A stretch of DNA of 64,000 nt. Origin: Spongiibacter thalassae. GTDB taxonomy: Bacteria > Pseudomonadota > Gammaproteobacteria > Pseudomonadales > Spongiibacteraceae. The notes under the pieces were generated by a model. That model did no database searches and had not been told where the DNA came from. It saw nothing but the letters and a program-made list of their open reading frames with translations. The stretch's first letter is position 1; the number at the start of each line of letters is the position of its first letter. The position numbers were made by a program, and so were the translations under genes. The stretch spans positions 401,451 through 465,450 of the forward strand of contig NZ_JAAWWK010000002.1 of assembly GCF_012272835.1 (NCBI RefSeq), given 5' to 3'. Positions 1 to 64,000 of the stretch are shown here, in pieces.

Positions 1-1
1 G

Positions 2-1927
2 CGCGATATCGATGGCCATCTGGAAAACCTGACGCTGAACCGCGACGAGCCAATACGCGATGAAGCGACGATCCGCGCCATTTTTGAGTGGGATGTCAAT
101 GCCGATCTGGTTGCCGCACTGAAACTGGAAGCGGGTAAATTCGACGTAAATGGTCGCCAGATTGAGATTATCAACGATAACCCCTCTACCTCAGATACCG
201 ACGCCTTTAACGGTCGTACCTATGGTGAGATCCTTGATCGCACCCAGATCACGGTAGGCCCTGCGGTAATTGTGGACGTTGATGCCGACTCCTCGGTGTT
301 GAACAATTTCCAGGATTACAAACGCTCCTCTAACGGTGACTACAGCTACAACGACACCTACAACATGACCCTGAACGTGGATTGGTATCGCGAAGGTCAC
401 CAGTTCACCTTTATTACCGGCATTTTGGGGTATGACACTGCTGAGCTGTGTGACTGTGACTTTACCGGCGCCTCGGTATTCAGTGTTGCTGCAGAAGAAA
501 ACTACGAGCAATTCAGCCAGGAATTCCGCTGGGTATCGCCCGCCGGGGAAGAGTTTGAATTTATCGGCGGCGGCTTTGTGCAGTTGAGCGACCTTGAGTT
601 CTTCGACAGTATTCGCGTTGAAAGCGATATACTTCCTCAGCTGTTGAACGCCGCTGACTTGCAGGAAGGTGGTGCGCGAGGCGAGCGGCCTCCGTTTGAT
701 ACCCAAGGTGGCCCAACCATCAGTGGTATTCCTCTGGTTGCCGGTGGTGTTGGTGACGCGGGTGATGAAATCATCAACCTGGGGACGCCGCGGAACTTTA
801 GTACAGAGACACAGCTGTTCTCTGTCTTCCTGCAAACGACCTGGAATTTTGCTGACGACATGCGCGGTACCCTTGGTCTGCGTTATGCCTATGAGCAAAA
901 GGATGGTAGCCGTAGCCTGGACTTCTCCGATATCTCCACCGGTCAGCGCCGGGACGAGGGGGAAATCGATACGGTTGTGGCTAAGAACTTCTCTGCAGAG
1001 CGCCATGACCTGAGCGGATCGCGCACCGAGCAAAATGTGTCGCCGTCGCTGAATATCCAGTGGGATTACGACGACGAAATGATGATCTACTCTACTCTGG
1101 CGCGGGGCTTCAAGTCCGGTGGTTACGATGCGCGTTCCAACGCCTCGCCCGAAGCTAACCAGATTCGTGCCTTGCAGAATCCCGATAGCGAGCCGCTGAT
1201 TCTGGTGGGTAGCTTCGAGTATGAAGAAGAGCAGGCGACCAGTCTGGAAGTGGGCGCAAAATCAACGCTGCTTGATGGTGCTGCCGAGTTGAATATCGCC
1301 GCTTTCTACACCGAGTATGACGATCTTCAGGTCAGCGTATTTGACGGCACCCTGGGCTTCAACGTGGGTAATGCGGGTGCAGCGCGCACTATGGGTATCG
1401 AGCTTGATGGCCGAATGGCTATCACTGAAAAGCTGATGATGACCGGTGCTCTGGCGGTACTGGACTTCGAATTTACCGAATTCGATACCGGCCAGTGCTA
1501 CCAGGGGCAGCAGGCTGACACGGTTGTTGACGGCACCGAATACTGTGACTACAAAGGTAAAACTAACCAGTACGTTGCGGATTACTCCGGTAACCTGACC
1601 TTTGTCTACACCACCATGGTGAGTGACGACCTGGAATTCCGTGGCGGGGCTGATATTGTCTTCACCGGTGCCTACAACTCCTCGCAAAACCTCGACCCGA
1701 GCCAGGAGCAGGATGCTTACCAGAAGCTGAACCTGCGTATGGCGCTGTCGAATGTTGAGCAGGGCTGGGATGTTGCACTGTTGGTGAAAAACGCTACCGA
1801 CGAAACCGTGATTTCCTACTCCAACGACACCCCGTTGGCGAGCAATATCTTCGGTTCGATTGGTCACTATGGCTTCATCGAAGCACCGCGTTCATTTGCC
1901 CTTCAGGGTACCTACCGCTGGTACTAA
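2..1927 (+). CDS. TonB-dependent receptor, 3' part (5' end outside window)
   Basis: C-terminal about 641 residues of an outer-membrane TonB-dependent receptor. The frame is open from base 2 with no start in the window, so the plug domain and most of the signal region lie upstream. What is visible is the beta-barrel: alternating aromatic/hydrophobic strands, long acidic loops, motifs such as GTLGLRYAYEQKDGS and FKSGGYDARSN that are typical of the FecA/FyuA-like receptors abundant in marine gammaproteobacteria and sphingomonads, and a final strand ending GTYRWY with a terminal aromatic residue as outer-membrane beta-barrel proteins need. A strong terminator follows. The substrate cannot be told from this part; siderophore, vitamin or lipid/glycan ligands are all possible. 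Confidence 0.9.
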   Translation, partial: RDIDGHLENLTLNRDEPIRDEATIRAIFEWDVNADLVAALKLEAGKFDVNGRQIEIINDNPSTSDTDAFNGRTYGEILDRTQITVGPAVIVDVDADSSVLNNFQDYKRSSNGDYSYNDTYNMTLNVDWYREGHQFTFITGILGYDTAELCDCDFTGASVFSVAAEENYEQFSQEFRWVSPAGEEFEFIGGGFVQLSDLEFFDSIRVESDILPQLLNAADLQEGGARGERPPFDTQGGPTISGIPLVAGGVGDAGDEIINLGTPRNFSTETQLFSVFLQTTWNFADDMRGTLGLRYAYEQKDGSRSLDFSDISTGQRRDEGEIDTVVAKNFSAERHDLSGSRTEQNVSPSLNIQWDYDDEMMIYSTLARGFKSGGYDARSNASPEANQIRALQNPDSEPLILVGSFEYEEEQATSLEVGAKSTLLDGAAELNIAAFYTEYDDLQVSVFDGTLGFNVGNAGAARTMGIELDGRMAITEKLMMTGALAVLDFEFTEFDTGQCYQGQQADTVVDGTEYCDYKGKTNQYVADYSGNLTFVYTTMVSDDLEFRGGADIVFTGAYNSSQNLDPSQEQDAYQKLNLRMALSNVEQGWDVALLVKNATDETVISYSNDTPLASNIFGSIGHYGFIEAPRSFALQGTYRWY

Positions 1928-1953
1928 GCTGAAACGAACGCCCTTGATATGAT

Positions 1954-1977
1954 AACGCCGCTTTATGCGGCGTTTTT
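1954..1977 (+). terminator. Rho-independent terminator after the TonB receptor
   Basis: Perfect 8-bp stem AACGCCGC / GCGGCGTT around a TTTAT loop, followed at once by a T run. It lies 27 bases after the receptor stop codon. Confidence 0.9.
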
Positions 1978-2113
1978 CGTTATTGGGGAAGGGATCGTTT
2001 TCGGCTCTTGCGCCGTAGTGGGGGTAAGGTCGCAATCGTCGCGGTCACCCTGGGCCGAGAAATCCTCCCCATGTACTATCTCAATGTGTTGTTGATAAAA
2101 GGCGGGTACTCCA

Positions 2114-3076
2114 TTGCAGAGTATTGATCAATTGATTGTTGCTGCCGCTGCTGATGCCCTGGAGCAGGGGCGGCGCGGCTGGTTGTGCTGTATAGCGGAA
2201 ACCTTTGGTGCCTCGCCGCGCCCCCTCGGCTCGCTGTTGTTTCTCGATAGTGACGGCAATCTGACCGGCTCGCTGTCTGGGGGCTGTATCGAAGATGATT
2301 TGCTTGAGCGTTTGGCGGCGGGGCAGTTGGCCGTGGGTGCGCCGGAGGTCATCGAGTATGGCGTGACGCCGGAGGAAAACGAGCGTTTTGGCCTGCCCTG
2401 CGGTGGTCGAATGCGGATCGTGATTGAGGCGCTTGACGAATCGAAGCTGGCACTACTGCGCACGCTGGCCAGTGCCTTGGCCCAGCGCCGGGTGCTGAGA
2501 CGTTATGTCGACCTTGTCGGTGGCGACTGGCGACTGGAGGAACGCAAAGTGTGCGAGCCCCTGTGCTTGGATGAAAACACTCTCATTCAGGACTTTGGTC
2601 CGCGCTTTCAGTTGCTGTTGGTGGGGGCAAATGAACTCGCCCGCTGTATCTCGGAGATTGCTCTGGCAATGGACTATCGGGTGGTGGTGTGTGACCCCCG
2701 CGCCGATCGGCTTCAGCAATGGGGTTTGGCCGGTGTTGAGTTGGTCGGTGATATGCCGGACGATGCGGTTATGGCCTATGCCCGGGATGCCCACAGTATG
2801 GTTATTACCCTTACCCATGATCCCCGTATCGACGACATGGCCTTAATGCAGGCCTTGCTGGAGGACATCTTCTACGTTGGTGCACTGGGGTCAGAGCGCA
2901 CTTCGGCCAAGCGCCGGGAGCGTTTGCGCCTGCTGGATCTCAGCGAGGACCAAATCGCCCGGCTGCACGCGCCGGTAGGGCTGAACATCGGCAGTAAATC
3001 GGCGATGGAGATTGCTGTGGCGATTATGGCGGAATTGACCCAGTTACGCGCCAGAGGGAGTCGACGTGTTGCCTGA
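2114..3076 (+). CDS. XdhC/CoxI family molybdoenzyme maturation protein
   Basis: Predicted cytoplasmic accessory protein of 320 residues. The N-terminal XdhC_CoxI domain contains the hallmark SGGCIEDD (Cys58); in the family this part binds molybdenum cofactor and helps sulfurate and insert it into xanthine dehydrogenase or CO dehydrogenase-type enzymes. A Rossmann-like C-terminal domain starts near residue 165 (LLLVGANELAR, then VVVCDPRADR) and ends with YVGALGSERTSAKRRERL, a strongly conserved family motif. The start is taken as TTG; no better ATG lies in frame upstream. It is followed closely by a MobA-like nucleotidyltransferase gene, the usual partner. No molybdenum hydroxylase structural gene is in the window, so the client enzyme must be encoded elsewhere. 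Confidence 0.85.
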   Translation: MQSIDQLIVAAAADALEQGRRGWLCCIAETFGASPRPLGSLLFLDSDGNLTGSLSGGCIEDDLLERLAAGQLAVGAPEVIEYGVTPEENERFGLPCGGRMRIVIEALDESKLALLRTLASALAQRRVLRRYVDLVGGDWRLEERKVCEPLCLDENTLIQDFGPRFQLLLVGANELARCISEIALAMDYRVVVCDPRADRLQQWGLAGVELVGDMPDDAVMAYARDAHSMVITLTHDPRIDDMALMQALLEDIFYVGALGSERTSAKRRERLRLLDLSEDQIARLHAPVGLNIGSKSAMEIAVAIMAELTQLRARGSRRVA

Positions 3077-3118
3077 TTATATTTTGTGTGGCTGTCCGCT
3101 CGCCGGTGGATTGACCCC

Positions 3119-3757
3119 GTGACCTTGCCACTACTCATTCTGGCTGCGGGCAAAAGCCGTCGCTTTGGCGCAGAGGACAAGCGTTTTGTCACTATGCCCA
3201 AGGGCGGTCCCTTGTTGCCGGCACTTATTCGTCGCGGCGGGAAGGCGGGGCTGGACGTGTGGGTGGTGCTGGACCCTGCCGCCGAGGACGCGCCCCGAGT
3301 GACTCAGCAGCTAAGCTGTCCCTGGTTGTTCGCCGCGAATGCCAGCAGAGGGATGGCCTCCAGTATCGCTGGCGGCGTCAGTTTACTGCGCCAGTACTAC
3401 CGGAAAATCGAGCAGTCCGAGCCTGACGCAGTGTTGCTGATGCCCGCGGACCTGCCGTTGATCAGAATTCACACCCTGCGCGCCGTCGCCGCCGCTGCCG
3501 CCGCCGATACCATTGTTCAGCCTTTTTGCGGTGATAAAAATGGCCACCCGGTAGCCTTTGGTCGCCGGTTTTGGTCGGAGCTAATGACCCTCGATGGAGA
3601 TGGCGGTGCCAGATCGGTTATTCAGCGTCACCCTGCTGCACAACGCTCGCTGGTGGTGGATGATGAGGGGATTTACCGCGATGGTGATACCCCGGAGCTG
3701 ATGGCCGCGACACTGGCGCGGTTGGATCCACCTGATGACTCAGGGTGTGGGCAATAG
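3119..3757 (+). CDS. MobA-like NTP transferase (molybdenum cofactor cytidylyltransferase family)
   Basis: About 212 residues with the nucleotidyltransferase signature LAAGKSRRFG and a conserved DKR just after it near the N terminus, LLMPADLPLI around residue 106 (the Mg-binding Asp region) and GHPVAFGRRFW around residue 141. These are typical of MocA/MobA-like enzymes that add CMP or GMP to molybdopterin. I chose the GTG at 3119 because GGTGGA lies 8 bases upstream; an in-frame GTG at 3086 would add 11 residues. It sits 42 bases after xdhC and is probably cotranscribed, fitting a role in making the cofactor that XdhC handles. Its last 18 bases overlap the convergent LysR gene. Cytidylyl rather than guanylyl transfer is inferred from the XdhC pairing only. 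Confidence 0.8.
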   Translation: MTLPLLILAAGKSRRFGAEDKRFVTMPKGGPLLPALIRRGGKAGLDVWVVLDPAAEDAPRVTQQLSCPWLFAANASRGMASSIAGGVSLLRQYYRKIEQSEPDAVLLMPADLPLIRIHTLRAVAAAAAADTIVQPFCGDKNGHPVAFGRRFWSELMTLDGDGGARSVIQRHPAAQRSLVVDDEGIYRDGDTPELMAATLARLDPPDDSGCGQ

Positions 3758-4606
3758 CTCGATAAAGGCCTCGGCGGCGTTCGACAGGCTGCGGCGTCGG
3801 TGGTGAACGCAGCCGAGGCTGCGACTCAATTTCAGGTCTTGCAGCTGCAAGGCGGTCACGGTGTCATCCACCAGTGTCAGCGGCAAAATGCTCCAGCCGA
3901 GACCGATACTGACCATCACCTTGATGGTTTCCAGATAGTTCGTGGACATGCCAATGTCCATTTCCAGTCCCTGATCGTCGAAGAGTTGTTTGATAATCTG
4001 GCCGGTATAGGTGTTCAGGCCCGGTGGAATGGCGGTGTATTCGCTGAGCATTCTGGCGGTGACCACAGGTGTTGCAGCAAGGGGGTGGTCGTGGGCTACC
4101 GCTACGGTCAATGTGTCTTCCCATACCCTAATAAACTGTAGCTGGTCTTCCTGACTGGGCGACAGGGTAATCACCGCAAGGTCCATTTCGCCGTGCAGGA
4201 TGCGTTTGTGGGCTTGCTCAGAGTCCATAAAGTCGATGTCCAGCTGCACCTCGGGGTAGCGTCGGGAGTACTCCCGCAGTATCGGCGGCAGCCGGTGCAG
4301 CCCGATATGATGGCTGATGCCCATGGTCAGGCGGCCGGATACACTGCCGCGCAAATCGTTGATCCGTCGCTGGGCTTTGCGAATATCCAATAGAATTTGC
4401 CGGGCTTCCGGGAGCAGGGCATTACCGGCTTCGGTGAGGTGGACATGCTTGCCGATGCGATCGAACAGCTTGCACTCTAACTGTTTTTCCAATGTGGCAA
4501 TGCGTTTGCTCACCGCTGGCTGAGTGAGGTGGAGTTGGTTGGCGGCCAGAGAGAAGGAGGCGTTTTCCGCCACCGCTAAAAAGGCTTGTAATGATTGGGT
4601 GTCCAT
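3740..4606 (-). CDS. LysR-family transcriptional regulator, divergent from leuC
   Basis: Standard LysR protein of 288 residues: winged helix-turn-helix in residues 1-60 ([20 protein letters not shown]) and a periplasmic-binding-like effector domain in the rest ([32 protein letters not shown]). It is divergent from leuC with 115 bases between start codons, an arrangement also known next to leuC in Pseudomonas. The shared intergenic region holds an inverted repeat with the LysR T-N11-A spacing, placed 65 bases upstream of the predicted leuC start site, so it probably activates the leuCDB genes. The effector cannot be read from sequence; a leucine-pathway intermediate is a reasonable guess. Confidence 0.88.
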
Positions 4607-4621
4607 ACGGCGATTTTATCT

Positions 4622-4636
4622 ATTCCATATTGGAAT
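4622..4636. promoter_or_regulatory. Candidate LysR operator (T-N11-A) upstream of leuC
   Basis: Perfect inverted repeat ATTCCA-TAT-TGGAAT. It contains TTCCATATTGGAA, which has the T-N11-A form typical of LysR recognition sites. It is centred at 4629, between the divergent lysR and leuC genes. Confidence 0.6.
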
Positions 4637-4658
4637 TCAAATAATAAAAAATATGAAT

Positions 4659-4687
4659 TTGTGTTATTTGTTTGGGCTGAGTAAAAT
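4659..4687 (+). promoter_or_regulatory. Predicted sigma-70 promoter of leuC
   Basis: -35 TTGTGT, 17-base spacer, -10 TAAAAT. Transcription should begin near 4694, about 28 bases before the leuC ATG. The weak -35 fits a promoter that needs an activator. Confidence 0.55.
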
Positions 4688-4721
4688 TCGTCCATTCAGA
4701 AATATATTTCAGGACGAGGTC

Positions 4722-6143
4722 ATGGCCGGTAAAACGCTTTACGACAAATTATGGGACGCGCACTTGGTTAAGGAGCGCGATGATGGCACCGCGTTGATCT
4801 ATATCGATCGCCAGCTGGTGCACGAAGTTACCTCTCCGCAGGCCTTTGAGGGTCTGCGCCTGGCTGGGCGCAAGCCCTGGCGCACCACCGCCAATATCGC
4901 GACCCCGGATCACAACGTCCCTACTGTGTATGCCGAACGCAGCGCCGGAGTCGCGGGCATTAAAGACGAAGTGTCGCGGATTCAGGTGAAAACCCTGGAC
5001 GACAACTGTGAAGAATTCGGTATCACCGAATTTTCGATCAACGACGAGCGTCAGGGTATTGTTCACGTGGTTGGCCCTGAACAGGGTGCGACCCTGCCCG
5101 GTATGACAGTGGTTTGTGGCGACTCCCATACCGCAACCCACGGCGCACTGGGTGCTCTGGCTCACGGTATTGGCACCTCCGAGGTCGAGCACGTATTGGC
5201 GACCCAGTGTCTGATCCAGAAAAAAAGCAAAAACATGCTGGTGCGGGTCGATGGCCAACTCGGTAAAGGGGTGACGGCCAAGGATGTAGTGCTGGCAGTG
5301 ATTGGCAAGATCGGCACCGCAGGTGGCACTGGCTATGCCATTGAGTTTGGCGGTGAAGTGATTCGCAAGCTGTCGATGGAAGGGCGTATGACCATCTGCA
5401 ATATGGCCATTGAAGCCGGTGCCCGAGTAGGTATGGTGGCGGTGGACCAGACGACCCTCGACTATGTGAAAGGTCGGCCCTTTGCGCCAAATGAGGCGGA
5501 GTGGGAGCAGGCCGTTGCCTATTGGAATACCCTGCACAGCGACAGCGATGCGGTATTCGACAGTGTAGTGGAATTGAACGGCGCAGAGATCCAGCCGCAG
5601 GTGACCTGGGGAACCAGTCCGGAAATGGTGCTGCCGGTGGGAAGTACTGTACCCTCGCCAGAGGATTTTGCCGATGCGGCATCGCGCAGTGCCTGCGAGC
5701 GGGCGTTAAGCTATATGGGGCTGAAGGCGGGCCAGGCGATCACCGATATCAAACTGGACCGGGTTTTCATTGGCTCCTGCACTAACTCGCGCATTGAAGA
5801 CCTGCGTGAAGCGGCGGCGGTGGTCAAGGGCCGCAAGGTGGCGGCAAGCTTGAAGGAAGCATTGGTTGTGCCTGGCTCTGGTCTGGTGAAAAAACAGGCA
5901 GAGGCCGAGGGACTGGACAGGATTTTTCTCGAGGCGGGGCTGCAGTGGCGGGAGCCGGGTTGTTCCATGTGCCTGGCGATGAATGCCGACAAGCTCGGCG
6001 CCGGAGAGCACTGTGCTTCTACGTCCAACCGTAATTTTGAGGGACGTCAGGGCTTCGGGGGGCGCACCCATCTGGTCAGCCCGGCGATGGCTGCCGCTGC
6101 GGCGGTTACCGGACATTTTGTTGACGTACGCGAGCTGATTTAA
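4722..6143 (+). CDS. leuC: 3-isopropylmalate dehydratase large subunit
   Basis: LeuC isomerises 2-isopropylmalate to 3-isopropylmalate in leucine synthesis, as a dimer with LeuD, using a 4Fe-4S cluster. The 473 residues match the family length. The three cluster ligands are visible: Cys353 in FIGSCTNSR and Cys414/Cys417 in EPGCSMC. Other aconitase-family blocks include [20 protein letters not shown] and [20 protein letters not shown]. Start chosen at the ATG preceded by AGGACGAGG; the frame is open further upstream, but that part is not family-like. leuD follows after 10 bases, so the two subunits are cotranscribed. Confidence 0.97.
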
Positions 6144-6153
6144 GGAGCCTGCC

Positions 6154-6804
6154 ATGAAAGCATTTACGACATTAGACGGTGTTGTTGCGCCGATGGATCG
6201 CGCCAACGTCGACACCGACATGATTATCCCCAAGCAGTTTTTGAAGTCGATCAAGCGCAGCGGCTTCGGCCCTAACCTGTTCGACGAGCTGCGTTATCTC
6301 GACGAAGGACAGCCCGGGCAAGATTGCAGCGGTCGCCCGTTGAACCCGGATTTTCCGCTGAACTTCCCCCGCTATGCGGGAGCCAGTGTGCTGCTGGCGC
6401 GGGAAAATTTCGGTTGTGGCTCCAGTCGCGAACATGCACCCTGGGCCCTTGAAGATTACGGTTTTCGCTGTGTGATTGCGCCGAGCTTCGCCGATATTTT
6501 CTTTAATAACTGCTTTAAAAACGGTGTACTGCCCATTGTGCTTCCCGCCGATGTGGTCGATGGCTTGTTTAAAGCGGTCTACGACAATGAGGGCTACCGT
6601 TTGGTGGTGGACCTGGCCGAGCAAAAAATTCGCCGACCAGACGGCAGCGAAATCGGTTTCGAGGTTGATGCCTTCCGCAAGCACTGCCTGCTCAATGGTC
6701 TCGATGACATCGGTCTCACTCTGCAGGACGCCGACGCCATTGCTGAGTTTGAGCAGCAGTGGCAGAAAAAGTCGCCATGGCTGTTTCGGGCCCATTCGGC
6801 CTAG
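6154..6804 (+). CDS. leuD: 3-isopropylmalate dehydratase small subunit
   Basis: Small swivelling subunit of isopropylmalate isomerase, 216 residues. It begins [22 protein letters not shown] in the family manner and carries the substrate-loop block [15 protein letters not shown] plus [22 protein letters not shown] ribosome-binding site precedes the ATG, and leuC ends 10 bases upstream. The next gene, leuB, is 110 bases away and appears to have its own promoter. Confidence 0.97.
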
Positions 6805-6844
6805 CTGGATGATTCGCCGGTGTGGGTGACCGTGCCGGTTTATT

Positions 6845-6873
6845 TTGACAACGGGCGGCGACGCAATTATGTT
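6845..6873 (+). promoter_or_regulatory. Predicted sigma-70 promoter upstream of leuB
   Basis: -35 TTGACA (perfect consensus, 6845-6850), 17-base spacer, -10 TATGTT (6868-6873). An inverted repeat (ACGGGCG 6851-6857 / CGCCCGT 6878-6884, with an inner GCAA / TTGC) spans the spacer and -10, which could be an operator or a leader hairpin. Confidence 0.5.
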
Positions 6874-6914
6874 GCAGCGCCCGTCACCACTGAATTTGAT
6901 TAAAGGAAATCACT

Positions 6915-8012
6915 GTGTCAGAAAGCAGCTCCCGCAAGATTTTGATGTTGGCCGGCGACGGCATTGGCCCGGAAATTATGACCGAGGCACGCAAGGTGCT
7001 GGAGGTTGTGAATGCCTCGCAAAACCTCGGACTTGAACTCGACGAGGCGCTGGTTGGCGGCGCGGCGATCGATGCCTTTGGCACCGCCTTGCCCGACGAC
7101 ACCTTTGCCAAATGTGCTGATGCAGAAGCCATATTGCTGGGGGCTGTCGGTGGGCCGAAGTGGGACACGCTCCCTCCGGCAGATCGCCCGGAAAAGGCCG
7201 GGCTGTTGGAGATTCGCAAGCGCCTGGACCTGTTCGGCAATTTGCGTCCGGCCATTTTGTATCCGCAACTTGCCGGGGCGTCGTCCCTCAAGCCAGAGCT
7301 GGTAGCGGGGTTGGATATTCTGATTGTGCGGGAGCTGACCGGTGGCATTTATTTTGGTCAGCCACGGGGTATTCGCGAACTGGAAAATGGCGAGCGCGAA
7401 GGTTACAACACCTACGTTTACAATGAATCGCAAATCCGCCGTATCGCCAAGGTGGCCTTTGAATTGGCGCAAAAGCGGGGCGGACGCTTGTGTTCGGTGG
7501 ATAAGGCCAATGTGCTGGAAGTGACCATGCTGTGGCGGGAAGTGGTGCAGGATATGGCCAAGGACTACCCCGATGTAGAGCTGAGTCATATGTATGTCGA
7601 CAACGCGGCTATGCAGCTGGTGCGGGCGCCGAAGCAATTCGACGTGGTCGTTACCGGCAATATGTTTGGTGATATTCTGTCGGACGCTGCGGCTATGCTC
7701 ACCGGTTCCATTGGTATGCTGCCGTCGGCCTCGCTGGATGTGAATGGTCGCGGTATGTACGAGCCTTGCCACGGCAGTGCGCCGGATATTGCAGGGCAGG
7801 GTATTGCCAACCCCCTGGCGACTATTCTGTCGGTAGCCATGATGCTGCGTTATTCCTGTGCGGAACCGCAGGCCGCGCAGCTCATCGAAGACGCGGTAAG
7901 CCGCGTACTGGATCAGGGCCTGCGTACAGCAGATATTTATTCAGAAGGGTGTCGCAAAGTCAGTACCTCGGAAATGGGCGACGCCGTTGTCGCGGCATTG
8001 ACCCAAGGCTGA
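6915..8012 (+). CDS. leuB: 3-isopropylmalate dehydrogenase
   Basis: NAD-dependent oxidative decarboxylation of 3-isopropylmalate, third step of leucine synthesis. The 365 residues contain the isopropylmalate/isocitrate dehydrogenase blocks: [34 protein letters not shown] (substrate arginines), [13 protein letters not shown], the lysine in [16 protein letters not shown] and the signature [20 protein letters not shown]. Start GTG with AAAGGAAAT upstream. It follows leuCD in the same direction but with a candidate promoter of its own, so it may be transcribed together with asd. Confidence 0.97.
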
Positions 8013-8020
8013 GAGCGCGT

Positions 8021-8051
8021 GACCCGCATCCGCTGCTGAATGCAGCGGGTC
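8021..8051 (+). promoter_or_regulatory. Overlapping stem-loops in the leuB-asd gap
   Basis: Two mutually exclusive 7-bp stems share bases: GACCCGC (8021-8027) with GCGGGTC (8045-8051), and CCGCTGC (8030-8036) with GCAGCGG (8042-8048). No T run follows, so this is not a standard terminator. It could tune readthrough or message stability ahead of asd. Confidence 0.3.
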
Positions 8052-8107
8052 TCCTTGCGGCATCGCCAGGGGTTGTTGCCGCTCATACATTGTGTTGGAG
8101 AGTTGTT

Positions 8108-9223
8108 ATGAAAGTCGGATTTGTAGGATGGCGTGGCATGGTCGGCTCGGTGCTGATGGGCCGCATGCTGGAAGAAAATGATTTCAACGGTATTGAGCCG
8201 CAGTTTTTTACCACCTCGAATGTTGGCGGTCAGGGCCCCGACATCGGTCGCGACATTGAGCCGCTGAAGGACGCCATGGATATTGCCGCCCTCGCACAGA
8301 TGGACGCGATTATTTCCTGTCAGGGTGGCGACTATACCAAGGCGGTATTTGCTGACCTGCGCGCCAGCGGTTGGCAGGGCTACTGGATCGACGCCGCATC
8401 GTCGCTGCGTATGGCCGACGACGCCATTATTATCCTCGATCCGGTCAATATGAATGTGGTCAAGGAAGGGCTGGCCGCCGGGGTGAAAAACTTCATCGGC
8501 GGCAACTGCACCGTGAGTCTGATGCTGATGGCCATCGGTGGCCTGTTCCGCGAAGGCCTGGTTGAATGGGTAAGCGCCCAGACCTATCAGGCCGCCAGTG
8601 GTGCGGGTGCGCAGAATATGCGCGAGCTGATCAGCCAGATGGGCTCGATCCGCGACGCCGTAGCGCCGGAACTGGCCGATCCGCGCTCAAATATTCTGGA
8701 TATCGACCGAAAAGTGGCCGAGGCCATGCGCAGCGACAGCTTCCCCACCGACAATTTCGGTCACGCCCTCGCCGGCAGTTTGCTGCCGTGGATCGACACC
8801 CAGCTGGAAAATGGCCAGAGTCGTGAGGAGTGGAAGGGGCAGGCTGAAACCAACAAGATTCTCGGCCGCTCGTCCAACCCGATCGCCATTGATGGTACCT
8901 GTGTGCGCATCGGTGCAATGCGTTGTCACAGCCAGGCGCTGACCATCAAGTTGAACAAAAACTTACCGATGGCGGAAATCGAAGCCATTCTTGGCTCGGC
9001 CAACGATTGGGTAGATGTGGTGCCCAATGATCGCGATGCGACTCTTGAGCGACTGACCCCGACGGCCGTCACCGGCACGTTGAAAGTGCCCGTTGGCCGT
9101 TTGCGCAAACTGAACATGGGCGAGCAGTATCTGTCCGCCTTTACGGTTGGTGACCAGTTGTTGTGGGGTGCTGCGGAGCCGCTGCGCCGCATGCTGCGTA
9201 TTTTGAAAGGTGATATTAACTGA
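8108..9223 (+). CDS. asd: Aspartate-semialdehyde dehydrogenase
   Basis: NADPH-dependent reduction of aspartyl phosphate to aspartate semialdehyde, the branch point to Lys/diaminopimelate, Met, Thr and Ile. 371 residues. The N-terminal Rossmann motif [17 protein letters not shown], the catalytic Cys134 in [13 protein letters not shown] and the His in [16 protein letters not shown] place it in the gammaproteobacterial Asd type. The start is the ATG after TTGGAGAGTTGTT. The stop codon overlaps the next start (TGATG), so the Asd-like paralogue downstream is translationally coupled. Confidence 0.97.
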
Positions 9224-10188
9224 TGCCTAAACTGGCAATATTCGGTGCTGATAGCCTCGAGGGGGAGCAACTCCTCGAGGCGCTGGCAGGCATGGAGCCT
9301 GCTGTAGATATTCCCTTCCTGTTCAGTGTGGCCGAACACTCCGAGCCGATGATGTACGCTGGCCGCCCGGTGGCAGTCGAAAATCCCGCTAACGCGGATT
9401 TTGCAGCCATTGATATCGCCGTGTTTCTACCCGTCGAAGAGCCGTACTTCGAAGCGCTTGACGCCGCGGAGAAAGCGTCCTGCGCGATTCTCGACGCCAG
9501 CGACGTGCTCGCCCAGCGTGGCGATGCGCCGCTGTATTATGCCGGGGCGGAGCTCGCCGCCGGGGAGCGGATCGTGGCTATCGCCGATGCTGCCAGCAGC
9601 CATATTGCCGCTTTTCTCAGTAAAACACCGCAGTTGAAGCGCCTGGATGTGGCGTTGAATCAGTCGGTGTCGGCCCTTGGTAAGGTCGGGGTGGAAGCCC
9701 TTGCGGCGGAGAGTGCCCGGCTGCTCAACGGGCAGCAGATTGAAAACAAGCCACTTGGTGTGCAAATCGCCTTCAACGTCTTTCCGGCAGCGGCGGGTCG
9801 GTCGGCTGAGGTCGAGCAGAACCTGGCAAAACTGCTGTCGTCCACTGCGGAAGAGGCCACTGAGGTCAGTTGTCAGACCACCGTTGTGCCGGTGTTTTAT
9901 GGCAATCTCTATATGCTGAAGGCGGAGTACCACGGCGAAGTGCCGCTCGCGGCGATTCGCGAGGCGCTGTTTGACGACCCCCGTTTTCGGGTGTTTCCCA
10001 ACGAGGACGCGGCGATGGCCACACCGGCGGAATTGGGAGAAAGCGATTGTATCGATATCACCAATATGAGTCTCGATCGCGCCAATGCCTCTGTGCTCCG
10101 TTGTGCTCTGGTGGCCGATAATTTGCGCAAAGGTGTCACATTTAACATTATTGAGGCGCTTCGAATCTTGATAAAAATCGACACATAG
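9223..10188 (+). CDS. USG-1/Asd-like protein, probably non-catalytic
   Basis: 321 residues with the overall fold pattern of aspartate-semialdehyde dehydrogenase: N-terminal LAIFGADSLEGEQLLEAL and a C-terminal dimerisation part. Where Asd has its active-site Cys, this protein reads IADAASSHIAAF, and the Rossmann glycine motif is also altered. That matches the USG-1 group, encoded next to asd in pseudomonads and named from a gene upstream of truA in enterobacteria. It overlaps asd by one base. It is probably a structural or regulatory paralogue; the true function is unknown. A short leader-like region, a terminator and fimV follow. Confidence 0.85.
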   Translation: MPKLAIFGADSLEGEQLLEALAGMEPAVDIPFLFSVAEHSEPMMYAGRPVAVENPANADFAAIDIAVFLPVEEPYFEALDAAEKASCAILDASDVLAQRGDAPLYYAGAELAAGERIVAIADAASSHIAAFLSKTPQLKRLDVALNQSVSALGKVGVEALAAESARLLNGQQIENKPLGVQIAFNVFPAAAGRSAEVEQNLAKLLSSTAEEATEVSCQTTVVPVFYGNLYMLKAEYHGEVPLAAIREALFDDPRFRVFPNEDAAMATPAELGESDCIDITNMSLDRANASVLRCALVADNLRKGVTFNIIEALRILIKIDT

Positions 10189-10272
10189 CTAATATTTACG
10201 GAGGTTATCCGAGAATGATTCTAGGGAATCTCTACACAGGGCTATAGCATTGTGCCGGGGCAGGTCTGCCAG

Positions 10273-10327
10273 GGCCTGTTAACACTAATTGAATCATCAG
10301 CGGCGATGCATATAGCGTTAACAGGCC
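10273..10327. repeat. 11-base perfect inverted repeat before fimV
   Basis: Arms GGCCTGTTAAC and GTTAACAGGCC separated by 33 bases. Each arm contains the self-palindromic GTTAAC. It could be two protein-binding half-sites or the stem of an RNA structure just before the terminator. Confidence 0.6.
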
Positions 10328-10333
10328 TTAATG

Positions 10334-10357
10334 CCGACAAGCACTTTGTCGGTTTTT
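10334..10357 (+). terminator. Rho-independent terminator upstream of fimV
   Basis: Stem CCGACAA / TTGTCGG with loop GCACT, followed by TTTTTC. It would end transcripts from the asd-usg genes before fimV. Confidence 0.8.
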
Positions 10358-10408
10358 CTTCGACTGAGCAGACGTGTTAAGTCGGCTCCGCTGACATGAG
10401 GGCCGTAT

Positions 10409-10433
10409 TATGGCGCGCGAATTTTGCGCCATA
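10409..10433. repeat. 8-base inverted repeat upstream of fimV
   Basis: TATGGCGC and GCGCCATA separated by 9 bases, about 210 bases before the fimV start. It could be an operator or part of the fimV promoter region; no function can be assigned. Confidence 0.4.
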
Positions 10434-10645
10434 TTTGTACCGGTTCAAATATCGGCGTATTTCCTGCGGTTTTTTTGCAATGGATCTGGCGTAGATAAGA
10501 TAGACTTGTAGGGATGTCCCAAGCTATGCCAAGCGTTTGAGCTATGCGGCCCAGAGTCGTGCAGGCGCAGAGGATGAATGTAGTTGATGAGCGCGCTCAC
10601 CAAGCGGTGCTCTCGCGAAATGCGCAAAAACGAGACGGTGGAAAT

Positions 10646-13600
10646 ATGTTGAGGAAAAAGCTGGCCCAGGCGGTACTGGTCTACGGTGCCCTGCACGGCG
10701 AAATGGCAAGTGCAGTGGGAGTCGGTGAAATTGCACTAGCGTCCTCCCTTAATCAACCGTTTCGGGCGTTTATCCCGGTTCGGGAAGCCCAGGGTATAGA
10801 ACCTGATCAGCTGAAGGTCGAGTTGGCCAGCCGCGAAGCCTACGCCAACGCCGGCGTTGACAGAACCCACTTTCTTACCACACTGCAGTTCTACGTCGAA
10901 GTCGGGCCGGATGGCCGGGGCCGAATTGTCGTCTCGACACCGCAGCCGGTGGTTGAGCCCTATCTCGATTTTATCGTTGAAGTCCGCTGGCCCAATGGCC
11001 GTATGTTGCGGGAATACACCGTGCTGCTGGATTTGCCGGAATTTCAGGCAGATTCTGCCGTCTCTCCAGCTCAGCAGGCCGGCCCACTGGTGAATGAAAC
11101 TGCCGTCAGTCAGGCGGTGCGCCGGGAATCACAGGCCACGGTAAGCCCTGCGCCAAGCCGAGCGGAGCCGGGTGGTTCGCGAGGAGCGGTGGTGGTTGAC
11201 CGGCCCCCGTCCCCCACCTCGGCGATCAAGCCGCGCCCGGATGCGCAGAAAACCCGTTTGCCAGCCTCGGCAGATGGCGATAAATACCGCATTCAGCATC
11301 ACGATACCATGTGGCAGGTGGCCAGCCGCCTGCGCCCGGGAGCGTCGGTGACTATCGAGCAGACGATGATTGCACTGCTGCGAAAAAACCCCGATGCCTT
11401 CATTGGTAATAACGTCAATCGCGTCAAGTCCGGTTATGTTCTGGCGGTGCCGACGGAAGAGGAAGTGCAGCGTCTGTCCCATGCCGAGGCGGTGAGGGAG
11501 GTCAAACAACAGGCGCGGGATTGGCGAAACAATCGCAGCAGCGCCCGGCAAAGCAGTGCCGAGGCGGCCAGTAAGCCCGCGTCGGCACCCCAATTGGATG
11601 CCACCAAATCAGCCGACAACCAGAAAAGTGAAAGTGGCGGCGAAGCCTCGGCGCGATTCAGCATCGGCAGTGCCGGTGACAGTTCCTCCAGCGAAGAAGT
11701 GGACGCGCTGAGCAAAAAGCTGCGGGAAGAGCAGGAGTTGCGGGAAAAACTGCAACTGGAAAACGCCTCTATCGTCAGCCGTGTAGTCGAGATGGAAAAG
11801 CAGATCGACACACTGAACAAGCTGATCGCACTGAAAAATCGCGAGTTGGCGGCGTTGCAGGCGGGGCTGACCGCGCGCAATAGCAACGCGCAAAACGCCC
11901 AGGGCGACCAGGAACTCAGCGAAGAAATTCAGCAAATTGAGCGCGATCTCGCGCAGAATGTTGCGGCACTGGAGCAGCGCCAGTCCGAAAAGGCTGATTT
12001 GCAGGCGCAGGCTGGTGATAATCCGGCGGCGCCAGGTAAGGTTGATTCCCAGCAAGCGGCTGACGCCATTGCCATGGCGAAGGAATTGGCCGGTGAAAAG
12101 CCGCAGGCATCGCCGAAGGCTGACGAAGTGGAGGTGGTTGCCGACGCCGCGCCGGTAGCTGTTCAGGAGGCTCCCAAGGGGCAAGCCTGGTATCAGTCGG
12201 AGCTGGTCAAGTATGTCGGCGCGGGACTGGCTATTCTCGGTCTGCTGTTTGTGGCGCTGCGCCGCCGTGCTGCCGCGGGCGCGGAAAATGATCGAAGCGA
12301 CGATCCAGCCATTCCCCAGTCTACTGCCACCGCCGCCCCTGGCGGCGGAGATGATTCCGCCTTTGACGATCTGGATCTGGATTTCAATAAAGAAGACACC
12401 GCGGAAATAGCGACGCCAGAGGCGGAGGGCGATACAGAGGCCGAGGCCTTCGGTACGGTGTCCGAGTTTGATTTTGCGGCCCTTGATGAGTCCCTCGACG
12501 AGGACAGCGGATTGGATTTGTCCGCTGACGATTGGGAAGATAAAAAGTCAACCGGCGGCAAGGACGGCGATGAGCCCGTCGAGGCCCAGACCAGCGACGT
12601 GATTTCCGAGGCGGAAATTTATGTCGCCTATGGCCGCTACGATCAGGCTGCCAGCCTGTTGAAAAATGCCATTGTCAAAGACCCGAAAAATACCAATCTC
12701 CAGGTCAAACTGATCGACGTGTACCTGGATACCCGCGACAAGGAAAGCTTTCAGGAAACCTTTGAACTGCTCCAGAAGAGCGGCGACCAGGATGCGATTG
12801 CCCGGGTTAAAGAGTCCATGTCGGCGATTGAAGGAGTCAGCGACTGGTTGAGCGGGGATAGCGCTGCGCCGTCATCAAGTACGTCCCTCGACGCGCTGGA
12901 CGACGAACTGTCATTTCTCGATGACGAGCTGTCCGGCTCCCTTGATGATGCCGAACTGGTGTCGTCGGCAGAAGGGGACAACGTTGACCACTCCGAGGAA
13001 TCGAGTACGGCCGCCGCTGATGGAGAGCTGGAAGGGCTGGGTGATGAATTAGCGGATTTTGACCTCGACCTGGATATCGATCTGGAGGATGAGGTCAAGG
13101 ATGAAACAGCATCGAACAGCGAATTGGCGTCACGGGGTGACGGCGACGTGGCCGACTTTGAGCTGGATCTTGATGAGCTCGACAGCGAGATAGCCAGCCT
13201 GGACGCCGCTGCCAATGACACCGCGACCAAGCCAGAAGAGGGCGACGGAAAGGAGACAGCGGCCGGCGATGAGCTTGATGAATTCACGGCGTCGCTGGAA
13301 GAGTTCAGCTTTGACGACGTAGAGCTGAACTTCGACGAAGCCACCGAGACAATCGACACGGAAGACGCGGAAAAAGTGCTTGCCGAGTCTGATGCTGGCG
13401 GTCTGGGCGACTTTGAACTGGGTGACGAGCTGTCCATTGATGACTTGTCCCTCGACGACCTGTCATTCGATACAGAAACCCCTGAAAGCAGTGGCAAGCC
13501 CGATGCGGGTGAGGCCGTCGCAGCCGATGAGGTCTCTCTGGATGACCTGTCGATGGACGATTTGTCCTTTGGCGAAGGGGCCAGGGCCGATGATGCGATT

Positions 13601-14197
13601 GGAGGTACAGGGGCAGAGACCGAGCAAGTTCCCACTGAAGCCGCTGCGGATGTGGTAGACAGTCTCGCTGAGTTGTCGCTGGATATCGACGAAGATATTG
13701 CGGAATTGAGCGACGCCGGTGATCTTGAGGATTTAAGCGATCTCGATTCTGCTCTGGCGGAGCTCGATGCCGAGGTAGGTGATTTCGATTTTTCCGAGCC
13801 AGTCGAACCCGTTGAGCCCGCGGCGGAACAACCAACATCCGCCGAGGAAAAAGCAGACCAGGAACTGGACTCACTGATCGACGCCGCAGACCGCGATGCC
13901 GACAGCGAGGCCAATACCGATACCATTACTGACGACAGCACGGCCCCCACCACCAGCGATGTCGCGGCTATTGATCTTGATGATTTGGTGTTTGATGAAT
14001 TCGACGCCAGTGCCGATGACGACGATATTGGCATGCTCAGCGATGGTGATGATGTGGCCACGAAGCTCGATCTCGCCCGTGCCTATGTCGAACTGGGCGA
14101 CAATGACGGTGCTCGGGAAATGCTGGAAGAAGTCATGCAGGAAGGCAGTGAACAGCAGCGGGATGACGCCAGGGCACTTCTGGAACAACTTGCCTGA
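10646..14197 (+). CDS. fimV: FimV-family polar hub protein
   Basis: Large acidic inner-membrane protein (1183 residues) that in Pseudomonas anchors type IV pilus, chemotaxis and c-di-GMP/cAMP factors at the cell pole. Visible layout: signal peptide starting MLRKKLAQAVLVYGAL; FimV N-terminal domain (GEIALASSLNQPFRAFI); LysM peptidoglycan-binding motif at about 213-270; a coiled coil at about 350-450; one membrane helix at about 522-542 (VGAGLAILGLLFVALRR); TPR-like helices at about 653-712; a long Asp/Glu-rich cytoplasmic region with repeated DDLSLDDLSF-type units; and the conserved C-terminal FimV domain (DVATKLDLARAYVELGDNDG). I prefer the ATG at 10646 because it begins the signal peptide; an in-frame ATG at 10544 would put 34 hydrophilic residues ahead of it. 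truA follows 5 bases later. Confidence 0.95.
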   Translation: MLRKKLAQAVLVYGALHGEMASAVGVGEIALASSLNQPFRAFIPVREAQGIEPDQLKVELASREAYANAGVDRTHFLTTLQFYVEVGPDGRGRIVVSTPQPVVEPYLDFIVEVRWPNGRMLREYTVLLDLPEFQADSAVSPAQQAGPLVNETAVSQAVRRESQATVSPAPSRAEPGGSRGAVVVDRPPSPTSAIKPRPDAQKTRLPASADGDKYRIQHHDTMWQVASRLRPGASVTIEQTMIALLRKNPDAFIGNNVNRVKSGYVLAVPTEEEVQRLSHAEAVREVKQQARDWRNNRSSARQSSAEAASKPASAPQLDATKSADNQKSESGGEASARFSIGSAGDSSSSEEVDALSKKLREEQELREKLQLENASIVSRVVEMEKQIDTLNKLIALKNRELAALQAGLTARNSNAQNAQGDQELSEEIQQIERDLAQNVAALEQRQSEKADLQAQAGDNPAAPGKVDSQQAADAIAMAKELAGEKPQASPKADEVEVVADAAPVAVQEAPKGQAWYQSELVKYVGAGLAILGLLFVALRRRAAAGAENDRSDDPAIPQSTATAAPGGGDDSAFDDLDLDFNKEDTAEIATPEAEGDTEAEAFGTVSEFDFAALDESLDEDSGLDLSADDWEDKKSTGGKDGDEPVEAQTSDVISEAEIYVAYGRYDQAASLLKNAIVKDPKNTNLQVKLIDVYLDTRDKESFQETFELLQKSGDQDAIARVKESMSAIEGVSDWLSGDSAAPSSSTSLDALDDELSFLDDELSGSLDDAELVSSAEGDNVDHSEESSTAAADGELEGLGDELADFDLDLDIDLEDEVKDETASNSELASRGDGDVADFELDLDELDSEIASLDAAANDTATKPEEGDGKETAAGDELDEFTASLEEFSFDDVELNFDEATETIDTEDAEKVLAESDAGGLGDFELGDELSIDDLSLDDLSFDTETPESSGKPDAGEAVAADEVSLDDLSMDDLSFGEGARADDAIGGTGAETEQVPTEAAADVVDSLAELSLDIDEDIAELSDAGDLEDLSDLDSALAELDAEVGDFDFSEPVEPVEPAAEQPTSAEEKADQELDSLIDAADRDADSEANTDTITDDSTAPTTSDVAAIDLDDLVFDEFDASADDDDIGMLSDGDDVATKLDLARAYVELGDNDGAREMLEEVMQEGSEQQRDDARALLEQLA

Positions 14198-14202
14198 TTG
14201 TG

Positions 14203-15096
14203 ATGGAGTCAAGTCACTTGCCCGAGGGCTTTACTCGGGTTGACAGCACGCCACTGCCCGCAGGAACCCGCATTGCCATGGGCATTGAATACCATGGCAG
14301 TCCGTTTCGCGGTTGGCAGAGCCAGGCCAAGCCCCGGGTGCCGACGATTCAGGACGCCCTTGAGGGAGCCCTGTCCTCTGTTGCAGCCAAGCCGGTAACG
14401 GTAATCTGCGCAGGTCGAACCGACGCCGGGGTTCACGCCAGTAGCCAGGTGGTTCATTTTGATGCCCCCAGTCCGCGCTCACAAAAAGCGTGGCTGGCGG
14501 GCTGTAATTCCCTGCTGCCGGATGAGGTGGCCGTAAAGTGGGTGACGGCGGTAGACAGCGAGTTTCACGCGCGCTTTTCGGCCACTGCCCGGCGTTATCG
14601 CTATCTGATTCTCAACCAGCCAACACGCTCCGCTCAGCTGGTGAAAGCCATTACCCATTGCGACCAACCCCTTGATGCGGCACTGATGCACAAAGAGGCT
14701 CAATGCCTGCTGGGCGAGCAGGACTTCAGTGCATTTCGCGCGGCGTCCTGCCAGTCGCTCAGCCCGATGCGCAATATTCATTTTATTCGCGTCGAGCGCT
14801 TCGGCCGTCTGGTGATGATCGATATTCAGGGCAACGCGTTTTTGCATCATATGGTGCGCAATATCGCCGGGGTGCTGATGGCGGTGGGCGGTGGTCAGGC
14901 AAAACCCGGTTGGACCGCCGAGGTGCTGGCGAGTAAAGACCGTACCCAGGGTGGCGTTACTGCCAAGCCCCATGGCTTATATCTGGTAGATGTCAGCTAT
15001 CCCGCGGCTTTCAACCTGCCCAAGGCGCCGATCGGGCCGGAATTTATCCGCACATTCGCGGCGGATTTTGCGGCAGAGGCGGACGAAATTTGCTAG
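14203..15096 (+). CDS. truA: tRNA pseudouridine(38-40) synthase
   Basis: TruA converts U38-U40 in tRNA anticodon stems to pseudouridine. 297 residues. The catalytic Asp lies in CAGRTDAGVHASSQVVHFD. Other family blocks are ARFSATARRYRYLI, FSAFRAASCQSLSPMRNI and FLHHMVRNIAGVLMAVG. The ATG is used; a GTG directly before it would add one residue. It lies between fimV and trpF, as in pseudomonads, and probably shares their transcript. Confidence 0.96.
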   Translation: MESSHLPEGFTRVDSTPLPAGTRIAMGIEYHGSPFRGWQSQAKPRVPTIQDALEGALSSVAAKPVTVICAGRTDAGVHASSQVVHFDAPSPRSQKAWLAGCNSLLPDEVAVKWVTAVDSEFHARFSATARRYRYLILNQPTRSAQLVKAITHCDQPLDAALMHKEAQCLLGEQDFSAFRAASCQSLSPMRNIHFIRVERFGRLVMIDIQGNAFLHHMVRNIAGVLMAVGGGQAKPGWTAEVLASKDRTQGGVTAKPHGLYLVDVSYPAAFNLPKAPIGPEFIRTFAADFAAEADEIC

Positions 15097-15131
15097 TATT
15101 CAGGCCCCTTTAACCGCCTTGCTGAATCCGA

Positions 15132-15767
15132 GTGTCACGAACCCGCGTAAAAATTTGTGGAATTTGCCGAGAGGAAGATGCGCGCGCCGCTGTAGAGGCA
15201 GGTGCAGACGCCTTGGGTTTTGTGTTTTACGCCAAAAGCCCCCGCGCGGTGACGCCGGAGCAAGCTGCCAGTATTATTCGCGGGATTCCCGCCTTCGTCA
15301 GCACCGTTGGTCTGTTCGTTAACGCTGACCTGGATTTTATCAGCCGTACGGCGGCGCTGTGTTCCCTGGATCTTTTGCAGATGCATGGCGACGAATCCCC
15401 CGAGTTTTGTGCGGCCTTGCCGCGGCCCTATCTGCGGGCCCTGCGGATGCGCGACGGCCTGGATGTGACCCGTCAGGCTGCCGCTTACGTCGATGCGCGG
15501 GCCATTCTGTTGGACAGTTACAAACCGGGGGTGCCCGGCGGCACTGGTGAATCCTTTGACTGGGCGCGGATTCCACACCAGCGCGGCTTTCCGCTATTGT
15601 TGGCGGGGGGCTTGCACAGTGGTAACGTTGGCGCCGCGGTGGCGAGTTGTCGCCCCTGGGCGGTGGATGTCAGCGGCGGCGTCGAAATCGCCCCCGGTCA
15701 AAAATGCCCTGAAAAAATCAGCCAGTTTATTAAAGCGGTCGCCGATGCTGACCGCCTGGAGAGTTGA
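15132..15767 (+). CDS. trpF: Phosphoribosylanthranilate isomerase
   Basis: Amadori rearrangement of phosphoribosylanthranilate to CdRP in tryptophan synthesis; a monofunctional TIM barrel of 211 residues. Family blocks: TRVKICGICREEDARAA with the catalytic Cys, ADALGFVFYAKSPRAV, LLQMHGDESPEFCAAL, the Asp in AILLDSYKPGVPGGTGESFDW, and LLAGGLHSGNVGAAV. Start GTG. Its stop codon directly abuts the trpB GTG start with no gap, so translation is probably coupled. Confidence 0.96.
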   Translation: MSRTRVKICGICREEDARAAVEAGADALGFVFYAKSPRAVTPEQAASIIRGIPAFVSTVGLFVNADLDFISRTAALCSLDLLQMHGDESPEFCAALPRPYLRALRMRDGLDVTRQAAAYVDARAILLDSYKPGVPGGTGESFDWARIPHQRGFPLLLAGGLHSGNVGAAVASCRPWAVDVSGGVEIAPGQKCPEKISQFIKAVADADRLES

Positions 15768-16991
15768 GTGAGTAGTTCGAAAAACAACGTCGATTATGCG
15801 GCGTTTCCCAGTAAAGAAGGCCACTTTGGCCGCTATGGTGGGCGCTTTGTATCGGAAACCCTGATCTTCGCCCTCGACGAACTGGAGCAGGCTTTTCTCC
15901 GTTTGCGCAAGGACCCCGCATTTCAGGCGGAGTTTGACCGGGATCTCGCCCACTATGTTGGGCGGCCATCGCCCCTGTACCACGCCGAACGTTGGTCCCG
16001 GGAAGTGGGGGGGGCACAGATTTACCTTAAGCGGGAAGATCTCAACCACACCGGTGCGCACAAGGTGAACAACACCGTGGGGCAGGCGCTGCTGGCGAAG
16101 TATATGGGCAAAAAGCGGGTTATCGCTGAAACCGGTGCCGGGCAGCACGGTGTGGCCTCGGCCACGGTGGCAGCCCGGCTAGGCATGTCCTGCCAGGTAT
16201 TTATGGGTGAAGAAGATATCCAGCGTCAGGCCTTGAATGTCTACCGCATGAAATTACTTGGCGCCGAAGTGGTGTCGGTAAAGTCTGGCTCACGCACCCT
16301 GAAAGATGCCATGAATGAGGCGATGCGGGTATGGGTCACCGACGTCGATGACACCTTCTACATTATCGGTACCGCTGCGGGTCCGCATCCGTACCCTATG
16401 CTGGTTCGGGACTTCCAGTCGGTGATTGGTCGCGAAGCCCGCCAGCAATGTCTGGATAGCACCGGAAAATTACCCGACGCTCTGGTGGCCTGTGTGGGTG
16501 GCGGTTCCAATGCCATCGGGCTGTTCCACCCCTTCCTGCAAGACGAAGGTGTGGAAATGTACGGCGTTGAGGCCGGTGGGCATGGCTTGGCTACCGGGCA
16601 GCACGCGGCGCCTCTGAGCGACGGTCGCCCCGGGGTATTGCACGGTAATCGGACCTACTTGATGCAGGATGATAACGGTCAGATCAGCCATACCCACTCG
16701 GTATCGGCGGGGCTGGACTACCCCGGTGTGGGGCCTGAGCACTCGTGGCTGAAGGACATTGGTCGCGCTCAGTATGTGACCATCGACGATGAGGAAGCCT
16801 TAACCGCCTTCCGCAAGCTGACTCTGACCGAAGGCATTATGCCCGCGCTGGAATCCAGTCACGCCGTGGCCTACGCCGAAAAACTGGCGGCGACGATGAG
16901 CCCGGAACAAACGATCGTGGTGAACCTCTCCGGTCGCGGCGACAAGGACATTCATACCGTCGCAGGTATCGACGGTATTGGCATCGATTAA
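15768..16991 (+). CDS. trpB: Tryptophan synthase beta chain
   Basis: PLP enzyme joining indole and serine to make tryptophan, in an alpha2-beta2 complex with TrpA. 407 residues. The PLP lysine is Lys99 in [49 protein letters not shown] and the phosphate-binding [15 protein letters not shown] are all intact. It starts with GTG immediately after the trpF stop. trpA follows after 12 bases, giving a compact trpFBA set. Confidence 0.98.
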
Positions 16992-17003
16992 CGGGGAAGT
17001 ACA

Positions 17004-17825
17004 TTGAGCCGATTAAGCAGTCTTTTTACAACACTGGCAGAACAGGGCCGCAAGGCGCTGGTGCCGTATATCGTGGCGGGTGATCCCGATCCCCGTTACA
17101 CCGTTACGCTGATGCATGAGCTGGTCGCAGCAGGGGCAGATATTATCGAGTTGGGCATTCCCTTTTCCGACCCGATGGCCGAGGGACCTGTGATTCAGTT
17201 AGCCCACGAGCGTGCGCTGGCCCACAATACCAGCTTGAATCAGGCCCTTGATATGGTGGCGGAGTTCCGTCGCGAAGATAGTAAAACGCCAATTGTACTC
17301 ATGGGCTATACCAACCCGGTAGAGCGTATGGGCTATGAAACCTTTGCCCGTCAGGCCAGCGACAGTGGTGTTGATGGCCTGCTGACGGTGGATATGCCGC
17401 CGGAGGAAGCGGCGGAGATCAGCGCATTGATGAAGGCGGTGGGGCTGGACAATATCTTTCTGCTGGCACCGACCAGCAGCGAGCAGCGTATTGCCAAGGT
17501 GTCGGCGCTGGCGACAGGCTATCTTTACTGTGTGTCACTGAAAGGCGTGACCGGTGCGGGCCACCTGGATGTCGATAGCGTAAGGGCACAGCTGGCGCTG
17601 ATCAAAAAACATAGCACACTGCCAGTAACAGTGGGCTTCGGTATCAAGGACGGCGCATCGGCGGCGGCGCTGGCGCCGCTGTGCGAAGGCGTGGTGGTCG
17701 GCAGTGCCCTGGTTGACCGGTTTGCGAACTGGGATCACGAGGCGGATGCCGCTCCGCAGATAGCACAGGCAGTTGCGTTGATTAAAGAAATACGCGAGGC
17801 GGTCGATGGGGCGCCGACAAACTGA
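17004..17825 (+). CDS. trpA: Tryptophan synthase alpha chain
   Basis: Cleaves indole-3-glycerol phosphate to indole, which is channelled to TrpB. 273 residues, TIM barrel. Catalytic Glu49 is present in IIELGIPFSDP. At the position of the usual catalytic Asp60 the sequence has Glu (DPMAEGP), a substitution the family pattern tolerates. Start is TTG after GGGGAAG. It ends the trpFBA block; accD begins 47 bases further on. Confidence 0.97.
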   Translation: MSRLSSLFTTLAEQGRKALVPYIVAGDPDPRYTVTLMHELVAAGADIIELGIPFSDPMAEGPVIQLAHERALAHNTSLNQALDMVAEFRREDSKTPIVLMGYTNPVERMGYETFARQASDSGVDGLLTVDMPPEEAAEISALMKAVGLDNIFLLAPTSSEQRIAKVSALATGYLYCVSLKGVTGAGHLDVDSVRAQLALIKKHSTLPVTVGFGIKDGASAAALAPLCEGVVVGSALVDRFANWDHEADAAPQIAQAVALIKEIREAVDGAPTN

Positions 17826-17872
17826 ACGCGTATTATAAAAACGAATGACTCTATAAATGACAGGAAAATATC

Positions 17873-18745
17873 ATGAGCTGGGTTGATAAGATTTTGCCCT
17901 CGGGTGTTCGTCGTGCGGAGCCGTCAGAGGCGCGCAAGCCGGGCGGTGTGGTGCCGGAAGGCCTGTGGAAAAAATGCGTGAAGTGCGAGGCGGTGCTCTA
18001 CCGTCCCGAGCTGGAAAGCAACGACGATGTCTGTCCGAAGTGCGATCATCACATGCGCATTGGCGCCCGCCGTCGCATCGCCCTGTTTCTGGATGAGGAG
18101 GGGCGCGAGGAAATTCTTACCCATATCGAACCGGTCGATCGACTGAAATTCAAGGATAAGAAAAAATACCGCGACCGTCTCACCGCCGCGCAGAAAAGCA
18201 CCGGTGAAAAAGACGCCCTGATTGCCTACAAGGGCACGGTGAAATCGCTGCCGGTGGTGACGGTGGCCTTTGAGTTTAATTTTCACGGTGGCTCCATGGG
18301 GTCGGCGGTGGGTGAGAAATTTACCCAGGCGGCGAATATCGCCCTGCGCGAGCGCTGTCCCTTAATCTGCTTTTCCGCCTCCGGTGGTGCCCGTATGCAG
18401 GAGGCCTTGATCTCGCTGATGCAAATGGCCAAAACCAGTGCTGTGCTGGAGCGCCTCAAGCAAAATGGCGTGCCCTATGTTTCGGTGATGACTGACCCGA
18501 TCTACGGTGGGGTTTCCGCCAGTCTGGCTCTGCTGGGCGATATCAATGTCGCCGAGCCCGGTGCCCGCGCCGGTTTTGCTGGCCCCAATATTATTGAGCA
18601 GACCATTCGCCAGAAGCTGCCGCCCGGATTCCAGCGCAGTGAATTCCTGTTGTCCCACGGCGCGATTGATATGATCGTGCGCCGCGGAGACATGCGCGAC
18701 ACACTGGCGAGGTTGCTGGGCAATCTGACGCAACATCAACCCTGA
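17873..18745 (+). CDS. accD: Acetyl-CoA carboxylase carboxyltransferase beta subunit
   Basis: Beta subunit of the carboxyltransferase that makes malonyl-CoA for fatty acid synthesis; partner of AccA. 290 residues. N-terminal four-Cys zinc finger ([16 protein letters not shown] then [10 protein letters not shown]), then the crotonase-like core with [28 protein letters not shown] and [18 protein letters not shown]. Preceded by CAGGAAAATATC. Located between trpA and folC, a long-conserved neighbourhood in pseudomonads. Confidence 0.98.
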
Positions 18746-18759
18746 AGGATTTGACGCCG

Positions 18760-20046
18760 ATGCGCTTTACGCAGTTGCACGATTGGTTGCGCTGGCTTGA
18801 GGTGCAGCATCCGCGTCAAATCGACCTGGGTCTTGAACGGGTCGCGGCGGTGGCCGAGACCCTGGCCTTGGACCTGCCAATGCCGGTGATTACTGTTGCC
18901 GGCACCAATGGCAAGGGCTCCTGTGTTGCCTTGCTGAACAGCATTCTTCGCGCCGACGGCTACAGCGTTGGCAGTTACACCTCTCCCCACCTGCTGCGTT
19001 ACAACGAGCGGGTGTGTATCGACGGCGAAATGGTCGACGACGCGGCGCTGTGCCGCGCTTTCGCCGAAGTCGATCGGGCCCGTCAGGGCACCTCCCTCAG
19101 CTATTTTGAATTTGGCACCCTTGCCGCACTCTGGTTATTTGCCGAAGCGGCACCCGATGTGCTGGTGTTGGAAGTGGGCTTGGGCGGGCGTCTTGATGCG
19201 GTGAATATCATTGACGCCGACATCGCCATTATCAGCTCGGTCGATCTCGACCACGAGTCCTGGCTGGGCAATAACCGGGAAGACATTGGCCGCGAAAAAG
19301 CGGGCATTATGCGCACGGCAAAACCGGTTGTGTTCGGTGACCCACGGCCCTGTGCTGCGGTGAGCCAGTGCGCCATCGACAAGCTGGCCCACCTGGTGGA
19401 GCGGGGCAGCGATTTTGGTTTTGAGGACACCGCCGAAAGCTGGTTGTGGCGCGGCGTTGATCGGAACCGCCAGCCCAAGGTACTCGCCGACCTGCCCAAG
19501 CCTGAGCTGCTGCTCGACAACGCCGCGACGGTGATTCAGGCCCTACAGTTTTTCCCCACAGAAATTTCCCATGAGGCCATTCGTGCCGGTATTGAGCAGG
19601 CTTCGGTGCCCGCTCGCGGACAGCGTTTGCGCCTGCGTCAGTGTGATCTGGTACTGGATGTTGCCCACAATGCGGCGGCAGTGGCTCGGCTGGCCGACAG
19701 GCTGGGCCAGGAAGCCGCTGGCCGCACCGTCGCCGTCTTCGCTCTGATGGCTGACAAAAAGCTTGAGAGCCTGCTGGGGGAGATCAGGCATCGAATAGAT
19801 CACTGGTATCTTCCCGAGTTGCCGGGTAATGACCGGGCGATGGCGCCTGCGGCCCTGCGCGCAGGCTTGATCGCAGCGGGGATCGACGAAAGGCGAGTAG
19901 AGTTGATTGACCTGCATACCGACCTTCCCGAAGTACTGAACGCGATGGCGGGCGATGATACATTGCTGGCGTTCGGCTCATTTTTTACGGTTGCGGCGGT
20001 GCTTGAGGCACTGCCCGCATCGGCGTTTGCGGAGGCGCTGCACTAA
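18760..20046 (+). CDS. folC: Dihydrofolate/folylpolyglutamate synthase
   Basis: Bifunctional Mur-ligase-like enzyme that forms dihydrofolate and adds glutamates to folates. About 428 residues. ATP-binding loop TVAGTNGKGSCVALL, then SYTSPHLLRYNERVCIDG, EVGLGGRLDAVNII, and DLVLDVAHNAAAVARLA in the C-terminal domain. I use the ATG at 18760; an in-frame TTG at 18751 lies too close to the AAGGA for good initiation. The stop overlaps the next start (TAATG). Confidence 0.95.
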   Translation: MRFTQLHDWLRWLEVQHPRQIDLGLERVAAVAETLALDLPMPVITVAGTNGKGSCVALLNSILRADGYSVGSYTSPHLLRYNERVCIDGEMVDDAALCRAFAEVDRARQGTSLSYFEFGTLAALWLFAEAAPDVLVLEVGLGGRLDAVNIIDADIAIISSVDLDHESWLGNNREDIGREKAGIMRTAKPVVFGDPRPCAAVSQCAIDKLAHLVERGSDFGFEDTAESWLWRGVDRNRQPKVLADLPKPELLLDNAATVIQALQFFPTEISHEAIRAGIEQASVPARGQRLRLRQCDLVLDVAHNAAAVARLADRLGQEAAGRTVAVFALMADKKLESLLGEIRHRIDHWYLPELPGNDRAMAPAALRAGLIAAGIDERRVELIDLHTDLPEVLNAMAGDDTLLAFGSFFTVAAVLEALPASAFAEALH

Positions 20047-20711
20047 TGGTGAAACAACGTTTGGTGGGGCTGTTGGTGCTGCTCTGTGGCGGTATTATTT
20101 TGTGGTCTGTACTGTTTACCGCGCCGGCGGAATACAAGGTGGATCGCAACAGCCAAATACCGGTGCCACCGCGGCTGGAGGCGATGCCGGATATGGACGC
20201 CGACGAGCCCCAGGGCATACCCTCCGCCGATTCGCCCATTGTGGTGGAGCAGGAGGTGCTGCCGATCAGTGATGGCGATACACCGCCAGGTAAGGCCGAG
20301 CCCACACCGCGACCCGAACCCACCGCTCGGACACAGGTGACACCTGAGCCGCCGACGCCGGTTGTAGAGCCGAAGCCGGAACCGAAAGCGGAACCGAAAC
20401 CGGAACCGAAACCCGCCAAGGTGAAAACGGCGGCGCCCCCGGCGGAACCCACCGCCGAGGCCCGCGGACTGCCGGTTGCCTGGGTTATTCAGTGTGGCAG
20501 CTTTGGGCAGCAGGCAAATGCCGATGGTCTGGTAGAACGGCTGCGCAGCGGGGGTTACAAAGCCTACGCCGAACGTATTGAGCGGGGCGGAAAGTCCTTG
20601 TATAGGGTATTGGTCGGGCCGGCGCTCAACCGCGAGCGGGCCGAGTCATTGCAGGTGGAAATCAACCGCCGCTTTGAATTAAATACGATACTCACCCGCT
20701 TTGAAGGATAA
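20046..20711 (+). CDS. SPOR-domain protein (DedD-like)
   Basis: 221 residues. One N-terminal membrane helix (LVGLLVLLCGGIILWSVLF), a Pro/Glu/Lys-rich linker with PEPKAEPKPEPK coded by imperfect 6-base CCGAAR repeats at about 20363-20415, and a C-terminal SPOR domain (WVIQCGSFGQQANADGL, YRVLVGPALNRERAESL) that in the family binds glycan strands lacking stem peptides at the division septum. DedD sits at this place (folC-dedD-cvpA-purF) in many gammaproteobacteria, so a minor cell-division role is likely. It overlaps folC by one base. Confidence 0.88.
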   Translation: MVKQRLVGLLVLLCGGIILWSVLFTAPAEYKVDRNSQIPVPPRLEAMPDMDADEPQGIPSADSPIVVEQEVLPISDGDTPPGKAEPTPRPEPTARTQVTPEPPTPVVEPKPEPKAEPKPEPKPAKVKTAAPPAEPTAEARGLPVAWVIQCGSFGQQANADGLVERLRSGGYKAYAERIERGGKSLYRVLVGPALNRERAESLQVEINRRFELNTILTRFEG

Positions 20712-20777
20712 ACGCTTGGGCTGGGGAGCGGGGCTTGTTAGAATTCGCAGCTTCGAGCAATCCTGGAGCCGCCTGCG

Positions 20778-21299
20778 GTGCTGACTAGCTTTAACTGGGC
20801 AGATTGGGCCATTATCACCATCGTTGTGGTGTCGTCATTAATCAGTCTGCTGCGTGGCTTTGTGAAAGAAGCCCTGTCTCTGCTGTCCTGGGCCGCGGCC
20901 TTCTTTATCGCGGTCGCCTTTCATTCACAGATGGTTGAAATGCTGTCGTCGATGGTGGACAAGGTCTACCTCCGTGACATTCTGGCCTACGTGGTGTTGT
21001 TCACTGCTTCGCTGGTGGTGGGCAGTCTGCTTACCCACTTTGTTGCCGAGGTGGTCAAACGCACCGGCCTCAGTGGCACCGACCGGCTATTGGGGATGAT
21101 ATTTGGCACCACCCGGGGGCTTATTGTAGTGCTCGCACTTCTGGTGCTGCTGCCGTCGCTGTTGACGGATGTTGAAAAAGACGACTGGTGGCTCGAATCT
21201 GTTCTGATTCCTGAATTTTTACTGATGCGTGATTGGTCGGTACAAACCTTCACTGAATTTGTGGCGTGGGCCGGCAACCTGCTGGATTCCCACCGCTGA
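20778..21299 (+). CDS. cvpA: CvpA family membrane protein
   Basis: 173 residues with four predicted membrane helices (for example WAIITIVVVSSLISLLRGF and LIVVLALLVLLPSLL) and the family block SLLRGFVKEALSLLSWAAAF. CvpA is required for colicin V production in E. coli and is linked to envelope stress tolerance; its molecular role is unsettled. Start taken as GTG with TGGAG upstream. It lies directly ahead of purF, the classical arrangement. Confidence 0.92.
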   Translation: MLTSFNWADWAIITIVVVSSLISLLRGFVKEALSLLSWAAAFFIAVAFHSQMVEMLSSMVDKVYLRDILAYVVLFTASLVVGSLLTHFVAEVVKRTGLSGTDRLLGMIFGTTRGLIVVLALLVLLPSLLTDVEKDDWWLESVLIPEFLLMRDWSVQTFTEFVAWAGNLLDSHR

Positions 21300-21333
21300 T
21301 CTATCTGAATTTGCAATAATGAGGTAAGGCTGC

Positions 21334-22854
21334 ATGTGTGGTATTGCGGGCATCGTCGCTAAAAGCAATGTCAATCAGGATCTTTATGATGCGTTGACTG
21401 TGCTTCAACACCGCGGCCAGGATGCTGCGGGAATTGTGACCTGCCAGGATGGCCGATTAAACCAGCGCAAGGGCAACGGTCTGGTGCGCGATGTGTTCCA
21501 CACTCGCCATATGCAGCGACTGCAGGGACACATGGGCATTGCCCATGTGCGCTACCCCACTGCGGGCAGCTCCAGCCCGGCACTGGCACAACCCTTTTAT
21601 GTTAATTCCCCCTACGGTATCAGTTTGGCCCACAACGGCAATCTGACCAATTCGGCGGAGTTATCCCAGGAGTTGTTCCAGTCGGATCTGCGCCACCTGA
21701 ACACCGAGTCTGACTCGGAGGTGTTGCTGAACATCTTTGCCCACGAGTTACAGCGCCTGGGGAAACTGGTGCCCAGCGCCGACGATATTTTTGAAGCGGT
21801 CAGCGGTGTGCACAAGCGCTGCCGTGGCGGCTACGCGGTGGTGGCGATGATTGCCAACTACGGTGTGGTAGGGTTTCGCGATCCCAATGCAATTCGGCCA
21901 TTGGTCTACGGCAAGCGCGAGACCCCGGCGGGCACGGAATATATGCTGGCCTCGGAGAGTGTCGCTCTCGACGCCCTGGGTTACACCCTGGTCGGTGATG
22001 TTGCCCCCGGCGAAGCGGTGTATATCACCCACGACGGCGAGTTCCATATTCGCCAGTGTGCAGAAAAGGTGAACTGGGCGCCGTGTATTTTCGAGCATGT
22101 GTATTTTGCCCGCCCGGATTCCATCATGGACGGGATCTCGGTGTACAAGTCGCGCCTGCGTCAGGGCGAGCGTCTGGCTGAAAAAGTCCTGCGGGAGCGT
22201 CCCGACCACGATATCGACGTGATTGTGCCAATACCGGATTCCAGCCGTATTGCCGCCCAGTCCATGGCGGCGGTGCTCGGGGTGAAATTCCGCGAGGGCC
22301 TGGTGAAGAACCGCTATATCGGCCGAACCTTTATCATGCCGGGGCAGAGCGCTCGCAAAAAATCCGTGAAGCAAAAGCTCAACGCGATTGGCCTTGAGTT
22401 CAAGGGCAAAAACGTGATGCTGGTCGATGACTCGATTGTGCGCGGCACCACCTGTGAACAAATTATCGAAATGGCACGGGATGCCGGTGCCCGCAAGGTT
22501 TATTTCGCCTCGGCGGCGCCGCCGGTGCGCTTCCCCAATGTCTACGGTATTGATATGCCATCGGCGACGGAGCTGATTGCCCACGGTCGCAGTGTTGAGG
22601 AAATTCGCACCGAGATTGGCGCCGACTGGCTGCTGTATCAGGATCTGGATGACCTGCTGGACTGCTCGGCGGAGGGCAATCCCAATATCAGCCGCTTCGA
22701 ATGTGCGGTGTTTAACGGTGACTATATCACCGGCGATGTGGACCAGGCCTATCTTGATCAGCTGGAAGCCGATCGCAACGACAGCAACCAGGCTGCCAAG
22801 AATGCCTCTGCGGGTGATGGCGCCTTGATCGGTCTGCATAACGACGTATCTTGA
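21334..22854 (+). CDS. purF: Amidophosphoribosyltransferase
   Basis: First committed step of purine synthesis: PRPP plus glutamine to phosphoribosylamine. 506 residues. The catalytic Cys2 directly follows the start ([11 protein letters not shown]), so the N-terminal nucleophile domain needs only removal of Met. The C-terminal half is a type I PRPP-binding domain with [26 protein letters not shown] precedes the ATG. cvpA lies 34 bases upstream and metZ follows within 15 bases. Confidence 0.98.
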
Positions 22855-22868
22855 CGGCGGGGACGAGT

Positions 22869-24077
22869 ATGGATCAGGACTATCTACAACAGCGTCTAGA
22901 GGTGTTGCACGAAGCCGAGCTGGACACCCTCGCGGTACGTGCCGGGCAGCGACGCACCGCGGAAGGGGAGCACTCGGAGCCGATTTTTACCACCTCCAGC
23001 TATGTATTTGCCTCTGCTCAGGAGGCCGCTGACCGGTTCTCCGGCGCCCAGGCGGGCAACGTCTACTCCCGCTATACCAACCCCACGGTGCGCACCTTTG
23101 AAGAGCGCATCGCGGCGCTGGAAGGGGCCGAGATGGGGGTGGCGACGGCATCAGGCATGGCGGCCATTCTCAGTACCTTTGTTGCTCTGCTGAAAGCCGG
23201 CGATCACATTGTGTGTTCCCGCAGTGTATTTGGTACAACCACGGTGCTGTTGAATAAATATCTGGGCAAGCTGGGTATTGGTAATACCGTGGTATCACCG
23301 GTGGATATCGACGCCTGGCGAGGGGCTATCACCCCCGCAACCCGAATTCTTTTTCTGGAAACACCGTCCAATCCGATGGCGGAAATTGCCGATATTCGCG
23401 CCCTGTCTGCGCTGGCCAAAGAACATAACTGCCTGCTGGTGGTAGACAATTGTTTCTGCACGCCAGCGCTGCAAAAGCCGCTGGCGCTGGGGGCGGATAT
23501 TGTTGTGCACTCGGCGACCAAATATCTCGACGGTCAGGGTCGTTGTGTCGGTGGCGCGGTAGTGGGTCGCCGCGAGCAAATGGACGAGGTGCTGGGCTTT
23601 ATTCGCAGCGCCGGGCCGAGTATGAGCCCCTTCAATGCCTGGGTTTTCCTAAAGGGATTGGAAACCCTGCGCCTGCGTATGGAGGCCCACAGCCGCAACG
23701 CGCTGGAGCTGGCCCAATGGTTGGACAGCCAACCAGGTATCGAGCGGGTGTTCTACTCCGGCTTGCCTGATCATCCGGGCCACGACCTGGCCAAGGCTCA
23801 GCAGAGGGCTTTCGGCGGTGTACTGGCCTTCCGTGTCAAGGGTGGTCGCGAGGCCGCATGGCAGTTTATTGATGCCACCCGCCTGGTGTCGATCACCGCC
23901 AACCTCGGTGATGCGAAAACCACGATTGTGCACCCGGCGACGACCACCCACGGGCGCTTGAGCGAGGAAGAGCGAGCGGCGGCGGGGATCACCGATAATC
24001 TGATTCGTGTCGCAGTGGGGCTGGAAGATATTCGCGACCTGAAAGCCGATATGCAGCGAGGATTGGATGCAATCTGA
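22869..24077 (+). CDS. metZ: O-succinylhomoserine sulfhydrylase
   Basis: PLP enzyme of the Cys/Met-metabolism family that makes homocysteine directly from O-succinylhomoserine and sulfide in pseudomonads. About 402 residues. Family motifs: FTTSSYVFASAQEAADRFSG, YSRYTNPTVRTFEERIA, and the PLP lysine in VVHSATKYLDGQGR. The purF-metZ order is the same as in Pseudomonas and supports MetZ over MetB/MetC. The ATG at 22869 follows GGGGACGAGT. Its end overlaps the next gene by 11 bases. Confidence 0.93.
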   Translation: MDQDYLQQRLEVLHEAELDTLAVRAGQRRTAEGEHSEPIFTTSSYVFASAQEAADRFSGAQAGNVYSRYTNPTVRTFEERIAALEGAEMGVATASGMAAILSTFVALLKAGDHIVCSRSVFGTTTVLLNKYLGKLGIGNTVVSPVDIDAWRGAITPATRILFLETPSNPMAEIADIRALSALAKEHNCLLVVDNCFCTPALQKPLALGADIVVHSATKYLDGQGRCVGGAVVGRREQMDEVLGFIRSAGPSMSPFNAWVFLKGLETLRLRMEAHSRNALELAQWLDSQPGIERVFYSGLPDHPGHDLAKAQQRAFGGVLAFRVKGGREAAWQFIDATRLVSITANLGDAKTTIVHPATTTHGRLSEEERAAAGITDNLIRVAVGLEDIRDLKADMQRGLDAI

Positions 24078-24993
24078 GCAGCAGCTACTGCGTGACGTCA
24101 GTGCTGAAATTGGCCGCATTGTGCTGGGCAAGGAACGCCAGGTCCAGCAGGCGCTGTGTTGTTTGTTAGCTGGCGGGCACTTATTGATTGAAGACCTGCC
24201 GGGAGTGGGTAAGACCACCCTGGCGCAGACCTTTGCCATTGTGACCGGGTTGCAGTTCCGCCGGGTGCAATTCACCAGTGATATGTTGCCGGCGGATATT
24301 CTCGGCTCCTCGGTGTTCGACCGCAATACCAATGCCTTTCACTTTCATCCCGGCCCGGTGTTCACCCAGTTTTTGCTGGTAGACGAAATCAACCGCGCCA
24401 CGCCCAAAACACAGAGCGCCTTGCTGGAAGCCATGGCCGAGGAACAGGTCACCATCGAGGGTGAAACTCGGCTACTACCCCGGCCCTTCTTCGTGATGGC
24501 CACCCAAAACCCCTTGTTTCAGTCCGGCACGTTTCCATTGCCTGAGTCCCAGTTGGATCGCTTTATCATGCGCATCTCACTGGGTTATCCCGATGCGCGC
24601 TCCGAGCGACAGCTGCTGGAAGGCGGTGATCCGCGAGAGCAGATGTCCGGACTGAGCGCGCGCCTGTCGGTAGAGCAGCTGCTCGCACTGCGGGAGCGGG
24701 TCAAACAGGTGGAAGTGCGCGCCAGTGTGGTGTCGTATATTCAACGGCTTATCGCCTTTACCCGCGAAGATGCCGAATTCGCCTTTGGGCTGTCCACCCG
24801 TGCGGCGCTGGCCCTGTTACAGAGCGCCAAGGCCTGGGCCCTGCTTGAGGGACGGGATTATCTCCTGCCGGACGATGTTCAGGCGGTGCTCGAGCCGGTC
24901 GCCGCCCATCGCCTGCAATCCTCGGCGGACAGCCGGGCTGACGGCCGCGAGCTGGTGCAGCGTATGCTTGCCCAGGTTTCGGTGTTGGTGTGA
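24067..24993 (+). CDS. MoxR-family AAA+ ATPase
   Basis: 308 residues. Walker A EDLPGVGKTTLAQTF near residue 46, Walker B FLLVDEINRATPKTQSALLEAM, sensor region VMATQNPLFQSGTFPLPESQ and a C-terminal lid. MoxR ATPases act as chaperones for neighbouring metal- or VWA-containing proteins. It starts inside the end of metZ and is followed directly by DUF58 and transglutaminase genes, the known moxR-DUF58-tgpA arrangement. The client in this version is unknown because no VWA protein is encoded here. Confidence 0.93.
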   Translation: MQSEQQLLRDVSAEIGRIVLGKERQVQQALCCLLAGGHLLIEDLPGVGKTTLAQTFAIVTGLQFRRVQFTSDMLPADILGSSVFDRNTNAFHFHPGPVFTQFLLVDEINRATPKTQSALLEAMAEEQVTIEGETRLLPRPFFVMATQNPLFQSGTFPLPESQLDRFIMRISLGYPDARSERQLLEGGDPREQMSGLSARLSVEQLLALRERVKQVEVRASVVSYIQRLIAFTREDAEFAFGLSTRAALALLQSAKAWALLEGRDYLLPDDVQAVLEPVAAHRLQSSADSRADGRELVQRMLAQVSVLV

Positions 24994-24994
24994 G

Positions 24995-25960
24995 GTGGCG
25001 AGATTCAAGCGCTTCCTCCGCCGGCGTATGGAGTTGTGGCTAGATAAGCGCAACCCTCGGCGCAGCGAAGTGGTGCTGGAACAAAACCGCATTTTTATCT
25101 TTCCCTCCAGCGCTGGTCTGGGTTTTCTGGTGATGCTGTTGGGCTTGCTGCTGCTGGCGATCAATTACCAGAACAATCTGATTTTCGCCCTGAGTTTCAG
25201 CCTGTTCAGCCTCTTTCTGGTGGCAATTCTGCACACCTATGCCAATGTGTCGGGGATTCGCTTGCGGGCGGGGGTGGCCGATCCGGTGTTTGCCGGGGAG
25301 CTGGCCCACTTCCATTTACACGTGCACGCACAGCAACGCCCCCGCCATCAGCTGCGGTTTAATTTCGCCGGCGGTCGCTTTCAGTGGTTGGAGCTCTCCG
25401 CCCCTCTGGACAGTGGCGAGGTCGTGCTGCCCTGGCCGGCTGAGCGCCGGGGTAAGCTGGTACCGGGGCGATTACAGTTACGCTCCGACTTTCCCCTTGG
25501 CATTATTCGCTGTTGGGCCATGCCCGCACTGGACTGGCACTGCCTGGTCTATCCCCAACCAAGATTGTTGCGGCCTCTGCACAGTTTTGCCAGCGAGGGA
25601 GAGGGCGAGCACCTTAATGCTCATGCCGATGGCGATGAATTCAGCGGTTTTGAGCGCTACCAACCCGGCGAACCACCGCGCCGTATTTTCTGGAAGGCCT
25701 ACGCAAAGGGCCAGGGCCTGCTCAGCAAGCGGTTTGAGCAAAATCGCGCCGATGAATTGGTGTTGCACTGGGACAGTTTGGCGGGCCTTGCTGTTGAGGA
25801 TCGTTTGAGCACACTGTGTGCCTGGGCGCTGGACTGTGAACAGCGCGGCCTGTATTTCGCCCTGGTGTTGCCCGGGGTGAGTGTTGAGCAGGGCAGTGGC
25901 CCGGTACATCTCGCTCGAGTATTGCGCGAACTGGCGTTGTTCGAGGGCGGACAGTCATGA
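24995..25960 (+). CDS. DUF58 domain membrane protein
   Basis: About 321 residues. Two close membrane helices near residues 38-80 (GLGFLVMLLGLLLLAINYQ and NLIFALSFSLFSLFLVAIL), then a soluble part with the DUF58 signature FERYQPGEPPRRIFWKAYAKG. The function of DUF58 is not established; the proteins regularly occur with MoxR and transglutaminase-like proteins. Start taken as GTG one base after the MoxR stop. The stop overlaps the next ATG (ATGA), so translation is coupled. Confidence 0.88.
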   Translation: MARFKRFLRRRMELWLDKRNPRRSEVVLEQNRIFIFPSSAGLGFLVMLLGLLLLAINYQNNLIFALSFSLFSLFLVAILHTYANVSGIRLRAGVADPVFAGELAHFHLHVHAQQRPRHQLRFNFAGGRFQWLELSAPLDSGEVVLPWPAERRGKLVPGRLQLRSDFPLGIIRCWAMPALDWHCLVYPQPRLLRPLHSFASEGEGEHLNAHADGDEFSGFERYQPGEPPRRIFWKAYAKGQGLLSKRFEQNRADELVLHWDSLAGLAVEDRLSTLCAWALDCEQRGLYFALVLPGVSVEQGSGPVHLARVLRELALFEGGQS

Positions 25961-27945
25961 GCGCCGAGCGACGCAGCAGCCGCCACGCCGTTGTGCTGCT
26001 GCTGATCGCCCAATTGGCGGTGATGCTCCCCTTGCTGACGGTACTGCCGCTGTGGTTGCTGGTGATCTGGGGCGCGGTGGCCTGGTGGTACTGGAAAATC
26101 GTTACTGCCGCCTACGCCATGCCGGTGCCCCCGGTGAAGTTTGCGCTGGTGGCTCTGGCCGCGCTGGGAATTTACCTGGAATACCGTCAGTTGCTGGGGC
26201 TGGAGCCCATGGTGACATTACTGGTGTTGGCGGTGGCCTTGAAACTGCTGGAGATGAAGACCCGTCGCGAACACTGGCTGGTGTTAATGCTCTGCTACTT
26301 TCTGCTCGGCTGTCGGCTGCTGTTTGACCAGCAGATTATTGACGTGTTGCTGGCGGTGGCGCAACTCTGTGCACTGCTGGTGGCCCAGCAGTCGTTGTTT
26401 CGCGAGCGTAATGCGGTAGTGCCCAGTATGCGCCTGGCGGGGGTGATGCTCGCCCAGGCGCTGCCGCTGATGCTGTTTCTGTTTGTGGTTTTCCCGCGAA
26501 TTGGGCCTTTGTGGACCATGCCTATGCCTGGCTCCAAGGCGAAAACGGGCATGTCCGACGAGCTGCGCTTTGGTGATATCGCCGAACTGAGCCGGTCTGG
26601 TGCGCTGGCTTTTCGCGTCAGTTTTGACGGCCCGCCCCCCGCGAGACAGGATCTGTATTGGCGGGGCCTGGTGCTGGAGGAATTTGACGGCAAGACCTGG
26701 CGGGTGAATAAATTCGGTCGTTGGAGTCGCCCTCAGGCTCCCGTCATTGAGCGCAACGCCGCTCGCGAATACACCGTGACCCTGGAGCCCGGAGTGCACT
26801 CCTGGCTTTATACCCTGCCGGTGGCAAATATCAGTCGCAACGATCTGGTGTATGCCGGCGCCTACCAGTGGGCCCCGAAACAGCCCCTGAGCGGCCGCTT
26901 GCAGTACCGTGTTTACAGCAATACCGCGCAGCCCAGAACCGAAGTGGATATGATGATGCTGCGCCGCAATCTGCGCCTGCCAGAGGGTATTAACCCCCAG
27001 TCGCGGGCCTTGGCGCAGCGCTGGTCGCAGCAATATGCCACCGGGAATGAACGATTGAATGCGGCGCTGCGCTTTTATCTGCAGCAATCGCTGATATACA
27101 CCCTGAACCCTCCGACCCTGGGCGAAGACAGTGTTGATGCGTTTTTATTTCAGACCCGTCAGGGCTTTTGCGAACACTTCGCCGCCAGTTTTGTTTTTCT
27201 GATGCGGGCTGCCGGAGTGCCCGCCAGAGTGGTAGTGGGTTATCAGGGGGGCGAGTACAACGCCACCGATAACTATCTACTGGTGCATGAAAGCGACGCC
27301 CACGCCTGGGCAGAGGTGTGGCTGGAGGGCAGCGGTTGGCAGCGGGTTGATCCAACGGCGCTGGTTACCCCTGATCGTTTGCGCCTGGGGGCGGAGTCTC
27401 TGCTGCGTGATCAACAGGGCTTTCTCGCCGGGTCACCATTGTCATTGCGGCGCTTTGCCTGGGCCAATACCCTGCGCCTGTATATGGACAACCTCAATTA
27501 CGCCTGGGCGCGCTGGGTGCTGAACTACGACCGCGACAGCCAGTCGCTGGTCTTGGTTGATATTCTGGGGTTGGTCACGCCGCAGCGCCTGATTATTGCA
27601 CTGCTGCTATGTGGTGGGTTGCCCCTGCTGCTCTACGCTGTGGTGGTATTTTTGCCCGGCAGAAATCGCTCCGGGGATCTGGCGACACGTTATTATATGC
27701 AGGCCTGTCAACAACTTGCCAAGCGTGGTGTCGGGCGCGAGCCGGGAGAAACACCACGGGCTTTTCTGCAGCGGGTTGAGCGTTCGGCACCGGAGTGGGC
27801 GCCCTGGCTGCGGGAGCTGACCCAGTGTTTTGAAGGTCAGCAATATCACAGTGAAAAGTCTGCGGAGGATGCACTGAAGGCATTGCGGCGCCTGCGTCGT
27901 CCTCGTAAAGTGGCATCCTCCGCCAAGGGCGTTGGCAAGACATAG
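25957..27945 (+). CDS. TgpA-like membrane transglutaminase
   Basis: 662 residues: five or more membrane helices in the first 180 residues, a periplasmic transglutaminase-like domain with the Cys405 (QGFCEHFAASFVFLMR), His449 (DAHAWAEVWL) and Asp465 (RVDPTAL) triad, one more helix near 550 and a cytoplasmic tail. It resembles TgpA of Pseudomonas aeruginosa, an essential periplasmic transglutaminase-fold protein of unclear substrate, including the DUF3488 N-terminal part and the C-terminal DUF4129-like region. It is coupled to the DUF58 gene upstream. Confidence 0.9.
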   Translation: MSAERRSSRHAVVLLLIAQLAVMLPLLTVLPLWLLVIWGAVAWWYWKIVTAAYAMPVPPVKFALVALAALGIYLEYRQLLGLEPMVTLLVLAVALKLLEMKTRREHWLVLMLCYFLLGCRLLFDQQIIDVLLAVAQLCALLVAQQSLFRERNAVVPSMRLAGVMLAQALPLMLFLFVVFPRIGPLWTMPMPGSKAKTGMSDELRFGDIAELSRSGALAFRVSFDGPPPARQDLYWRGLVLEEFDGKTWRVNKFGRWSRPQAPVIERNAAREYTVTLEPGVHSWLYTLPVANISRNDLVYAGAYQWAPKQPLSGRLQYRVYSNTAQPRTEVDMMMLRRNLRLPEGINPQSRALAQRWSQQYATGNERLNAALRFYLQQSLIYTLNPPTLGEDSVDAFLFQTRQGFCEHFAASFVFLMRAAGVPARVVVGYQGGEYNATDNYLLVHESDAHAWAEVWLEGSGWQRVDPTALVTPDRLRLGAESLLRDQQGFLAGSPLSLRRFAWANTLRLYMDNLNYAWARWVLNYDRDSQSLVLVDILGLVTPQRLIIALLLCGGLPLLLYAVVVFLPGRNRSGDLATRYYMQACQQLAKRGVGREPGETPRAFLQRVERSAPEWAPWLRELTQCFEGQQYHSEKSAEDALKALRRLRRPRKVASSAKGVGKT

Positions 27946-27990
27946 TGCCGGCAACAATTTGCCAAGTGAACTACAGGATAGAACTCTGCG

Positions 27991-28533
27991 ATGATGAAGG
28001 TGTTGATTGCAATTGGTGTGCTGCTGGGAGCGCTGGCCATCAGCCGCCTGATTGGGCGGCTGTTGACCGAATTCGGTAACAAGCGGCAAATTTCCGCGCG
28101 CCGCATATACACCGTACGCAAGGTGTCGAACTTTCTGCTGGGTGCACTGGGCCTGATGCTGTTTTGCGCCGCATTGGGCCTGGGCTACCACCAGGTTTAT
28201 ATCTTCCTGGGGTCTGTATTGGCGGTGATCGGTATTGCGCTGTTTGCCCAGTGGTCAATTCTGAGCCACTTGACCTCCGGCATTATCATCTTCTTTGCCT
28301 TTCCCTATCGGGTGGGTGACAAGGTTAAAGTGGTCGATGCCGATGAGGATATCAGCGGAGAAATTATCGAAATAGCCTCTTTCCATGTGCTTATTCGCCG
28401 TGAAGACGGCGCAACCATTACCTATCCCAATACCGCACTGTTGCAAAAACCGGTCATCAAACAGCCACCCTCCAGTCGCCAATTAAGCCAGAAGGCGGAG
28501 ATGGGCGAGGAGAATCCCCTGCAGGCGGGCTGA
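27991..28533 (+). CDS. Small MscS-type mechanosensitive channel protein
   Basis: 180 residues. Two or three N-terminal helices (MKVLIAIGVLLGALAIS, NFLLGALGLMLFCAALGL), a pore-like helix and beta domain with SVLAVIGIALFAQWSILSHL and FPYRVGDKVKVVD, the MscS family core. It lacks the extra N-terminal and C-terminal parts of E. coli MscS (286 residues). Likely role: an osmotic release channel in the inner membrane. It ends exactly against the stop of the convergent TetR gene. Confidence 0.85.
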   Translation: MMKVLIAIGVLLGALAISRLIGRLLTEFGNKRQISARRIYTVRKVSNFLLGALGLMLFCAALGLGYHQVYIFLGSVLAVIGIALFAQWSILSHLTSGIIIFFAFPYRVGDKVKVVDADEDISGEIIEIASFHVLIRREDGATITYPNTALLQKPVIKQPPSSRQLSQKAEMGEENPLQAG

Positions 28534-29196
28534 TCAGTCGGCTTTATAGGCCTTCAGAAACATATCAACACAGGCGCGACTATAGCGGCGCAGGTCTTTT
28601 CCTGTGGCGCTGGTTGTCTGGCCCAGCAACGCACAGCTGTGGGCCTCGCCGTGCAGCATGGCAATAAGTTGGCTGCAGGCCAGGCTGATGTCAGGTATGC
28701 ACAGCTCACCGGAGTCGTGCTGCTGCTTGAGGTAATTGTATAACTGTTCGCGAATGCGCTCGGGCCCGGCCTGCCAGAACAGCTGGCCGACATTTGAGCG
28801 GCCCGATTCGGCGATGCACACCTTGAATACCATTATCGCCTCATTGCTGACCAGTAGCTGGGAAAAGTGCAGGGCAAACTCCTCCAGGCTCTCTCGGCAA
28901 GTTCGGTCTCGGCGCTCGGTATTAAGGTCTTTACTAAGCTGAAATTCCTCACATTTGGATTCAATGGCGGCGCTGAACAAAAGCTCCTTGCTGCCGAAAT
29001 GGCTGTACAGGGTCTGCTTGGAGACACCGGCGCTTTTGGCAATCCCTACCATGCTGGCATTTTCATAGCCTTGCTCTATAAACAAATCACCCGCCGCGGC
29101 GATGATTTGTCGGCGCTTTTCCTCGCTCTTGCTACGCCCACGGCCTTTCTCGTCGTCCACCCCTGCCTGCACCTCTGTATCCACTGTCTGTCTCAT
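28534..29196 (-). CDS. TetR-family regulator of the adjacent RND pump
   Basis: About 220 residues. TetR N-terminal HTH (RQIIAAAGDLFIEQGYEN, VGIAKSAGVSKQTLYSHFGSK) and a C-terminal ligand domain resembling AcrR/TetR_C regulators of efflux. I use the ATG at 29196; the frame stays open upstream, but that part overlaps the operator and is not protein-like. The gene is divergent from the membrane-fusion protein gene, and a 17-base palindrome lies between the two starts, so it most likely represses both itself and the pump. Confidence 0.88.
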   Translation of the reverse strand: MRQTVDTEVQAGVDDEKGRGRSKSEEKRRQIIAAAGDLFIEQGYENASMVGIAKSAGVSKQTLYSHFGSKELLFSAAIESKCEEFQLSKDLNTERRDRTCRESLEEFALHFSQLLVSNEAIMVFKVCIAESGRSNVGQLFWQAGPERIREQLYNYLKQQHDSGELCIPDISLACSQLIAMLHGEAHSCALLGQTTSATGKDLRRYSRACVDMFLKAYKAD

Positions 29197-29227
29197 TGCG
29201 TGAGTTAATCTTACGGTAAACAAAATG

Positions 29228-29244
29228 GACTGGACAGTCCAGTC
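29228..29244. promoter_or_regulatory. 17-base palindromic TetR operator
   Basis: Perfect dyad GACTGGAC-A-GTCCAGTC in the 96-base gap between the TetR gene and the efflux operon. Length and symmetry suit a TetR dimer site. Confidence 0.7.
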
Positions 29245-29292
29245 TAGTTTCCATATATTCTTGGCTACCGAGTTTACTATGAGTCCGTTGCC

Positions 29293-30405
29293 ATGTTGTA
29301 TCCACGCATCCCCTGTACGGCACATGTTCTGCTGATGGCGCTGTTAGTGCTGTCGGCGGCTACCTTTTGCCAGTTCGCGGTAGCAGGGCCCCACCCGGTT
29401 GCGACAGTGGAGGTCAAACGCGAACAGGGCTACGACGTCGTCCGCTTGTTTGCGGGCCGTGTGATGGGCAGCCAGCGGGCGAATATCGGCTTTGAGTTTC
29501 CCGGCAGAGTGGCGCGGGTCAAGGTGGAAAATGGTCAGCAGGTCGCGGCGGGAGAAGTACTTGCTGAACTGAATACCGATGCCCTGAATATTGAGCGTCG
29601 GGAGTGGCAGGCGGCACGGGCAGAGGTACTGGCTCGATTGGACCAATTGTCCGGGGACTTACAGCGATTTGATCAGCTTTCAACAAAGGGCTACGTCTCC
29701 CAGGGGCAGCTCGATGAATTACGTAGCCGTCACCAGTCAGCCGGTGCCCAGCTGCGCCAGGTAGACGAGAAGCTGCGGGCGCTGGAGCTGCGCCTGCAAA
29801 AGTCACGACTGACAGCCCCCTTTGCCGGTGAGGTTGCCGGCCTGGAACTTGAAGCGGGGGAAGTGGTATCGGCGGGCACACCGGTACTTCAGGTCATTCA
29901 GTCGGGCAGTATTGAAGCGGTGTTTGGTGTGTCGGACCGCCTGGGTAGGGACCTCACCCTGGGGCAATCTCTGCAGGTGCACGGCAGTGCCGGACGTTGG
30001 GAGGCGAAGTTGATCGCAGTGTCCCGCAATCTCGATTGGCGCACCCAGACCCGCAGTATTCGCGTGGAACTGCCGGAATCCACCCCCTTGGTCGATGGCG
30101 AGACTATTCACCTGGTGTTGCACGAGAAGCGTCAGCAGTCGGGAATCTGGTTGCCGATGGAGGCATTGCTGGAGGATGTTCGCGGCAGCTGGGCGGTGTA
30201 TCAAGTGAGCGCAGATGACAAAGGCAAGCGGACATTGGTGAAGCGTTCGGTGCAGCCCCTCTATCAGCACAAGGGGCGGGTCTATGTCGATGCCGAGGTG
30301 ACCGATGGCGCGCAGGTGGTCAGTGCGGGAATTCATCGTCTGGCGCCAGGCCAGGAGGTGGTACTGTTCAATGACACTGCCGAGCGGCGAGTGGAGATTG
30401 AATAA
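29293..30405 (+). CDS. RND efflux periplasmic adaptor (membrane fusion protein)
   Basis: 370 residues. Signal peptide ending around TFCQFAVAG with no lipobox; lipoyl-like half motifs GFEFPGRVARVKVENGQQVAAGEVLAEL and LTAPFAGEVAGLELEAGE; an alpha-helical hairpin between them; then beta-barrel and membrane-proximal domains. It links an inner-membrane RND pump to an outer-membrane channel. The stop overlaps the next ATG (TAATG). No outer-membrane factor gene is present, so it must use a TolC-like protein encoded elsewhere. Confidence 0.93.
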   Translation: MLYPRIPCTAHVLLMALLVLSAATFCQFAVAGPHPVATVEVKREQGYDVVRLFAGRVMGSQRANIGFEFPGRVARVKVENGQQVAAGEVLAELNTDALNIERREWQAARAEVLARLDQLSGDLQRFDQLSTKGYVSQGQLDELRSRHQSAGAQLRQVDEKLRALELRLQKSRLTAPFAGEVAGLELEAGEVVSAGTPVLQVIQSGSIEAVFGVSDRLGRDLTLGQSLQVHGSAGRWEAKLIAVSRNLDWRTQTRSIRVELPESTPLVDGETIHLVLHEKRQQSGIWLPMEALLEDVRGSWAVYQVSADDKGKRTLVKRSVQPLYQHKGRVYVDAEVTDGAQVVSAGIHRLAPGQEVVLFNDTAERRVEIE

Positions 30406-33400
30406 TGTTGAATAACCCTCGGATCACCGCATTGGGTATAGCGCTGATACTGGTTGCGGGATTGGCCGCTGTCGCCAGCCTGCCGCGTCTGGAAGATCCT
30501 CGCTTTGGTAACCGCCACGGTATTGTTCTGTCGACCTTCCCCGGTGCCAGCGCCGAACGTATTGAAACACTGATCATCGAGCCGCTGGAAACCGAGCTGC
30601 GTAGCATCCCTGAAATCGACCATATTGACGCCACCGCGAAATCCGGTGTGGCAGCGCTGAGTATCGCCCTCGTCGATGAGGTTCCCCCCGAGGACACCGA
30701 CCGCCTGTGGTCGGAGGTGCGGGACAAACTGGAAAAGGCCGGCAAATCCCTTCCTGCGGGGGCGAGCCCTCCGCAATTGGATCAGGAGCGCAACTTCGCC
30801 TTCACCTGGATCGGCGCAATGACCTGGGAAGGGAGCGGCGATGCCGATTTGCTGCGCATGGGGCGCTATGCCGAGGAGTTGGCCAGTCTACTGCGCAATG
30901 TCCACGGCACTGATATCGTCAAGCTGTGGGGCGCCCCCGCCGAGGAGGTTCAAGTCAAGGTGGATGTGGTCAAGGCGGGGGCGGTCGGGCTGGACGTTCC
31001 GGCAATCTCCCGCCTGCTGTCCAGTAGTGACGCGAAAACCGCTGCCGGAGAGCTGGTGAATAGCCAACAACGCTTGTCGCTGGAGTTGGTCGGGGGCTTC
31101 GATCAGGTAGAACGGGTGCGCCGCACTCCGCTGTTAACCCGCGATGGCGGCTCTCTGCAGTTACAGGACATCGCGCGAGTCTATCGAGGGGAGCCGACCA
31201 ACCCTAGGGAGATCACCGTGATTTCCGGCGAGCGCGGCATTGCCATCGCGGTGCGTATGCTGCCGACAATGCGTGGCGACCTGTGGATAAAGGATGTGCA
31301 GCGGGAAATCGACAGCTTCGCTGCGACACTGCCCAGCGAAATCGGTGTATCGGAATTATTTTCCCAGGAGAGATATACTAGCCAGCGCCTGGGTGAGTTG
31401 GTGAATAATATTGCGCTGGGCTTTTTCTTTATTTTTTCTATTTTGCTATTCACCCTCGGGTGGCGCTCGGCGGTCATTGTCGCCCTGTCGCTGCCCTTGA
31501 ATATGCTGTTTGCCCTGGCCTGTATGCGCTTCAATCACCTGCCGATTCATCAGATGTCGGTGACCGGCCTGATCGTCGCCCTGGGGATTATGGTCGATAA
31601 CGCCATTGTGATGACGGATATGGTGATGCGCTATCGGCAGACGGGGTATTCCCCGGTCGCCGCCGCCACCAAAGCCTTCAAGCATTTATGGGTGCCCTTG
31701 TTGGGGTCTACCCTGACGACGATACTAACGTTCATGCCGATTGCTCTGATGCCAGGCTCTGCGGGGGAATTTATCGGCCCGTTGGCGGTATCGGTTATTT
31801 TTGCCCTGTTGGGTAGCTGGATTATCTCGCTGTTTCTGATCGCGCCGATTGCCGGGAAATGGCTGTCGTCCAGACAAACAGGGGGACTTACTTCGCCGAA
31901 ATCGGCCGCGCTGCTGCAAGGTATTGTCGGCTACGCCTTGCAAATACCCCGGCGCGCGGCGCTGCTCTGTTGTGTGCTGCCGATAGCCGGTTTTCTGCTG
32001 GCATCGACGCTGCACGAGCAATTTTTCCCGCCCTCGGACCGGGACATGATTGACTTGCAGGTGTTTCTTCCCGCGGGCAGCAGCATACACAACACCTTGA
32101 AGGCCACTGAGCGGATGAGCGAGCTTATTGAAGCCCACCCGGATGTGGAAAATTTGCACTGGGTAGTTGGGCGCAGTGCGCCGACGTATTACTACAATCT
32201 GTTCGACAACCAGGACGGTGCGGCGAATTACGCCCAGGCAATCACCAAGGTGGTGGATGCGCCCTCGGCCAACCGTCTGGTCGCCGAATTGCAGCGGGAA
32301 CTGGATGAGGCCTTTCCTGAATATCAGGCGATAGTGCGGCGATTGGGACAGGGGCCGCCGACCATCGCGCCGGTGGAATTGCGGCTTTACGGCAGCAGTA
32401 TTGCCCAGTTGAAAGTGCTCGGTGATCAAATTCGCGGCCTCGCCCTGGCTAACGATGATGTGGTGCACGTGCGTGACTCACTGGGCGAAGTCGTGCCCAA
32501 GCTGTGGCTCAGTATCGACGAGAGCGAGGCCCAGCGCGCGCAGGTGGGGCTGAGGGATATTTCCAATCTGTTGGCGGCCAGTGTCGATGGCATAGTCAGC
32601 GCCAGCGTGCTCGACGGCAGCGAGCAGCTGCCACTGCGGGTCTCCGGTCTGGATGTGAAGGAAACCAGCGTAGACCGCTTTATGTCATTCCCGCTGATCC
32701 TGCCCAATGGTCCCCGACCTTTGTCGGCGCTGGCGGACGTTGAATTGCGTCCGGCGCAGGCAAAAATCACCCGTCGGGATGGACGCAGGGTGAATAAAAT
32801 TGAAGTGTATGTTCGCGATGGTGTGCTGCCCGCCGAGGTGCTTGCGGCCCTGAAAAAAACCATGGACGAGGTTGGTTTTCAGGTGCCGGCGGGCTATGAA
32901 CTGGAAATCGGGGGCGAAGCAGAAAGCCGTAACCGTGCGGTGGGCAAACTGCTGGGTAGCGTGGGTATTATCGTTGTGCTGCTGGTGGTGACTGTGGTCA
33001 TGGCTTTTAACTCCTTCAGACTGTCGGCGCTGGTGTTTATGGTGGCGATACAATCTGCGGGACTGGGTATGCTCAGCCTGTGGTTGGGGGGCTATCCCTT
33101 TGGCTTTACCGCGATTATCGGTCTGATGGGCTTGATGGGGCTGGCGGTCAACGCGGCGATCGTCATTCTTACCGAGCTGCGCTCATCGCCCCTGGCTATG
33201 GCCGGTAACAAGGCGGCGATAGTCGACACTGTGTCGGAATGCTCGCGGCATATTGTATCAACCACCTTAACGACGGTGGCGGGCTTGGTGCCGCTGATTG
33301 TTGCAGAGGGCCAATTCTGGCCGCCCTTCGCGATAGTGTTGGCGGGGGGAACGGTGTTAACCACCATTCTGTCGTTTATCTTTGTTCCTTCGGTGTTTCT

Positions 33401-33500
33401 GGTATTACGCCGGCCCTATCTGATGAAATACTTTCCCGCACTTGCCGAGGAAGATCGTCGGGCTGAAAAAGAGGCCACACTGAACGAGCAAGGGGCCTAG
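30405..33500 (+). CDS. RND efflux pump, inner-membrane permease
   Basis: 1031 residues, full length for an AcrB/MexB-superfamily pump, with twelve membrane helices and two large periplasmic loops. Visible features are LALVDEVPPEDTDRLWSEVRDKL, the helix-4 proton-relay region GLIVALGIMVDNAIVMTDMVMRY, which has a DN pair as in the HAE families, and a matching C-terminal block GLMGLMGLAVNAAIVILTELR. The sequence looks closer to pumps for lipophilic compounds or dyes than to metal pumps. It is cotranscribed with the adaptor and probably under the divergent TetR protein. The substrate is unknown. Confidence 0.93.
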   Translation: MLNNPRITALGIALILVAGLAAVASLPRLEDPRFGNRHGIVLSTFPGASAERIETLIIEPLETELRSIPEIDHIDATAKSGVAALSIALVDEVPPEDTDRLWSEVRDKLEKAGKSLPAGASPPQLDQERNFAFTWIGAMTWEGSGDADLLRMGRYAEELASLLRNVHGTDIVKLWGAPAEEVQVKVDVVKAGAVGLDVPAISRLLSSSDAKTAAGELVNSQQRLSLELVGGFDQVERVRRTPLLTRDGGSLQLQDIARVYRGEPTNPREITVISGERGIAIAVRMLPTMRGDLWIKDVQREIDSFAATLPSEIGVSELFSQERYTSQRLGELVNNIALGFFFIFSILLFTLGWRSAVIVALSLPLNMLFALACMRFNHLPIHQMSVTGLIVALGIMVDNAIVMTDMVMRYRQTGYSPVAAATKAFKHLWVPLLGSTLTTILTFMPIALMPGSAGEFIGPLAVSVIFALLGSWIISLFLIAPIAGKWLSSRQTGGLTSPKSAALLQGIVGYALQIPRRAALLCCVLPIAGFLLASTLHEQFFPPSDRDMIDLQVFLPAGSSIHNTLKATERMSELIEAHPDVENLHWVVGRSAPTYYYNLFDNQDGAANYAQAITKVVDAPSANRLVAELQRELDEAFPEYQAIVRRLGQGPPTIAPVELRLYGSSIAQLKVLGDQIRGLALANDDVVHVRDSLGEVVPKLWLSIDESEAQRAQVGLRDISNLLAASVDGIVSASVLDGSEQLPLRVSGLDVKETSVDRFMSFPLILPNGPRPLSALADVELRPAQAKITRRDGRRVNKIEVYVRDGVLPAEVLAALKKTMDEVGFQVPAGYELEIGGEAESRNRAVGKLLGSVGIIVVLLVVTVVMAFNSFRLSALVFMVAIQSAGLGMLSLWLGGYPFGFTAIIGLMGLMGLAVNAAIVILTELRSSPLAMAGNKAAIVDTVSECSRHIVSTTLTTVAGLVPLIVAEGQFWPPFAIVLAGGTVLTTILSFIFVPSVFLVLRRPYLMKYFPALAEEDRRAEKEATLNEQGA

Positions 33501-33517
33501 GGCCGGTGATACTGCGT

Positions 33518-33544
33518 ATGCCGCGCCGCACAGCGACGCGGCAT
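33518..33544. terminator. Hairpin between convergent RND and yebG genes
   Basis: 8-base arms ATGCCGCG / CGCGGCAT with an 11-base loop, in the 51-base gap between two convergent stop codons. There is no T run on either side, so a terminator role is only likely. Confidence 0.4.
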
Positions 33545-33551
33545 CGCGCCT

Positions 33552-33836
33552 TCAGCCCTCAGCAGCCAGACTGTGCACATTGGAGTCGCCACCTTCGTGC
33601 AGTTCTGCCAAGGCTTCCGTTTTGCCCTTGCAGGCAGAGATAATTGCCTCTTTGTTCTTTGCCAGAAAAATACCAAATTCCTCGGCCTTTACCTCATCGA
33701 CCTCGGGAATCTGCCGTTGCAGCAGTTCGGTAAACTGCTCGGCCAGTTCCAGCATTTTGTCATAGGCATCGGCGTCTTTTTTACTGTCAAACATGCTGTT
33801 ATCCCTGTCACACATCCACTTGGCTACAACCGCCAT
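33552..33836 (-). CDS. yebG: YebG-family DNA-damage-inducible protein
   Basis: About 94 residues. The N terminus MAVVAKWMCDRDNSMF and the block SKKDADAYDKMLELAEQF match YebG, an SOS-induced small protein of E. coli with unknown biochemical function. The ATG at 33836 is preceded by GAGGTGG. A LexA-type site CTG-N10-CAG lies 38 bases upstream of the start, giving independent support for the assignment and for SOS control. The gene is convergent with the RND pump and divergent from a yibL-type gene. Confidence 0.85.
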   Translation of the reverse strand: MAVVAKWMCDRDNSMFDSKKDADAYDKMLELAEQFTELLQRQIPEVDEVKAEEFGIFLAKNKEAIISACKGKTEALAELHEGGDSNVHSLAAEG

Positions 33837-33871
33837 GGTCCACCTCATTGCTAAATTGAGAAACGTTGCCT

Positions 33872-33891
33872 TACTGTATATTCAACCAGTG
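33872..33891 (-). promoter_or_regulatory. LexA (SOS) box upstream of yebG
   Basis: CTG-TATATTCAAC-CAG fits the CTG-N10-CAG LexA consensus and has the flanking TA on one side. On the minus strand it overlaps a possible promoter (TTGCAC, 17 bases, TACAGT) driving yebG. Confidence 0.7.
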
Positions 33892-33935
33892 GTCGGTGCA
33901 AGGCCAATTTTGATCGAAATTTGTCGGTGGTAATT

Positions 33936-33944
33936 TGTTATACT
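33936..33944 (+). promoter_or_regulatory. Extended -10 promoter element of the yibL-type gene
   Basis: TGTTATACT fits the extended -10 form TGnTATAnT. No good -35 is visible. Transcription would start near 33951, shortly before the chosen GTG start. Confidence 0.4.
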
Positions 33945-33977
33945 GCGCCTTCTCCTCGCCTTCTATCCCTCCTGCCT

Positions 33978-34346
33978 GTGGACACTGTCGTGAATCTGAA
34001 TAAAGAAATACAGCAACTCAACAACAAACTCGACCTCCTGCGCAGAAAGTTGGTGGCGGCACAGAGCCGGGGAGACGAACTGGTTATCCAACAGTTTGAA
34101 CGGGACATTGCCGCATTGTCGAAAAAAGCGGCGAGCATCAAAGGACAACAGTCGCGGCAAAACGCCAGCAAGGCCGAAGGGCTCAAAGCCCTGCCGTTTT
34201 CCCGTGCATTGACCAAACAGGAGCAGGCCGATATGGGCAAGCTGAAAAAGTCAGTGAAAGGCTTGGTTGTGGTGTTGCCGATCACCGCACTTGGCAAGGA
34301 ACTGGGCCTGAAAGAGGTCACCGGCTTCGCCCCGAAAAAATTCTAA
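33978..34346 (+). CDS. yibL: YibL-family ribosome-associated protein
   Basis: About 122 residues, matching the roughly 120 of E. coli YibL. Long charged helical N-terminal part (LNKEIQQLNNKLDLLRRKLV), then the diagnostic C-terminal block RALTKQEQADMGKLKKSVKG and VLPITALGKELGLKEVTGF. YibL was found with ribosomes in E. coli; its function is unknown. Start is GTG at 33978 (or 33990); a TTG far upstream overlaps promoter sequence and is unlikely. Its stop overlaps the convergent amidase stop by 4 bases. Confidence 0.85.
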   Translation: MDTVVNLNKEIQQLNNKLDLLRRKLVAAQSRGDELVIQQFERDIAALSKKAASIKGQQSRQNASKAEGLKALPFSRALTKQEQADMGKLKKSVKGLVVVLPITALGKELGLKEVTGFAPKKF

Positions 34347-35086
34347 TCGGGGTCTGTCCCCGGGGACAGACCCCCTAAAATGGCGTCGCGGACGGCTTCG
34401 GCAAACTGCTGCTGATTGCGGGGAGAGTTTGCCCGCAACGCCTCCTCACGGTTCACAATAACTCCCATTTCAATTAATACCGCGGGCATTGTTGCGGTTC
34501 TCAGTACGGCGAGCTCGCCAAACTGGTAGATGCCGAGGGTGGCGTCCAGCAGGGTTCGGTTTTCTCCTTTAATTGGTTCAGCGTGGTGCAGTGTGGGAGT
34601 GAATCCTCGCTGGCGCAGTTCGCGGCCAATGCGTGTCGCAAGTTTCGCACTCGGCCCACTGGATTGGCCGACAAACAGCGAATAGCCTGCAAAGCGGTCG
34701 CAGTAGTGCAGAGTCCGCCCCTGATACTGCCAGGTTTGCAGGTAGTGGGGCTGTACCGAGTCGTGGTGTAGTGAGATAAACAGGTCGGCGTTCACAGCCT
34801 TGGCGCGGGCGGTGCGCTCACTGAGGGCGATGTCATCGCCAGCGGGATTCAATATGCTGGCCCGAAGATTCGGGTGGCGATTTAACAGGTCGGCCAGTGT
34901 CTCTGCCGCATCGCGGTTGTAGTGAAATTCTGCCCGTCCAGTGGCGCTGATGGCGCCAGGGTTGGCGAGGCTGTGCCCGATGTCGATGGCAATGTGCAAG
35001 GGAGCGTTATCGCCGATGCTGTGGCCGGAGTACAGTGTCCACAGCATGAAGGCGAAAAGTCGCGTCCTGAGTTGCCTACCTGTCAT
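34343..35086 (-). CDS. N-acetylmuramoyl-L-alanine amidase (Amidase_3)
   Basis: 247 residues. Hydrophobic N terminus suggesting secretion (FAFMLWTLYSG), then the zinc amidase core: IDIGHSLANPGA (zinc His), EFHYN (zinc Glu), FISLHHDSVQ (zinc His) and the catalytic Glu in AVLIEMGVIVN. It would cut the bond between muramic acid and the stem peptide in the periplasm. The last residues (LSPGTDPD) are encoded by a 26-base palindrome, so the C terminus seems to have been remodelled by that element. It overlaps the upstream MMPL gene by 11 bases. Confidence 0.88.
   Translation of the reverse strand: MTGRQLRTRLFAFMLWTLYSGHSIGDNAPLHIAIDIGHSLANPGAISATGRAEFHYNRDAAETLADLLNRHPNLRASILNPAGDDIALSERTARAKAVNADLFISLHHDSVQPHYLQTWQYQGRTLHYCDRFAGYSLFVGQSSGPSAKLATRIGRELRQRGFTPTLHHAEPIKGENRTLLDATLGIYQFGELAVLRTATMPAVLIEMGVIVNREEALRANSPRNQQQFAEAVRDAILGGLSPGTDPD
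34349..34374. repeat. 26-base perfect palindrome, REP-like
   Basis: GGGGTCTGTCCCC followed directly by its exact reverse complement GGGGACAGACCCC. It sits at the convergent 3' ends of yibL and the amidase gene, and inside the amidase coding region. The form resembles REP elements mobilised by REP-associated tyrosine transposases; no such transposase is in the window. It could also serve as a bidirectional 3' hairpin. Confidence 0.75.
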
Positions 35087-37490
35087 TACCGTACACCTGA
35101 CTGGGATCTCGATGCAGGTAGTGTAGCAGCACTGGCAGCAGCATCAGGTCGGCAAACAGGGCAATGACAATCGCCAGGGCGGTGAGCAGGCCAAACAGCA
35201 CACTGGGAATAAAATCGGAGAAGCCGAGCAGGGCAAAACCACAGGTGATAATCACCGTGGTATAGCACAGCGCGTAACCGACACTTTGGTGGCTGAGCCG
35301 CAGGGCCTCCGCAGAGGAATGTTGCTGCGCTTCTTTGCGAAAGCGATGGACGTAGTGAATGGTGTCGTCAACGGCAATGCCCATGGCAACCGCGGCGATG
35401 GTCATGGTCATAAAGTCCAGCGGAATCCCCAGCCAGCCCATTATGCCGAGGATGGCAGCGGCGGAGAGAATATTGGGCGCCATCGCAGCAAGGGCAATGG
35501 CGAGTGAGCGGAAGATAACAATAAAGGCGATAAACAGCGCCGCGAATACCGTGCCCAGGGTGAGAATTTGGGATTCAAATAGCTGCTCCAGCATGGCCTG
35601 ATAGAGCACGAGAAGATTGCTCAGCTCGATCTGTTCGGCGGGAATTCCCAGGTCGGCAATGCTGGCGCGAAGGTCGCGCAATAAGTCGGCCCGATTCAAG
35701 CCTTCCAGGCTGTCGTGGATACGGGTGCTAATGCGCAACTGTGGAGGATTATCGGTGAAATAGCTGCTGACCAGATTTTCCCGCACTGCGCTGTCGAGGC
35801 TCCAGTAGACGGCGGTCAGTTCGTATTCGGTCAGGGGCTTGTCGTTGTTCATCTCCCGGGCCAGCTGGGTAACATTCACAATGGACAGGGTGGTGCCCAC
35901 GGCGGGAAAGGTTTCAATAGCGGACTGGATCCGCTGGGCCTGTTGTATGTCAACTGCGCGCAGCAGCAGTTGTCCGTCGCGGCCTTTAGCCTCGCGTGCC
36001 GGCGGCGTGTAAATAATATCCAGCGGTGTTGATCCGCCAAACTTCCTGTCGATAAAACTTAGCTCCTGGTACACCTCGGTGTCGCTGTCGAAATAATTGA
36101 TAAAGCTGTTCTCTACGGTGAGACGTAATGCTCCCACAACGCCGAGTATCAGGGCGAGGCTGCTGAGCACGACAATGGTACCGCCACGCCGGGTGCAACT
36201 GCGTTGCAGGGCGGCAACCGGGCGGTCGAACAGGGAGCGGTGATGGCTGTGCAGTGGGCGGCTGAACAGTAATAGCAGCGCCGGAAACAGAATCAGTGTT
36301 GATACCAGACTGATGGCCATTGCCAGTACCATCATCCAACCAAAACTGCTGACCGGTTTAATATCACTCAAAATCAGTGAAGCAAAACCAATGGAGGTGG
36401 TGAGCCCTGCGAAGAAACAGGGTGCGGTTTTTTCCTTAAGAGTGGCGAGGACGATTTCCCGCTGTGAAGCTGACGGGCGCTTGTTGGCCTCTTCGCGGTA
36501 CTGCACGATCAGGTGTATGACCAAAGCGAGGGACAGAATCAGTTGCAGGGCGACAAAATTTGACGAGATTACCGTGGCTTTCAGGCCGAGATTGGCGAAC
36601 AGGCCCAGGGTCACTGCCAGACTGGCGGCGCAGCAGGTCAGGGTGACAAACAGCCAGCGCAGTTGGCGAAATAACAGCAGCAACATGGCGCAGATCAATG
36701 CGGCAATGGCGCTGCCAAACAGCAACAGATCATCCTTGATAATGTTAATTAATTGATACCCCAAAACATGGGGGCCACCGAGGAAAAACTCTCCCTTGTC
36801 GCGGTAGTCGTTGACGATGTCACGCAGGGTTGCGACCTCGCGATGGCGCTGTTCACGCAGGGATTTTTCCAATGGCGCGAGTTGTCGTTCGAGCTGCTCA
36901 AGGCGTTGGTGATCGCCCTCTGATAGTGGGGCGTTCTGAACGCGCCGCTTAAGGCGCAGAATCTTCCGCTCCAGTTGTTCAATCGCGGGATTGCTGCGAA
37001 ACAGCACTTGAATGCCGGTACTGGTCATGTCCCGTGTAACGATAAGGTCTTCGTATACAGGGTGATCGCGGAAGCGTTTGGCGAGTTCTTTCGGCGACAA
37101 TTGCAGATGCTGCTGGGTCAGCTCCTCGGGGTTCAGCCCCTCGTGCAAGGGGCCGCTGTAGCGCGACAGCAGGGGCACATTGATGATGGAGCGCACCGAT
37201 TCCACTCGTTTGAAGGTCAGCAAACGTTCGCTCAGTTCGGCGATAACCGCCTGGCTGTCGCGGCTGAAAACTTTGCCCTGTTTCGGGCGGAAGGCAATGA
37301 TAAGAAATTCTTCCGGAGAAAATTTTTGGCTGATTTCCCGGCTGCGTAAATACTGTTCGTTGTTATCGGCAATCAGGGTGTCGGCCGAGGCGTTGATTTC
37401 GAAATACTGGCTTTGCCACGCAAAATACAGCACCACCCCTAGGGCGAACAATAACAGTGTGCGTGGATAATCAAGGAGTCGATTCAGCAT
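35076..37490 (-). CDS. MMPL/RND-superfamily lipid exporter-type permease
   Basis: 804 residues with about twelve membrane helices in two halves, each with a periplasmic domain, as in the MMPL/HpnN group of RND permeases rather than the 1000-residue drug pumps. Blocks: ADTLIADNNEQYLRSREISQ near the N terminus, FVALQLILSLALVIHLIVQY, and MTIAAVAMGIAVDDTIHYVH near the C terminus with an Asp pair in the helix. HpnN-type proteins move hopanoids or other lipids towards the outer membrane. Placement between an MlaA-like lipoprotein and an amidase supports an envelope lipid role. AAGGACG precedes the ATG. Confidence 0.88.
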   Translation of the reverse strand: MLNRLLDYPRTLLLFALGVVLYFAWQSQYFEINASADTLIADNNEQYLRSREISQKFSPEEFLIIAFRPKQGKVFSRDSQAVIAELSERLLTFKRVESVRSIINVPLLSRYSGPLHEGLNPEELTQQHLQLSPKELAKRFRDHPVYEDLIVTRDMTSTGIQVLFRSNPAIEQLERKILRLKRRVQNAPLSEGDHQRLEQLERQLAPLEKSLREQRHREVATLRDIVNDYRDKGEFFLGGPHVLGYQLINIIKDDLLLFGSAIAALICAMLLLLFRQLRWLFVTLTCCAASLAVTLGLFANLGLKATVISSNFVALQLILSLALVIHLIVQYREEANKRPSASQREIVLATLKEKTAPCFFAGLTTSIGFASLILSDIKPVSSFGWMMVLAMAISLVSTLILFPALLLLFSRPLHSHHRSLFDRPVAALQRSCTRRGGTIVVLSSLALILGVVGALRLTVENSFINYFDSDTEVYQELSFIDRKFGGSTPLDIIYTPPAREAKGRDGQLLLRAVDIQQAQRIQSAIETFPAVGTTLSIVNVTQLAREMNNDKPLTEYELTAVYWSLDSAVRENLVSSYFTDNPPQLRISTRIHDSLEGLNRADLLRDLRASIADLGIPAEQIELSNLLVLYQAMLEQLFESQILTLGTVFAALFIAFIVIFRSLAIALAAMAPNILSAAAILGIMGWLGIPLDFMTMTIAAVAMGIAVDDTIHYVHRFRKEAQQHSSAEALRLSHQSVGYALCYTTVIITCGFALLGFSDFIPSVLFGLLTALAIVIALFADLMLLPVLLHYLHRDPSQVYGNDR

Positions 37491-37543
37491 GGAACGTCCT
37501 TTGTTATATGTCCAGTGCGGTGGCTGGCACCGCTGGATCGTTT

Positions 37544-38407
37544 TCAGCGATCGTTGTCGTCGCCGACATATATTGTTGTGCTGTGATAAAACTCGTCTCG
37601 CCGCTGGCCCTGCAAATACATATTGCGAAAGAACAGATAGGGGTCGTCGGCGCTGTCATATAGCTTTTTGTATACATCGGCGCGACCGGCAAAGGATTGC
37701 AGGGTATCCGCCGCCATAATCAGGCTGGTATCCGGTTGTTCCGTCAGATAGGGCACCGGGTTGGCAAAATAGTCGCCGATGACTCCCGCACCGCCGCGCA
37801 GGTCGGAGGGGCCGAGAAAGGGCAGTACCAGGTAGGGGCCACGACCGCTGCCGTAGGTGCGCAAGGTGTCGGCAAAGCCGGCTCTCTCCTCTTCGAGATC
37901 CAGCCAGGCTTTGGCCGGGTCAAACAGGCCCAGCACTCCCACCGTGGTGTTTAATAAAAACCGTCCGGTCATTCGCCCGGCCTTGGCGGGTTGCCATTGC
38001 AACAGGTGATTAATGATGGAAATCGGCGCTTTGAGGTTGTTGAAAAACTGGCCTATATGGACCTCGACGGGGTCGGGTGTCACCGCTTTGTAAGCCTTCG
38101 CGGTGGGAATCAGCACATAGCGATAGCTGAAGTCATTGAAGCCGAAAATGGCGCGGTTAACACTGATAAGCGGGTCGTAGTAATCGCCGTCAAAGGCGAC
38201 CACGGTGGCCTCGTCGGCGGGGAGGATGTTGGTCTGTGAATAGGGAACCCGGCTTTCCGACGCTTCAGTGCCACCAGTTTCGCTGTCGGCCACCGCCTTG
38301 CCCGCGCAGCCACCCAGTAGGGTGGTGAGCGCTATCAGCAGGATCGCGCCGCCGCGCCGAAGTGTCCGGGTGTCTGTTGTTGCCAGCAATGCGCATCGAC
38401 CGCCCAT
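37544..38407 (-). CDS. mlaA: MlaA/VacJ family lipoprotein
   Basis: 287 residues. Lipobox LGGC with Cys34, then the MlaA core: DPLISVNRAIFGFNDFSYRY, RFLLNTTVGVLGLFDPA, GFADTLRTYGSGRGPYLVLP, FLGPSDLRGGAGVIGDYFANP. MlaA removes phospholipids from the outer leaflet of the outer membrane, together with porins and MlaC. The C-terminal part is longer than the core. It sits 53 bases upstream of the MMPL permease on the same strand, a pairing suggesting joint lipid trafficking. GGGGAG lies before the ATG. No mlaBCDEF genes are near. Confidence 0.92.
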   Translation of the reverse strand: MGGRCALLATTDTRTLRRGGAILLIALTTLLGGCAGKAVADSETGGTEASESRVPYSQTNILPADEATVVAFDGDYYDPLISVNRAIFGFNDFSYRYVLIPTAKAYKAVTPDPVEVHIGQFFNNLKAPISIINHLLQWQPAKAGRMTGRFLLNTTVGVLGLFDPAKAWLDLEEERAGFADTLRTYGSGRGPYLVLPFLGPSDLRGGAGVIGDYFANPVPYLTEQPDTSLIMAADTLQSFAGRADVYKKLYDSADDPYLFFRNMYLQGQRRDEFYHSTTIYVGDDNDR

Positions 38408-38494
38408 TGTCTGTCTCCCCTTGGTTGTGGCTCAGCTCAGTGATGCTGAGGCCTCCCCTGAATGAAGCATTAGAAGGACGTCGGGGCGATTTGT

Positions 38495-39400
38495 TCAATG
38501 GGTGCTTTGGGACGGTGGCAAAATACCCATAATGGTGTCGCGCAACCACATAATGGTGGGGTCGTGGTCGGCGCCCTTGTGCCAGAACATATGTAGTTCC
38601 AGTGGCGATGCCTCGAAGGGCAGGGGCTTTTGGCTGAGTGTCCATTGCTGAGCAAGGCTGGCGGGCACCGCAGCGAGATAATCACTTTGGTGCAGCACCG
38701 CCTGCAAGCCCGCATAGTGCTGCAGACGCAGGCCGATACGGCGTTGTTCGCCGACGGCGCGGAGCGCCAGATCAACATGACCGGAACCGCGGCTGCGACT
38801 GGAAATATGCACGTGGCGGTAGGCGAGGAAGTCCTCCAATTGCAGATCGCTGCCAGCCAGCGGATGGTCAGGGCGCATGACACAGACATAGTGATCTTTA
38901 CTGAGCAGGCGCGTGAGCAAGTCGCCGCTGTTGATGAGGGGGGCGTCGATGGCCAATTGCAGATTGCCCCCGGCCAGCTCGACGGGGATGTCGCGGCGAC
39001 GGGTAAACACCACTTCCAGATCGATACCGGGCGCGGTTTTTTCCAACAGGTTGAGCAGCTGCGGCAGCAGGTGCATCTCGGCGTGCTCTGTGGCGTGCAG
39101 GCGTATGGTCTGACGGGCACTGGCGGGGTCGAAGCTACGGCGCAGTTGCACGCAGGACTCGAGGTTTTTCAGCGACTCCCTGATCGGCACAATAAGCTGG
39201 CGGGCGAGGGGAGTCGGGCTCATGCCGGTATTACTGCGCACAAACAGGGGGTCGTCGAGGGCCTGCCGCAGTCGCGCCAGGGCATTGCTGACGGCGGGCT
39301 GGCTGACATGCAGCACGCCCGCGGCGCGGGTGAGGCTCTGCTGACTGTAAATGGCGTCGAATACAACGAACAAATTCAGGTCGATACGCGGTGACTTCAT
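38495..39400 (-). CDS. LysR-family transcriptional regulator
   Basis: 301 residues. HTH at 8-65 with LTRAAGVLHVSQPAVSNALARLR, followed by an effector domain of the PcpR/NahR-like group (DPASARQTIRLHATEHAEMHLLPQLL, DHPLAG). It is divergent from the histidine phosphatase/acyl-CoA operon that starts at 39558, and the AT-rich gap has a dyad, so it probably controls that operon. The inducer may be a CoA ester or hydroxy acid, which is only inferred from the neighbours. Confidence 0.87.
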   Translation of the reverse strand: MKSPRIDLNLFVVFDAIYSQQSLTRAAGVLHVSQPAVSNALARLRQALDDPLFVRSNTGMSPTPLARQLIVPIRESLKNLESCVQLRRSFDPASARQTIRLHATEHAEMHLLPQLLNLLEKTAPGIDLEVVFTRRRDIPVELAGGNLQLAIDAPLINSGDLLTRLLSKDHYVCVMRPDHPLAGSDLQLEDFLAYRHVHISSRSRGSGHVDLALRAVGEQRRIGLRLQHYAGLQAVLHQSDYLAAVPASLAQQWTLSQKPLPFEASPLELHMFWHKGADHDPTIMWLRDTIMGILPPSQSTH

Positions 39401-39449
39401 GCTGTATGGCCTCGTTGAATAGCCTTTTATAATTTTCAGTGATCTGTGT

Positions 39450-39481
39450 TGATAACAAAAATAAATTTAACTTATTTATCA
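39450..39481. promoter_or_regulatory. AT-rich dyad, candidate LysR operator
   Basis: TGATAA and TTATCA at the ends, with an inner AAATAA / TTATTT, in the gap between the LysR gene and the acyl-CoA operon. The symmetry is imperfect in the middle. Confidence 0.35.
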
Positions 39482-39557
39482 TGCCTGTCTACACTGGGGT
39501 TTGTCTATGGGGTGGGGTGCCTCTAAACCGATTCTTTACCCGAATGAGGAGATGGCA

Positions 39558-40235
39558 ATGCTGGAGATCAGCGTGGTGCGTCACGGTCAGGCGGCCTTTG
39601 GCACCGACGACTACGACCGCTTGACGGAAGTTGGCTGGGAGCAATCGCGCCTGCTCGGTGAGTATTTCGCCAATTGTCAGACCCGCTTCGACGCGGTGTA
39701 TATCGGGGCGATGCGTCGCCATCGTGAAACCTTTGTTGGTTTGCGCGATGTGCTGCCGGACACCCCGGACCCCGAGGTGTTGCCGGGCTTGAATGAATAT
39801 GACTTCCACCGCTTGGCGGAGGCGTATTTGCCCACTCAGGACAGGGTTTACGATATGGCCGACAGCCGCGATTTCTACCGCTGTTTGCGCGCGGCATTAA
39901 TGGCCTGGAGCCGGGACGAGGTGCCGGGGCTGGATGAAAGCTGGCAGCAGTTTGAACAGCGTGTGCGCGCCACAATGGGCCGCATTGGTGAGGCCCGCGC
40001 GCCGTTTTTTGATCAGGGTCGAATTCTGGTGGTGACCTCCGGCGGCGCCAGCAGTGCGATTCTTCGAAATGTGCTGGGCGTTGATGTTGCGACGATGGTA
40101 AACCTGAACCTGCAAGCGAAAAATTCAGGTATCAGCACCTATTTTTGTAAAAACGGACGCTTCCAGCTCAATGCCTTCAACGGTGTGCCCCACCTGGAAA
40201 AACCCCAGGACCGCCATCTGATTACTTACACCTGA
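39558..40235 (+). CDS. Histidine-phosphatase-fold protein lacking the second catalytic His
   Basis: 225 residues. Starts MLEISVVRHGQAAFGTDDYDR, with the phosphate-accepting His9 in RHG, a basic pocket GAMRRHRET, and a late motif ILVVTSGGASSAIL. Active members of this superfamily have HG in that last motif (VSHGG); here the His position is Ser161. The protein may be a weak phosphatase or a phospho-ligand binder. The start is the second of two close ATGs because GAGGAG lies 6 bases before it. It leads an operon with a dehydrogenase and a kinase that handle phosphorylated CoA esters, which gives a plausible reason for a phosphatase-like partner. Confidence 0.8.
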   Translation: MLEISVVRHGQAAFGTDDYDRLTEVGWEQSRLLGEYFANCQTRFDAVYIGAMRRHRETFVGLRDVLPDTPDPEVLPGLNEYDFHRLAEAYLPTQDRVYDMADSRDFYRCLRAALMAWSRDEVPGLDESWQQFEQRVRATMGRIGEARAPFFDQGRILVVTSGGASSAILRNVLGVDVATMVNLNLQAKNSGISTYFCKNGRFQLNAFNGVPHLEKPQDRHLITYT

Positions 40236-40278
40236 TTTTATTCACTTATTTTTGCCCTTGTGCGACAGGAGATATTCC

Positions 40279-41505
40279 ATGGATTTAACAATGAGCCCCA
40301 AGGCCCAGGCCTTGCTTGCCAAACTCGAACAGTTTATGGACGAGCATATTTACCCCAATGAGGAGGCCTACGCTCGGCAGCTTCACGAGCTGGAAAACCG
40401 CTTTGCCATTGTGCCGCTGATGGATGAACTCAAGGCGAAGGCCAAGGAAGCCGGGCTGTGGAATTTGTTTGTGCCCGAGGATTACGGCCAGTACAGCGAG
40501 CATGGCGGCCTGAGCTTCCTCGACTACGCCCCCCTTGCCGAAGTGATGGGCCGGGTGACCTGGAGCCCCGAGGTGTTTAACTGCAACGCCCCGGACACTG
40601 GCAATATGGAAGTGTTTATGAAGTATGCCACTGACGCCCAGCGGGAGCAGTGGCTGACTCCCTTGCTCAACGGGGATATTCGGTCGTCCTATGCTATGAC
40701 CGAGCCCCAGGTCGCCTCCAGCGACGCCACCAATATTGAATTGCGCATTGAGAAAGACGGCGATGAGTGGGTGCTCAATGGCCGCAAGTGGTTTATCACC
40801 GGCGCGATGAACGAGCGCACCAAAATTTTCATTGTTATGGGTAAGTCCGACCCGGAAAACCCCAGTCGTCACAAGCAGCAAACCCAGGTACTGGTGCCCA
40901 AGGGGACGCCGGGCATGAATATTATTCGCCCACTGACGACCCTCGGCTATGACGACGCGCCCATCGGACACGCCGAAATGGTGTTCGACAATGTTCGCGT
41001 ACCGCTTGAAAATGTGTTGTTGGGCGAGGGCCGCGGCTTTGAAATTGCCCAGGGTCGCCTTGCACCGGGACGTATGCACCATTGCATGCGCTTGGTCGGC
41101 GCGGCGCAGCGGTCGCTGGAGCTGGCCTGTAAACGCGCCGTGTCGCGCAGTACCTTTGGCCGGCCGCTGAGCAAGCACCAATCGGTGCGCGAGGAAATCT
41201 CCCGCAGCTTTTCCGAAATTGAAATGGCGCGTCTGCTGGTGCTGAAAACCTGCCGAATGATCGACGAGCAGGGGCCGATGAACACTACTGATATGATTGC
41301 CGCCACAAAAACCACTGTGCCGCTTCTGGTGCAGAATGTTATTGACCGTTGCATGCAAATGCACGGCGCCGGAGGTTTGACGGAAGACTATATGATGGCC
41401 GAGGCCTTTAACTACGCCCGCTGGTGTCGCCAGGCCGATGGTCCGGACCAGGTTCACCAAATGGCGCTGGGCAAACAGATTATCGACCGCTACTCCGGCG
41501 CGTAG
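40279..41505 (+). CDS. Acyl-CoA dehydrogenase of the ACAD10/11-LvaC type
   Basis: 408 residues with the acyl-CoA dehydrogenase fold: AMTEPQVASSDATNIELRI and the FAD region DEWVLNGRKWFITGAMN. Two features set it apart. The block RLAPGRMHHCMRLVGAAQRS is the form seen in ACAD10/11 and LvaC-like proteins, and the C-terminal base motif reads ADGPD (Asp387) where ordinary enzymes have YEGTNE with catalytic Glu. In that group the enzyme works on 4-phospho-acyl-CoA, removing phosphate to give an enoyl-CoA. The kinase gene follows 28 bases downstream. AGGAGA precedes the ATG. Confidence 0.85.
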   Translation: MDLTMSPKAQALLAKLEQFMDEHIYPNEEAYARQLHELENRFAIVPLMDELKAKAKEAGLWNLFVPEDYGQYSEHGGLSFLDYAPLAEVMGRVTWSPEVFNCNAPDTGNMEVFMKYATDAQREQWLTPLLNGDIRSSYAMTEPQVASSDATNIELRIEKDGDEWVLNGRKWFITGAMNERTKIFIVMGKSDPENPSRHKQQTQVLVPKGTPGMNIIRPLTTLGYDDAPIGHAEMVFDNVRVPLENVLLGEGRGFEIAQGRLAPGRMHHCMRLVGAAQRSLELACKRAVSRSTFGRPLSKHQSVREEISRSFSEIEMARLLVLKTCRMIDEQGPMNTTDMIAATKTTVPLLVQNVIDRCMQMHGAGGLTEDYMMAEAFNYARWCRQADGPDQVHQMALGKQIIDRYSGA

Positions 41506-41533
41506 TCGCTGGTCATCTAAACAGGAGATACCC

Positions 41534-42559
41534 ATGTCAGCTTTTGATCTGGATACCGATAAACTCGCCGCTTATCTTGAGGCCAATATCGACGGCTTTG
41601 CCGGGCCGATTACTGCGGAAAAGTTTGCCGGCGGCCAATCCAATCCCACCTATCGCATTGATGCCCGCAGCGGTCGCTATGTGCTGCGACGCAAGCCACC
41701 GGGCAAGTTGCTGAAATCGGCCCATGCGGTAGACCGGGAATATCGGGTGATGAGTGCCCTGGCGGATACCGCCGTGCCCGTGCCGACGATGCGGGTGCTG
41801 TGTGAAGATGAAAGCATCATCGGCTCAATGTTCTATGTGATGGACTTTCTCGACGGCGATATTCACTGGAACGCGGCGCTGCCAGAGCACACCCCTGAAC
41901 AGCGCACTCGCATCTACGACAATATGAACAAGGTGCTGGCTGACCTGCACAATGTGGATGTCGAGGCGGCAGGGCTGGCGGACTATGGCCGTCCCGGCAG
42001 TTACTTCGAGCGTCAGCTCAGCCGTTGGACCACTCAGTATCGCGCCAGTGAAACCGAGCGCATCGATGCGATGGAAACCCTGATCCAGTGGCTGGAGGCG
42101 AATGTGCCCGCCGACGACGGGCAGGTTTGCCTTGCCCACGGAGACTTTCGCTTGGATAATATGATGTTCGCCAAGGGCGACACCGAGGTGATCGCGCTGT
42201 TGGACTGGGAGCTGTCTACCCTTGGTCACCCCTACGCCGATCTGGCCTACCAGTGTATGCAGCTGCGCATTCCCGGTGATGCGGCGATTCCCGGCCTGGG
42301 TGATGTCGATCGTCAGGCGCTGGGAATACCCACTGAGGAGGAATACGTGCAGGCCTATTGTCGTCGCCGAGGCATATCCGGTATAGACCACTGGGCATTT
42401 TATGTGGCGTTTTCCTTCTTCCGCCTGAGCGCCATTTTGCAGGGCGTGTATAAACGCGCGCTGGATGGCAATGCGTCGAGTGACAAGGCGATGGCCTATG
42501 GTGCTCTGGCCAAGCCGCTTGCCGAACTCGGTGTCGGAGTGATTAGCGAAGGCAATTAA
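41534..42559 (+). CDS. APH-family kinase, ACAD11-kinase/LvaA type
   Basis: 341 residues with the aminoglycoside-phosphotransferase fold: nucleotide region KFAGGQSNPTYRIDARSGRYVLRRKPPG, Brenner motif LAHGDFRLDNMMF (Asp204, Asn209) and the metal Asp224 in ALLDWELSTLGHPYADLAY. This subgroup does not act on antibiotics: the fused N-terminal domain of ACAD10/11 and LvaA of Pseudomonas putida phosphorylate 4-hydroxyacyl-CoA. Being next to an ACAD11-type dehydrogenase it probably does the same here. AGGAGA lies before the ATG. An SDR gene follows 41 bases later. Confidence 0.85.
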   Translation: MSAFDLDTDKLAAYLEANIDGFAGPITAEKFAGGQSNPTYRIDARSGRYVLRRKPPGKLLKSAHAVDREYRVMSALADTAVPVPTMRVLCEDESIIGSMFYVMDFLDGDIHWNAALPEHTPEQRTRIYDNMNKVLADLHNVDVEAAGLADYGRPGSYFERQLSRWTTQYRASETERIDAMETLIQWLEANVPADDGQVCLAHGDFRLDNMMFAKGDTEVIALLDWELSTLGHPYADLAYQCMQLRIPGDAAIPGLGDVDRQALGIPTEEEYVQAYCRRRGISGIDHWAFYVAFSFFRLSAILQGVYKRALDGNASSDKAMAYGALAKPLAELGVGVISEGN

Positions 42560-42600
42560 CACAACAACGATTTTAAACCAACTGTAACAGGAGAAAACAA

Positions 42601-43374
42601 ATGGATATTAACGGTAAAGTTGCCATTGTCACCGGTGGTGCATCAGGGCTGGGTGAAGCAACAGTTCGTGCCTACGTGGCCAAGGGCGGCAAAGTTGCTA
42701 TCTTCGATATGAATGCCGAGCGCGGTGCGGCGCTGGTCGAGGAATTGGGCGCGGACAAAGTGTCTTTCCACAACGTAAACGTTGCCGACGAGGCTTCGGT
42801 AAAAGAAGCCATTGATGCGGTGGTGGCCAACTTTGGCGGCCTGCATATCTGTAACAACTATGCGGGTATCGGCAACGCGATCAAAACCCTGGGTAAAGAC
42901 GGCGCCTTCCCGCTGGACGCATACAAAAACGTGATCAACGTAAACCTGATCGGCACCTTCAACGTTGCCCGTCTGGCTGCTGAAGCAATGTCCAAAAATG
43001 TTCCTTACGACGATATCAACGCCCGTGGCGTAATCATCAATACCGCGTCGGTGGCGGCTTACGAAGGACAGGTGGGGCAGGTTGCCTACAGCGCGTCCAA
43101 GGGCGGTGTTGTTGGTATGACTCTGCCAATGGCGCGGGATCTTGCCTCTTACGGTATTCGTGTGAACACAATTGTTCCCGGTCTGATTCACACGCCACTG
43201 TTTGAGTCTCTGCCTGAAGCTGCTTATAAGTCGCTGGAAAACAGCGTGGTAAACCCCAAGCGTCTGGGCCGTCCTGACGAAATTGCACACCTGTCGGTGA
43301 TGATTGCAGAAAACGAGTACATGAACGGTGAGTGTATCCGTCTCGACGGCGCAATTCGTATGCAGCCGCGCTAA
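42601..43374 (+). CDS. Short-chain dehydrogenase, HSD17B10/3-hydroxyacyl-CoA type
   Basis: 257 residues, classical SDR. Cofactor loop VTGGASGLGEATVRAYV with Asp in AIFDMN (NAD preference), NYAGIG, and the catalytic Ser150, Tyr163, Lys167 (ASVAAYEGQVGQVAYSASKG). It resembles type II 3-hydroxyacyl-CoA dehydrogenase. In this operon it could oxidise a 3-hydroxyacyl-CoA or interconvert keto and hydroxy acids before phosphorylation. It starts after ACAGGAGAAAACAA and is followed by an enoyl-CoA hydratase gene. Confidence 0.87.
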   Translation: MDINGKVAIVTGGASGLGEATVRAYVAKGGKVAIFDMNAERGAALVEELGADKVSFHNVNVADEASVKEAIDAVVANFGGLHICNNYAGIGNAIKTLGKDGAFPLDAYKNVINVNLIGTFNVARLAAEAMSKNVPYDDINARGVIINTASVAAYEGQVGQVAYSASKGGVVGMTLPMARDLASYGIRVNTIVPGLIHTPLFESLPEAAYKSLENSVVNPKRLGRPDEIAHLSVMIAENEYMNGECIRLDGAIRMQPR

Positions 43375-43413
43375 CAGACGCTGCATTTTCGATACAACGA
43401 GTGGAGAGAGACA

Positions 43414-44178
43414 ATGAGCGATGAAGTTCTGGTAAGTGTTGACGACGGCATTATGGTAGTCACCATCAACCGTCCTAAGGCCAAGAACTCAGTCAATCTG
43501 GCGGTGGCAAAGGGTATTGCCGCGGCGATGGATGAATTGGACAGTAACGATGAGATTCGCGCTGCCATTTTAACCGGTGCCGACAATACCTTCTGCGCCG
43601 GAATGGATTTGAAGGCCTTCGTCAGTGGCGAAATGCCTGTGCTTCCGGGCAGAGGATTTGCCGGGCTGGTTGAGGCGCCACCGAAGAAGCCGCTGATTGC
43701 TGCGGTGGAAGGTTTTGCTCTGGCCGGTGGTTTTGAGTTGGCGATCACCTGCGATCTTGTGGTGACCTCCAGAGAAGCCAAATTCGGTATTCCCGAAGCC
43801 AAGCGCGGCCTGGTGGCAGCGGCGGGTGGTTTGATGCGCCTGCCCAAGCAAATCCCTCCCCGTATCGCGATGGAAATGGCGATGACCGGCGACTTTATTG
43901 ACGCCCAGCGGGCCTATGAACTGGGTCTGGTCAACCGTGTTGTTGACGCTGGCAGCAGTGTTGAGGCGGCGAAAGCTCTGGCTAAATCCATTGCGGCTAA
44001 CGGCCCCATGGCGGTTATCGGCAGCAAGCGTATTATCAATGAATCAGCGGATTGGACTGAGGAAAATATGTGGGGTAATCAGCAAGCGATTACCGATCCT
44101 ATTTTCAGTAGTGAAGACGCCATTGAAGGGGCGACCGCCTTTGCGGAAAAACGCGCTCCGGTATGGAAGGGCAAGTAA
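43414..44178 (+). CDS. Enoyl-CoA hydratase/isomerase (crotonase family)
   Basis: 254 residues. Crotonase motifs: oxyanion-hole segment NTFCAGMDLKAF and ALAGGFELAITCDLVV. Both catalytic Glu positions of true hydratases are kept (Glu in GGFELA and in FGIPEAK), so hydration of 2-enoyl-CoA is likely. As the last gene of the operon it could take the enoyl-CoA produced by the dehydrogenase/kinase pair into beta-oxidation. A strong terminator follows. Confidence 0.9.
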   Translation: MSDEVLVSVDDGIMVVTINRPKAKNSVNLAVAKGIAAAMDELDSNDEIRAAILTGADNTFCAGMDLKAFVSGEMPVLPGRGFAGLVEAPPKKPLIAAVEGFALAGGFELAITCDLVVTSREAKFGIPEAKRGLVAAAGGLMRLPKQIPPRIAMEMAMTGDFIDAQRAYELGLVNRVVDAGSSVEAAKALAKSIAANGPMAVIGSKRIINESADWTEENMWGNQQAITDPIFSSEDAIEGATAFAEKRAPVWKGK

Positions 44179-44229
44179 CAGCCTGCTGTTAGCCCTTTCT
44201 GGTTAGCGCGTAGTCGTTAGCCGTCGAAT

Positions 44230-44253
44230 CGAGCCTCTTTTGAGGCTCGTTTT
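44230..44253 (+). terminator. Rho-independent terminator after the acyl-CoA operon
   Basis: Perfect 8-bp stem CGAGCCTC / GAGGCTCG with a TTTT loop, then TTTT. It ends the 39558-44178 operon. Confidence 0.9.
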
Positions 44254-44344
44254 CGTTTGCGGCTATAGTGGCGCTGGGCGGTGCGGGAGAAAACCGTCGG
44301 GCTGGACTATAGTTAGCTACAGGGTGGCGGAAGGATAGACTAAT

Positions 44345-44797
44345 ATGAAAGTTCTCCCATCGAGCGCCTGGTCGAAGGCGGACATCGGTCGCTTTCTCGA
44401 TCAAGCGATAACCCCGATGCGCATTTCCTGCTGCGACAATGACGGCTTCCCTATTATTTGTTCCATGTGGTTCGTACACAAAGATGGAGCGCTTTGGGCT
44501 GCTTCACACCGCAACTCATATATTGTAAAGGTGCTGAAAAAAAGCCCGAAAATCGGTTTTGAGATTGCCACCAACGAATACCCCTATCACGGCGTGAGGG
44601 GCAAGGCGACGGTGACTCTGTTGAACGACAGCGTCGAAAATGTGCTCGAAACAGTGATTGACAGGTATCTTCAGGGAAGCAATCGGAGTTTGTCGAATTG
44701 GTTGCTGAGCAGGAAAAACGACGAATATGCGCTAAAAATCAGTCCGCAGTCGATAACGTCCTGGGATTTTTCCAATAGGATGGAAGGGCGGAAATAA
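44345..44797 (+). CDS. Pyridoxamine 5'-phosphate oxidase-fold (split-barrel) flavin protein
   Basis: 150 residues with the PNPOx-like split-barrel pattern: MRISCCDNDGFPIICSMWFVH, then GALWAASHRNSYIVKVLKKSPKIGFEIATN and YHGVRGKATVTLL. Such proteins bind FMN or F420 and reduce small molecules; some bind haem. No specific substrate can be given. GAAGGA lies upstream of the ATG. It stands alone after the terminator of the acyl-CoA operon and faces a convergent acyl-CoA dehydrogenase gene. Confidence 0.7.
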   Translation: MKVLPSSAWSKADIGRFLDQAITPMRISCCDNDGFPIICSMWFVHKDGALWAASHRNSYIVKVLKKSPKIGFEIATNEYPYHGVRGKATVTLLNDSVENVLETVIDRYLQGSNRSLSNWLLSRKNDEYALKISPQSITSWDFSNRMEGRK

Positions 44798-44826
44798 TCC
44801 TTCAACGATGACAATGTGGGCGGGTT

Positions 44827-44861
44827 TCTCTGGCGACTCGCACCGGGCGGGTCGCCAGAGA
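44827..44861. terminator. Inverted repeat between convergent genes
   Basis: Perfect 11-base arms TCTCTGGCGAC / GTCGCCAGAGA with a 13-base loop, between two convergent stop codons. No clear T run on either strand, so a bidirectional 3' hairpin is likely but a classical terminator is not proven. Confidence 0.45.
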
Positions 44862-44868
44862 GTGCGAC

Positions 44869-46017
44869 TTACTTGAGTAATTCCCGTCCGACAATCAACT
44901 TCATGATTTCGTTGGTGCCGGCGTAGATGCGCTGAACCCGTGAATCGGCGAAGGCGCGCGCGACAGGGTACTCCCACATATAGCCGTAACCGCCGTGCAG
45001 CTGCAAACACTCGTCGATAAGGCGACATTGCAGGTCGGTGGACATCAGTTTGCATTTGGCCGCGGCAACCGAGTCGAAGGCTTCTTCTATGTGCAGTTGC
45101 AAACAGCGATCGAGATAGGCTTCGGCCACGGTCACATCGGTGTCCAGTTCCGCCAGTTTGAACTGTGTGTTCTGGAAGGTGGAAATGGATTTACCGAAGG
45201 CCTTACGCTCTTTCACGTATTCTACGGTCTGTTCCAGTACCGCCTTGGCATTGGCGATAGCGGTGATGGCGACACTGAGTCGCTCCTGGGGGAGATCCTG
45301 CATCAGGTAGACAAAGCCCATGCCTTCTTCACCCAGCAGCTGGTCTTTGGATACCCGTACGTCCTGGAAGAACAGCTCGGAAGTGTCCTGGGCCTTCATG
45401 CCGATTTTTTCCAGGTTGGCGCCCTTGTTGTAGCCGGGGGTGCCGTCCTCAACGAGGAACAGGCTGACGCCCTTGGCTCCGGCAGAGGGATCGGTTTTGG
45501 CAACAACAATGACCAGGTCGGAAAGCTGGCCGTTGGTGATAAAGGTCTTGGAGCCGTTAATGATATAGTCGTCACCGTCTTTGACCGCGGTGGTTTTGAT
45601 ACCCTGCAGGTCGGAACCGGCACCGGGTTCGGTCATGGCAATCGACATAATTATTTCGCCGCTGACGCACTTGGGCAGGTATTTCTGCTTTTGCGTTTCG
45701 CTGCCGTAGCGAGATACATATGGCACAGCGATGTCAGAGTGCAGGCTCCAGCCGATGCCGGTCAATCCCGCTCGGGCGACTTCTTCATTCACAATGGCGT
45801 TGTAGCGAAAATCGACGCCGACACCGCCGTATTCTTCGGCAACGGTGGGGCTGAGGAAGCCTTGCTCGCCGGCCTTGAGCCACAAATTGCGATCGACGTG
45901 GCCGTCCTTCTCCCACTGGGCGTGATAGGGTGCCGCTTCAGTCTCCAGAAATTTGCGCACGGAGGTGCGGAACATTTCGTGTTCTTCGTCGTAGATATAA
46001 CGTGGCATGGTGCTCAT
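44869..46017 (-). CDS. Acyl-CoA dehydrogenase (long-chain/isovaleryl type)
   Basis: 382 residues, complete. FAD/substrate motifs AMTEPGAGSDLQGIKTTA and YIINGSKTFITNGQ, and the C-terminal signature HGGYGYMWEYPVARAFADSR. The late motif RIYAGTNEI lacks the Glu used by medium-chain enzymes; instead the Glu in LPQERLSVAITAI matches the catalytic position of long-chain and isovaleryl-CoA dehydrogenases. It would start beta-oxidation of fatty or branched acyl-CoA. It is divergent from a thioesterase gene. Confidence 0.92.
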   Translation of the reverse strand: MSTMPRYIYDEEHEMFRTSVRKFLETEAAPYHAQWEKDGHVDRNLWLKAGEQGFLSPTVAEEYGGVGVDFRYNAIVNEEVARAGLTGIGWSLHSDIAVPYVSRYGSETQKQKYLPKCVSGEIIMSIAMTEPGAGSDLQGIKTTAVKDGDDYIINGSKTFITNGQLSDLVIVVAKTDPSAGAKGVSLFLVEDGTPGYNKGANLEKIGMKAQDTSELFFQDVRVSKDQLLGEEGMGFVYLMQDLPQERLSVAITAIANAKAVLEQTVEYVKERKAFGKSISTFQNTQFKLAELDTDVTVAEAYLDRCLQLHIEEAFDSVAAAKCKLMSTDLQCRLIDECLQLHGGYGYMWEYPVARAFADSRVQRIYAGTNEIMKLIVGRELLK

Positions 46018-46179
46018 AACGGATCTCCCGGGACTCGATTATTGGCTTTATTCAAACCTATGTTATCAGGGAACACTTTGGGGTAATAGCTATTCGATGG
46101 TGGTGACGGTAAATTGTTCACCGATTCGTGCCGCACTGTGCCCAGCGGTAAAAATGACGTGAGTAATTGGAGTGACTCA

Positions 46180-46605
46180 ATGAGTATATGGCAACAACAC
46201 ACCGACATCGGCGCGGCCAACGCGATGATGCGCAATACCATCGGTGAGACACTGGGAATTACGGTTGATGAAATTGGCGACGACTATCTGCGTGCCAGTA
46301 TGCCGGTGGATACGCGTACCCATCAGCCCATGGGCATTCTCCACGGCGGCGCATCGGTGGTGCTGGCAGAGTCGGTGGGCAGCATGGCGTCGAATATGGT
46401 GTGTGCAAAGGGCAAGGCGGCGGTGGGGCTTGATGTTAACGCCAATCACCTGTGCAAGGTCAGAACGGGCCGCGTTCATGCCACTGCGCGCCCGGTACAC
46501 CTCGGACGCACCACCCATGTCTGGGATATTCGGCTGTGCGATGACCACGGTAAGGAAGTGTGTATTTCACGCTTGACCATGGCGGTGATTGATTTCGAGT
46601 TATAA
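46180..46605 (+). CDS. Hotdog-fold acyl-CoA thioesterase (PaaI/YdiI-like)
   Basis: 141 residues. The block MGILHGGASVVLAESVGSMAS is the signature of the MenI/YdiI group of 4-hydroxybenzoyl-CoA-type thioesterases, including the catalytic Glu in LAES. Further family sequence: AVGLDVNANHLCKVRTGRVHA and THVWDIRLCDDHGKEVCISRL. Start is the ATG after GGAGTGACTCA; the frame extends 22 codons upstream but this part is not family-like. Length matches YdiI (about 136). Likely role: releasing CoA from aromatic or acyl-CoA esters. Confidence 0.88.
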   Translation: MSIWQQHTDIGAANAMMRNTIGETLGITVDEIGDDYLRASMPVDTRTHQPMGILHGGASVVLAESVGSMASNMVCAKGKAAVGLDVNANHLCKVRTGRVHATARPVHLGRTTHVWDIRLCDDHGKEVCISRLTMAVIDFEL

Positions 46606-46641
46606 TCGCGGGTTTTCTGCCAGTGTTAGTGAAAGCCACCC

Positions 46642-47322
46642 ATGACCCCTGAACGCTACGCGCGGCTGCGCGCGGTGCTGGACCGCCGCCAGCCGGACCT
46701 GACCATTATTACCGACAATGTCCACAAGGGGCGCAATCTGTCGGCGATTGTTCGCACCGCCGACGCGGCGGGCATAGCCGAAATGCACGCGGTCATTGAC
46801 GACAAGGACTATAAGGCCTTTCGCGGCACCGCGATGGGCTCCCACAGCTGGGTTGATGTGCAGCGTCACCCGAATATCACCACCCTTATTCAGCAACAAC
46901 AGGCCGCGGGCTATCAGGTTCTGGCGGCCCATCTCGATGCTGACTCGGTGGATTATCGCCAACCCGACTACACTCGACCAACAGCGGTGCTGCTGGGGGC
47001 GGAAAAGCGCGGCGTCAGCGCCGAGGCCTGTGCCCTGGCGGACGCCCATATCACTATTCCCATGATGGGTATGGTGCAGTCCTACAATGTGTCTGTGGCA
47101 GCGGGGATTATTCTTTCCGAGGCCCAGCGCCAGAGGGCTGAGGCGGGTATGTATGACCAGCCGCGGCTGGCCCCGGCGGTGTATCAGCGCATTCTGTTTG
47201 AGTGGGCCCACCCCCATATTCGTGATTTCTGCCAGGAGCGGGGACTGGAGTATCCCGCCCTGGGCGAGGATGGTGAAATTGTCGATGCCCCGGCCTGGTA
47301 TCAACGGGTTCGAGAGGGCTGA
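46642..47322 (+). CDS. trmH: tRNA (guanosine(18)-2'-O)-methyltransferase
   Basis: SPOUT enzyme methylating G18 in the tRNA D-loop. 226 residues, closely following E. coli TrmH/SpoU in layout: ERYARLRAVLDRRQPDLTII, HKGRNLSAIVRTADAAGI, and the knot motifs VLLGAEKRGVSAEACALADA and IPMMGMVQSYNVSVAAGIIL, with a C-terminal extension ending AWYQRVREG. It starts 36 bases after the thioesterase and may share its transcript. Confidence 0.95.
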   Translation: MTPERYARLRAVLDRRQPDLTIITDNVHKGRNLSAIVRTADAAGIAEMHAVIDDKDYKAFRGTAMGSHSWVDVQRHPNITTLIQQQQAAGYQVLAAHLDADSVDYRQPDYTRPTAVLLGAEKRGVSAEACALADAHITIPMMGMVQSYNVSVAAGIILSEAQRQRAEAGMYDQPRLAPAVYQRILFEWAHPHIRDFCQERGLEYPALGEDGEIVDAPAWYQRVREG

Positions 47323-47394
47323 TTCACCTATCTGGATGATGTGCCCCGCGCCGCCGACCTGCCATAGTCTGCCGATAATAACGGAGAGCATACT

Positions 47395-48537
47395 ATGGCC
47401 AATACGGGGCAGTCGCCGCACGATGCGGTGATGAATGGGGAAATCTGGGCAGAGTTCTGCGATCAGCTCAAGGCAGCGGGGGAGACGATTCTGCGCGCCG
47501 ATGCACCGAATGATCCGCTGCATCGAGCGGAGGGCTGGCGCTATTTGACCCGCCTCAGTCGAATTGCTCTCGATATGTTTATGGAGTGCAGCGACCGGGA
47601 TTTTCCGTCGTTTTACCGTCCCTCCCACGAAACCGCCAAGATCGGTGCCGACAACCCCGACAACCTGTATCAGCGGGCGGAAATCAACGGCTGTAATGAC
47701 TATGTTATTCGCGGTGAGCGCGGCAGTGTCCCCTATCTTGGTTTTATCGCGATTGCGGGTGGCTATGAAGAAGCCGATGGCAATATGCGTTCGGTGGCGG
47801 CCCTCGATACCCATACCGGCTTGCAGGTAGAGGACGACGGCGGCATCGTTATTCACCTGTCTCGGGAGCCCAAGCCGGGCAATTGGCTGCGCCTCAGCGA
47901 CGACACGGTGGCGGTATTGGTGCGCCAGACCTTTCTCGATCGCGGCACCGAGCGCGCCGCACAGCTGACAATTTCCCGCAGCGACAATGACGGTAGCCCG
48001 CCTCAGCCCCTGTGCACCGAGAAGCTGGCGTTGGCCCTGCGTAGCAGCGCGGCCTTTGTGCAGGGCACCGCCGGCCTGTTTGCCGACTGGGCAGCTCAGT
48101 TCAAGCAGCAACCCAACACCCTGCCTGCAGCGGACCAGGCCTACTGCCAAAAGCTGGGTGGCGACCCCAATATTTACTACTACCACGGCTATTTCTGTCT
48201 GGAGGAGGATGAAGCGCTGTTGGTCGAGGTGGACGATATTCCCCCCTGCGACAACTGGAATCTGCAAGTAAATAATTACTGGATGGAGTCGCTGGATTAT
48301 CGCTACAGCCCGATTCATCTCAACAAGCACATGGCTCACTACACCCCGCAGGGGGGCGTACTCATTGTGATAGCCGACGGTGGCAGCAGTTTGCCCAACA
48401 GCCTCGATACCTGCAGGCACCGCGAGGGCACCCTGGCTTTTCGCTGGATCGGTGCGCAGCGCATTGTCGACCCCCGCTGCCGCGTGGTTAAAAAAGCAGA
48501 ATTACATACTTTGAAGGAGGCTGTACATGGCGGATAA
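47395..48537 (+). CDS. DUF1214-domain protein
   Basis: 380 residues, no signal peptide. The C-terminal part contains the DUF1214-type block NWNLQVNNYWMESLDYRYSP followed by HLNKHMAHYTPQGGVLIVIA and RIVDPRCRVVKKAEL. The family has no established enzyme activity, though it is often encoded near lipid or steroid catabolism genes. GGAG lies before the ATG. The last 11 bases overlap the sulfotransferase start, implying coupled translation and a joint function. Confidence 0.7.
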   Translation: MANTGQSPHDAVMNGEIWAEFCDQLKAAGETILRADAPNDPLHRAEGWRYLTRLSRIALDMFMECSDRDFPSFYRPSHETAKIGADNPDNLYQRAEINGCNDYVIRGERGSVPYLGFIAIAGGYEEADGNMRSVAALDTHTGLQVEDDGGIVIHLSREPKPGNWLRLSDDTVAVLVRQTFLDRGTERAAQLTISRSDNDGSPPQPLCTEKLALALRSSAAFVQGTAGLFADWAAQFKQQPNTLPAADQAYCQKLGGDPNIYYYHGYFCLEEDEALLVEVDDIPPCDNWNLQVNNYWMESLDYRYSPIHLNKHMAHYTPQGGVLIVIADGGSSLPNSLDTCRHREGTLAFRWIGAQRIVDPRCRVVKKAELHTLKEAVHGG

Positions 48538-49729
48538 ATTCGGCGCTGAACCCTCGGTTAATGACCTGCCGTCGGTGGAGTTAAGCGTGGCGGGATTGCT
48601 TGCCAGAGCGGCTGCCCTGGAGGGGCTGGACGACTTTGGCGACGACAGCTTTCGCACTCCCTTTGCGGTGTTGGTAGACGCGCTGAACAATGAGGCTGGA
48701 CTCAATGCGGTGGGACGTTATACCCAGTACGAACGGCTGCTTAATATCCTGCGCAATCGCCTGAGGGTGGAAGCGTGGATCAAGCGCTACCCGGACATCC
48801 TCGATGAGGTGATCGCACCGCCAGTGGTGATTATTGGTCTGCAACGTACGGGTTCGACTTACTTTCATCGCATTCTGGCCAGCGACAAACGGTTTTACGC
48901 ACCCCTGTGGTACGAGGTGCGCAACCCGGCGCCGCCAATGGATTGGGACTTTGTCAGCAAAGATCCGCGTATTACCTCCGCCGAGGCGGAGGTTGCCGCC
49001 ATGCTGGAGGCCAACCCCGAATTGGCGGCGATTCACCCTATGGACCCGGTGGCGGCGGACGAAGACATCATGCTGCTGGAGCATAGTTTTTACAGTACTA
49101 TTCCCGATGCCTTTTGCAATGTACCAAGCTATGGTCAGTGGAATGACGAGCAGGATAATACCCCCGCTTATCAATATTTGAAGCGGTTGCTGCAATGCCT
49201 GCAATGGCAAAAGCGTCGTAGCGGGCAGCAGGCCGAGCGCTGGTTGCTGAAAACCCCCCATCATTTGCACCACATTGCGACCCTGCTCGATGTTTTCCCC
49301 GGCGCGAAGATTATTCAGACCCACCGGGACCCGCTGCAAACCATCCCCTCTGCGGCGAGCATGAACTACAACCTGTGGATTATGGGCAGCGATGAGGTCG
49401 ACCCGACGGTGGTCGGCGCCCAATGGGCGCAGAAGTACGCGCGGGGAACATTGCACACCCTGGCAACCCGCGATGCCCAGCCCGAGGCCTTTTTGGATGT
49501 GTGGTATCAGGACACGGTGGCAGACCCCTCCGACAGCGTCGCCAGGGTCTACGACTTTATCGGCATGACACTCACCGATACGGCCATAGCGGCCATGGAA
49601 AAACACCGGGAAGACAACCGCCGTGAGGCGCGGCCGGGTCACCACTATACCCTGGAGCAGTTCGGTTACAGCGAGGCCAAGCTAAAGCAGCAGTTCGCCG
49701 AATATCGTCGCCGCTATATCGAAGAATGA
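48527..49729 (+). CDS. Sulfotransferase family protein
   Basis: 400 residues. The PAPS 5'-phosphosulfate loop is visible as VVIIGLQRTGSTYFHRIL near residue 100, and the 3'-phosphate region as GAKIIQTHRDPLQTIPS, both typical of the bacterial Sulfotransfer_3 group. It would move sulfate from PAPS to a hydroxyl acceptor; the acceptor is unknown, a lipid or sterol-like compound being a guess from the neighbours. AAGGAGG precedes the ATG inside the DUF1214 gene. The genes that make PAPS (cysC, sat) lie just downstream past a LysR gene. Confidence 0.85.
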   Translation: MADKFGAEPSVNDLPSVELSVAGLLARAAALEGLDDFGDDSFRTPFAVLVDALNNEAGLNAVGRYTQYERLLNILRNRLRVEAWIKRYPDILDEVIAPPVVIIGLQRTGSTYFHRILASDKRFYAPLWYEVRNPAPPMDWDFVSKDPRITSAEAEVAAMLEANPELAAIHPMDPVAADEDIMLLEHSFYSTIPDAFCNVPSYGQWNDEQDNTPAYQYLKRLLQCLQWQKRRSGQQAERWLLKTPHHLHHIATLLDVFPGAKIIQTHRDPLQTIPSAASMNYNLWIMGSDEVDPTVVGAQWAQKYARGTLHTLATRDAQPEAFLDVWYQDTVADPSDSVARVYDFIGMTLTDTAIAAMEKHREDNRREARPGHHYTLEQFGYSEAKLKQQFAEYRRRYIEE

Positions 49730-50616
49730 GCCGGCGGTAGCTGGCGTCGGCACAGCTCGATCCAGTAGTCCACCGCGGGTTTGCTGTGGCGTATCCGCGG
49801 CAGGGCAAAATAGAAGCGCCGCTTCATATCCCGCTTGGCCAGCTTTAACGGCACCAGGTTGCCATTGCGAATATCGTTGTGCAGTACCACCTGCGACAGG
49901 CAGCCAATGCCCAGGCCGGATTCCACCGCGCTTTTAATCGCCTCATTGTGGCGAAACTCCCGGTAAATAGTGATTTCCGGTAGCAGCTCTGCCAGTGCGC
50001 GATCAAAGGTATGTCGGGCACCGGAATCCGGTTCCCGCAGGATCCAGCGGGCGCTTTTTATCTCGCGGTTACCCAGTACCTTCTTTTTCGCCAAGGGGTG
50101 GTCAGCACTGCAAAACACCACCAGCTCGTCGTCCATCCACGGAATCAATTCGAGGTCGCGGTGTTGCACCTCTCTTTCGATCATGCCCACGTCCACCTCG
50201 TAGTTGAGCACCTTGTGTACAACCTCCGGGGTGTTGGCCGTATTCAGGTCTACATCGGCTTCCGGGTAGGCTTGCAGGTAATCCGCCAGATAGCGCACGA
50301 CCAGATGATTGCCAATGGTAAAGCTCGCGCCCACTTTCAAGTGCCCCAGGTCGCCATGGCGGAGCAGGGTGTGTTCAAACTGTTCGCAGTGGGTCATCAG
50401 GGTTTCCGCCTCCTTGCGCAGGCTGTGGCCGACCGGGTTCAGCTTGAGTTTATTGCCCTGGCGTTCAAACAGCGACACGCCGTAATTGCGCTCAAAGGTC
50501 TGCAAGGCCGCGCTTGCGGCGGACTGGGACAGGTTTAATTCCGCCGCAGCACGGGACACATTCTCGTGGCGGGCAATGGCGAGAAAGATACGCAGTTGCC
50601 TAAGGGTGTAGTTCAC
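49714..50616 (-). CDS. LysR-family regulator divergent from cysC (YeiE-like)
   Basis: 300 residues. HTH in the first 60 residues (VSRAAAELNLSQSAASAALQ), then an effector domain with GHLKVGASFTIGNHLVVRYLAD and REPDSGARHTFDRALAELLPE, a pattern seen in YeiE and CbbR/CysB-like members; YeiE senses sulfite in enterobacteria. It overlaps the convergent sulfotransferase by 16 bases and is divergent from cysC-sat. A T-N11-A dyad sits 65 bases upstream of the predicted cysC start site, so control of sulfate activation is likely. Confidence 0.87.
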   Translation of the reverse strand: MNYTLRQLRIFLAIARHENVSRAAAELNLSQSAASAALQTFERNYGVSLFERQGNKLKLNPVGHSLRKEAETLMTHCEQFEHTLLRHGDLGHLKVGASFTIGNHLVVRYLADYLQAYPEADVDLNTANTPEVVHKVLNYEVDVGMIEREVQHRDLELIPWMDDELVVFCSADHPLAKKKVLGNREIKSARWILREPDSGARHTFDRALAELLPEITIYREFRHNEAIKSAVESGLGIGCLSQVVLHNDIRNGNLVPLKLAKRDMKRRFYFALPRIRHSKPAVDYWIELCRRQLPPAHSSI

Positions 50617-50661
50617 AGTGTTGTCCTCTGCATTGAGCGCCTGGCGTCGAGCATACAGTTA

Positions 50662-50682
50662 AGTATCGATTTTTTAAATACT
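50662..50682. promoter_or_regulatory. Candidate LysR operator (T-N11-A) upstream of cysC
   Basis: AGTAT, 11 bases, ATACT: a 5-base perfect dyad whose inner bases give T-N11-A. Centre at 50672, between the divergent LysR gene and cysC. Confidence 0.6.
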
Positions 50683-50701
50683 GAGTATAGTAATAACCCG
50701 T

Positions 50702-50730
50702 TTTACTTGTGGCGTGCGGGGCCGTATTAT
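50702..50730 (+). promoter_or_regulatory. Predicted sigma-70 promoter of cysC-sat
   Basis: -35 TTTACT, 17-base spacer, -10 TATTAT, start expected near 50737. The -10 is flanked by GGGGCC / GGCCCC, a further possible binding site or hairpin. Confidence 0.5.
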
Positions 50731-50819
50731 GGCCCCGCTTTGCCGTCTTGGGCTCGTTTAAATCGGGTGAATGGGCGGCCGGGGTGTCGCAAGTTCAGGT
50801 TTTTATTCGGGAGATCAAC

Positions 50820-51431
50820 ATGACAGAAGTCAAAGCAACAAACGTGTATTGGCACGACGGCGAAGTAAGCCGCGAAGACCGCAATAAACTGCTTAAGCAA
50901 AAGGGCGCCACACTGTGGTTCACCGGCCTGTCGGGCAGCGGTAAAAGCACCGTTGCCGTGGCGCTGGAAAAGGCTCTGATGGAGAAAGGCCACCTGTGCT
51001 ACCGTCTGGACGGCGACAATATCCGTCTGGGCATCAACAAAAATCTGGGCTTCAGTGCTGAAGACCGCACCGAAAACATCCGCCGTATCGGCGAAATCTC
51101 CAAGCTGTTTGTCGATACCGGCGTTATCGTATTGTCCAGCTTTGTCAGCCCCTACCGCGCCGACCGTGATCTGGTTCGCGAACTTCACGACGAGGGTGGC
51201 ATGGACTTTATCGAAGTACACGTCGATGTGCCGCTGTCGGTTGCCGAAGAACGTGACCCCAAAGGTCTGTACAAGAAAGCCCGTGCCGGAGAAATCAAGA
51301 ACTTCACCGGTATCGACGATCCCTATGAAGCGCCGCTGAAGCCCGAAATCGTGCTGAACAGCCATGAGCAGAGTCTGGAAGAAGAAGTTGAAATTCTGCT
51401 TAATTCCCTGGCTGAGCGCGGCATTATTTAA
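50820..51431 (+). CDS. cysC: Adenylylsulfate (APS) kinase
   Basis: Makes PAPS from APS and ATP. 203 residues. P-loop [30 protein letters not shown], the active-site Ser in [12 protein letters not shown] and the lid [19 protein letters not shown]. Start at the ATG after GGGAGATCAAC. It is followed by sat, 131 bases away, so the pair makes PAPS from sulfate. The nearby sulfotransferase gives an obvious use for PAPS besides assimilatory reduction. Confidence 0.96.
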
Positions 51432-51562
51432 ATTGGCGAGACGCTGAGCGGGAGGGGGGAGACGCCAGTTCGGCCTCCGCTCCCTTCGCGTAAAACGCCG
51501 AAATTTTGAATATGTGCTTTTATTAGCACCTGTTGAATATACGTAAGCTACGGAGTATAGCG

Positions 51563-52750
51563 ATGATCAAGCCACATGGCGCCAGCGAACTGAACCCACT
51601 GTTCGTTTACGATACTGAAAAACACCACGCACTGAATGCCGAGGCAGAAACACTGCCTTCAATTACCGTCAGCTCTGCTGCAGCGGCTAACGCTGTTATG
51701 CTGGGTGCGGGCTACTTCACTCCGCTCAAGGGCTACATGAACCTGGCCGACTCACTGAGTGTTGCGGAAAAACTGCACACCGCCGATGGCCTGTTCTGGC
51801 CCGTGCCAGTAGTTAATCTGCTGCCAGACGCCCAGGGCGTTGAAGCGGGTGCCCGCATTGCTCTGCGCGACCCCAATGTTGAAGGCAACCCGGTCCTGGC
51901 GATTATGGACGTTGAAGCGGTGGAAACCGTTACCGACGCGCAAATCGACTTTATGGCAGAGAACATCTTCGGCACGCTGGACGGTGAACACCCCGGTGTG
52001 AAAACCTTCAAGGCACTGGGCAATGTACTGTTGTCCGGGCCGATTCAGGTGCTGAATTTCTCCTACTTCCAGACCGATTTCCCCGATACCTTCCGCACCG
52101 CGGTAGAGATTCGCAACGAAATTGCCGAGCGTGGCTGGGAAAAAGTGGTTGCCTTCCAGACCCGTAACCCCATGCATCGCGCCCACGAAGAACTGTGCCG
52201 CATGGCAATGGAAGACCTGGGCACCGACGGCATTCTGATTCACATGCTGCTGGGCAAACTGAAGGCCGGTGATATTCCTGCTCATGTACGCGATGCTGCC
52301 ATTCGTAAAATGGTCGATGTGTACTTCCCGAAAAACACCGTGATGATTACCGGCTACGGTTTCGACATGCTGTACGCGGGTCCCCGTGAAGCAGTACTGC
52401 ACGCAGTTTTCCGTCAGAACTGTGGTTGTACCCACCTGATTGTTGGCCGCGACCACGCCGGTGTAGGCGACTATTACGGCGGTTTCGATGCCCAGACCAT
52501 CTTCGACGAGAAAGTGCCCGAAGGCGCTCTGGAAATCGACATCTACCGCGCCGACCACACCGCCTACTCGAAAAAACTCAACAAGGTGGTGATGATGCGC
52601 GATGCGCCGGATCATGCCAAAGAGGACTTCGTATTGCTGTCAGGCACCAAGGTACGTGAAATGCTGGGCAATGGCATAGCGCCGCCGCCCGAGTTCTCAC
52701 GCCCGGAAGTGGCTCAGATTCTGATGGATTACTATCAGATCGAAGGCTGA
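51563..52750 (+). CDS. sat: ATP sulfurylase, homo-oligomeric Sat type
   Basis: Activates sulfate with ATP to APS. 395 residues. Signature motifs VAFQTRNPMHRAHEELC and HLIVGRDHAGVGDYYG are intact, along with LSGTKVREMLGNGIAPP near the C terminus. This is the single-subunit Sat, not the CysDN heterodimer common in enterobacteria and pseudomonads. Start is the ATG after GGAGTATAGCG. A terminator follows 35 bases after the stop. Confidence 0.96.
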   Translation: MIKPHGASELNPLFVYDTEKHHALNAEAETLPSITVSSAAAANAVMLGAGYFTPLKGYMNLADSLSVAEKLHTADGLFWPVPVVNLLPDAQGVEAGARIALRDPNVEGNPVLAIMDVEAVETVTDAQIDFMAENIFGTLDGEHPGVKTFKALGNVLLSGPIQVLNFSYFQTDFPDTFRTAVEIRNEIAERGWEKVVAFQTRNPMHRAHEELCRMAMEDLGTDGILIHMLLGKLKAGDIPAHVRDAAIRKMVDVYFPKNTVMITGYGFDMLYAGPREAVLHAVFRQNCGCTHLIVGRDHAGVGDYYGGFDAQTIFDEKVPEGALEIDIYRADHTAYSKKLNKVVMMRDAPDHAKEDFVLLSGTKVREMLGNGIAPPPEFSRPEVAQILMDYYQIEG

Positions 52751-52784
52751 TTCTCGCGGCCCAGTGGGGCCGTGACGGAACATG

Positions 52785-52821
52785 AAAAACCGAGGCTCCT
52801 GTGGGGTCTCGGTTTTTTTTT
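52785..52821 (+). terminator. Rho-independent terminator after sat
   Basis: Stem AAAACCGAG / CTCGGTTTT (outer part) with a partly paired inner loop, followed by a run of nine T. Confidence 0.85.
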
Positions 52822-52827
52822 GGCAGA

Positions 52828-52862
52828 AAAACGCGAGATGCAAAACGCGAGATGCAAGACGT
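52828..52862 (+). repeat. Five degenerate 7-base repeats (RARAYGY)
   Basis: Successive heptads AAAACGC, GAGATGC, AAAACGC, GAGATGC, AAGACGT; the first four form two identical 14-base units. The consensus matches the heptad TAGACGC read on the opposite strand of the array at 52944-53068 in all but the first position. Confidence 0.7.
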
Positions 52863-52943
52863 AAAAGCGGCCCCAGTGGACTTAAAAAATATAGAAAATG
52901 CAGAGAATTTGCTTGACTGCGATATTGCTAAAACCAAGCATTT

Positions 52944-53068
52944 TCTAGCGTCTAGCGTCTAGCGTCTAGCGTCTAGCGTCTAGCGTCTAGCGTCTAGCGT
53001 CTAGCGTCTAGCGTCTAGCGTCTAGCGTCTAGCGTCTAGCGTCTAGCGTCTAGCGTCTAGCGTCTAGC
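52944..53068. repeat. Tandem array of 17.9 copies of TCTAGCG
   Basis: Seventeen exact copies of TCTAGCG (52944-53062) plus a six-base partial copy. Because 7 and 3 share no factor and the unit contains TAG on both strands, every reading frame in both directions meets a stop within 21 bases. The stop codon of the convergent hydrolase gene lies in the last copy. There is no spacer sequence, so it is not CRISPR. Confidence 0.97.
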
Positions 53069-54059
53069 CCCCCAACGCCTGCAAGAACTGACGCTGTGCG
53101 GCGGCGGATTCCCTTGGGCGTTCAATCATCGGCATATGCCCGGTGTCTTCCATGATGATGCATTCGTTACGGGGGATAGCAGTGCGCAGTTTTTCGGTGC
53201 AGCTGACGTCGATCAATCGGTCGTGTTTACCCCAGATAATCAAAGTCGGTACGCTGATATTTGCCAGTTGGTCTTCCAGGGGGGCGGCTTCCAGTTCCTT
53301 GGTAAGTCCTTCAAAAATGCTCTGGTGAAGCGCCTCGCGCTGCTTGGCTTTGCTGTACATCAGTTTTTTGATTGGCATGGGTATCTTGCGCGGTTGATGC
53401 ACAACGAAGGTCATCAGTGCATCGAGGTCTTCCATGGTGGATATGCTCAACAGGTTTTTACCCTGTTCCACGCCCAGCTCCAGTTCGCTTTTGTTACTGC
53501 CGCTGACACCGGCGTTATTGAACAGGGTGATGGTATGGAGTTGTTCGGGAAAGCTCAGGGCATAGCGCAGAGTGATCATTCCCCCCATCGAGTTGCCTGT
53601 CAGGTGGCAGCGGTTGATCCCTAATGCCCGAATAAAGGCATTCAGGCGCTCGGCCTGGGCCTGGGTGTGATAGCTCAGGGCGGGGTCGGCGGTGTTGTCG
53701 CCAAAGCCGGGCAGGTCGGGACAAATAATATAGTAGTCTTTGATGAGGTTGCGGGCGTACAGGGGCCAGTTGTCCTTGTTGGCGCCAAAGCCGTGAACCA
53801 GTACCATGGTTTCGCCGTCGGGGTTGCCCCCTTCGAGGTAGGGCCAGTCAATGCCGTCCACACTGATTGTGCGGGAGGTCAGGCCGCACTGTGAGTAAAG
53901 CATACGCTGAAGCAGGCCAGCGATCTGGAGGGGAAACAGGCGGTAGAGTAGCACCGGCACCACGATGCAGGTCATCACAATCAGTATTAGCACATTCATA
54001 AACACGTCGTTGCTTTCCTTGGGTTTTCGATAAAGGTTAATCAAATCAGGGTAGGGCAT
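53064..54059 (-). CDS. Alpha/beta hydrolase
   Basis: 331 residues. An N-terminal membrane helix (NVLILIVMTCIVVPVLLY) suggests an inner-membrane anchor. The hydrolase core shows MVLVHGFGANKDNW (oxyanion region), nucleophile Ser in LTGNSMGGMITLRYA, Asp in LIIWGKHDRLID and His in MEDTGHMPMIERP. It resembles lipases and esterases of the 2-hydroxymuconate-hydrolase branch. An alternative start is the ATG at 53999, just before the helix. Its TAG stop is supplied by the tandem 7-base array. It is probably the last gene of the TetR-receptor-esterase operon. Confidence 0.87.
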   Translation of the reverse strand: MPYPDLINLYRKPKESNDVFMNVLILIVMTCIVVPVLLYRLFPLQIAGLLQRMLYSQCGLTSRTISVDGIDWPYLEGGNPDGETMVLVHGFGANKDNWPLYARNLIKDYYIICPDLPGFGDNTADPALSYHTQAQAERLNAFIRALGINRCHLTGNSMGGMITLRYALSFPEQLHTITLFNNAGVSGSNKSELELGVEQGKNLLSISTMEDLDALMTFVVHQPRKIPMPIKKLMYSKAKQREALHQSIFEGLTKELEAAPLEDQLANISVPTLIIWGKHDRLIDVSCTEKLRTAIPRNECIIMEDTGHMPMIERPRESAAAQRQFLQALGG

Positions 54060-54160
54060 TGCCTTGTATCCCTGTGGTGTGCCCTTTGGTGGGCCTCCTG
54101 CTGAGCACTTTCTTTGTTACGTACTCTTTGTAACGTAAGCCTCCGCCATTGTGCCAGCCT

Positions 54161-55315
54161 TTATTCCATCTCCACGTCCGGGACGAACGGTTCGGTGACG
54201 TTAACGCATTGCCCCGATGTCTGGGCGAGAAAGAAAGCCATTGCCGCACGCTTGATATCGGGACCAAGGGGGTCGGTAAAACTGCCTTCCCTGTTTCCAG
54301 CGGGAAAATTATGAGTCAAGCCGTGCAGCGTCCAGAACTCCGCCAGCAGACAGCCCTCCGCGTCGCCGTAGTATTCAATGGTGTGAGGATAGTCCTGCCA
54401 TCCCGCAGTGCCGCCGAGGCAGGGGGAGTTGGGGTAGTAAAGACAGGCGGAGTCGGTGTTGGCCGTTCCAGCGGGCGGTGCGTCAGGGGGAGATGCTGCG
54501 TCACTGTAGAACTGCCGGATTGCGGCGGGCGTATAGGGCAGTGAGGCGTCGGTCTGACCGTTGTCGATCCAGTCATTGGTCGCCAGCCATTGTTGCAGGG
54601 CATCGCGACCCAGGGGATAGGGAATAATTTCATCGGCGCTGCCGTGGAATAGAATCACTGGCATTCTGACGGCGTATTCGCCCATTGCCTGATAGGCCAT
54701 TATCCCGCCAAGGTCAGTGCAGGCCATATAGCTACAGCCGGCAACAATGCCCGCAGCTGCGTACAGGTCGGGGTAGGTGGCGGCCATAACGCTCGTCATA
54801 AACCCTCCGCCGGAAAAGCCCATGATATACACCCGCTGCGGGTCGATATTCAGGTCGGGGCGGGCGATGATTTCCCGAGTTATACCTGCCAGTGTACCGG
54901 CTTCTCCGGAGTCGCGCACAATGCTGGTGGGCTGGCCCGAGCTCCAGCAGTCGGCGCCATTGCCGTCGTTCAGGTGTGCGTCCAGCCAGGCTTCGCCGGG
55001 TGGAAGGTCGTTGGGGTTTTTCTGGTCGGGGTAGGCGACGACGAAGCCCATTTCCACCGCGAGCTGGTTGAACCCGGTGCCGAGCAGGGCGTCCTCGGCG
55101 GACTGGGTACAGCCATGCAGGAACACCAGCAGCGGGGCCTGGTCGGTGGCCGATGCCGGCATAAACAAAATATAATCCCTCTGGGGCAGGGTGTCGTGGC
55201 GAAAGGTCAGCGACTCCTGGCGGTGCTGGGCGGGCACCGCAGGTGCTGAGCCGCCCCCGCAGGCGCTCAGCAGGAGTATCGCCATAACGCCGTAGAGTCC
55301 CTTGAGGAAAGCCAT
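54161..55315 (-). CDS. Secreted PHB-depolymerase/feruloyl-esterase family lipoprotein
   Basis: 384 residues. Lipobox LSAC with Cys19 followed by GGG, so it is probably anchored to a membrane facing the periplasm or cell surface. Esterase PHB-depolymerase/LpqC motifs: PLLVFLHGCTQSAEDAL, nucleophile Ser in YIMGFSGGGFMTSVMAATYP, and Asp in LFHGSADEIIPYP; a late His in LTHNFPAG completes a triad. It could cleave polyhydroxyalkanoate oligomers, aromatic esters or siderophore esters. The gene lies 4 bases after the TonB receptor gene, so the esterase and receptor likely serve one substrate. Confidence 0.87.
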   Translation of the reverse strand: MAFLKGLYGVMAILLLSACGGGSAPAVPAQHRQESLTFRHDTLPQRDYILFMPASATDQAPLLVFLHGCTQSAEDALLGTGFNQLAVEMGFVVAYPDQKNPNDLPPGEAWLDAHLNDGNGADCWSSGQPTSIVRDSGEAGTLAGITREIIARPDLNIDPQRVYIMGFSGGGFMTSVMAATYPDLYAAAGIVAGCSYMACTDLGGIMAYQAMGEYAVRMPVILFHGSADEIIPYPLGRDALQQWLATNDWIDNGQTDASLPYTPAAIRQFYSDAASPPDAPPAGTANTDSACLYYPNSPCLGGTAGWQDYPHTIEYYGDAEGCLLAEFWTLHGLTHNFPAGNREGSFTDPLGPDIKRAAMAFFLAQTSGQCVNVTEPFVPDVEME

Positions 55316-55319
55316 GACC

Positions 55320-57713
55320 CTAGTAGGACCAGTTGAACTGGGCGTAGAAGGTACGTGGCGCTTCGGCGATTTCGACGATAATGCCCGAGAATAAATCCCC
55401 CTGGCGAATGCCGGTGGCCTTGTTGGTCAGATTCTCGCCAATCAGCTTCAGCGACCAACCCTGCTCGGGGTTGGCAAGGCCGAGGCTGGCCTTGTAGCGT
55501 TCAAAGCCCTCCTGTAATTTGCGCTCGTCCAGGTCGAGGTCGAGGAACTGCTCGGACACTTGCTCTATGGTGGCGCTGGCGGTGAACTCCAGTCCGGTGC
55601 CCCCCAGCGGCGTATTGATAATACCGGTAAGGGTGTTGTTCCACTCCGGGGCAAAGGGGAAGGCCTTGCCGGTGGCAATGCCGCAGTCAGGGTCGTCGGA
55701 TTGGTCCGGTGCGCACTCGTTATCGGTAAAATTGAGGTATTCGGTGTGGTTGTAGCCGACGGTGCCAATGACCCGCAGCCAGTGGGTGGGCAGCCATTGG
55801 ATATCCCCCTCCAAACCCTGGGAGCGAGCCTCGGCCGCATTGCGTACCAGGGTGACGCCGATGCCGATATTGGTGCGCTCAGGGTCCCGAGTGAGCACCT
55901 GAAAATCCTCTACGTCCATGCGAAACAATGACAAGTTGGCCATCAGTGAATTGTCGAGCCAGCTGGTTTTGGCGTTGATACTCCACTCGGTGGTGTACTC
56001 GGCGCCGAAGGACAGTTCGTCATCGACATCGCGGAAGGCAAAGGCGTTAAAACCGCCGCCTTTCACCCCCTCCGCGCGGTGGATAAACAGGCTGACATTG
56101 TCCAGCGGCTGCCAGTTGAGGGCAATTTTATGTTGAAACTCGCTGTCCCTCATATCGCGTTCGGCCTGGAATTCGTCGAGTCCTGCCTGTGGAAGTACCA
56201 CAGCCGGTTGCGGTTGGTTGAAGAACTGGTTCCAGCTGGCTTCCTTTTCCTCGGTGCTGTTGCGCACACCCACCTGCAAGGTCCAGTCATTGGCGAAGTG
56301 CCATTTGAATTCGGCGAAGGCCGCCAGTTCCGCGGCGCGCTGGTTGAATACCTGGGTGGTATCCTCCACCACACCGCTATCACGGGGCGGTGCGACGATA
56401 CCGAACAGTGGCGACGTCGGGCTGGAATTGCCGGCATCGGCGGCGGTGGTCAGGCCGATATAGGCGGGTAGGTCGAAGGTGAAGCGAAAGAAGCTGTCGT
56501 CCATGGAGCGGCGTTGGTAAAACACCCCCGCGACAAAGTCGGTGGAGCCCAGTTCACGACCGAACAGGCTGTTGAGGCCAAACAGCCCGTCCATGATCGG
56601 TGAGACCACACGCCATTCGATACTGCTGGTCGGGCTGGTGTCGCCGGAGCGACCCCAAATGGCCGGTGCCGGGGAAAAGTCGGTGTCCAAAGTGAAATAC
56701 TGCTCCAGCTCCGAGTGCCCGGCGGTCATAATGAGCGACCACTCGTTGAGGTCAATAGTCCATTCACTGGACACGGTGCGGATACGCACATCCCGGCCAT
56801 CGGGGGCGTCCAGTGAAGCGATGTAGTTGTCGGCGCTAAAGTCGGTGTTGGGGTCGTAGCTACGCAGGAACGATTTAACCTCATCGGAGGCCTGGATAAT
56901 TTCAATGCCGGTGCCGAGGTCTGTCAGTTTGACCTGCTCGAACCCGATCTTGAAATGGGTGCCAAACAAATCGGGAAAGAGAAATTTCACCCGCAAGCCA
57001 TTGCGGTCGTGGCCGCGGAATTCACTCTGGGCCATTTCCTGTACCGCGTTGGTAGTGTTGTCCATAAAGCCATTGCGTTTATCGGTAAAGGCCGCGACAC
57101 GAATGCCCAGACGATCTTCAACCACCGGTGTGCTGAACATCATTTCATAGCGTTGCCGACCGTAGTCGCCCCCCTGGGCGGAAAAGCTCATTTCCACTTC
57201 CTCGCCGGGGTCTGCGGTGAGCATATGAATCAAGCCCGCTGTGGTGTTCTTGCCGAAGGTCGTGCCTTGGGGGCCGCGCAGTACCTCGATGCGTTTGAGG
57301 TCAAAGGTCGCCGCCAGAAAATAGGGAATGCGAGTGTAGGGCAGGCCGTCGATGGCAATGCCCAGGGGGGGCTCAAAGGCTTTATTGCTATTGTTGAAGG
57401 TAAAGCCCCGGGCGCGGGGGGCAGAGAAAAATCCTGCCTGCTCTACCTGCACATTGGGCACGTAAAGCAATGCTTCTCGCAGGTCGGTAACGCCCTGTTC
57501 GGCCATAAAATCGCCGGTCATCACTGACATGGATATTGGCACATCCTGCAGTGCTTCATCCCGCTTTTGCGCAGATACTATGACTTCTTCAATAACCCGC
57601 TGGCCTGAACTGCGTGCGCTTAGCTGGGCGTGGGCTGCGATGTGAAAGGTAGTGAAGAATACAGTGCCGAGGGCGATGATCGGCAGCATATTGAGGGTCG
57701 TGGCGTGTCGCAT
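55320..57713 (-). CDS. TonB-dependent receptor
   Basis: 797 residues, complete. Signal peptide ending near HIAAHAQ; TonB box in IEEVIVSAQKR; plug domain (DLREALLYVPNVQVEQAGFF, RIEVLRGPQGTTFGKNTTAG); then a 22-strand-type barrel ending FYAQFNWSY with terminal aromatic residue. AGGAGG lies 8 bases before the ATG. It is transcribed after a TetR gene and before an esterase lipoprotein gene. The plug form (VIVSAQKR...GPQGTTFGKNTTAG) is the one common in marine and sphingomonad receptors for diverse organic ligands, and not specific for iron. Confidence 0.93.
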   Translation of the reverse strand: MRHATTLNMLPIIALGTVFFTTFHIAAHAQLSARSSGQRVIEEVIVSAQKRDEALQDVPISMSVMTGDFMAEQGVTDLREALLYVPNVQVEQAGFFSAPRARGFTFNNSNKAFEPPLGIAIDGLPYTRIPYFLAATFDLKRIEVLRGPQGTTFGKNTTAGLIHMLTADPGEEVEMSFSAQGGDYGRQRYEMMFSTPVVEDRLGIRVAAFTDKRNGFMDNTTNAVQEMAQSEFRGHDRNGLRVKFLFPDLFGTHFKIGFEQVKLTDLGTGIEIIQASDEVKSFLRSYDPNTDFSADNYIASLDAPDGRDVRIRTVSSEWTIDLNEWSLIMTAGHSELEQYFTLDTDFSPAPAIWGRSGDTSPTSSIEWRVVSPIMDGLFGLNSLFGRELGSTDFVAGVFYQRRSMDDSFFRFTFDLPAYIGLTTAADAGNSSPTSPLFGIVAPPRDSGVVEDTTQVFNQRAAELAAFAEFKWHFANDWTLQVGVRNSTEEKEASWNQFFNQPQPAVVLPQAGLDEFQAERDMRDSEFQHKIALNWQPLDNVSLFIHRAEGVKGGGFNAFAFRDVDDELSFGAEYTTEWSINAKTSWLDNSLMANLSLFRMDVEDFQVLTRDPERTNIGIGVTLVRNAAEARSQGLEGDIQWLPTHWLRVIGTVGYNHTEYLNFTDNECAPDQSDDPDCGIATGKAFPFAPEWNNTLTGIINTPLGGTGLEFTASATIEQVSEQFLDLDLDERKLQEGFERYKASLGLANPEQGWSLKLIGENLTNKATGIRQGDLFSGIIVEIAEAPRTFYAQFNWSY

Positions 57714-57763
57714 TTTTGAACCTCCTGTTCGAATTGTTAGTAAAGGTTAGTGTCCTGTGCGGC

Positions 57764-58411
57764 CTATGCAGCGCCGACCAGACGCAGCGCGAAGTCGGAG
57801 TTGGCCAGGGCAATATTGTCGAGATTGTGTCCGTCCTCAGCGTTGTACCACTGGCTGATGCCAAGGCTGATTGCGCATACCGCAGAAGTGGCCAAACGGG
57901 GGTCGTGAGCGATATTGAATACGCCCTCTTTCGCGCCCTGGGTAATGATCTCCATCACCAGCTGAATAGAGCGGGCGCGGGCGGCGAGGGCCGCTGCCAT
58001 AAACTCATCGGAAAGGGCGTGAAGCTCCAGATTGATGACGGTGGCCAGCAGGGCGTAGTCACCGTGAAAGCGCGTATTGGCCTGAACATAGGCACTGAGC
58101 TGGCTGCAATAGTCGTCGTCGGCATCGGCGAGAGCTTGCTCCATCTGTGCAAGATGTTCACTGTGACCGATGTCGATCAGGGTGCCGAGAATAATGTCCT
58201 TGGATTTGTAATGGGAATACAGCGACGCCGGTTGCAAGCCCACCGCCTGAGACAGATCCCGCATCGACGCCCCGGCAAAGCCCTTGGTAGCGAACAACCG
58301 CAATGCTGCCTTCAGTATCCCGGCCTTGGCACCCTTGGGCAGGCGATTACTCGGAAGGATATCATCGCTGCTATCGTTACAGCGATTGGCGCTCAGGGTC
58401 AGGCTACGCAT
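57764..58411 (-). CDS. TetR-family regulator of the TonB-receptor operon
   Basis: 215 residues. HTH segment AGILKAALRLFATKGFAG, MRDLSQAVGLQPASLYSHYKSK, then a C-terminal ligand domain (TetR_C_33-like pattern, EHLAQMEQALADADDDY). It is the first gene of a four-gene minus-strand operon, 50 bases before the TonB receptor. A consensus promoter and a palindrome lie just upstream, so it probably represses its own operon until its ligand, perhaps the imported compound or a hydrolysis product, appears. Confidence 0.88.
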   Translation of the reverse strand: MRSLTLSANRCNDSSDDILPSNRLPKGAKAGILKAALRLFATKGFAGASMRDLSQAVGLQPASLYSHYKSKDIILGTLIDIGHSEHLAQMEQALADADDDYCSQLSAYVQANTRFHGDYALLATVINLELHALSDEFMAAALAARARSIQLVMEIITQGAKEGVFNIAHDPRLATSAVCAISLGISQWYNAEDGHNLDNIALANSDFALRLVGAA

Positions 58412-58450
58412 ATCGATTCAGGCTCAGTCGTTTTTATTTGGAATGGTGAG

Positions 58451-58479
58451 AGTGTAGGGAGATGTTGAGAGCATGTCAA
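58451..58479 (-). promoter_or_regulatory. Predicted sigma-70 promoter of the tetR-TonB receptor operon
   Basis: Minus strand: -35 TTGACA (58479-58474), 17-base spacer, -10 TACACT (58456-58451). Start expected near 58444, some 33 bases before the TetR ATG. Confidence 0.65.
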
Positions 58480-58494
58480 CGAACGATCGTTAGT
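58479..58494. promoter_or_regulatory. Candidate TetR operator
   Basis: ACGAACGATCGTTAGT: 14 of 16 positions symmetrical, with a perfect AACGATCGTT core. It abuts the -35 box. Confidence 0.55.
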
Positions 58495-58634
58495 GTTTTG
58501 CGCTGAAAAGCCGGAGACGCTGGACGGGAAACGCAAAGGCGGCCTGAGCGGGTGCGGAATTTATCGTACATCTATAGATTCGGTTTGACTGAAAGGTCAC
58601 GGAGGCAAAACACCGTCTCCCGTCGTCCAGACAT

Positions 58635-58662
58635 AAAAAAGGGGCGGTCAATGCCGCCCCTT
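58635..58662 (-). terminator. Rho-independent terminator of the OmpA gene
   Basis: On the minus strand GGGGCGG / CCGCCCC around a 6-base loop, followed by TTTTTT. It begins about 20 bases past the OmpA stop codon. Confidence 0.9.
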
Positions 58663-58680
58663 CGTTCAGTTCACTCAGCC

Positions 58681-59994
58681 TTATTGATTCGGGCTGATGA
58701 CCTGCAGTTCTACGCGGCGGTTACGCTCGCGGCCTTCTTCGGTGTTGTTGTCGGCGACGGGTTTGCTTTCGCCGTAGCCCACCGCACGCAGCCGTGAACG
58801 GCTGATACCCTGGGTGACAAGGTAGTCAACAACCGATTGCGCACGCTCCTGCGACAGCTTCTTGTTGTACGCGTCGCTGCCGACGGAGTCGGTGTGGCCC
58901 GCGATAATGATGCTGATGTCGGGCTCGTTCGCCAGCGATTTGGCAACATTGCCAAGCACCGTTTTCGAATCCAGCATCAGGCGTGCCTTATTGAACTCGA
59001 AGTGTACGCCGCTCAGATCGACGGTCTGTGAGATGACACAGCCACGCGAGTTCACTTTCAGGCCGGGCAGGGTGCCGGGACACTCGTCGATCTTGTTGGG
59101 AACGCCATCGCCGTCGCTATCCAGTGGGCAGCCGCGGGAATCAACGGGGACGCCATATGGAGTGCCCGGGCACTGGTCGATATCGTTGGGTACGCCGTCA
59201 CGGTCGTCGTCAATAGAGCAGCCATCCACGTTAACCTTGGCACCGGGTGGCGTGTTGGGGCACTTGTCGCGGAAGTTGGGAACGCCATCGCCGTCACTGT
59301 CCAGAGGGCAGCCGGTGGCATCAACAGGGGTGCCGCGGGGGGTGTTCGGACACTTGTCCAGACGGTCGGGTACACCGTCGCCATCGCTGTCGTAATTATA
59401 GGGCAGCGGTTTTTCGCCGAAGGGCACAGACACACCGATCATAAAGGCATAGGTGTAGAAGGTGTCTTCTTCGATGATGTTGGTGCCGGGGTTGGTGGGA
59501 TGGGGAACCCCGTCGATATTGTCCAGCTGATAGCGGGCTTCACCGCGCAGCGACACTTTGTCCAGTTCGTACATAAAACCGAGAATCACGTCGTTGCCGT
59601 GGTTGCTCTCGCTGCTGCCGAGAAACTCGATTTCGTGGTAGGTCGCGCCCACACCCAAAAAGGGTTGCATGGGAGTCGCGTCCAGTGCAAAGGCGCCGAA
59701 GGGGAAGTAGAGTAGGTCGATACCGGCGGCCTGACGCTCGTAGACATCATTGCGATCAGTTTTCAACTCACCGACATTGGCGTGCAGGTCGAACATAAAA
59801 TAAGAACTGATCGGCTTGCCGAAGCCAATTTTATACTGCTCGCCGTTGTCCTTGTCTTCGTCGTCGGCAACGGTGGTGCCAATCATGGCGTGGGCACGCC
59901 AGCGGGTATCGATTACCGTTTCCTCATCGTCCGCGAAGGCGGGCATCGTGGTCGCCATGACCAGTGCCAGCGCGGCTGTACGCAGATTCCTCAT
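58681..59994 (-). CDS. OmpA-family protein with thrombospondin type 3 repeats
   Basis: 437 residues. Signal peptide (LRTAALALVMATTMPAFA), an eight-strand OmpA/OprF-like beta-barrel, four calcium-binding thrombospondin type 3 repeats (DSDGDGVPDRLDKCPNTPRG, DSDGDGVPNFRDKCPNTPPG and two more) each with paired Cys, and a C-terminal OmpA peptidoglycan-binding domain (IIIAGHTDSVGSDAYNKKLS). It ties the outer membrane to the cell wall and may act as a slow porin, as OprF does. It follows the large lipoprotein gene on the same strand with a hairpin between them. Confidence 0.93.
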   Translation of the reverse strand: MRNLRTAALALVMATTMPAFADDEETVIDTRWRAHAMIGTTVADDEDKDNGEQYKIGFGKPISSYFMFDLHANVGELKTDRNDVYERQAAGIDLLYFPFGAFALDATPMQPFLGVGATYHEIEFLGSSESNHGNDVILGFMYELDKVSLRGEARYQLDNIDGVPHPTNPGTNIIEEDTFYTYAFMIGVSVPFGEKPLPYNYDSDGDGVPDRLDKCPNTPRGTPVDATGCPLDSDGDGVPNFRDKCPNTPPGAKVNVDGCSIDDDRDGVPNDIDQCPGTPYGVPVDSRGCPLDSDGDGVPNKIDECPGTLPGLKVNSRGCVISQTVDLSGVHFEFNKARLMLDSKTVLGNVAKSLANEPDISIIIAGHTDSVGSDAYNKKLSQERAQSVVDYLVTQGISRSRLRAVGYGESKPVADNNTEEGRERNRRVELQVISPNQ

Positions 59995-60023
59995 GTAAAT
60001 GTCTCCATATGCACTTTACATCG

Positions 60024-60052
60024 TAAAACGCGTCCCGAATGGGGCGCGTTTG
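60024..60052 (-). terminator. Probable terminator of the large lipoprotein gene
   Basis: AAACGCG / CGCGTTT arms with an inner CCC / GGG pairing and a 4-base loop; on the minus strand TTTT follows. Located between the lipoprotein stop and the OmpA gene. Confidence 0.6.
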
Positions 60053-60082
60053 TAGTTTGTTGTTCTGGCGCAGGCCGCTCCC

Positions 60083-62605
60083 TCAGGGCGCGGCGGGGGG
60101 TTGACTGTCGTCGGACATCTGTAACAGCGGATCGGTAGCGAGGCCTTGCGCATAAAACGCGGGCAGAGTCACTTGCTGATTCGGTGAATTGCGCTGTTCG
60201 GTCTCTACTTGACCTTCACTTCCGGTACAAAGATCGCTGGAGCCTTCGTTGGTTACCAGTACACTGCTGCCCTCATAGGAGATCGGTTCGCCAACACTCT
60301 GGCCCTCTGGGCCGTTGTATTTTTGATCCGCGTTCTCATCGATAAAAACGCGGATGCATACGGTGGCAAAGCGGTTGATGCCCACCGGCTCAAGCAGTCC
60401 CTTTGACGTGGCGCTGAACAGCGCTGGCGGCGCGCCGGCGGGGAACAGGTTGGGAAGATTGGCAACAACGATTCCGGCAACACTGATTTGGGCGGGGTCG
60501 GTCGGAACCGGTGCCTGTGATGGGTCAGTGGGGTCGAAATCGGGGTCACTGGGGTCGGGAATAGCTGGCTCCGGGCTGCTGTCAGAGGCCGATGCGCTGA
60601 AGCACACACGGTCGGCGCTGGTGTTGCCCGCCCAATAGCCTGGCACCGCCGCAAAGGTGACTTGCGGTTGGTTGGTGACATCAAAGAACAGATCAAAATA
60701 GCCGCTATTGGGGTCGTTGGCCTTGATGTCGATGATGTCCTGATCACTCAGTCCTTCGGCATTTTTTTGGCTTTCGAACAGGGCGTAGGCGTGGTACTGA
60801 ATTGCCGGTGGCTCAGGGGTCGGGCTTGTGGTGGTCAAGCAAGAGAATGGGTCTTCAACGCGGTCGGTTGGCGCGCCAGCCGGAGGCGTTTCGCTCGCTC
60901 TGACAGTTTGCAATAGACGCAGGGACACGATGGGGTCGATTTTGACATCAACGTTGGTGTCCACGGTGATGGGGGCGCCATTCGTGGTTGTGCCGTTGTA
61001 TGTGGTTTTCAGAACCGTGCTGCCCTCGGTTTGCTGATCAACCGAGTTGACCGTCACGCTGGCGCCGATGTTTTGATCGACTTCAATCAGGGTATCGTCA
61101 ACAACCGACCAGCTGACGTTGCCACCGCTACAGGCTCCCTGAGTCGTGTTCACCGTGCCGAAGGTACAGCTTGTATCGTACTTGATGCCAGCGCCGACCA
61201 GATTCAGCAGCACCGTATTGTCCACAATATGGTCTACTGGATTGACGGTTATGGCTGATACAGTGGCGTCGGTGAGCTTCAGGGTCAGGTCTGCCGAAAT
61301 GGTGTCTTCGGGCTCGCCATTGTCATCGAGGCTGTTCACAAAGGTCGCGGTGACCTTGTTCTGCGGGTTGTTGGCCTTGATAGCCTCGTAAGCTGACTGG
61401 CTGATAAAGTCGCCGAAGCCGCCCTCTTCATCCAGGCCGTTGGCGTCAAAGATGTTGGCGCCAGGTACATTGTTCACCGCCCAGCTGAGACGGTCGGTGC
61501 CGGAACACTGGTACTGAGTCAGCAGAGGCTGATTGACATTTTGGGGGTTGGTGTAAACCAGTTTGGCCGCCATTTGCACGTCTTCGCCAGCGGGTTCATT
61601 GACACTGGTGATCAGGTTGCCGTTGGTATCCAGGCCTTTGCACTGTTTAACAAAGCCCTGGTTAAGGGCGCCGGTGATCGGATCACAAATATTGGCCGCC
61701 GGGTTGGTAATGGAGCAAACTTCCATCGAGGTGACGATGGCGGGAATGACTTGAATCGTCTTGCGGGCGACCGCCTCTATCAATGGACTGCTATCGTCGT
61801 TGGGGTCGCTGCGCTGACCCAGCTGGTCACAGGTAAGCTGGGGGGTGGTTTCTGCGCTCATGGCGTAGATTTCCAGCGAGACAATTTCGGTATTGTTGCT
61901 CAGGGTAAACGGCGAGGTGAAGGTGGTTTCCACCGAGTCCAGGTAGGGCTTTTCCTCAAAGCTGACGATATCGGTGTTTGTCGAACAGAAGGTCACGCGG
62001 CCGGTCTGGTTTTCCTGCACGGCGATGTCGCGCAGTGCTTGCAGCAGTTTGTATTCAGTTTTAAAGGTCGCGCCGGGCTTTAACGGGTTGAAGGCGATGG
62101 CTGCTTGTCCATCGATATAAGGAGCCCCCAGGGGTACCGGTGGCGCAACGGTAAAGTTGCTGCTGCGAACGTAATCCTGTTGGCCAAAACGATAGGTGGC
62201 ATTAATGGTGCCCTGAAGTGGCGAGTCGTTGGTCAGCAGCCGAACACTGCTGATAATATCCTGCACATCACGGAGGCTACCGGCATTGCGAATGTCGTCA
62301 GCGAGAGTCGCAACGGCGGGGTCGCGCAGGTTACCGGTGATGGTCCACGAGGCCGCGCGGGTCACGTTCAATTCGGGGCCAAGGTTGGTGTTGAGTTGGT
62401 CGGTCTGCAGGCCAAGCAGACGCACGGGAATCATATTGCTGCCGGTGCCGGGCAGTACATTACCGCGGGGGAAATCCAGGCGAAGGGTTTCGGGATCAAG
62501 GCGTAAATTCGGGCGGTCGGGGCTCCGGGCGTCGCCACCACCCCCACAAGCTACCAACAAGCTCGATGCGAGCGTCAGTGATAGCGCGAGTCTATTCGAT
62601 GTCAT
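60083..62605 (-). CDS. Large secreted lipoprotein with Ig-like segments, unknown function
   Basis: About 840 residues. Lipobox LVAC with Cys20 followed by GGGG, so lipid-anchored outside the cytoplasm. The body is beta-rich with repeated stretches like bacterial Ig-like (Big) domains (SAITVNPVDHIVDNTVLLNL, ISVAGIVVANLPNLFPAG) and several Cys pairs. A low-complexity segment DPSDPDFDPTDPSQ near residue 660-690 is very rich in Asp and Pro. I do not recognise a specific family. The ATG at 62605 is chosen because GGGAGGGG lies directly before it; an upstream ATG at 62641 is less likely. The next gene on the same strand is OmpA-like, suggesting a cell-surface role such as adhesion or matrix. Confidence 0.75.
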   Translation of the reverse strand: MTSNRLALSLTLASSLLVACGGGGDARSPDRPNLRLDPETLRLDFPRGNVLPGTGSNMIPVRLLGLQTDQLNTNLGPELNVTRAASWTITGNLRDPAVATLADDIRNAGSLRDVQDIISSVRLLTNDSPLQGTINATYRFGQQDYVRSSNFTVAPPVPLGAPYIDGQAAIAFNPLKPGATFKTEYKLLQALRDIAVQENQTGRVTFCSTNTDIVSFEEKPYLDSVETTFTSPFTLSNNTEIVSLEIYAMSAETTPQLTCDQLGQRSDPNDDSSPLIEAVARKTIQVIPAIVTSMEVCSITNPAANICDPITGALNQGFVKQCKGLDTNGNLITSVNEPAGEDVQMAAKLVYTNPQNVNQPLLTQYQCSGTDRLSWAVNNVPGANIFDANGLDEEGGFGDFISQSAYEAIKANNPQNKVTATFVNSLDDNGEPEDTISADLTLKLTDATVSAITVNPVDHIVDNTVLLNLVGAGIKYDTSCTFGTVNTTQGACSGGNVSWSVVDDTLIEVDQNIGASVTVNSVDQQTEGSTVLKTTYNGTTTNGAPITVDTNVDVKIDPIVSLRLLQTVRASETPPAGAPTDRVEDPFSCLTTTSPTPEPPAIQYHAYALFESQKNAEGLSDQDIIDIKANDPNSGYFDLFFDVTNQPQVTFAAVPGYWAGNTSADRVCFSASASDSSPEPAIPDPSDPDFDPTDPSQAPVPTDPAQISVAGIVVANLPNLFPAGAPPALFSATSKGLLEPVGINRFATVCIRVFIDENADQKYNGPEGQSVGEPISYEGSSVLVTNEGSSDLCTGSEGQVETEQRNSPNQQVTLPAFYAQGLATDPLLQMSDDSQPPAAP

Positions 62606-63037
62606 TATTTCCCCTCCCGGAGAAGCAGTATTAATGGCCAAAGGTATTCGTAATTGTATGTATGCTTATATCGCTAGTTTCTCGGAACTGCCAGCTAAAA
62701 ACAACTGCATACGCCTCTAGGTTTGTATGTTAGAGGCAAATTGGTGAATATTTCTGTGATGTGTTCACTAAAGTACGGTTTTTAAAGCAACTTATGAAGT
62801 TCGCGACGGACGAAATTGGTATTTTTAACACTATCCAGATCTGTGGCGCGACTGGCGTCGGAGTGTCGCTTGTTAGGTGTTGTGGGGAAGTCGCGGGGCG
62901 TTTTTTAGTGCGTAGACTGTTGCGGGATTGGTGCGCGGTGCGTCGCGGCAGGGCTATGTAATGGGCCCGGGTGGCGAAGGGCGAGCGCGCCACAACCCAG
63001 AGCGGGTTCTAAACCCGTGGGCGTGGCGCAAGACCGG
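62606..63037. other. Intergenic region between gcvP and the large lipoprotein gene
   Basis: 432 bases without a convincing gene. It contains the dyad at 62713-62737, AT-rich sequence suited to a promoter for the lipoprotein gene, and a small hairpin (CGGGTT / AACCCG, 63003-63017) just after the gcvP stop with no T run. Confidence 0.6.
62713..62737. promoter_or_regulatory. 7-base inverted repeat upstream of the lipoprotein gene
   Basis: GCCTCTA, 11 bases, TAGAGGC, a perfect dyad about 110 bases before the lipoprotein start. Spacing fits a helix-turn-helix dimer site; the protein is unknown. Confidence 0.4.
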
Positions 63038-64000
63038 CTATCGATAGCTCTCGATAGGCGGGCAGGAACAGATCAGATTACGGTCGCCGTACACATTGTC
63101 TATGCGATTGACCGTAGGCCAGTATTTGCCTTCACGCAGGCTGGCAACGGGCCAGGTGGCTTCCTCGCGGCTGTAGGGACGGGTCCAGTCACTGGCGATC
63201 ACATCGTCCTGGGTGTGTGGGGCGTTAACCAGCGGGTTGTTGTCAGCGGGAAGTTGACCGGCTTCTACCCTGGCGATTTCCCGGCGGATGCTGATCATGG
63301 CTTCGCAAAAGCGGTCCAGCTCGCGCAGTGATTCGCTTTCGGTGGGTTCGATCATCAGCGTGCCGGGCACCGGGAAGGACATGGTGGGGGCGTGAAAGCC
63401 ATAGTCCATCAGTCGCTTGGCGATGTCTTCTTCGGTGATACCGCTGCTCTCCTTGAGGGGACGCAGGTCGATTATGCACTCGTGGGCCACGCGGCCATTG
63501 CGTCCGGTGTAGAGCACCGGGTAGTGGTCGCCCAGTCGCTTGGCGACGTAGTTGGCGTTGAGGATGGCGATTTCCGTCGCCCGGCGCAGGCCGGCGCCAC
63601 CCATCATACGGATATACATCCACGAGATCGGCAGAATGCTGGCACTGCCGTAGGTGGCGGCGGAAACGGTGTCGTTGTCTGTATTCAGGCCGTCAATGGG
63701 CTGTACCGGGTGGTTGGGTAAGAAGGGCGCAAGGTGTGCCTTTACGCCGATGGGGCCCATGCCCGGGCCACCGCCGCCGTGGGGAATGCAGAAGGTCTTG
63801 TGCAGGTTAAGGTGGGATACGTCGGCACCGAAGTGGCCGGGGGCCGCCAAACCAACCAATGCGTTCATGTTGGCGCCGTCGACGTAAACCTGACCTCCGT
63901 GTTGGTGGATGATGTCGCAGATTTCCCGAATGCCCTCCTCGAAGACGCCGTGGGTAGAAGGGTAGGTGACCATCAGGGCGGCGAGTTGCTCGCTGTGCTG
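63038..64000 (-). CDS. gcvP: Glycine dehydrogenase (decarboxylating), P protein, C-terminal part
   Basis: The last roughly 321 residues of GcvP, the PLP decarboxylase of the glycine cleavage system; the frame runs open off the window end, so the gene is cut. Visible: [35 protein letters not shown], the PLP lysine in [17 protein letters not shown], and [18 protein letters not shown]. It ends after FDRKL-like sequence [20 protein letters not shown], the standard C terminus. The other gcv genes must lie beyond position 64000 or elsewhere. Confidence 0.96.

Follow-up and report, generated by a model that had tools for sequence, protein, structure and literature searches.

Operon organization

Five co-directional genes, identified by reading of open frames and by Pfam, occupy positions 39558 to 44178 on the plus strand of the window (the whole 64,000-nucleotide stretch of DNA that was analyzed). 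In order, they encode a histidine-phosphatase-fold protein, an ACAD10/11-type dehydrogenase, an APH-fold kinase, an SDR, and a crotonase. The features of the locus are as follows:

38495 to 39400, minus strand: divergent LysR-family regulator gene upstream of the operon (Pfam HTH_1 and LysR_substrate)
39460 to 39476, no strand assigned: candidate operator AATAAATTTAACTTATT, in the intergenic region separating the LysR gene from the operon
39558 to 40235, plus strand: histidine-phosphatase-fold (PGAM-like) protein, 225 amino acids (PF00300, 6e-19)
40279 to 41505, plus strand: ACAD10/11-type acyl-CoA dehydrogenase, 408 amino acids, proposed 4-phosphoacyl-CoA phosphate eliminase (ACAD11 match, tree, and residues)
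41056 to 41091, plus strand: RLAPGRMHHCMR block inside the dehydrogenase gene, predicted phosphate-binding helix by homology with ACAD11
41534 to 42559, plus strand: APH-fold kinase, 341 amino acids, proposed 4-hydroxyacyl-CoA kinase (PF01636, 2.5e-53)
42601 to 43374, plus strand: SDR, proposed 3-hydroxyacyl-CoA dehydrogenase (PDB matches)
43414 to 44178, plus strand: crotonase, proposed enoyl-CoA hydratase (NF006100, 3e-119, above the cut-off)
44230 to 44259, plus strand: terminator-like site 3' of the last gene (8-pair stem CGAGCCTC/GAGGCTCG, loop of 4, T-rich tail)

No gap between neighboring genes of the five exceeds 43 bases, and a Shine-Dalgarno-like, purine-rich stretch lies 5' of each ATG. 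Given that the best Pfam E values of the five proteins range from 6e-19 to 2e-55 and that the dehydrogenase matches ACAD11 with an E value of 7.6e-112, the operon genes cannot be attributed to chance. The gene set, motifs, and terminator-like site listed in the first-pass annotation are all present, as is the absence of an acyl-CoA ligase that it recorded: neither a ligase nor a thiolase is found among the five genes, which counts against the pathway proposed below. The terminator scan returned 7 terminator-like sites against a shuffle mean of 6.2 and is thus not significant by itself. No Rfam RNA element was detected at gathering scores between positions 36000 and 48000.

A LysR-family gene is the divergent neighbor in all 12 of the same-genus or same-family loci fetched (L035 to L046). 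The AATAAATTTAACTTATT pattern, which was composed after inspection of the window and its relatives, has a single match in the window at ≤1 mismatch and none in 100 shuffles. Its core, AAT[A/C]AATTT, recurs in the same intergenic region in 10/10 relatives compared (12 fetched).

The two downstream genes are more variable. The top PDB matches of the SDR (3tl3 and 6ujk [Rv1144]) are SDRs without a stated substrate, followed by the 3-hydroxyacyl-CoA dehydrogenases 1e3w, 1e6w, and 1so8 (1e-71 to 1e-68). Crotonases 66 to 73% identical to that of the window lie 3' of a same-family kinase in five fetched stretches (L193, L194, L197, L203, and L208); these stretches showed no phosphatase-fold gene. Among the 12 same-genus or same-family loci, the SDR is at least 80% identical in 2 and the crotonase at least 70% identical in 5; as such, these two genes are not conserved with the core of the operon, a second point against the proposed pathway.

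Kinase and dehydrogenase

The kinase contains the motifs HGDFRLDN and LDWELS, retains D204, N209, and D224, and matches 3dxp (2e-112) as well as ACAD11 (8v3v, 1.1e-79), with 42% identity to the ACAD11 kinase domain. By alignment, the ACAD11 kinase residues R176, D220, and N225 are present in the window kinase and in 48/48 rows; R86 was excluded from this comparison because its mapping is uncertain.

The dehydrogenase, which is 47% identical to ACAD11, aligns R260, H268, R271, and D387 with R626, H634, R637, and D753 of ACAD11 (numbering from an excerpt of PMC12440821). All four residues, among them the three that fall within the RLAPGRMHHCMR block, occur in 47/47 family rows and none in the single ordinary-ACAD outgroup. 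The first D of the ADGPD motif is encoded at 41437 to 41439. The same genome yields 69 ACAD-like matches, including four close ACAD10/11-type copies with different neighbors.

In quick IQ-TREE phylogenies, for which SH-aLRT was the only support measure and which contained one mammalian row each and one ordinary ACAD, the ACAD11 group comprised 40/48 rows for the kinase (SH-aLRT, 97) and 46/48 rows for the dehydrogenase (SH-aLRT, 98). The ACAD11 rows form long branches, and LvaA, LvaC, and ACAD10 were left out of both trees. The first-pass annotation had called for a phylogeny against LvaA/LvaC, ACAD10/11, and ordinary ACADs and would have given up its reading if the two proteins grouped away from the ACAD10/11-Lva clade; within this sampling, both instead group with ACAD11, apart from the ordinary ACAD. 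Its core claim of a split ACAD10/11 performing phosphorylation and elimination is thus supported by the trees and the catalytic residues. Its description of the pair as LvaA/LvaC-like proved loose, considering that LvaA has a published identity of 29% to the kinase domains of ACAD10/11, and LvaC has published identities of 62% to ACAD10 and 56% to ACAD11 (PMC11342911, seen in excerpt). The window dehydrogenase is therefore more distant from ACAD11 than LvaC is, which also counts against the pathway reading.

Phosphatase-fold protein

The first gene encodes a protein that retains R8, H9, R54, and E80 of the histidine phosphatases and has Ser161 (codon at 40038 to 40040) where those enzymes have their second catalytic His. 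Ser occupies this position in 61/61 rows of one alignment and 81/81 rows of another, and profile alignment places it opposite the His of CobC (6nru and 6e4b) and of 9mmh. The assignment was made by sequence alignment alone, on these three structures; in the PPIP5K phosphatases, which belong to another branch, the second catalytic His was once misassigned by sequence comparison (PMC11836120, in part). Alignment A1, of 21 rows, shows no variation at R8, H9, R54, or the acidic residue; of the 81 rows of the larger set, all 81 have R8 and H9, and 80 have R54. The fold is indicated by a model (pLDDT, 94.6) of the homologue L053, which shares 40% identity with the window protein; Foldseek matched the model to histidine phosphatase structures at an E value of 2.7e-12. 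No description of the Ser-for-His change, or of the linkage described below beyond one cluster, turned up in the searches made of the open-licence PubMed Central literature. Long open frames surrounding the phosphatase-fold gene in two genomes (G330 and G489) were considered as candidate PGAM-kinase fusions; Pfam finds only the phosphatase domain in these frames, and therefore no fusion is claimed.

Linkage and co-occurrence

In a phylum sample of 299 genomes (cut-offs of 1e-25 for profile A1 and 1e-90 for the ACAD), 58/61 genomes with the phosphatase-fold gene also encode an ACAD10/11-type dehydrogenase, as do 43/43 within the class of the window. Conversely, 53 of the 111 genomes with an ACAD10/11-type dehydrogenase are without the phosphatase-fold gene. 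In the genomes of group f21 of this sample, the phosphatase-fold gene is far from the ACAD. Fisher tests in this analysis are uncorrected for phylogeny.

Physical linkage varied with the sample. The kinase lies within 3 kb of the phosphatase-fold gene in 48 of 60 order-sample loci, which were hand-picked down the ranking (most of the top 40 and part of the rest). In a contig scan, whose search pattern left the Ser position outside it, the corresponding count was 37/80, and in 42/80 loci, mostly from Burkholderiales, the phosphatase-fold gene stands apart from both kinase and ACAD; these 80 are the top-ranked among 581 confirmed places and are thus biased toward relatives of the first row, L053. 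On plasmids, the two genes adjoin in 7 of the 8 loci opened (from 44), Deinococcus and Streptomyces included. In linked loci generally, the phosphatase-fold gene often adjoins the kinase or is one gene removed. Starting from the kinase, a strong phosphatase-fold row is found within 6 kb for 51 of 136 order-sample kinase rows, a count that uses the first 71 phosphatase-fold rows (to an E value of about 9e-29) and omits the second fragment of a kinase split in two (G174); since weaker rows were dropped, the number of kinases without the phosphatase-fold gene is overstated. Where the gene is unlinked, no common neighbor emerged from 10 flanking open frames at four loci (L138, L147, L155, and L163), eight of which belong to unrelated families and two of which have no match.

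The phosphatase-fold gene that the first-pass annotation saw at the head of the operon is present as described; more than an oddity of wiring, it is a frequent companion of the 4-hydroxyacyl-CoA kinase/eliminase pathway that has lost the second catalytic His.

Proposed pathway and alternative explanations

Based on the ACAD11 match of both proteins, their catalytic residues, the trees, and the linkage and co-occurrence, we consider it probable (roughly 0.8) that the operon encodes 4-hydroxyacyl-CoA kinase and phosphate eliminase chemistry in the manner of ACAD10/11. The conversion of 4-hydroxyacyl-CoA through 4-phosphoacyl-CoA to 2-enoyl-CoA is already known in mammals and bacteria, and there are published accounts of both activities, covering the mammalian ACAD10/11 proteins as well as bacterial orthologues (PMC12440821 and PMC11342911, in the portions available). 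The steps that we infer are as follows. A ligase encoded elsewhere would supply 4-hydroxyacyl-CoA, and the kinase would phosphorylate its 4-hydroxyl with ATP. The dehydrogenase would then eliminate phosphate with transient use of FAD, giving 2-enoyl-CoA with no net redox change. Hydration by the crotonase, oxidation of the resulting 3-hydroxyacyl-CoA by the SDR, and completion by a thiolase encoded elsewhere would thereby bring 4-hydroxyacyl-CoAs into beta-oxidation. The breakdown of lactones that the first-pass annotation inferred stays conjectural.

An ordinary acyl-CoA dehydrogenase beside an unrelated small-molecule kinase might be suspected from the generic Pfam and NCBIfam matches of the two proteins, neither of which reaches an NCBIfam cut-off; the catalytic Asp and HCMR block, the tree placement, and the recurrent pairing make this highly improbable, and it was rejected on the trees and catalytic residues. 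A substrate other than 4-hydroxy fatty acids seems unlikely to us, though less so; one example would be a hydroxyacyl-CoA with a ring or a branched chain, released when xenobiotics, terpenoids, or steroids are degraded. The many ACAD-like proteins of this genome include ACAD10/11-type copies whose different neighbors imply that they may differ in substrate, and downstream genes vary among relatives; against this, the protein retains all four of the ACAD11 residues to which handling of the phosphorylated substrate has been ascribed, and Pfam places none of the five genes in a ring-cleavage family.

For the phosphatase-fold protein, our preferred but tentative assignment, at somewhat below even odds, is a regulator of the kinase, by analogy with the degenerate HAD domain of ACAD10. 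Most likely, the protein would bind to the kinase or to its phosphorylated product and would thereby restrain or assist the kinase. It could also be a working phosphatase despite Ser161, acting on 4-phosphoacyl-CoA, the free acid, or the wrong stereoisomer in overflow or metabolite repair. The near-invariance of the remaining catalytic residues and the phosphate removal suggested for a Pseudomonas citronellolis homologue (PMC6692424, in part) speak for such activity, which we nonetheless judge rather unlikely in view of the Ser fixed in both large alignments and of the futile cycle presumably to be expected if a strong phosphatase worked alongside the kinase. If the protein is active, the second His of the superfamily would be replaceable by Ser. 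An essential partner of the kinase, as LvaB is to LvaA in P. putida, appears slightly less probable still. LvaB binds LvaA in strain KT2440, the P. citronellolis gene lies by lvaA with no lvaB recorded in the excerpted account (PMC6692424), and the gene tends to sit beside the kinase in linked loci; its distance from the ACAD in the f21 genomes and the commonness of kinase operons without it argue against an essential role.

Returning to a regulatory function, one may go further and suppose, with less confidence than in the regulator itself, that degenerate histidine phosphatases with the fixed Ser are near-constant companions of the pathway in the class of the window, acting as kinase regulators or sensors, and that the HAD domain of ACAD10 arrived at this form of control independently. 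If so, two unrelated, partly disarmed phosphatase folds would each have become a brake on one phospho-intermediate. In mammals, ACAD10/11 were linked to the 4-hydroxy acid pathway only recently (2024-2025), and a protein with an altered phosphatase site that accompanies the same enzymes in several phyla could offer a simple purified system for the question of kinase control.

Comparison with known systems

The phosphatase-fold protein resembles branch 1 of the histidine phosphatase superfamily (CobC, PGAM5, and phosphoserine phosphatase) in its fold, RHG motif, second Arg, and acidic residue, at 16 to 21% identity to the 50 structures listed, but the window family carries Ser at the second catalytic His.

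The lva operon of P. putida likewise has a split kinase and ACAD together with an SDR gene (PMC6692424, in part); LvaA and LvaC were set beside the window proteins through published identities. Relative to lva, the window operon has an added phosphatase-fold gene and crotonase. LvaE (the ligase), LvaR, LvaF, and LvaG are absent from the five operon genes, neither these nor the divergent gene encode a transporter, the divergent regulator is of the LysR family, and the short intergenic gaps leave no room for LvaB within the operon. A search for lva references found a kinase in 1 of 11 stretches (L186), taken from 9 of 12 genomes treated as Pseudomonas-like, and yielded no true lva reference.

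A parallel has already been recorded in P. citronellolis, where a histidine phosphatase lies beside lvaA and lvaC homologues. The levulinate cluster of strain LA18T combines kinase, histidine phosphatase, ACAD, and SDR, without LvaB in the passages available, and differs from the window operon in gene order and in the presence of a transporter, a ligase, and an LvaR-type regulator (PMC6692424).

The mammalian bifunctional proteins ACAD11 and ACAD10 share the same two domains by sequence, and R626, H634, R637, D753, D220, N225, and R176 are kept; in the window, by contrast, kinase and eliminase are split into two genes of a bacterial operon. The HAD domain of ACAD10, which has one Asp of its DxD left, restrains the kinase by means not yet known (PMC11342911, in part); in its stead, the window operon has a PGAM-fold protein.

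Gene content and regulation of the operon

The first-pass annotation described the operon as a split counterpart of mammalian ACAD10/11, which are fused 4-hydroxyacyl-CoA kinases and phosphate eliminases, and the motifs and coordinates it gave proved correct on re-examination. The features of the region, which lies in a 4.4-Mb genome, are as follows.

38495-39400, divergent from the operon: LysR gene
39460-39476: candidate operator
39558-44178, all five genes co-directional: operon encoding a histidine-phosphatase-fold protein, an acyl-CoA dehydrogenase (ACAD), an APH-fold kinase, an SDR, and a crotonase
44230-44259: terminator-like site

A core consisting of the LysR, phosphatase-fold, ACAD, and kinase genes was common to all 12 same-genus or same-family loci, and the genes after this core differed among them. 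In a PDB search, the top matches of the SDR were two SDRs with unstated substrate, followed by type II 3-hydroxyacyl-CoA dehydrogenases; the crotonase exceeded the NF006100 cut-off. Together, these two enzymes would convert the 2-enoyl-CoA to a 3-ketoacyl-CoA within the operon. Adjoining the LysR gene, a gene pair on the - strand (35076-38407) encodes an MlaA lipoprotein and an MMPL/RND transporter, possibly with a role in lipid transport.

Relationship of the dehydrogenase and kinase to ACAD11

The closest PDB entries to the dehydrogenase were ACAD11 (8v3u, 7.6e-112; also 2wbi) and 4hr3 (1.4e-111), with other ACADs much weaker (next best, 1.1e-37). For the kinase, 3dxp ranked first (2e-112) and ACAD11 second (1.1e-79). 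Identity to ACAD11 was 46.8% for the dehydrogenase (389 aligned columns) and 41.9% for the kinase (329 aligned columns), and the dehydrogenase was 26.8% identical to the ordinary ACAD encoded at window positions 44869-46017. Rashan et al. (PMC12440821) place ACAD11 residues R626, H634, and R637 on a single helix next to the catalytic D753 and describe the HCMR motif as essential. Equivalents of all four residues are present in the window dehydrogenase and in 47/47 family rows (0/4 in the single outgroup), and kinase residues D220, N225, and R176 were kept in 48/48 aligned rows.

In quick trees (SH-aLRT support only, 48 rows each, with ACAD11 as the only row from among ACAD10, ACAD11, LvaA, and LvaC), both proteins grouped with ACAD11, in keeping with the first-pass claim and not with the outcome set beforehand against it, namely, both falling outside the ACAD10/11-Lva clade. 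The window kinase and the ACAD11 kinase domain lay within a 40-row group (SH-aLRT 97), outside which were seven rows, among them 9o56 together with the L002 and L003 kinases (loci elsewhere in the genome), as well as the kinase of a further locus, L004. The corresponding ACAD group held 46 rows (SH-aLRT 98), leaving out the L004 ACAD and the ordinary ACAD. The ACAD11 rows formed long branches.

The source genome (G000) encodes four close ACAD10/11-type dehydrogenases among 69 ACAD-like matches, and their neighbors include two different kinase types.

ACAD10/11-type dehydrogenases and a possible further branch in G000 (position; identity to the window dehydrogenase)
C6:441729; 100%
C11:164325; 61%
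C9:367588; 54%
C1:51084; 51%
L004:6768-7943 (C1), a fifth ACAD; 35-37%, all four ACAD11-specific residues kept

The fifth ACAD has a highly divergent kinase in its vicinity (L004:11187-12230) and may represent a further branch of the family. The distant kinases of L002, L003, and L004 are 25-28% identical, and locus L001, also elsewhere in the genome, is nearer to ACAD11 than the window locus is (ACAD, 55.6%; kinase, 44.1%).

Active site of the phosphatase-fold protein

Canonical members of the histidine phosphatase superfamily have two catalytic histidines. The first protein of the operon retains R8, H9, R54, and the acidic residue, and the second histidine is replaced by Ser161. Serine occupied this position in 61/61 rows of the order sample, in 81/81 rows of the genome-contig set (best 80 of 581 places), and in all 8 plasmid homologues opened. 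By profile alignment, the position is His in CobC (6nru and 6e4b) and 9mmh, and His was also found in L097 and L098, the two read among the genome's three other histidine phosphatases. The AlphaFold model of one homologue, L053, is confident (pLDDT 94.6), and the closest solved structures to it are histidine phosphatases.

Linkage of the phosphatase-fold gene to the pathway

A same-strand kinase gene lay no more than 3 kb away at 48/60 homologue loci of the order sample and at 37/80 genome-contig loci (best 80 of 581); neither kinase nor ACAD was close by at 12/60 and 42/80, respectively. Viewed from the kinase side, 51/136 kinase rows of the order sample lay 6 kb or less from a strong phosphatase-fold row, a proportion that followed kinase identity (≥70%, 13/13; 56-69%, 34/77; 45-55%, 4/41; below, 0/5). 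In one linked operon (G174:C2:1110971-1111971), the kinase read as two abutting pieces, which may reflect a broken gene or a sequencing error. Among 44 plasmid records with a homologue, 8 were opened, and in 7 the homologue adjoins a phosphotransferase gene; these seven span Alpha-, Beta-, and Gammaproteobacteria, Deinococcus, and Streptomyces, with several gene orders. In the eighth, a Haematobacter plasmid, the homologue has no such neighbor.

The order sample (293 genomes) contained 65 genomes with a strong homologue, of which 59 carry the kinase (48 as an adjacent pair) and the remaining 6 carry the ACAD; in 47 other genomes, the kinase occurred with no strong homologue. By genus, a hand count gave 20/22 (Fisher p 7e-9, uncorrected for phylogeny). 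In the phylum sample (299 genomes), the homologue was present in 61, the ACAD in 111, and both in 58 (Fisher p, 7e-27 for genomes and 1e-18 for genera, 40/43 genera, uncorrected for phylogeny), and at least 21 of the 61 had the two within 6 kb on one contig. Among rows marked as own, same order, or same class, the ACAD occurred in 43/43 homologue genomes and the homologue in 43/45 ACAD genomes. Counting against the association, 51/66 ACAD genomes in the rest of the phylum lacked the homologue. Two homologue genomes, G468 and G488, gave no ACAD match at 1e-50, and in a third, G482, the match was just 37%.

Role of the phosphatase-fold protein

The homologue is rare without the pathway and often lies beside the kinase, and the pathway can dispense with it; this pattern suggests an accessory or regulatory component of the pathway. 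The protein may instead be an essential kinase partner. Stand-alone Ser-type copies number 42 within L121-L178, mostly in Burkholderiales; a kinase was found elsewhere in the genome in 19 of the 20 searched, a count without a baseline for those taxa. At five further loci (L193, L194, L197, L203, and L208), the gene immediately after a kinase of this family encodes a crotonase sharing 66-73% identity with the window crotonase, and no phosphatase-fold gene was seen in these fetched stretches; this arrangement is a second operon type. The protein may also be an active phosphatase, as its retained residues would allow and its family-wide serine would disfavor. Habe et al. (PMC6692424) describe a levulinate cluster that contains such a phosphatase gene and no lvaB, and they propose phosphate removal for the product.

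Comparison with known systems

Judged by sequence, the operon is a well-conserved bacterial form of a known chemistry, which is predicted here. According to PMC11342911, both halves of mammalian ACAD10/11 have been assayed, and either part of ACAD10 is replaceable in vitro by bacterial orthologues. In that source, LvaA shares 29% identity with the kinase domains of ACAD10/11, for which bacterial kinases reach 51% and 38%, and LvaC shares 62% and 56% with the ACAD domains. By these figures, the window kinase (41.9%) is closer to ACAD11 than LvaA is, and the window dehydrogenase (46.8%) is further from it than LvaC.

In searches of open-licence papers, we found no description of the family-wide serine substitution or of the phosphatase-fold protein being widely linked to the pathway; these may be the new elements, the chemistry being already known. 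A likeness exists to ACAD10, whose HAD domain restrains the kinase; the DxD motif of this domain is incomplete, and its phosphatase activity is negligible (PMC11342911). Both systems would carry a disarmed phosphatase fold, a HAD domain there and a histidine-phosphatase fold here, which suggests, as a hypothesis by analogy, a shared need to keep the phospho-intermediate in check.
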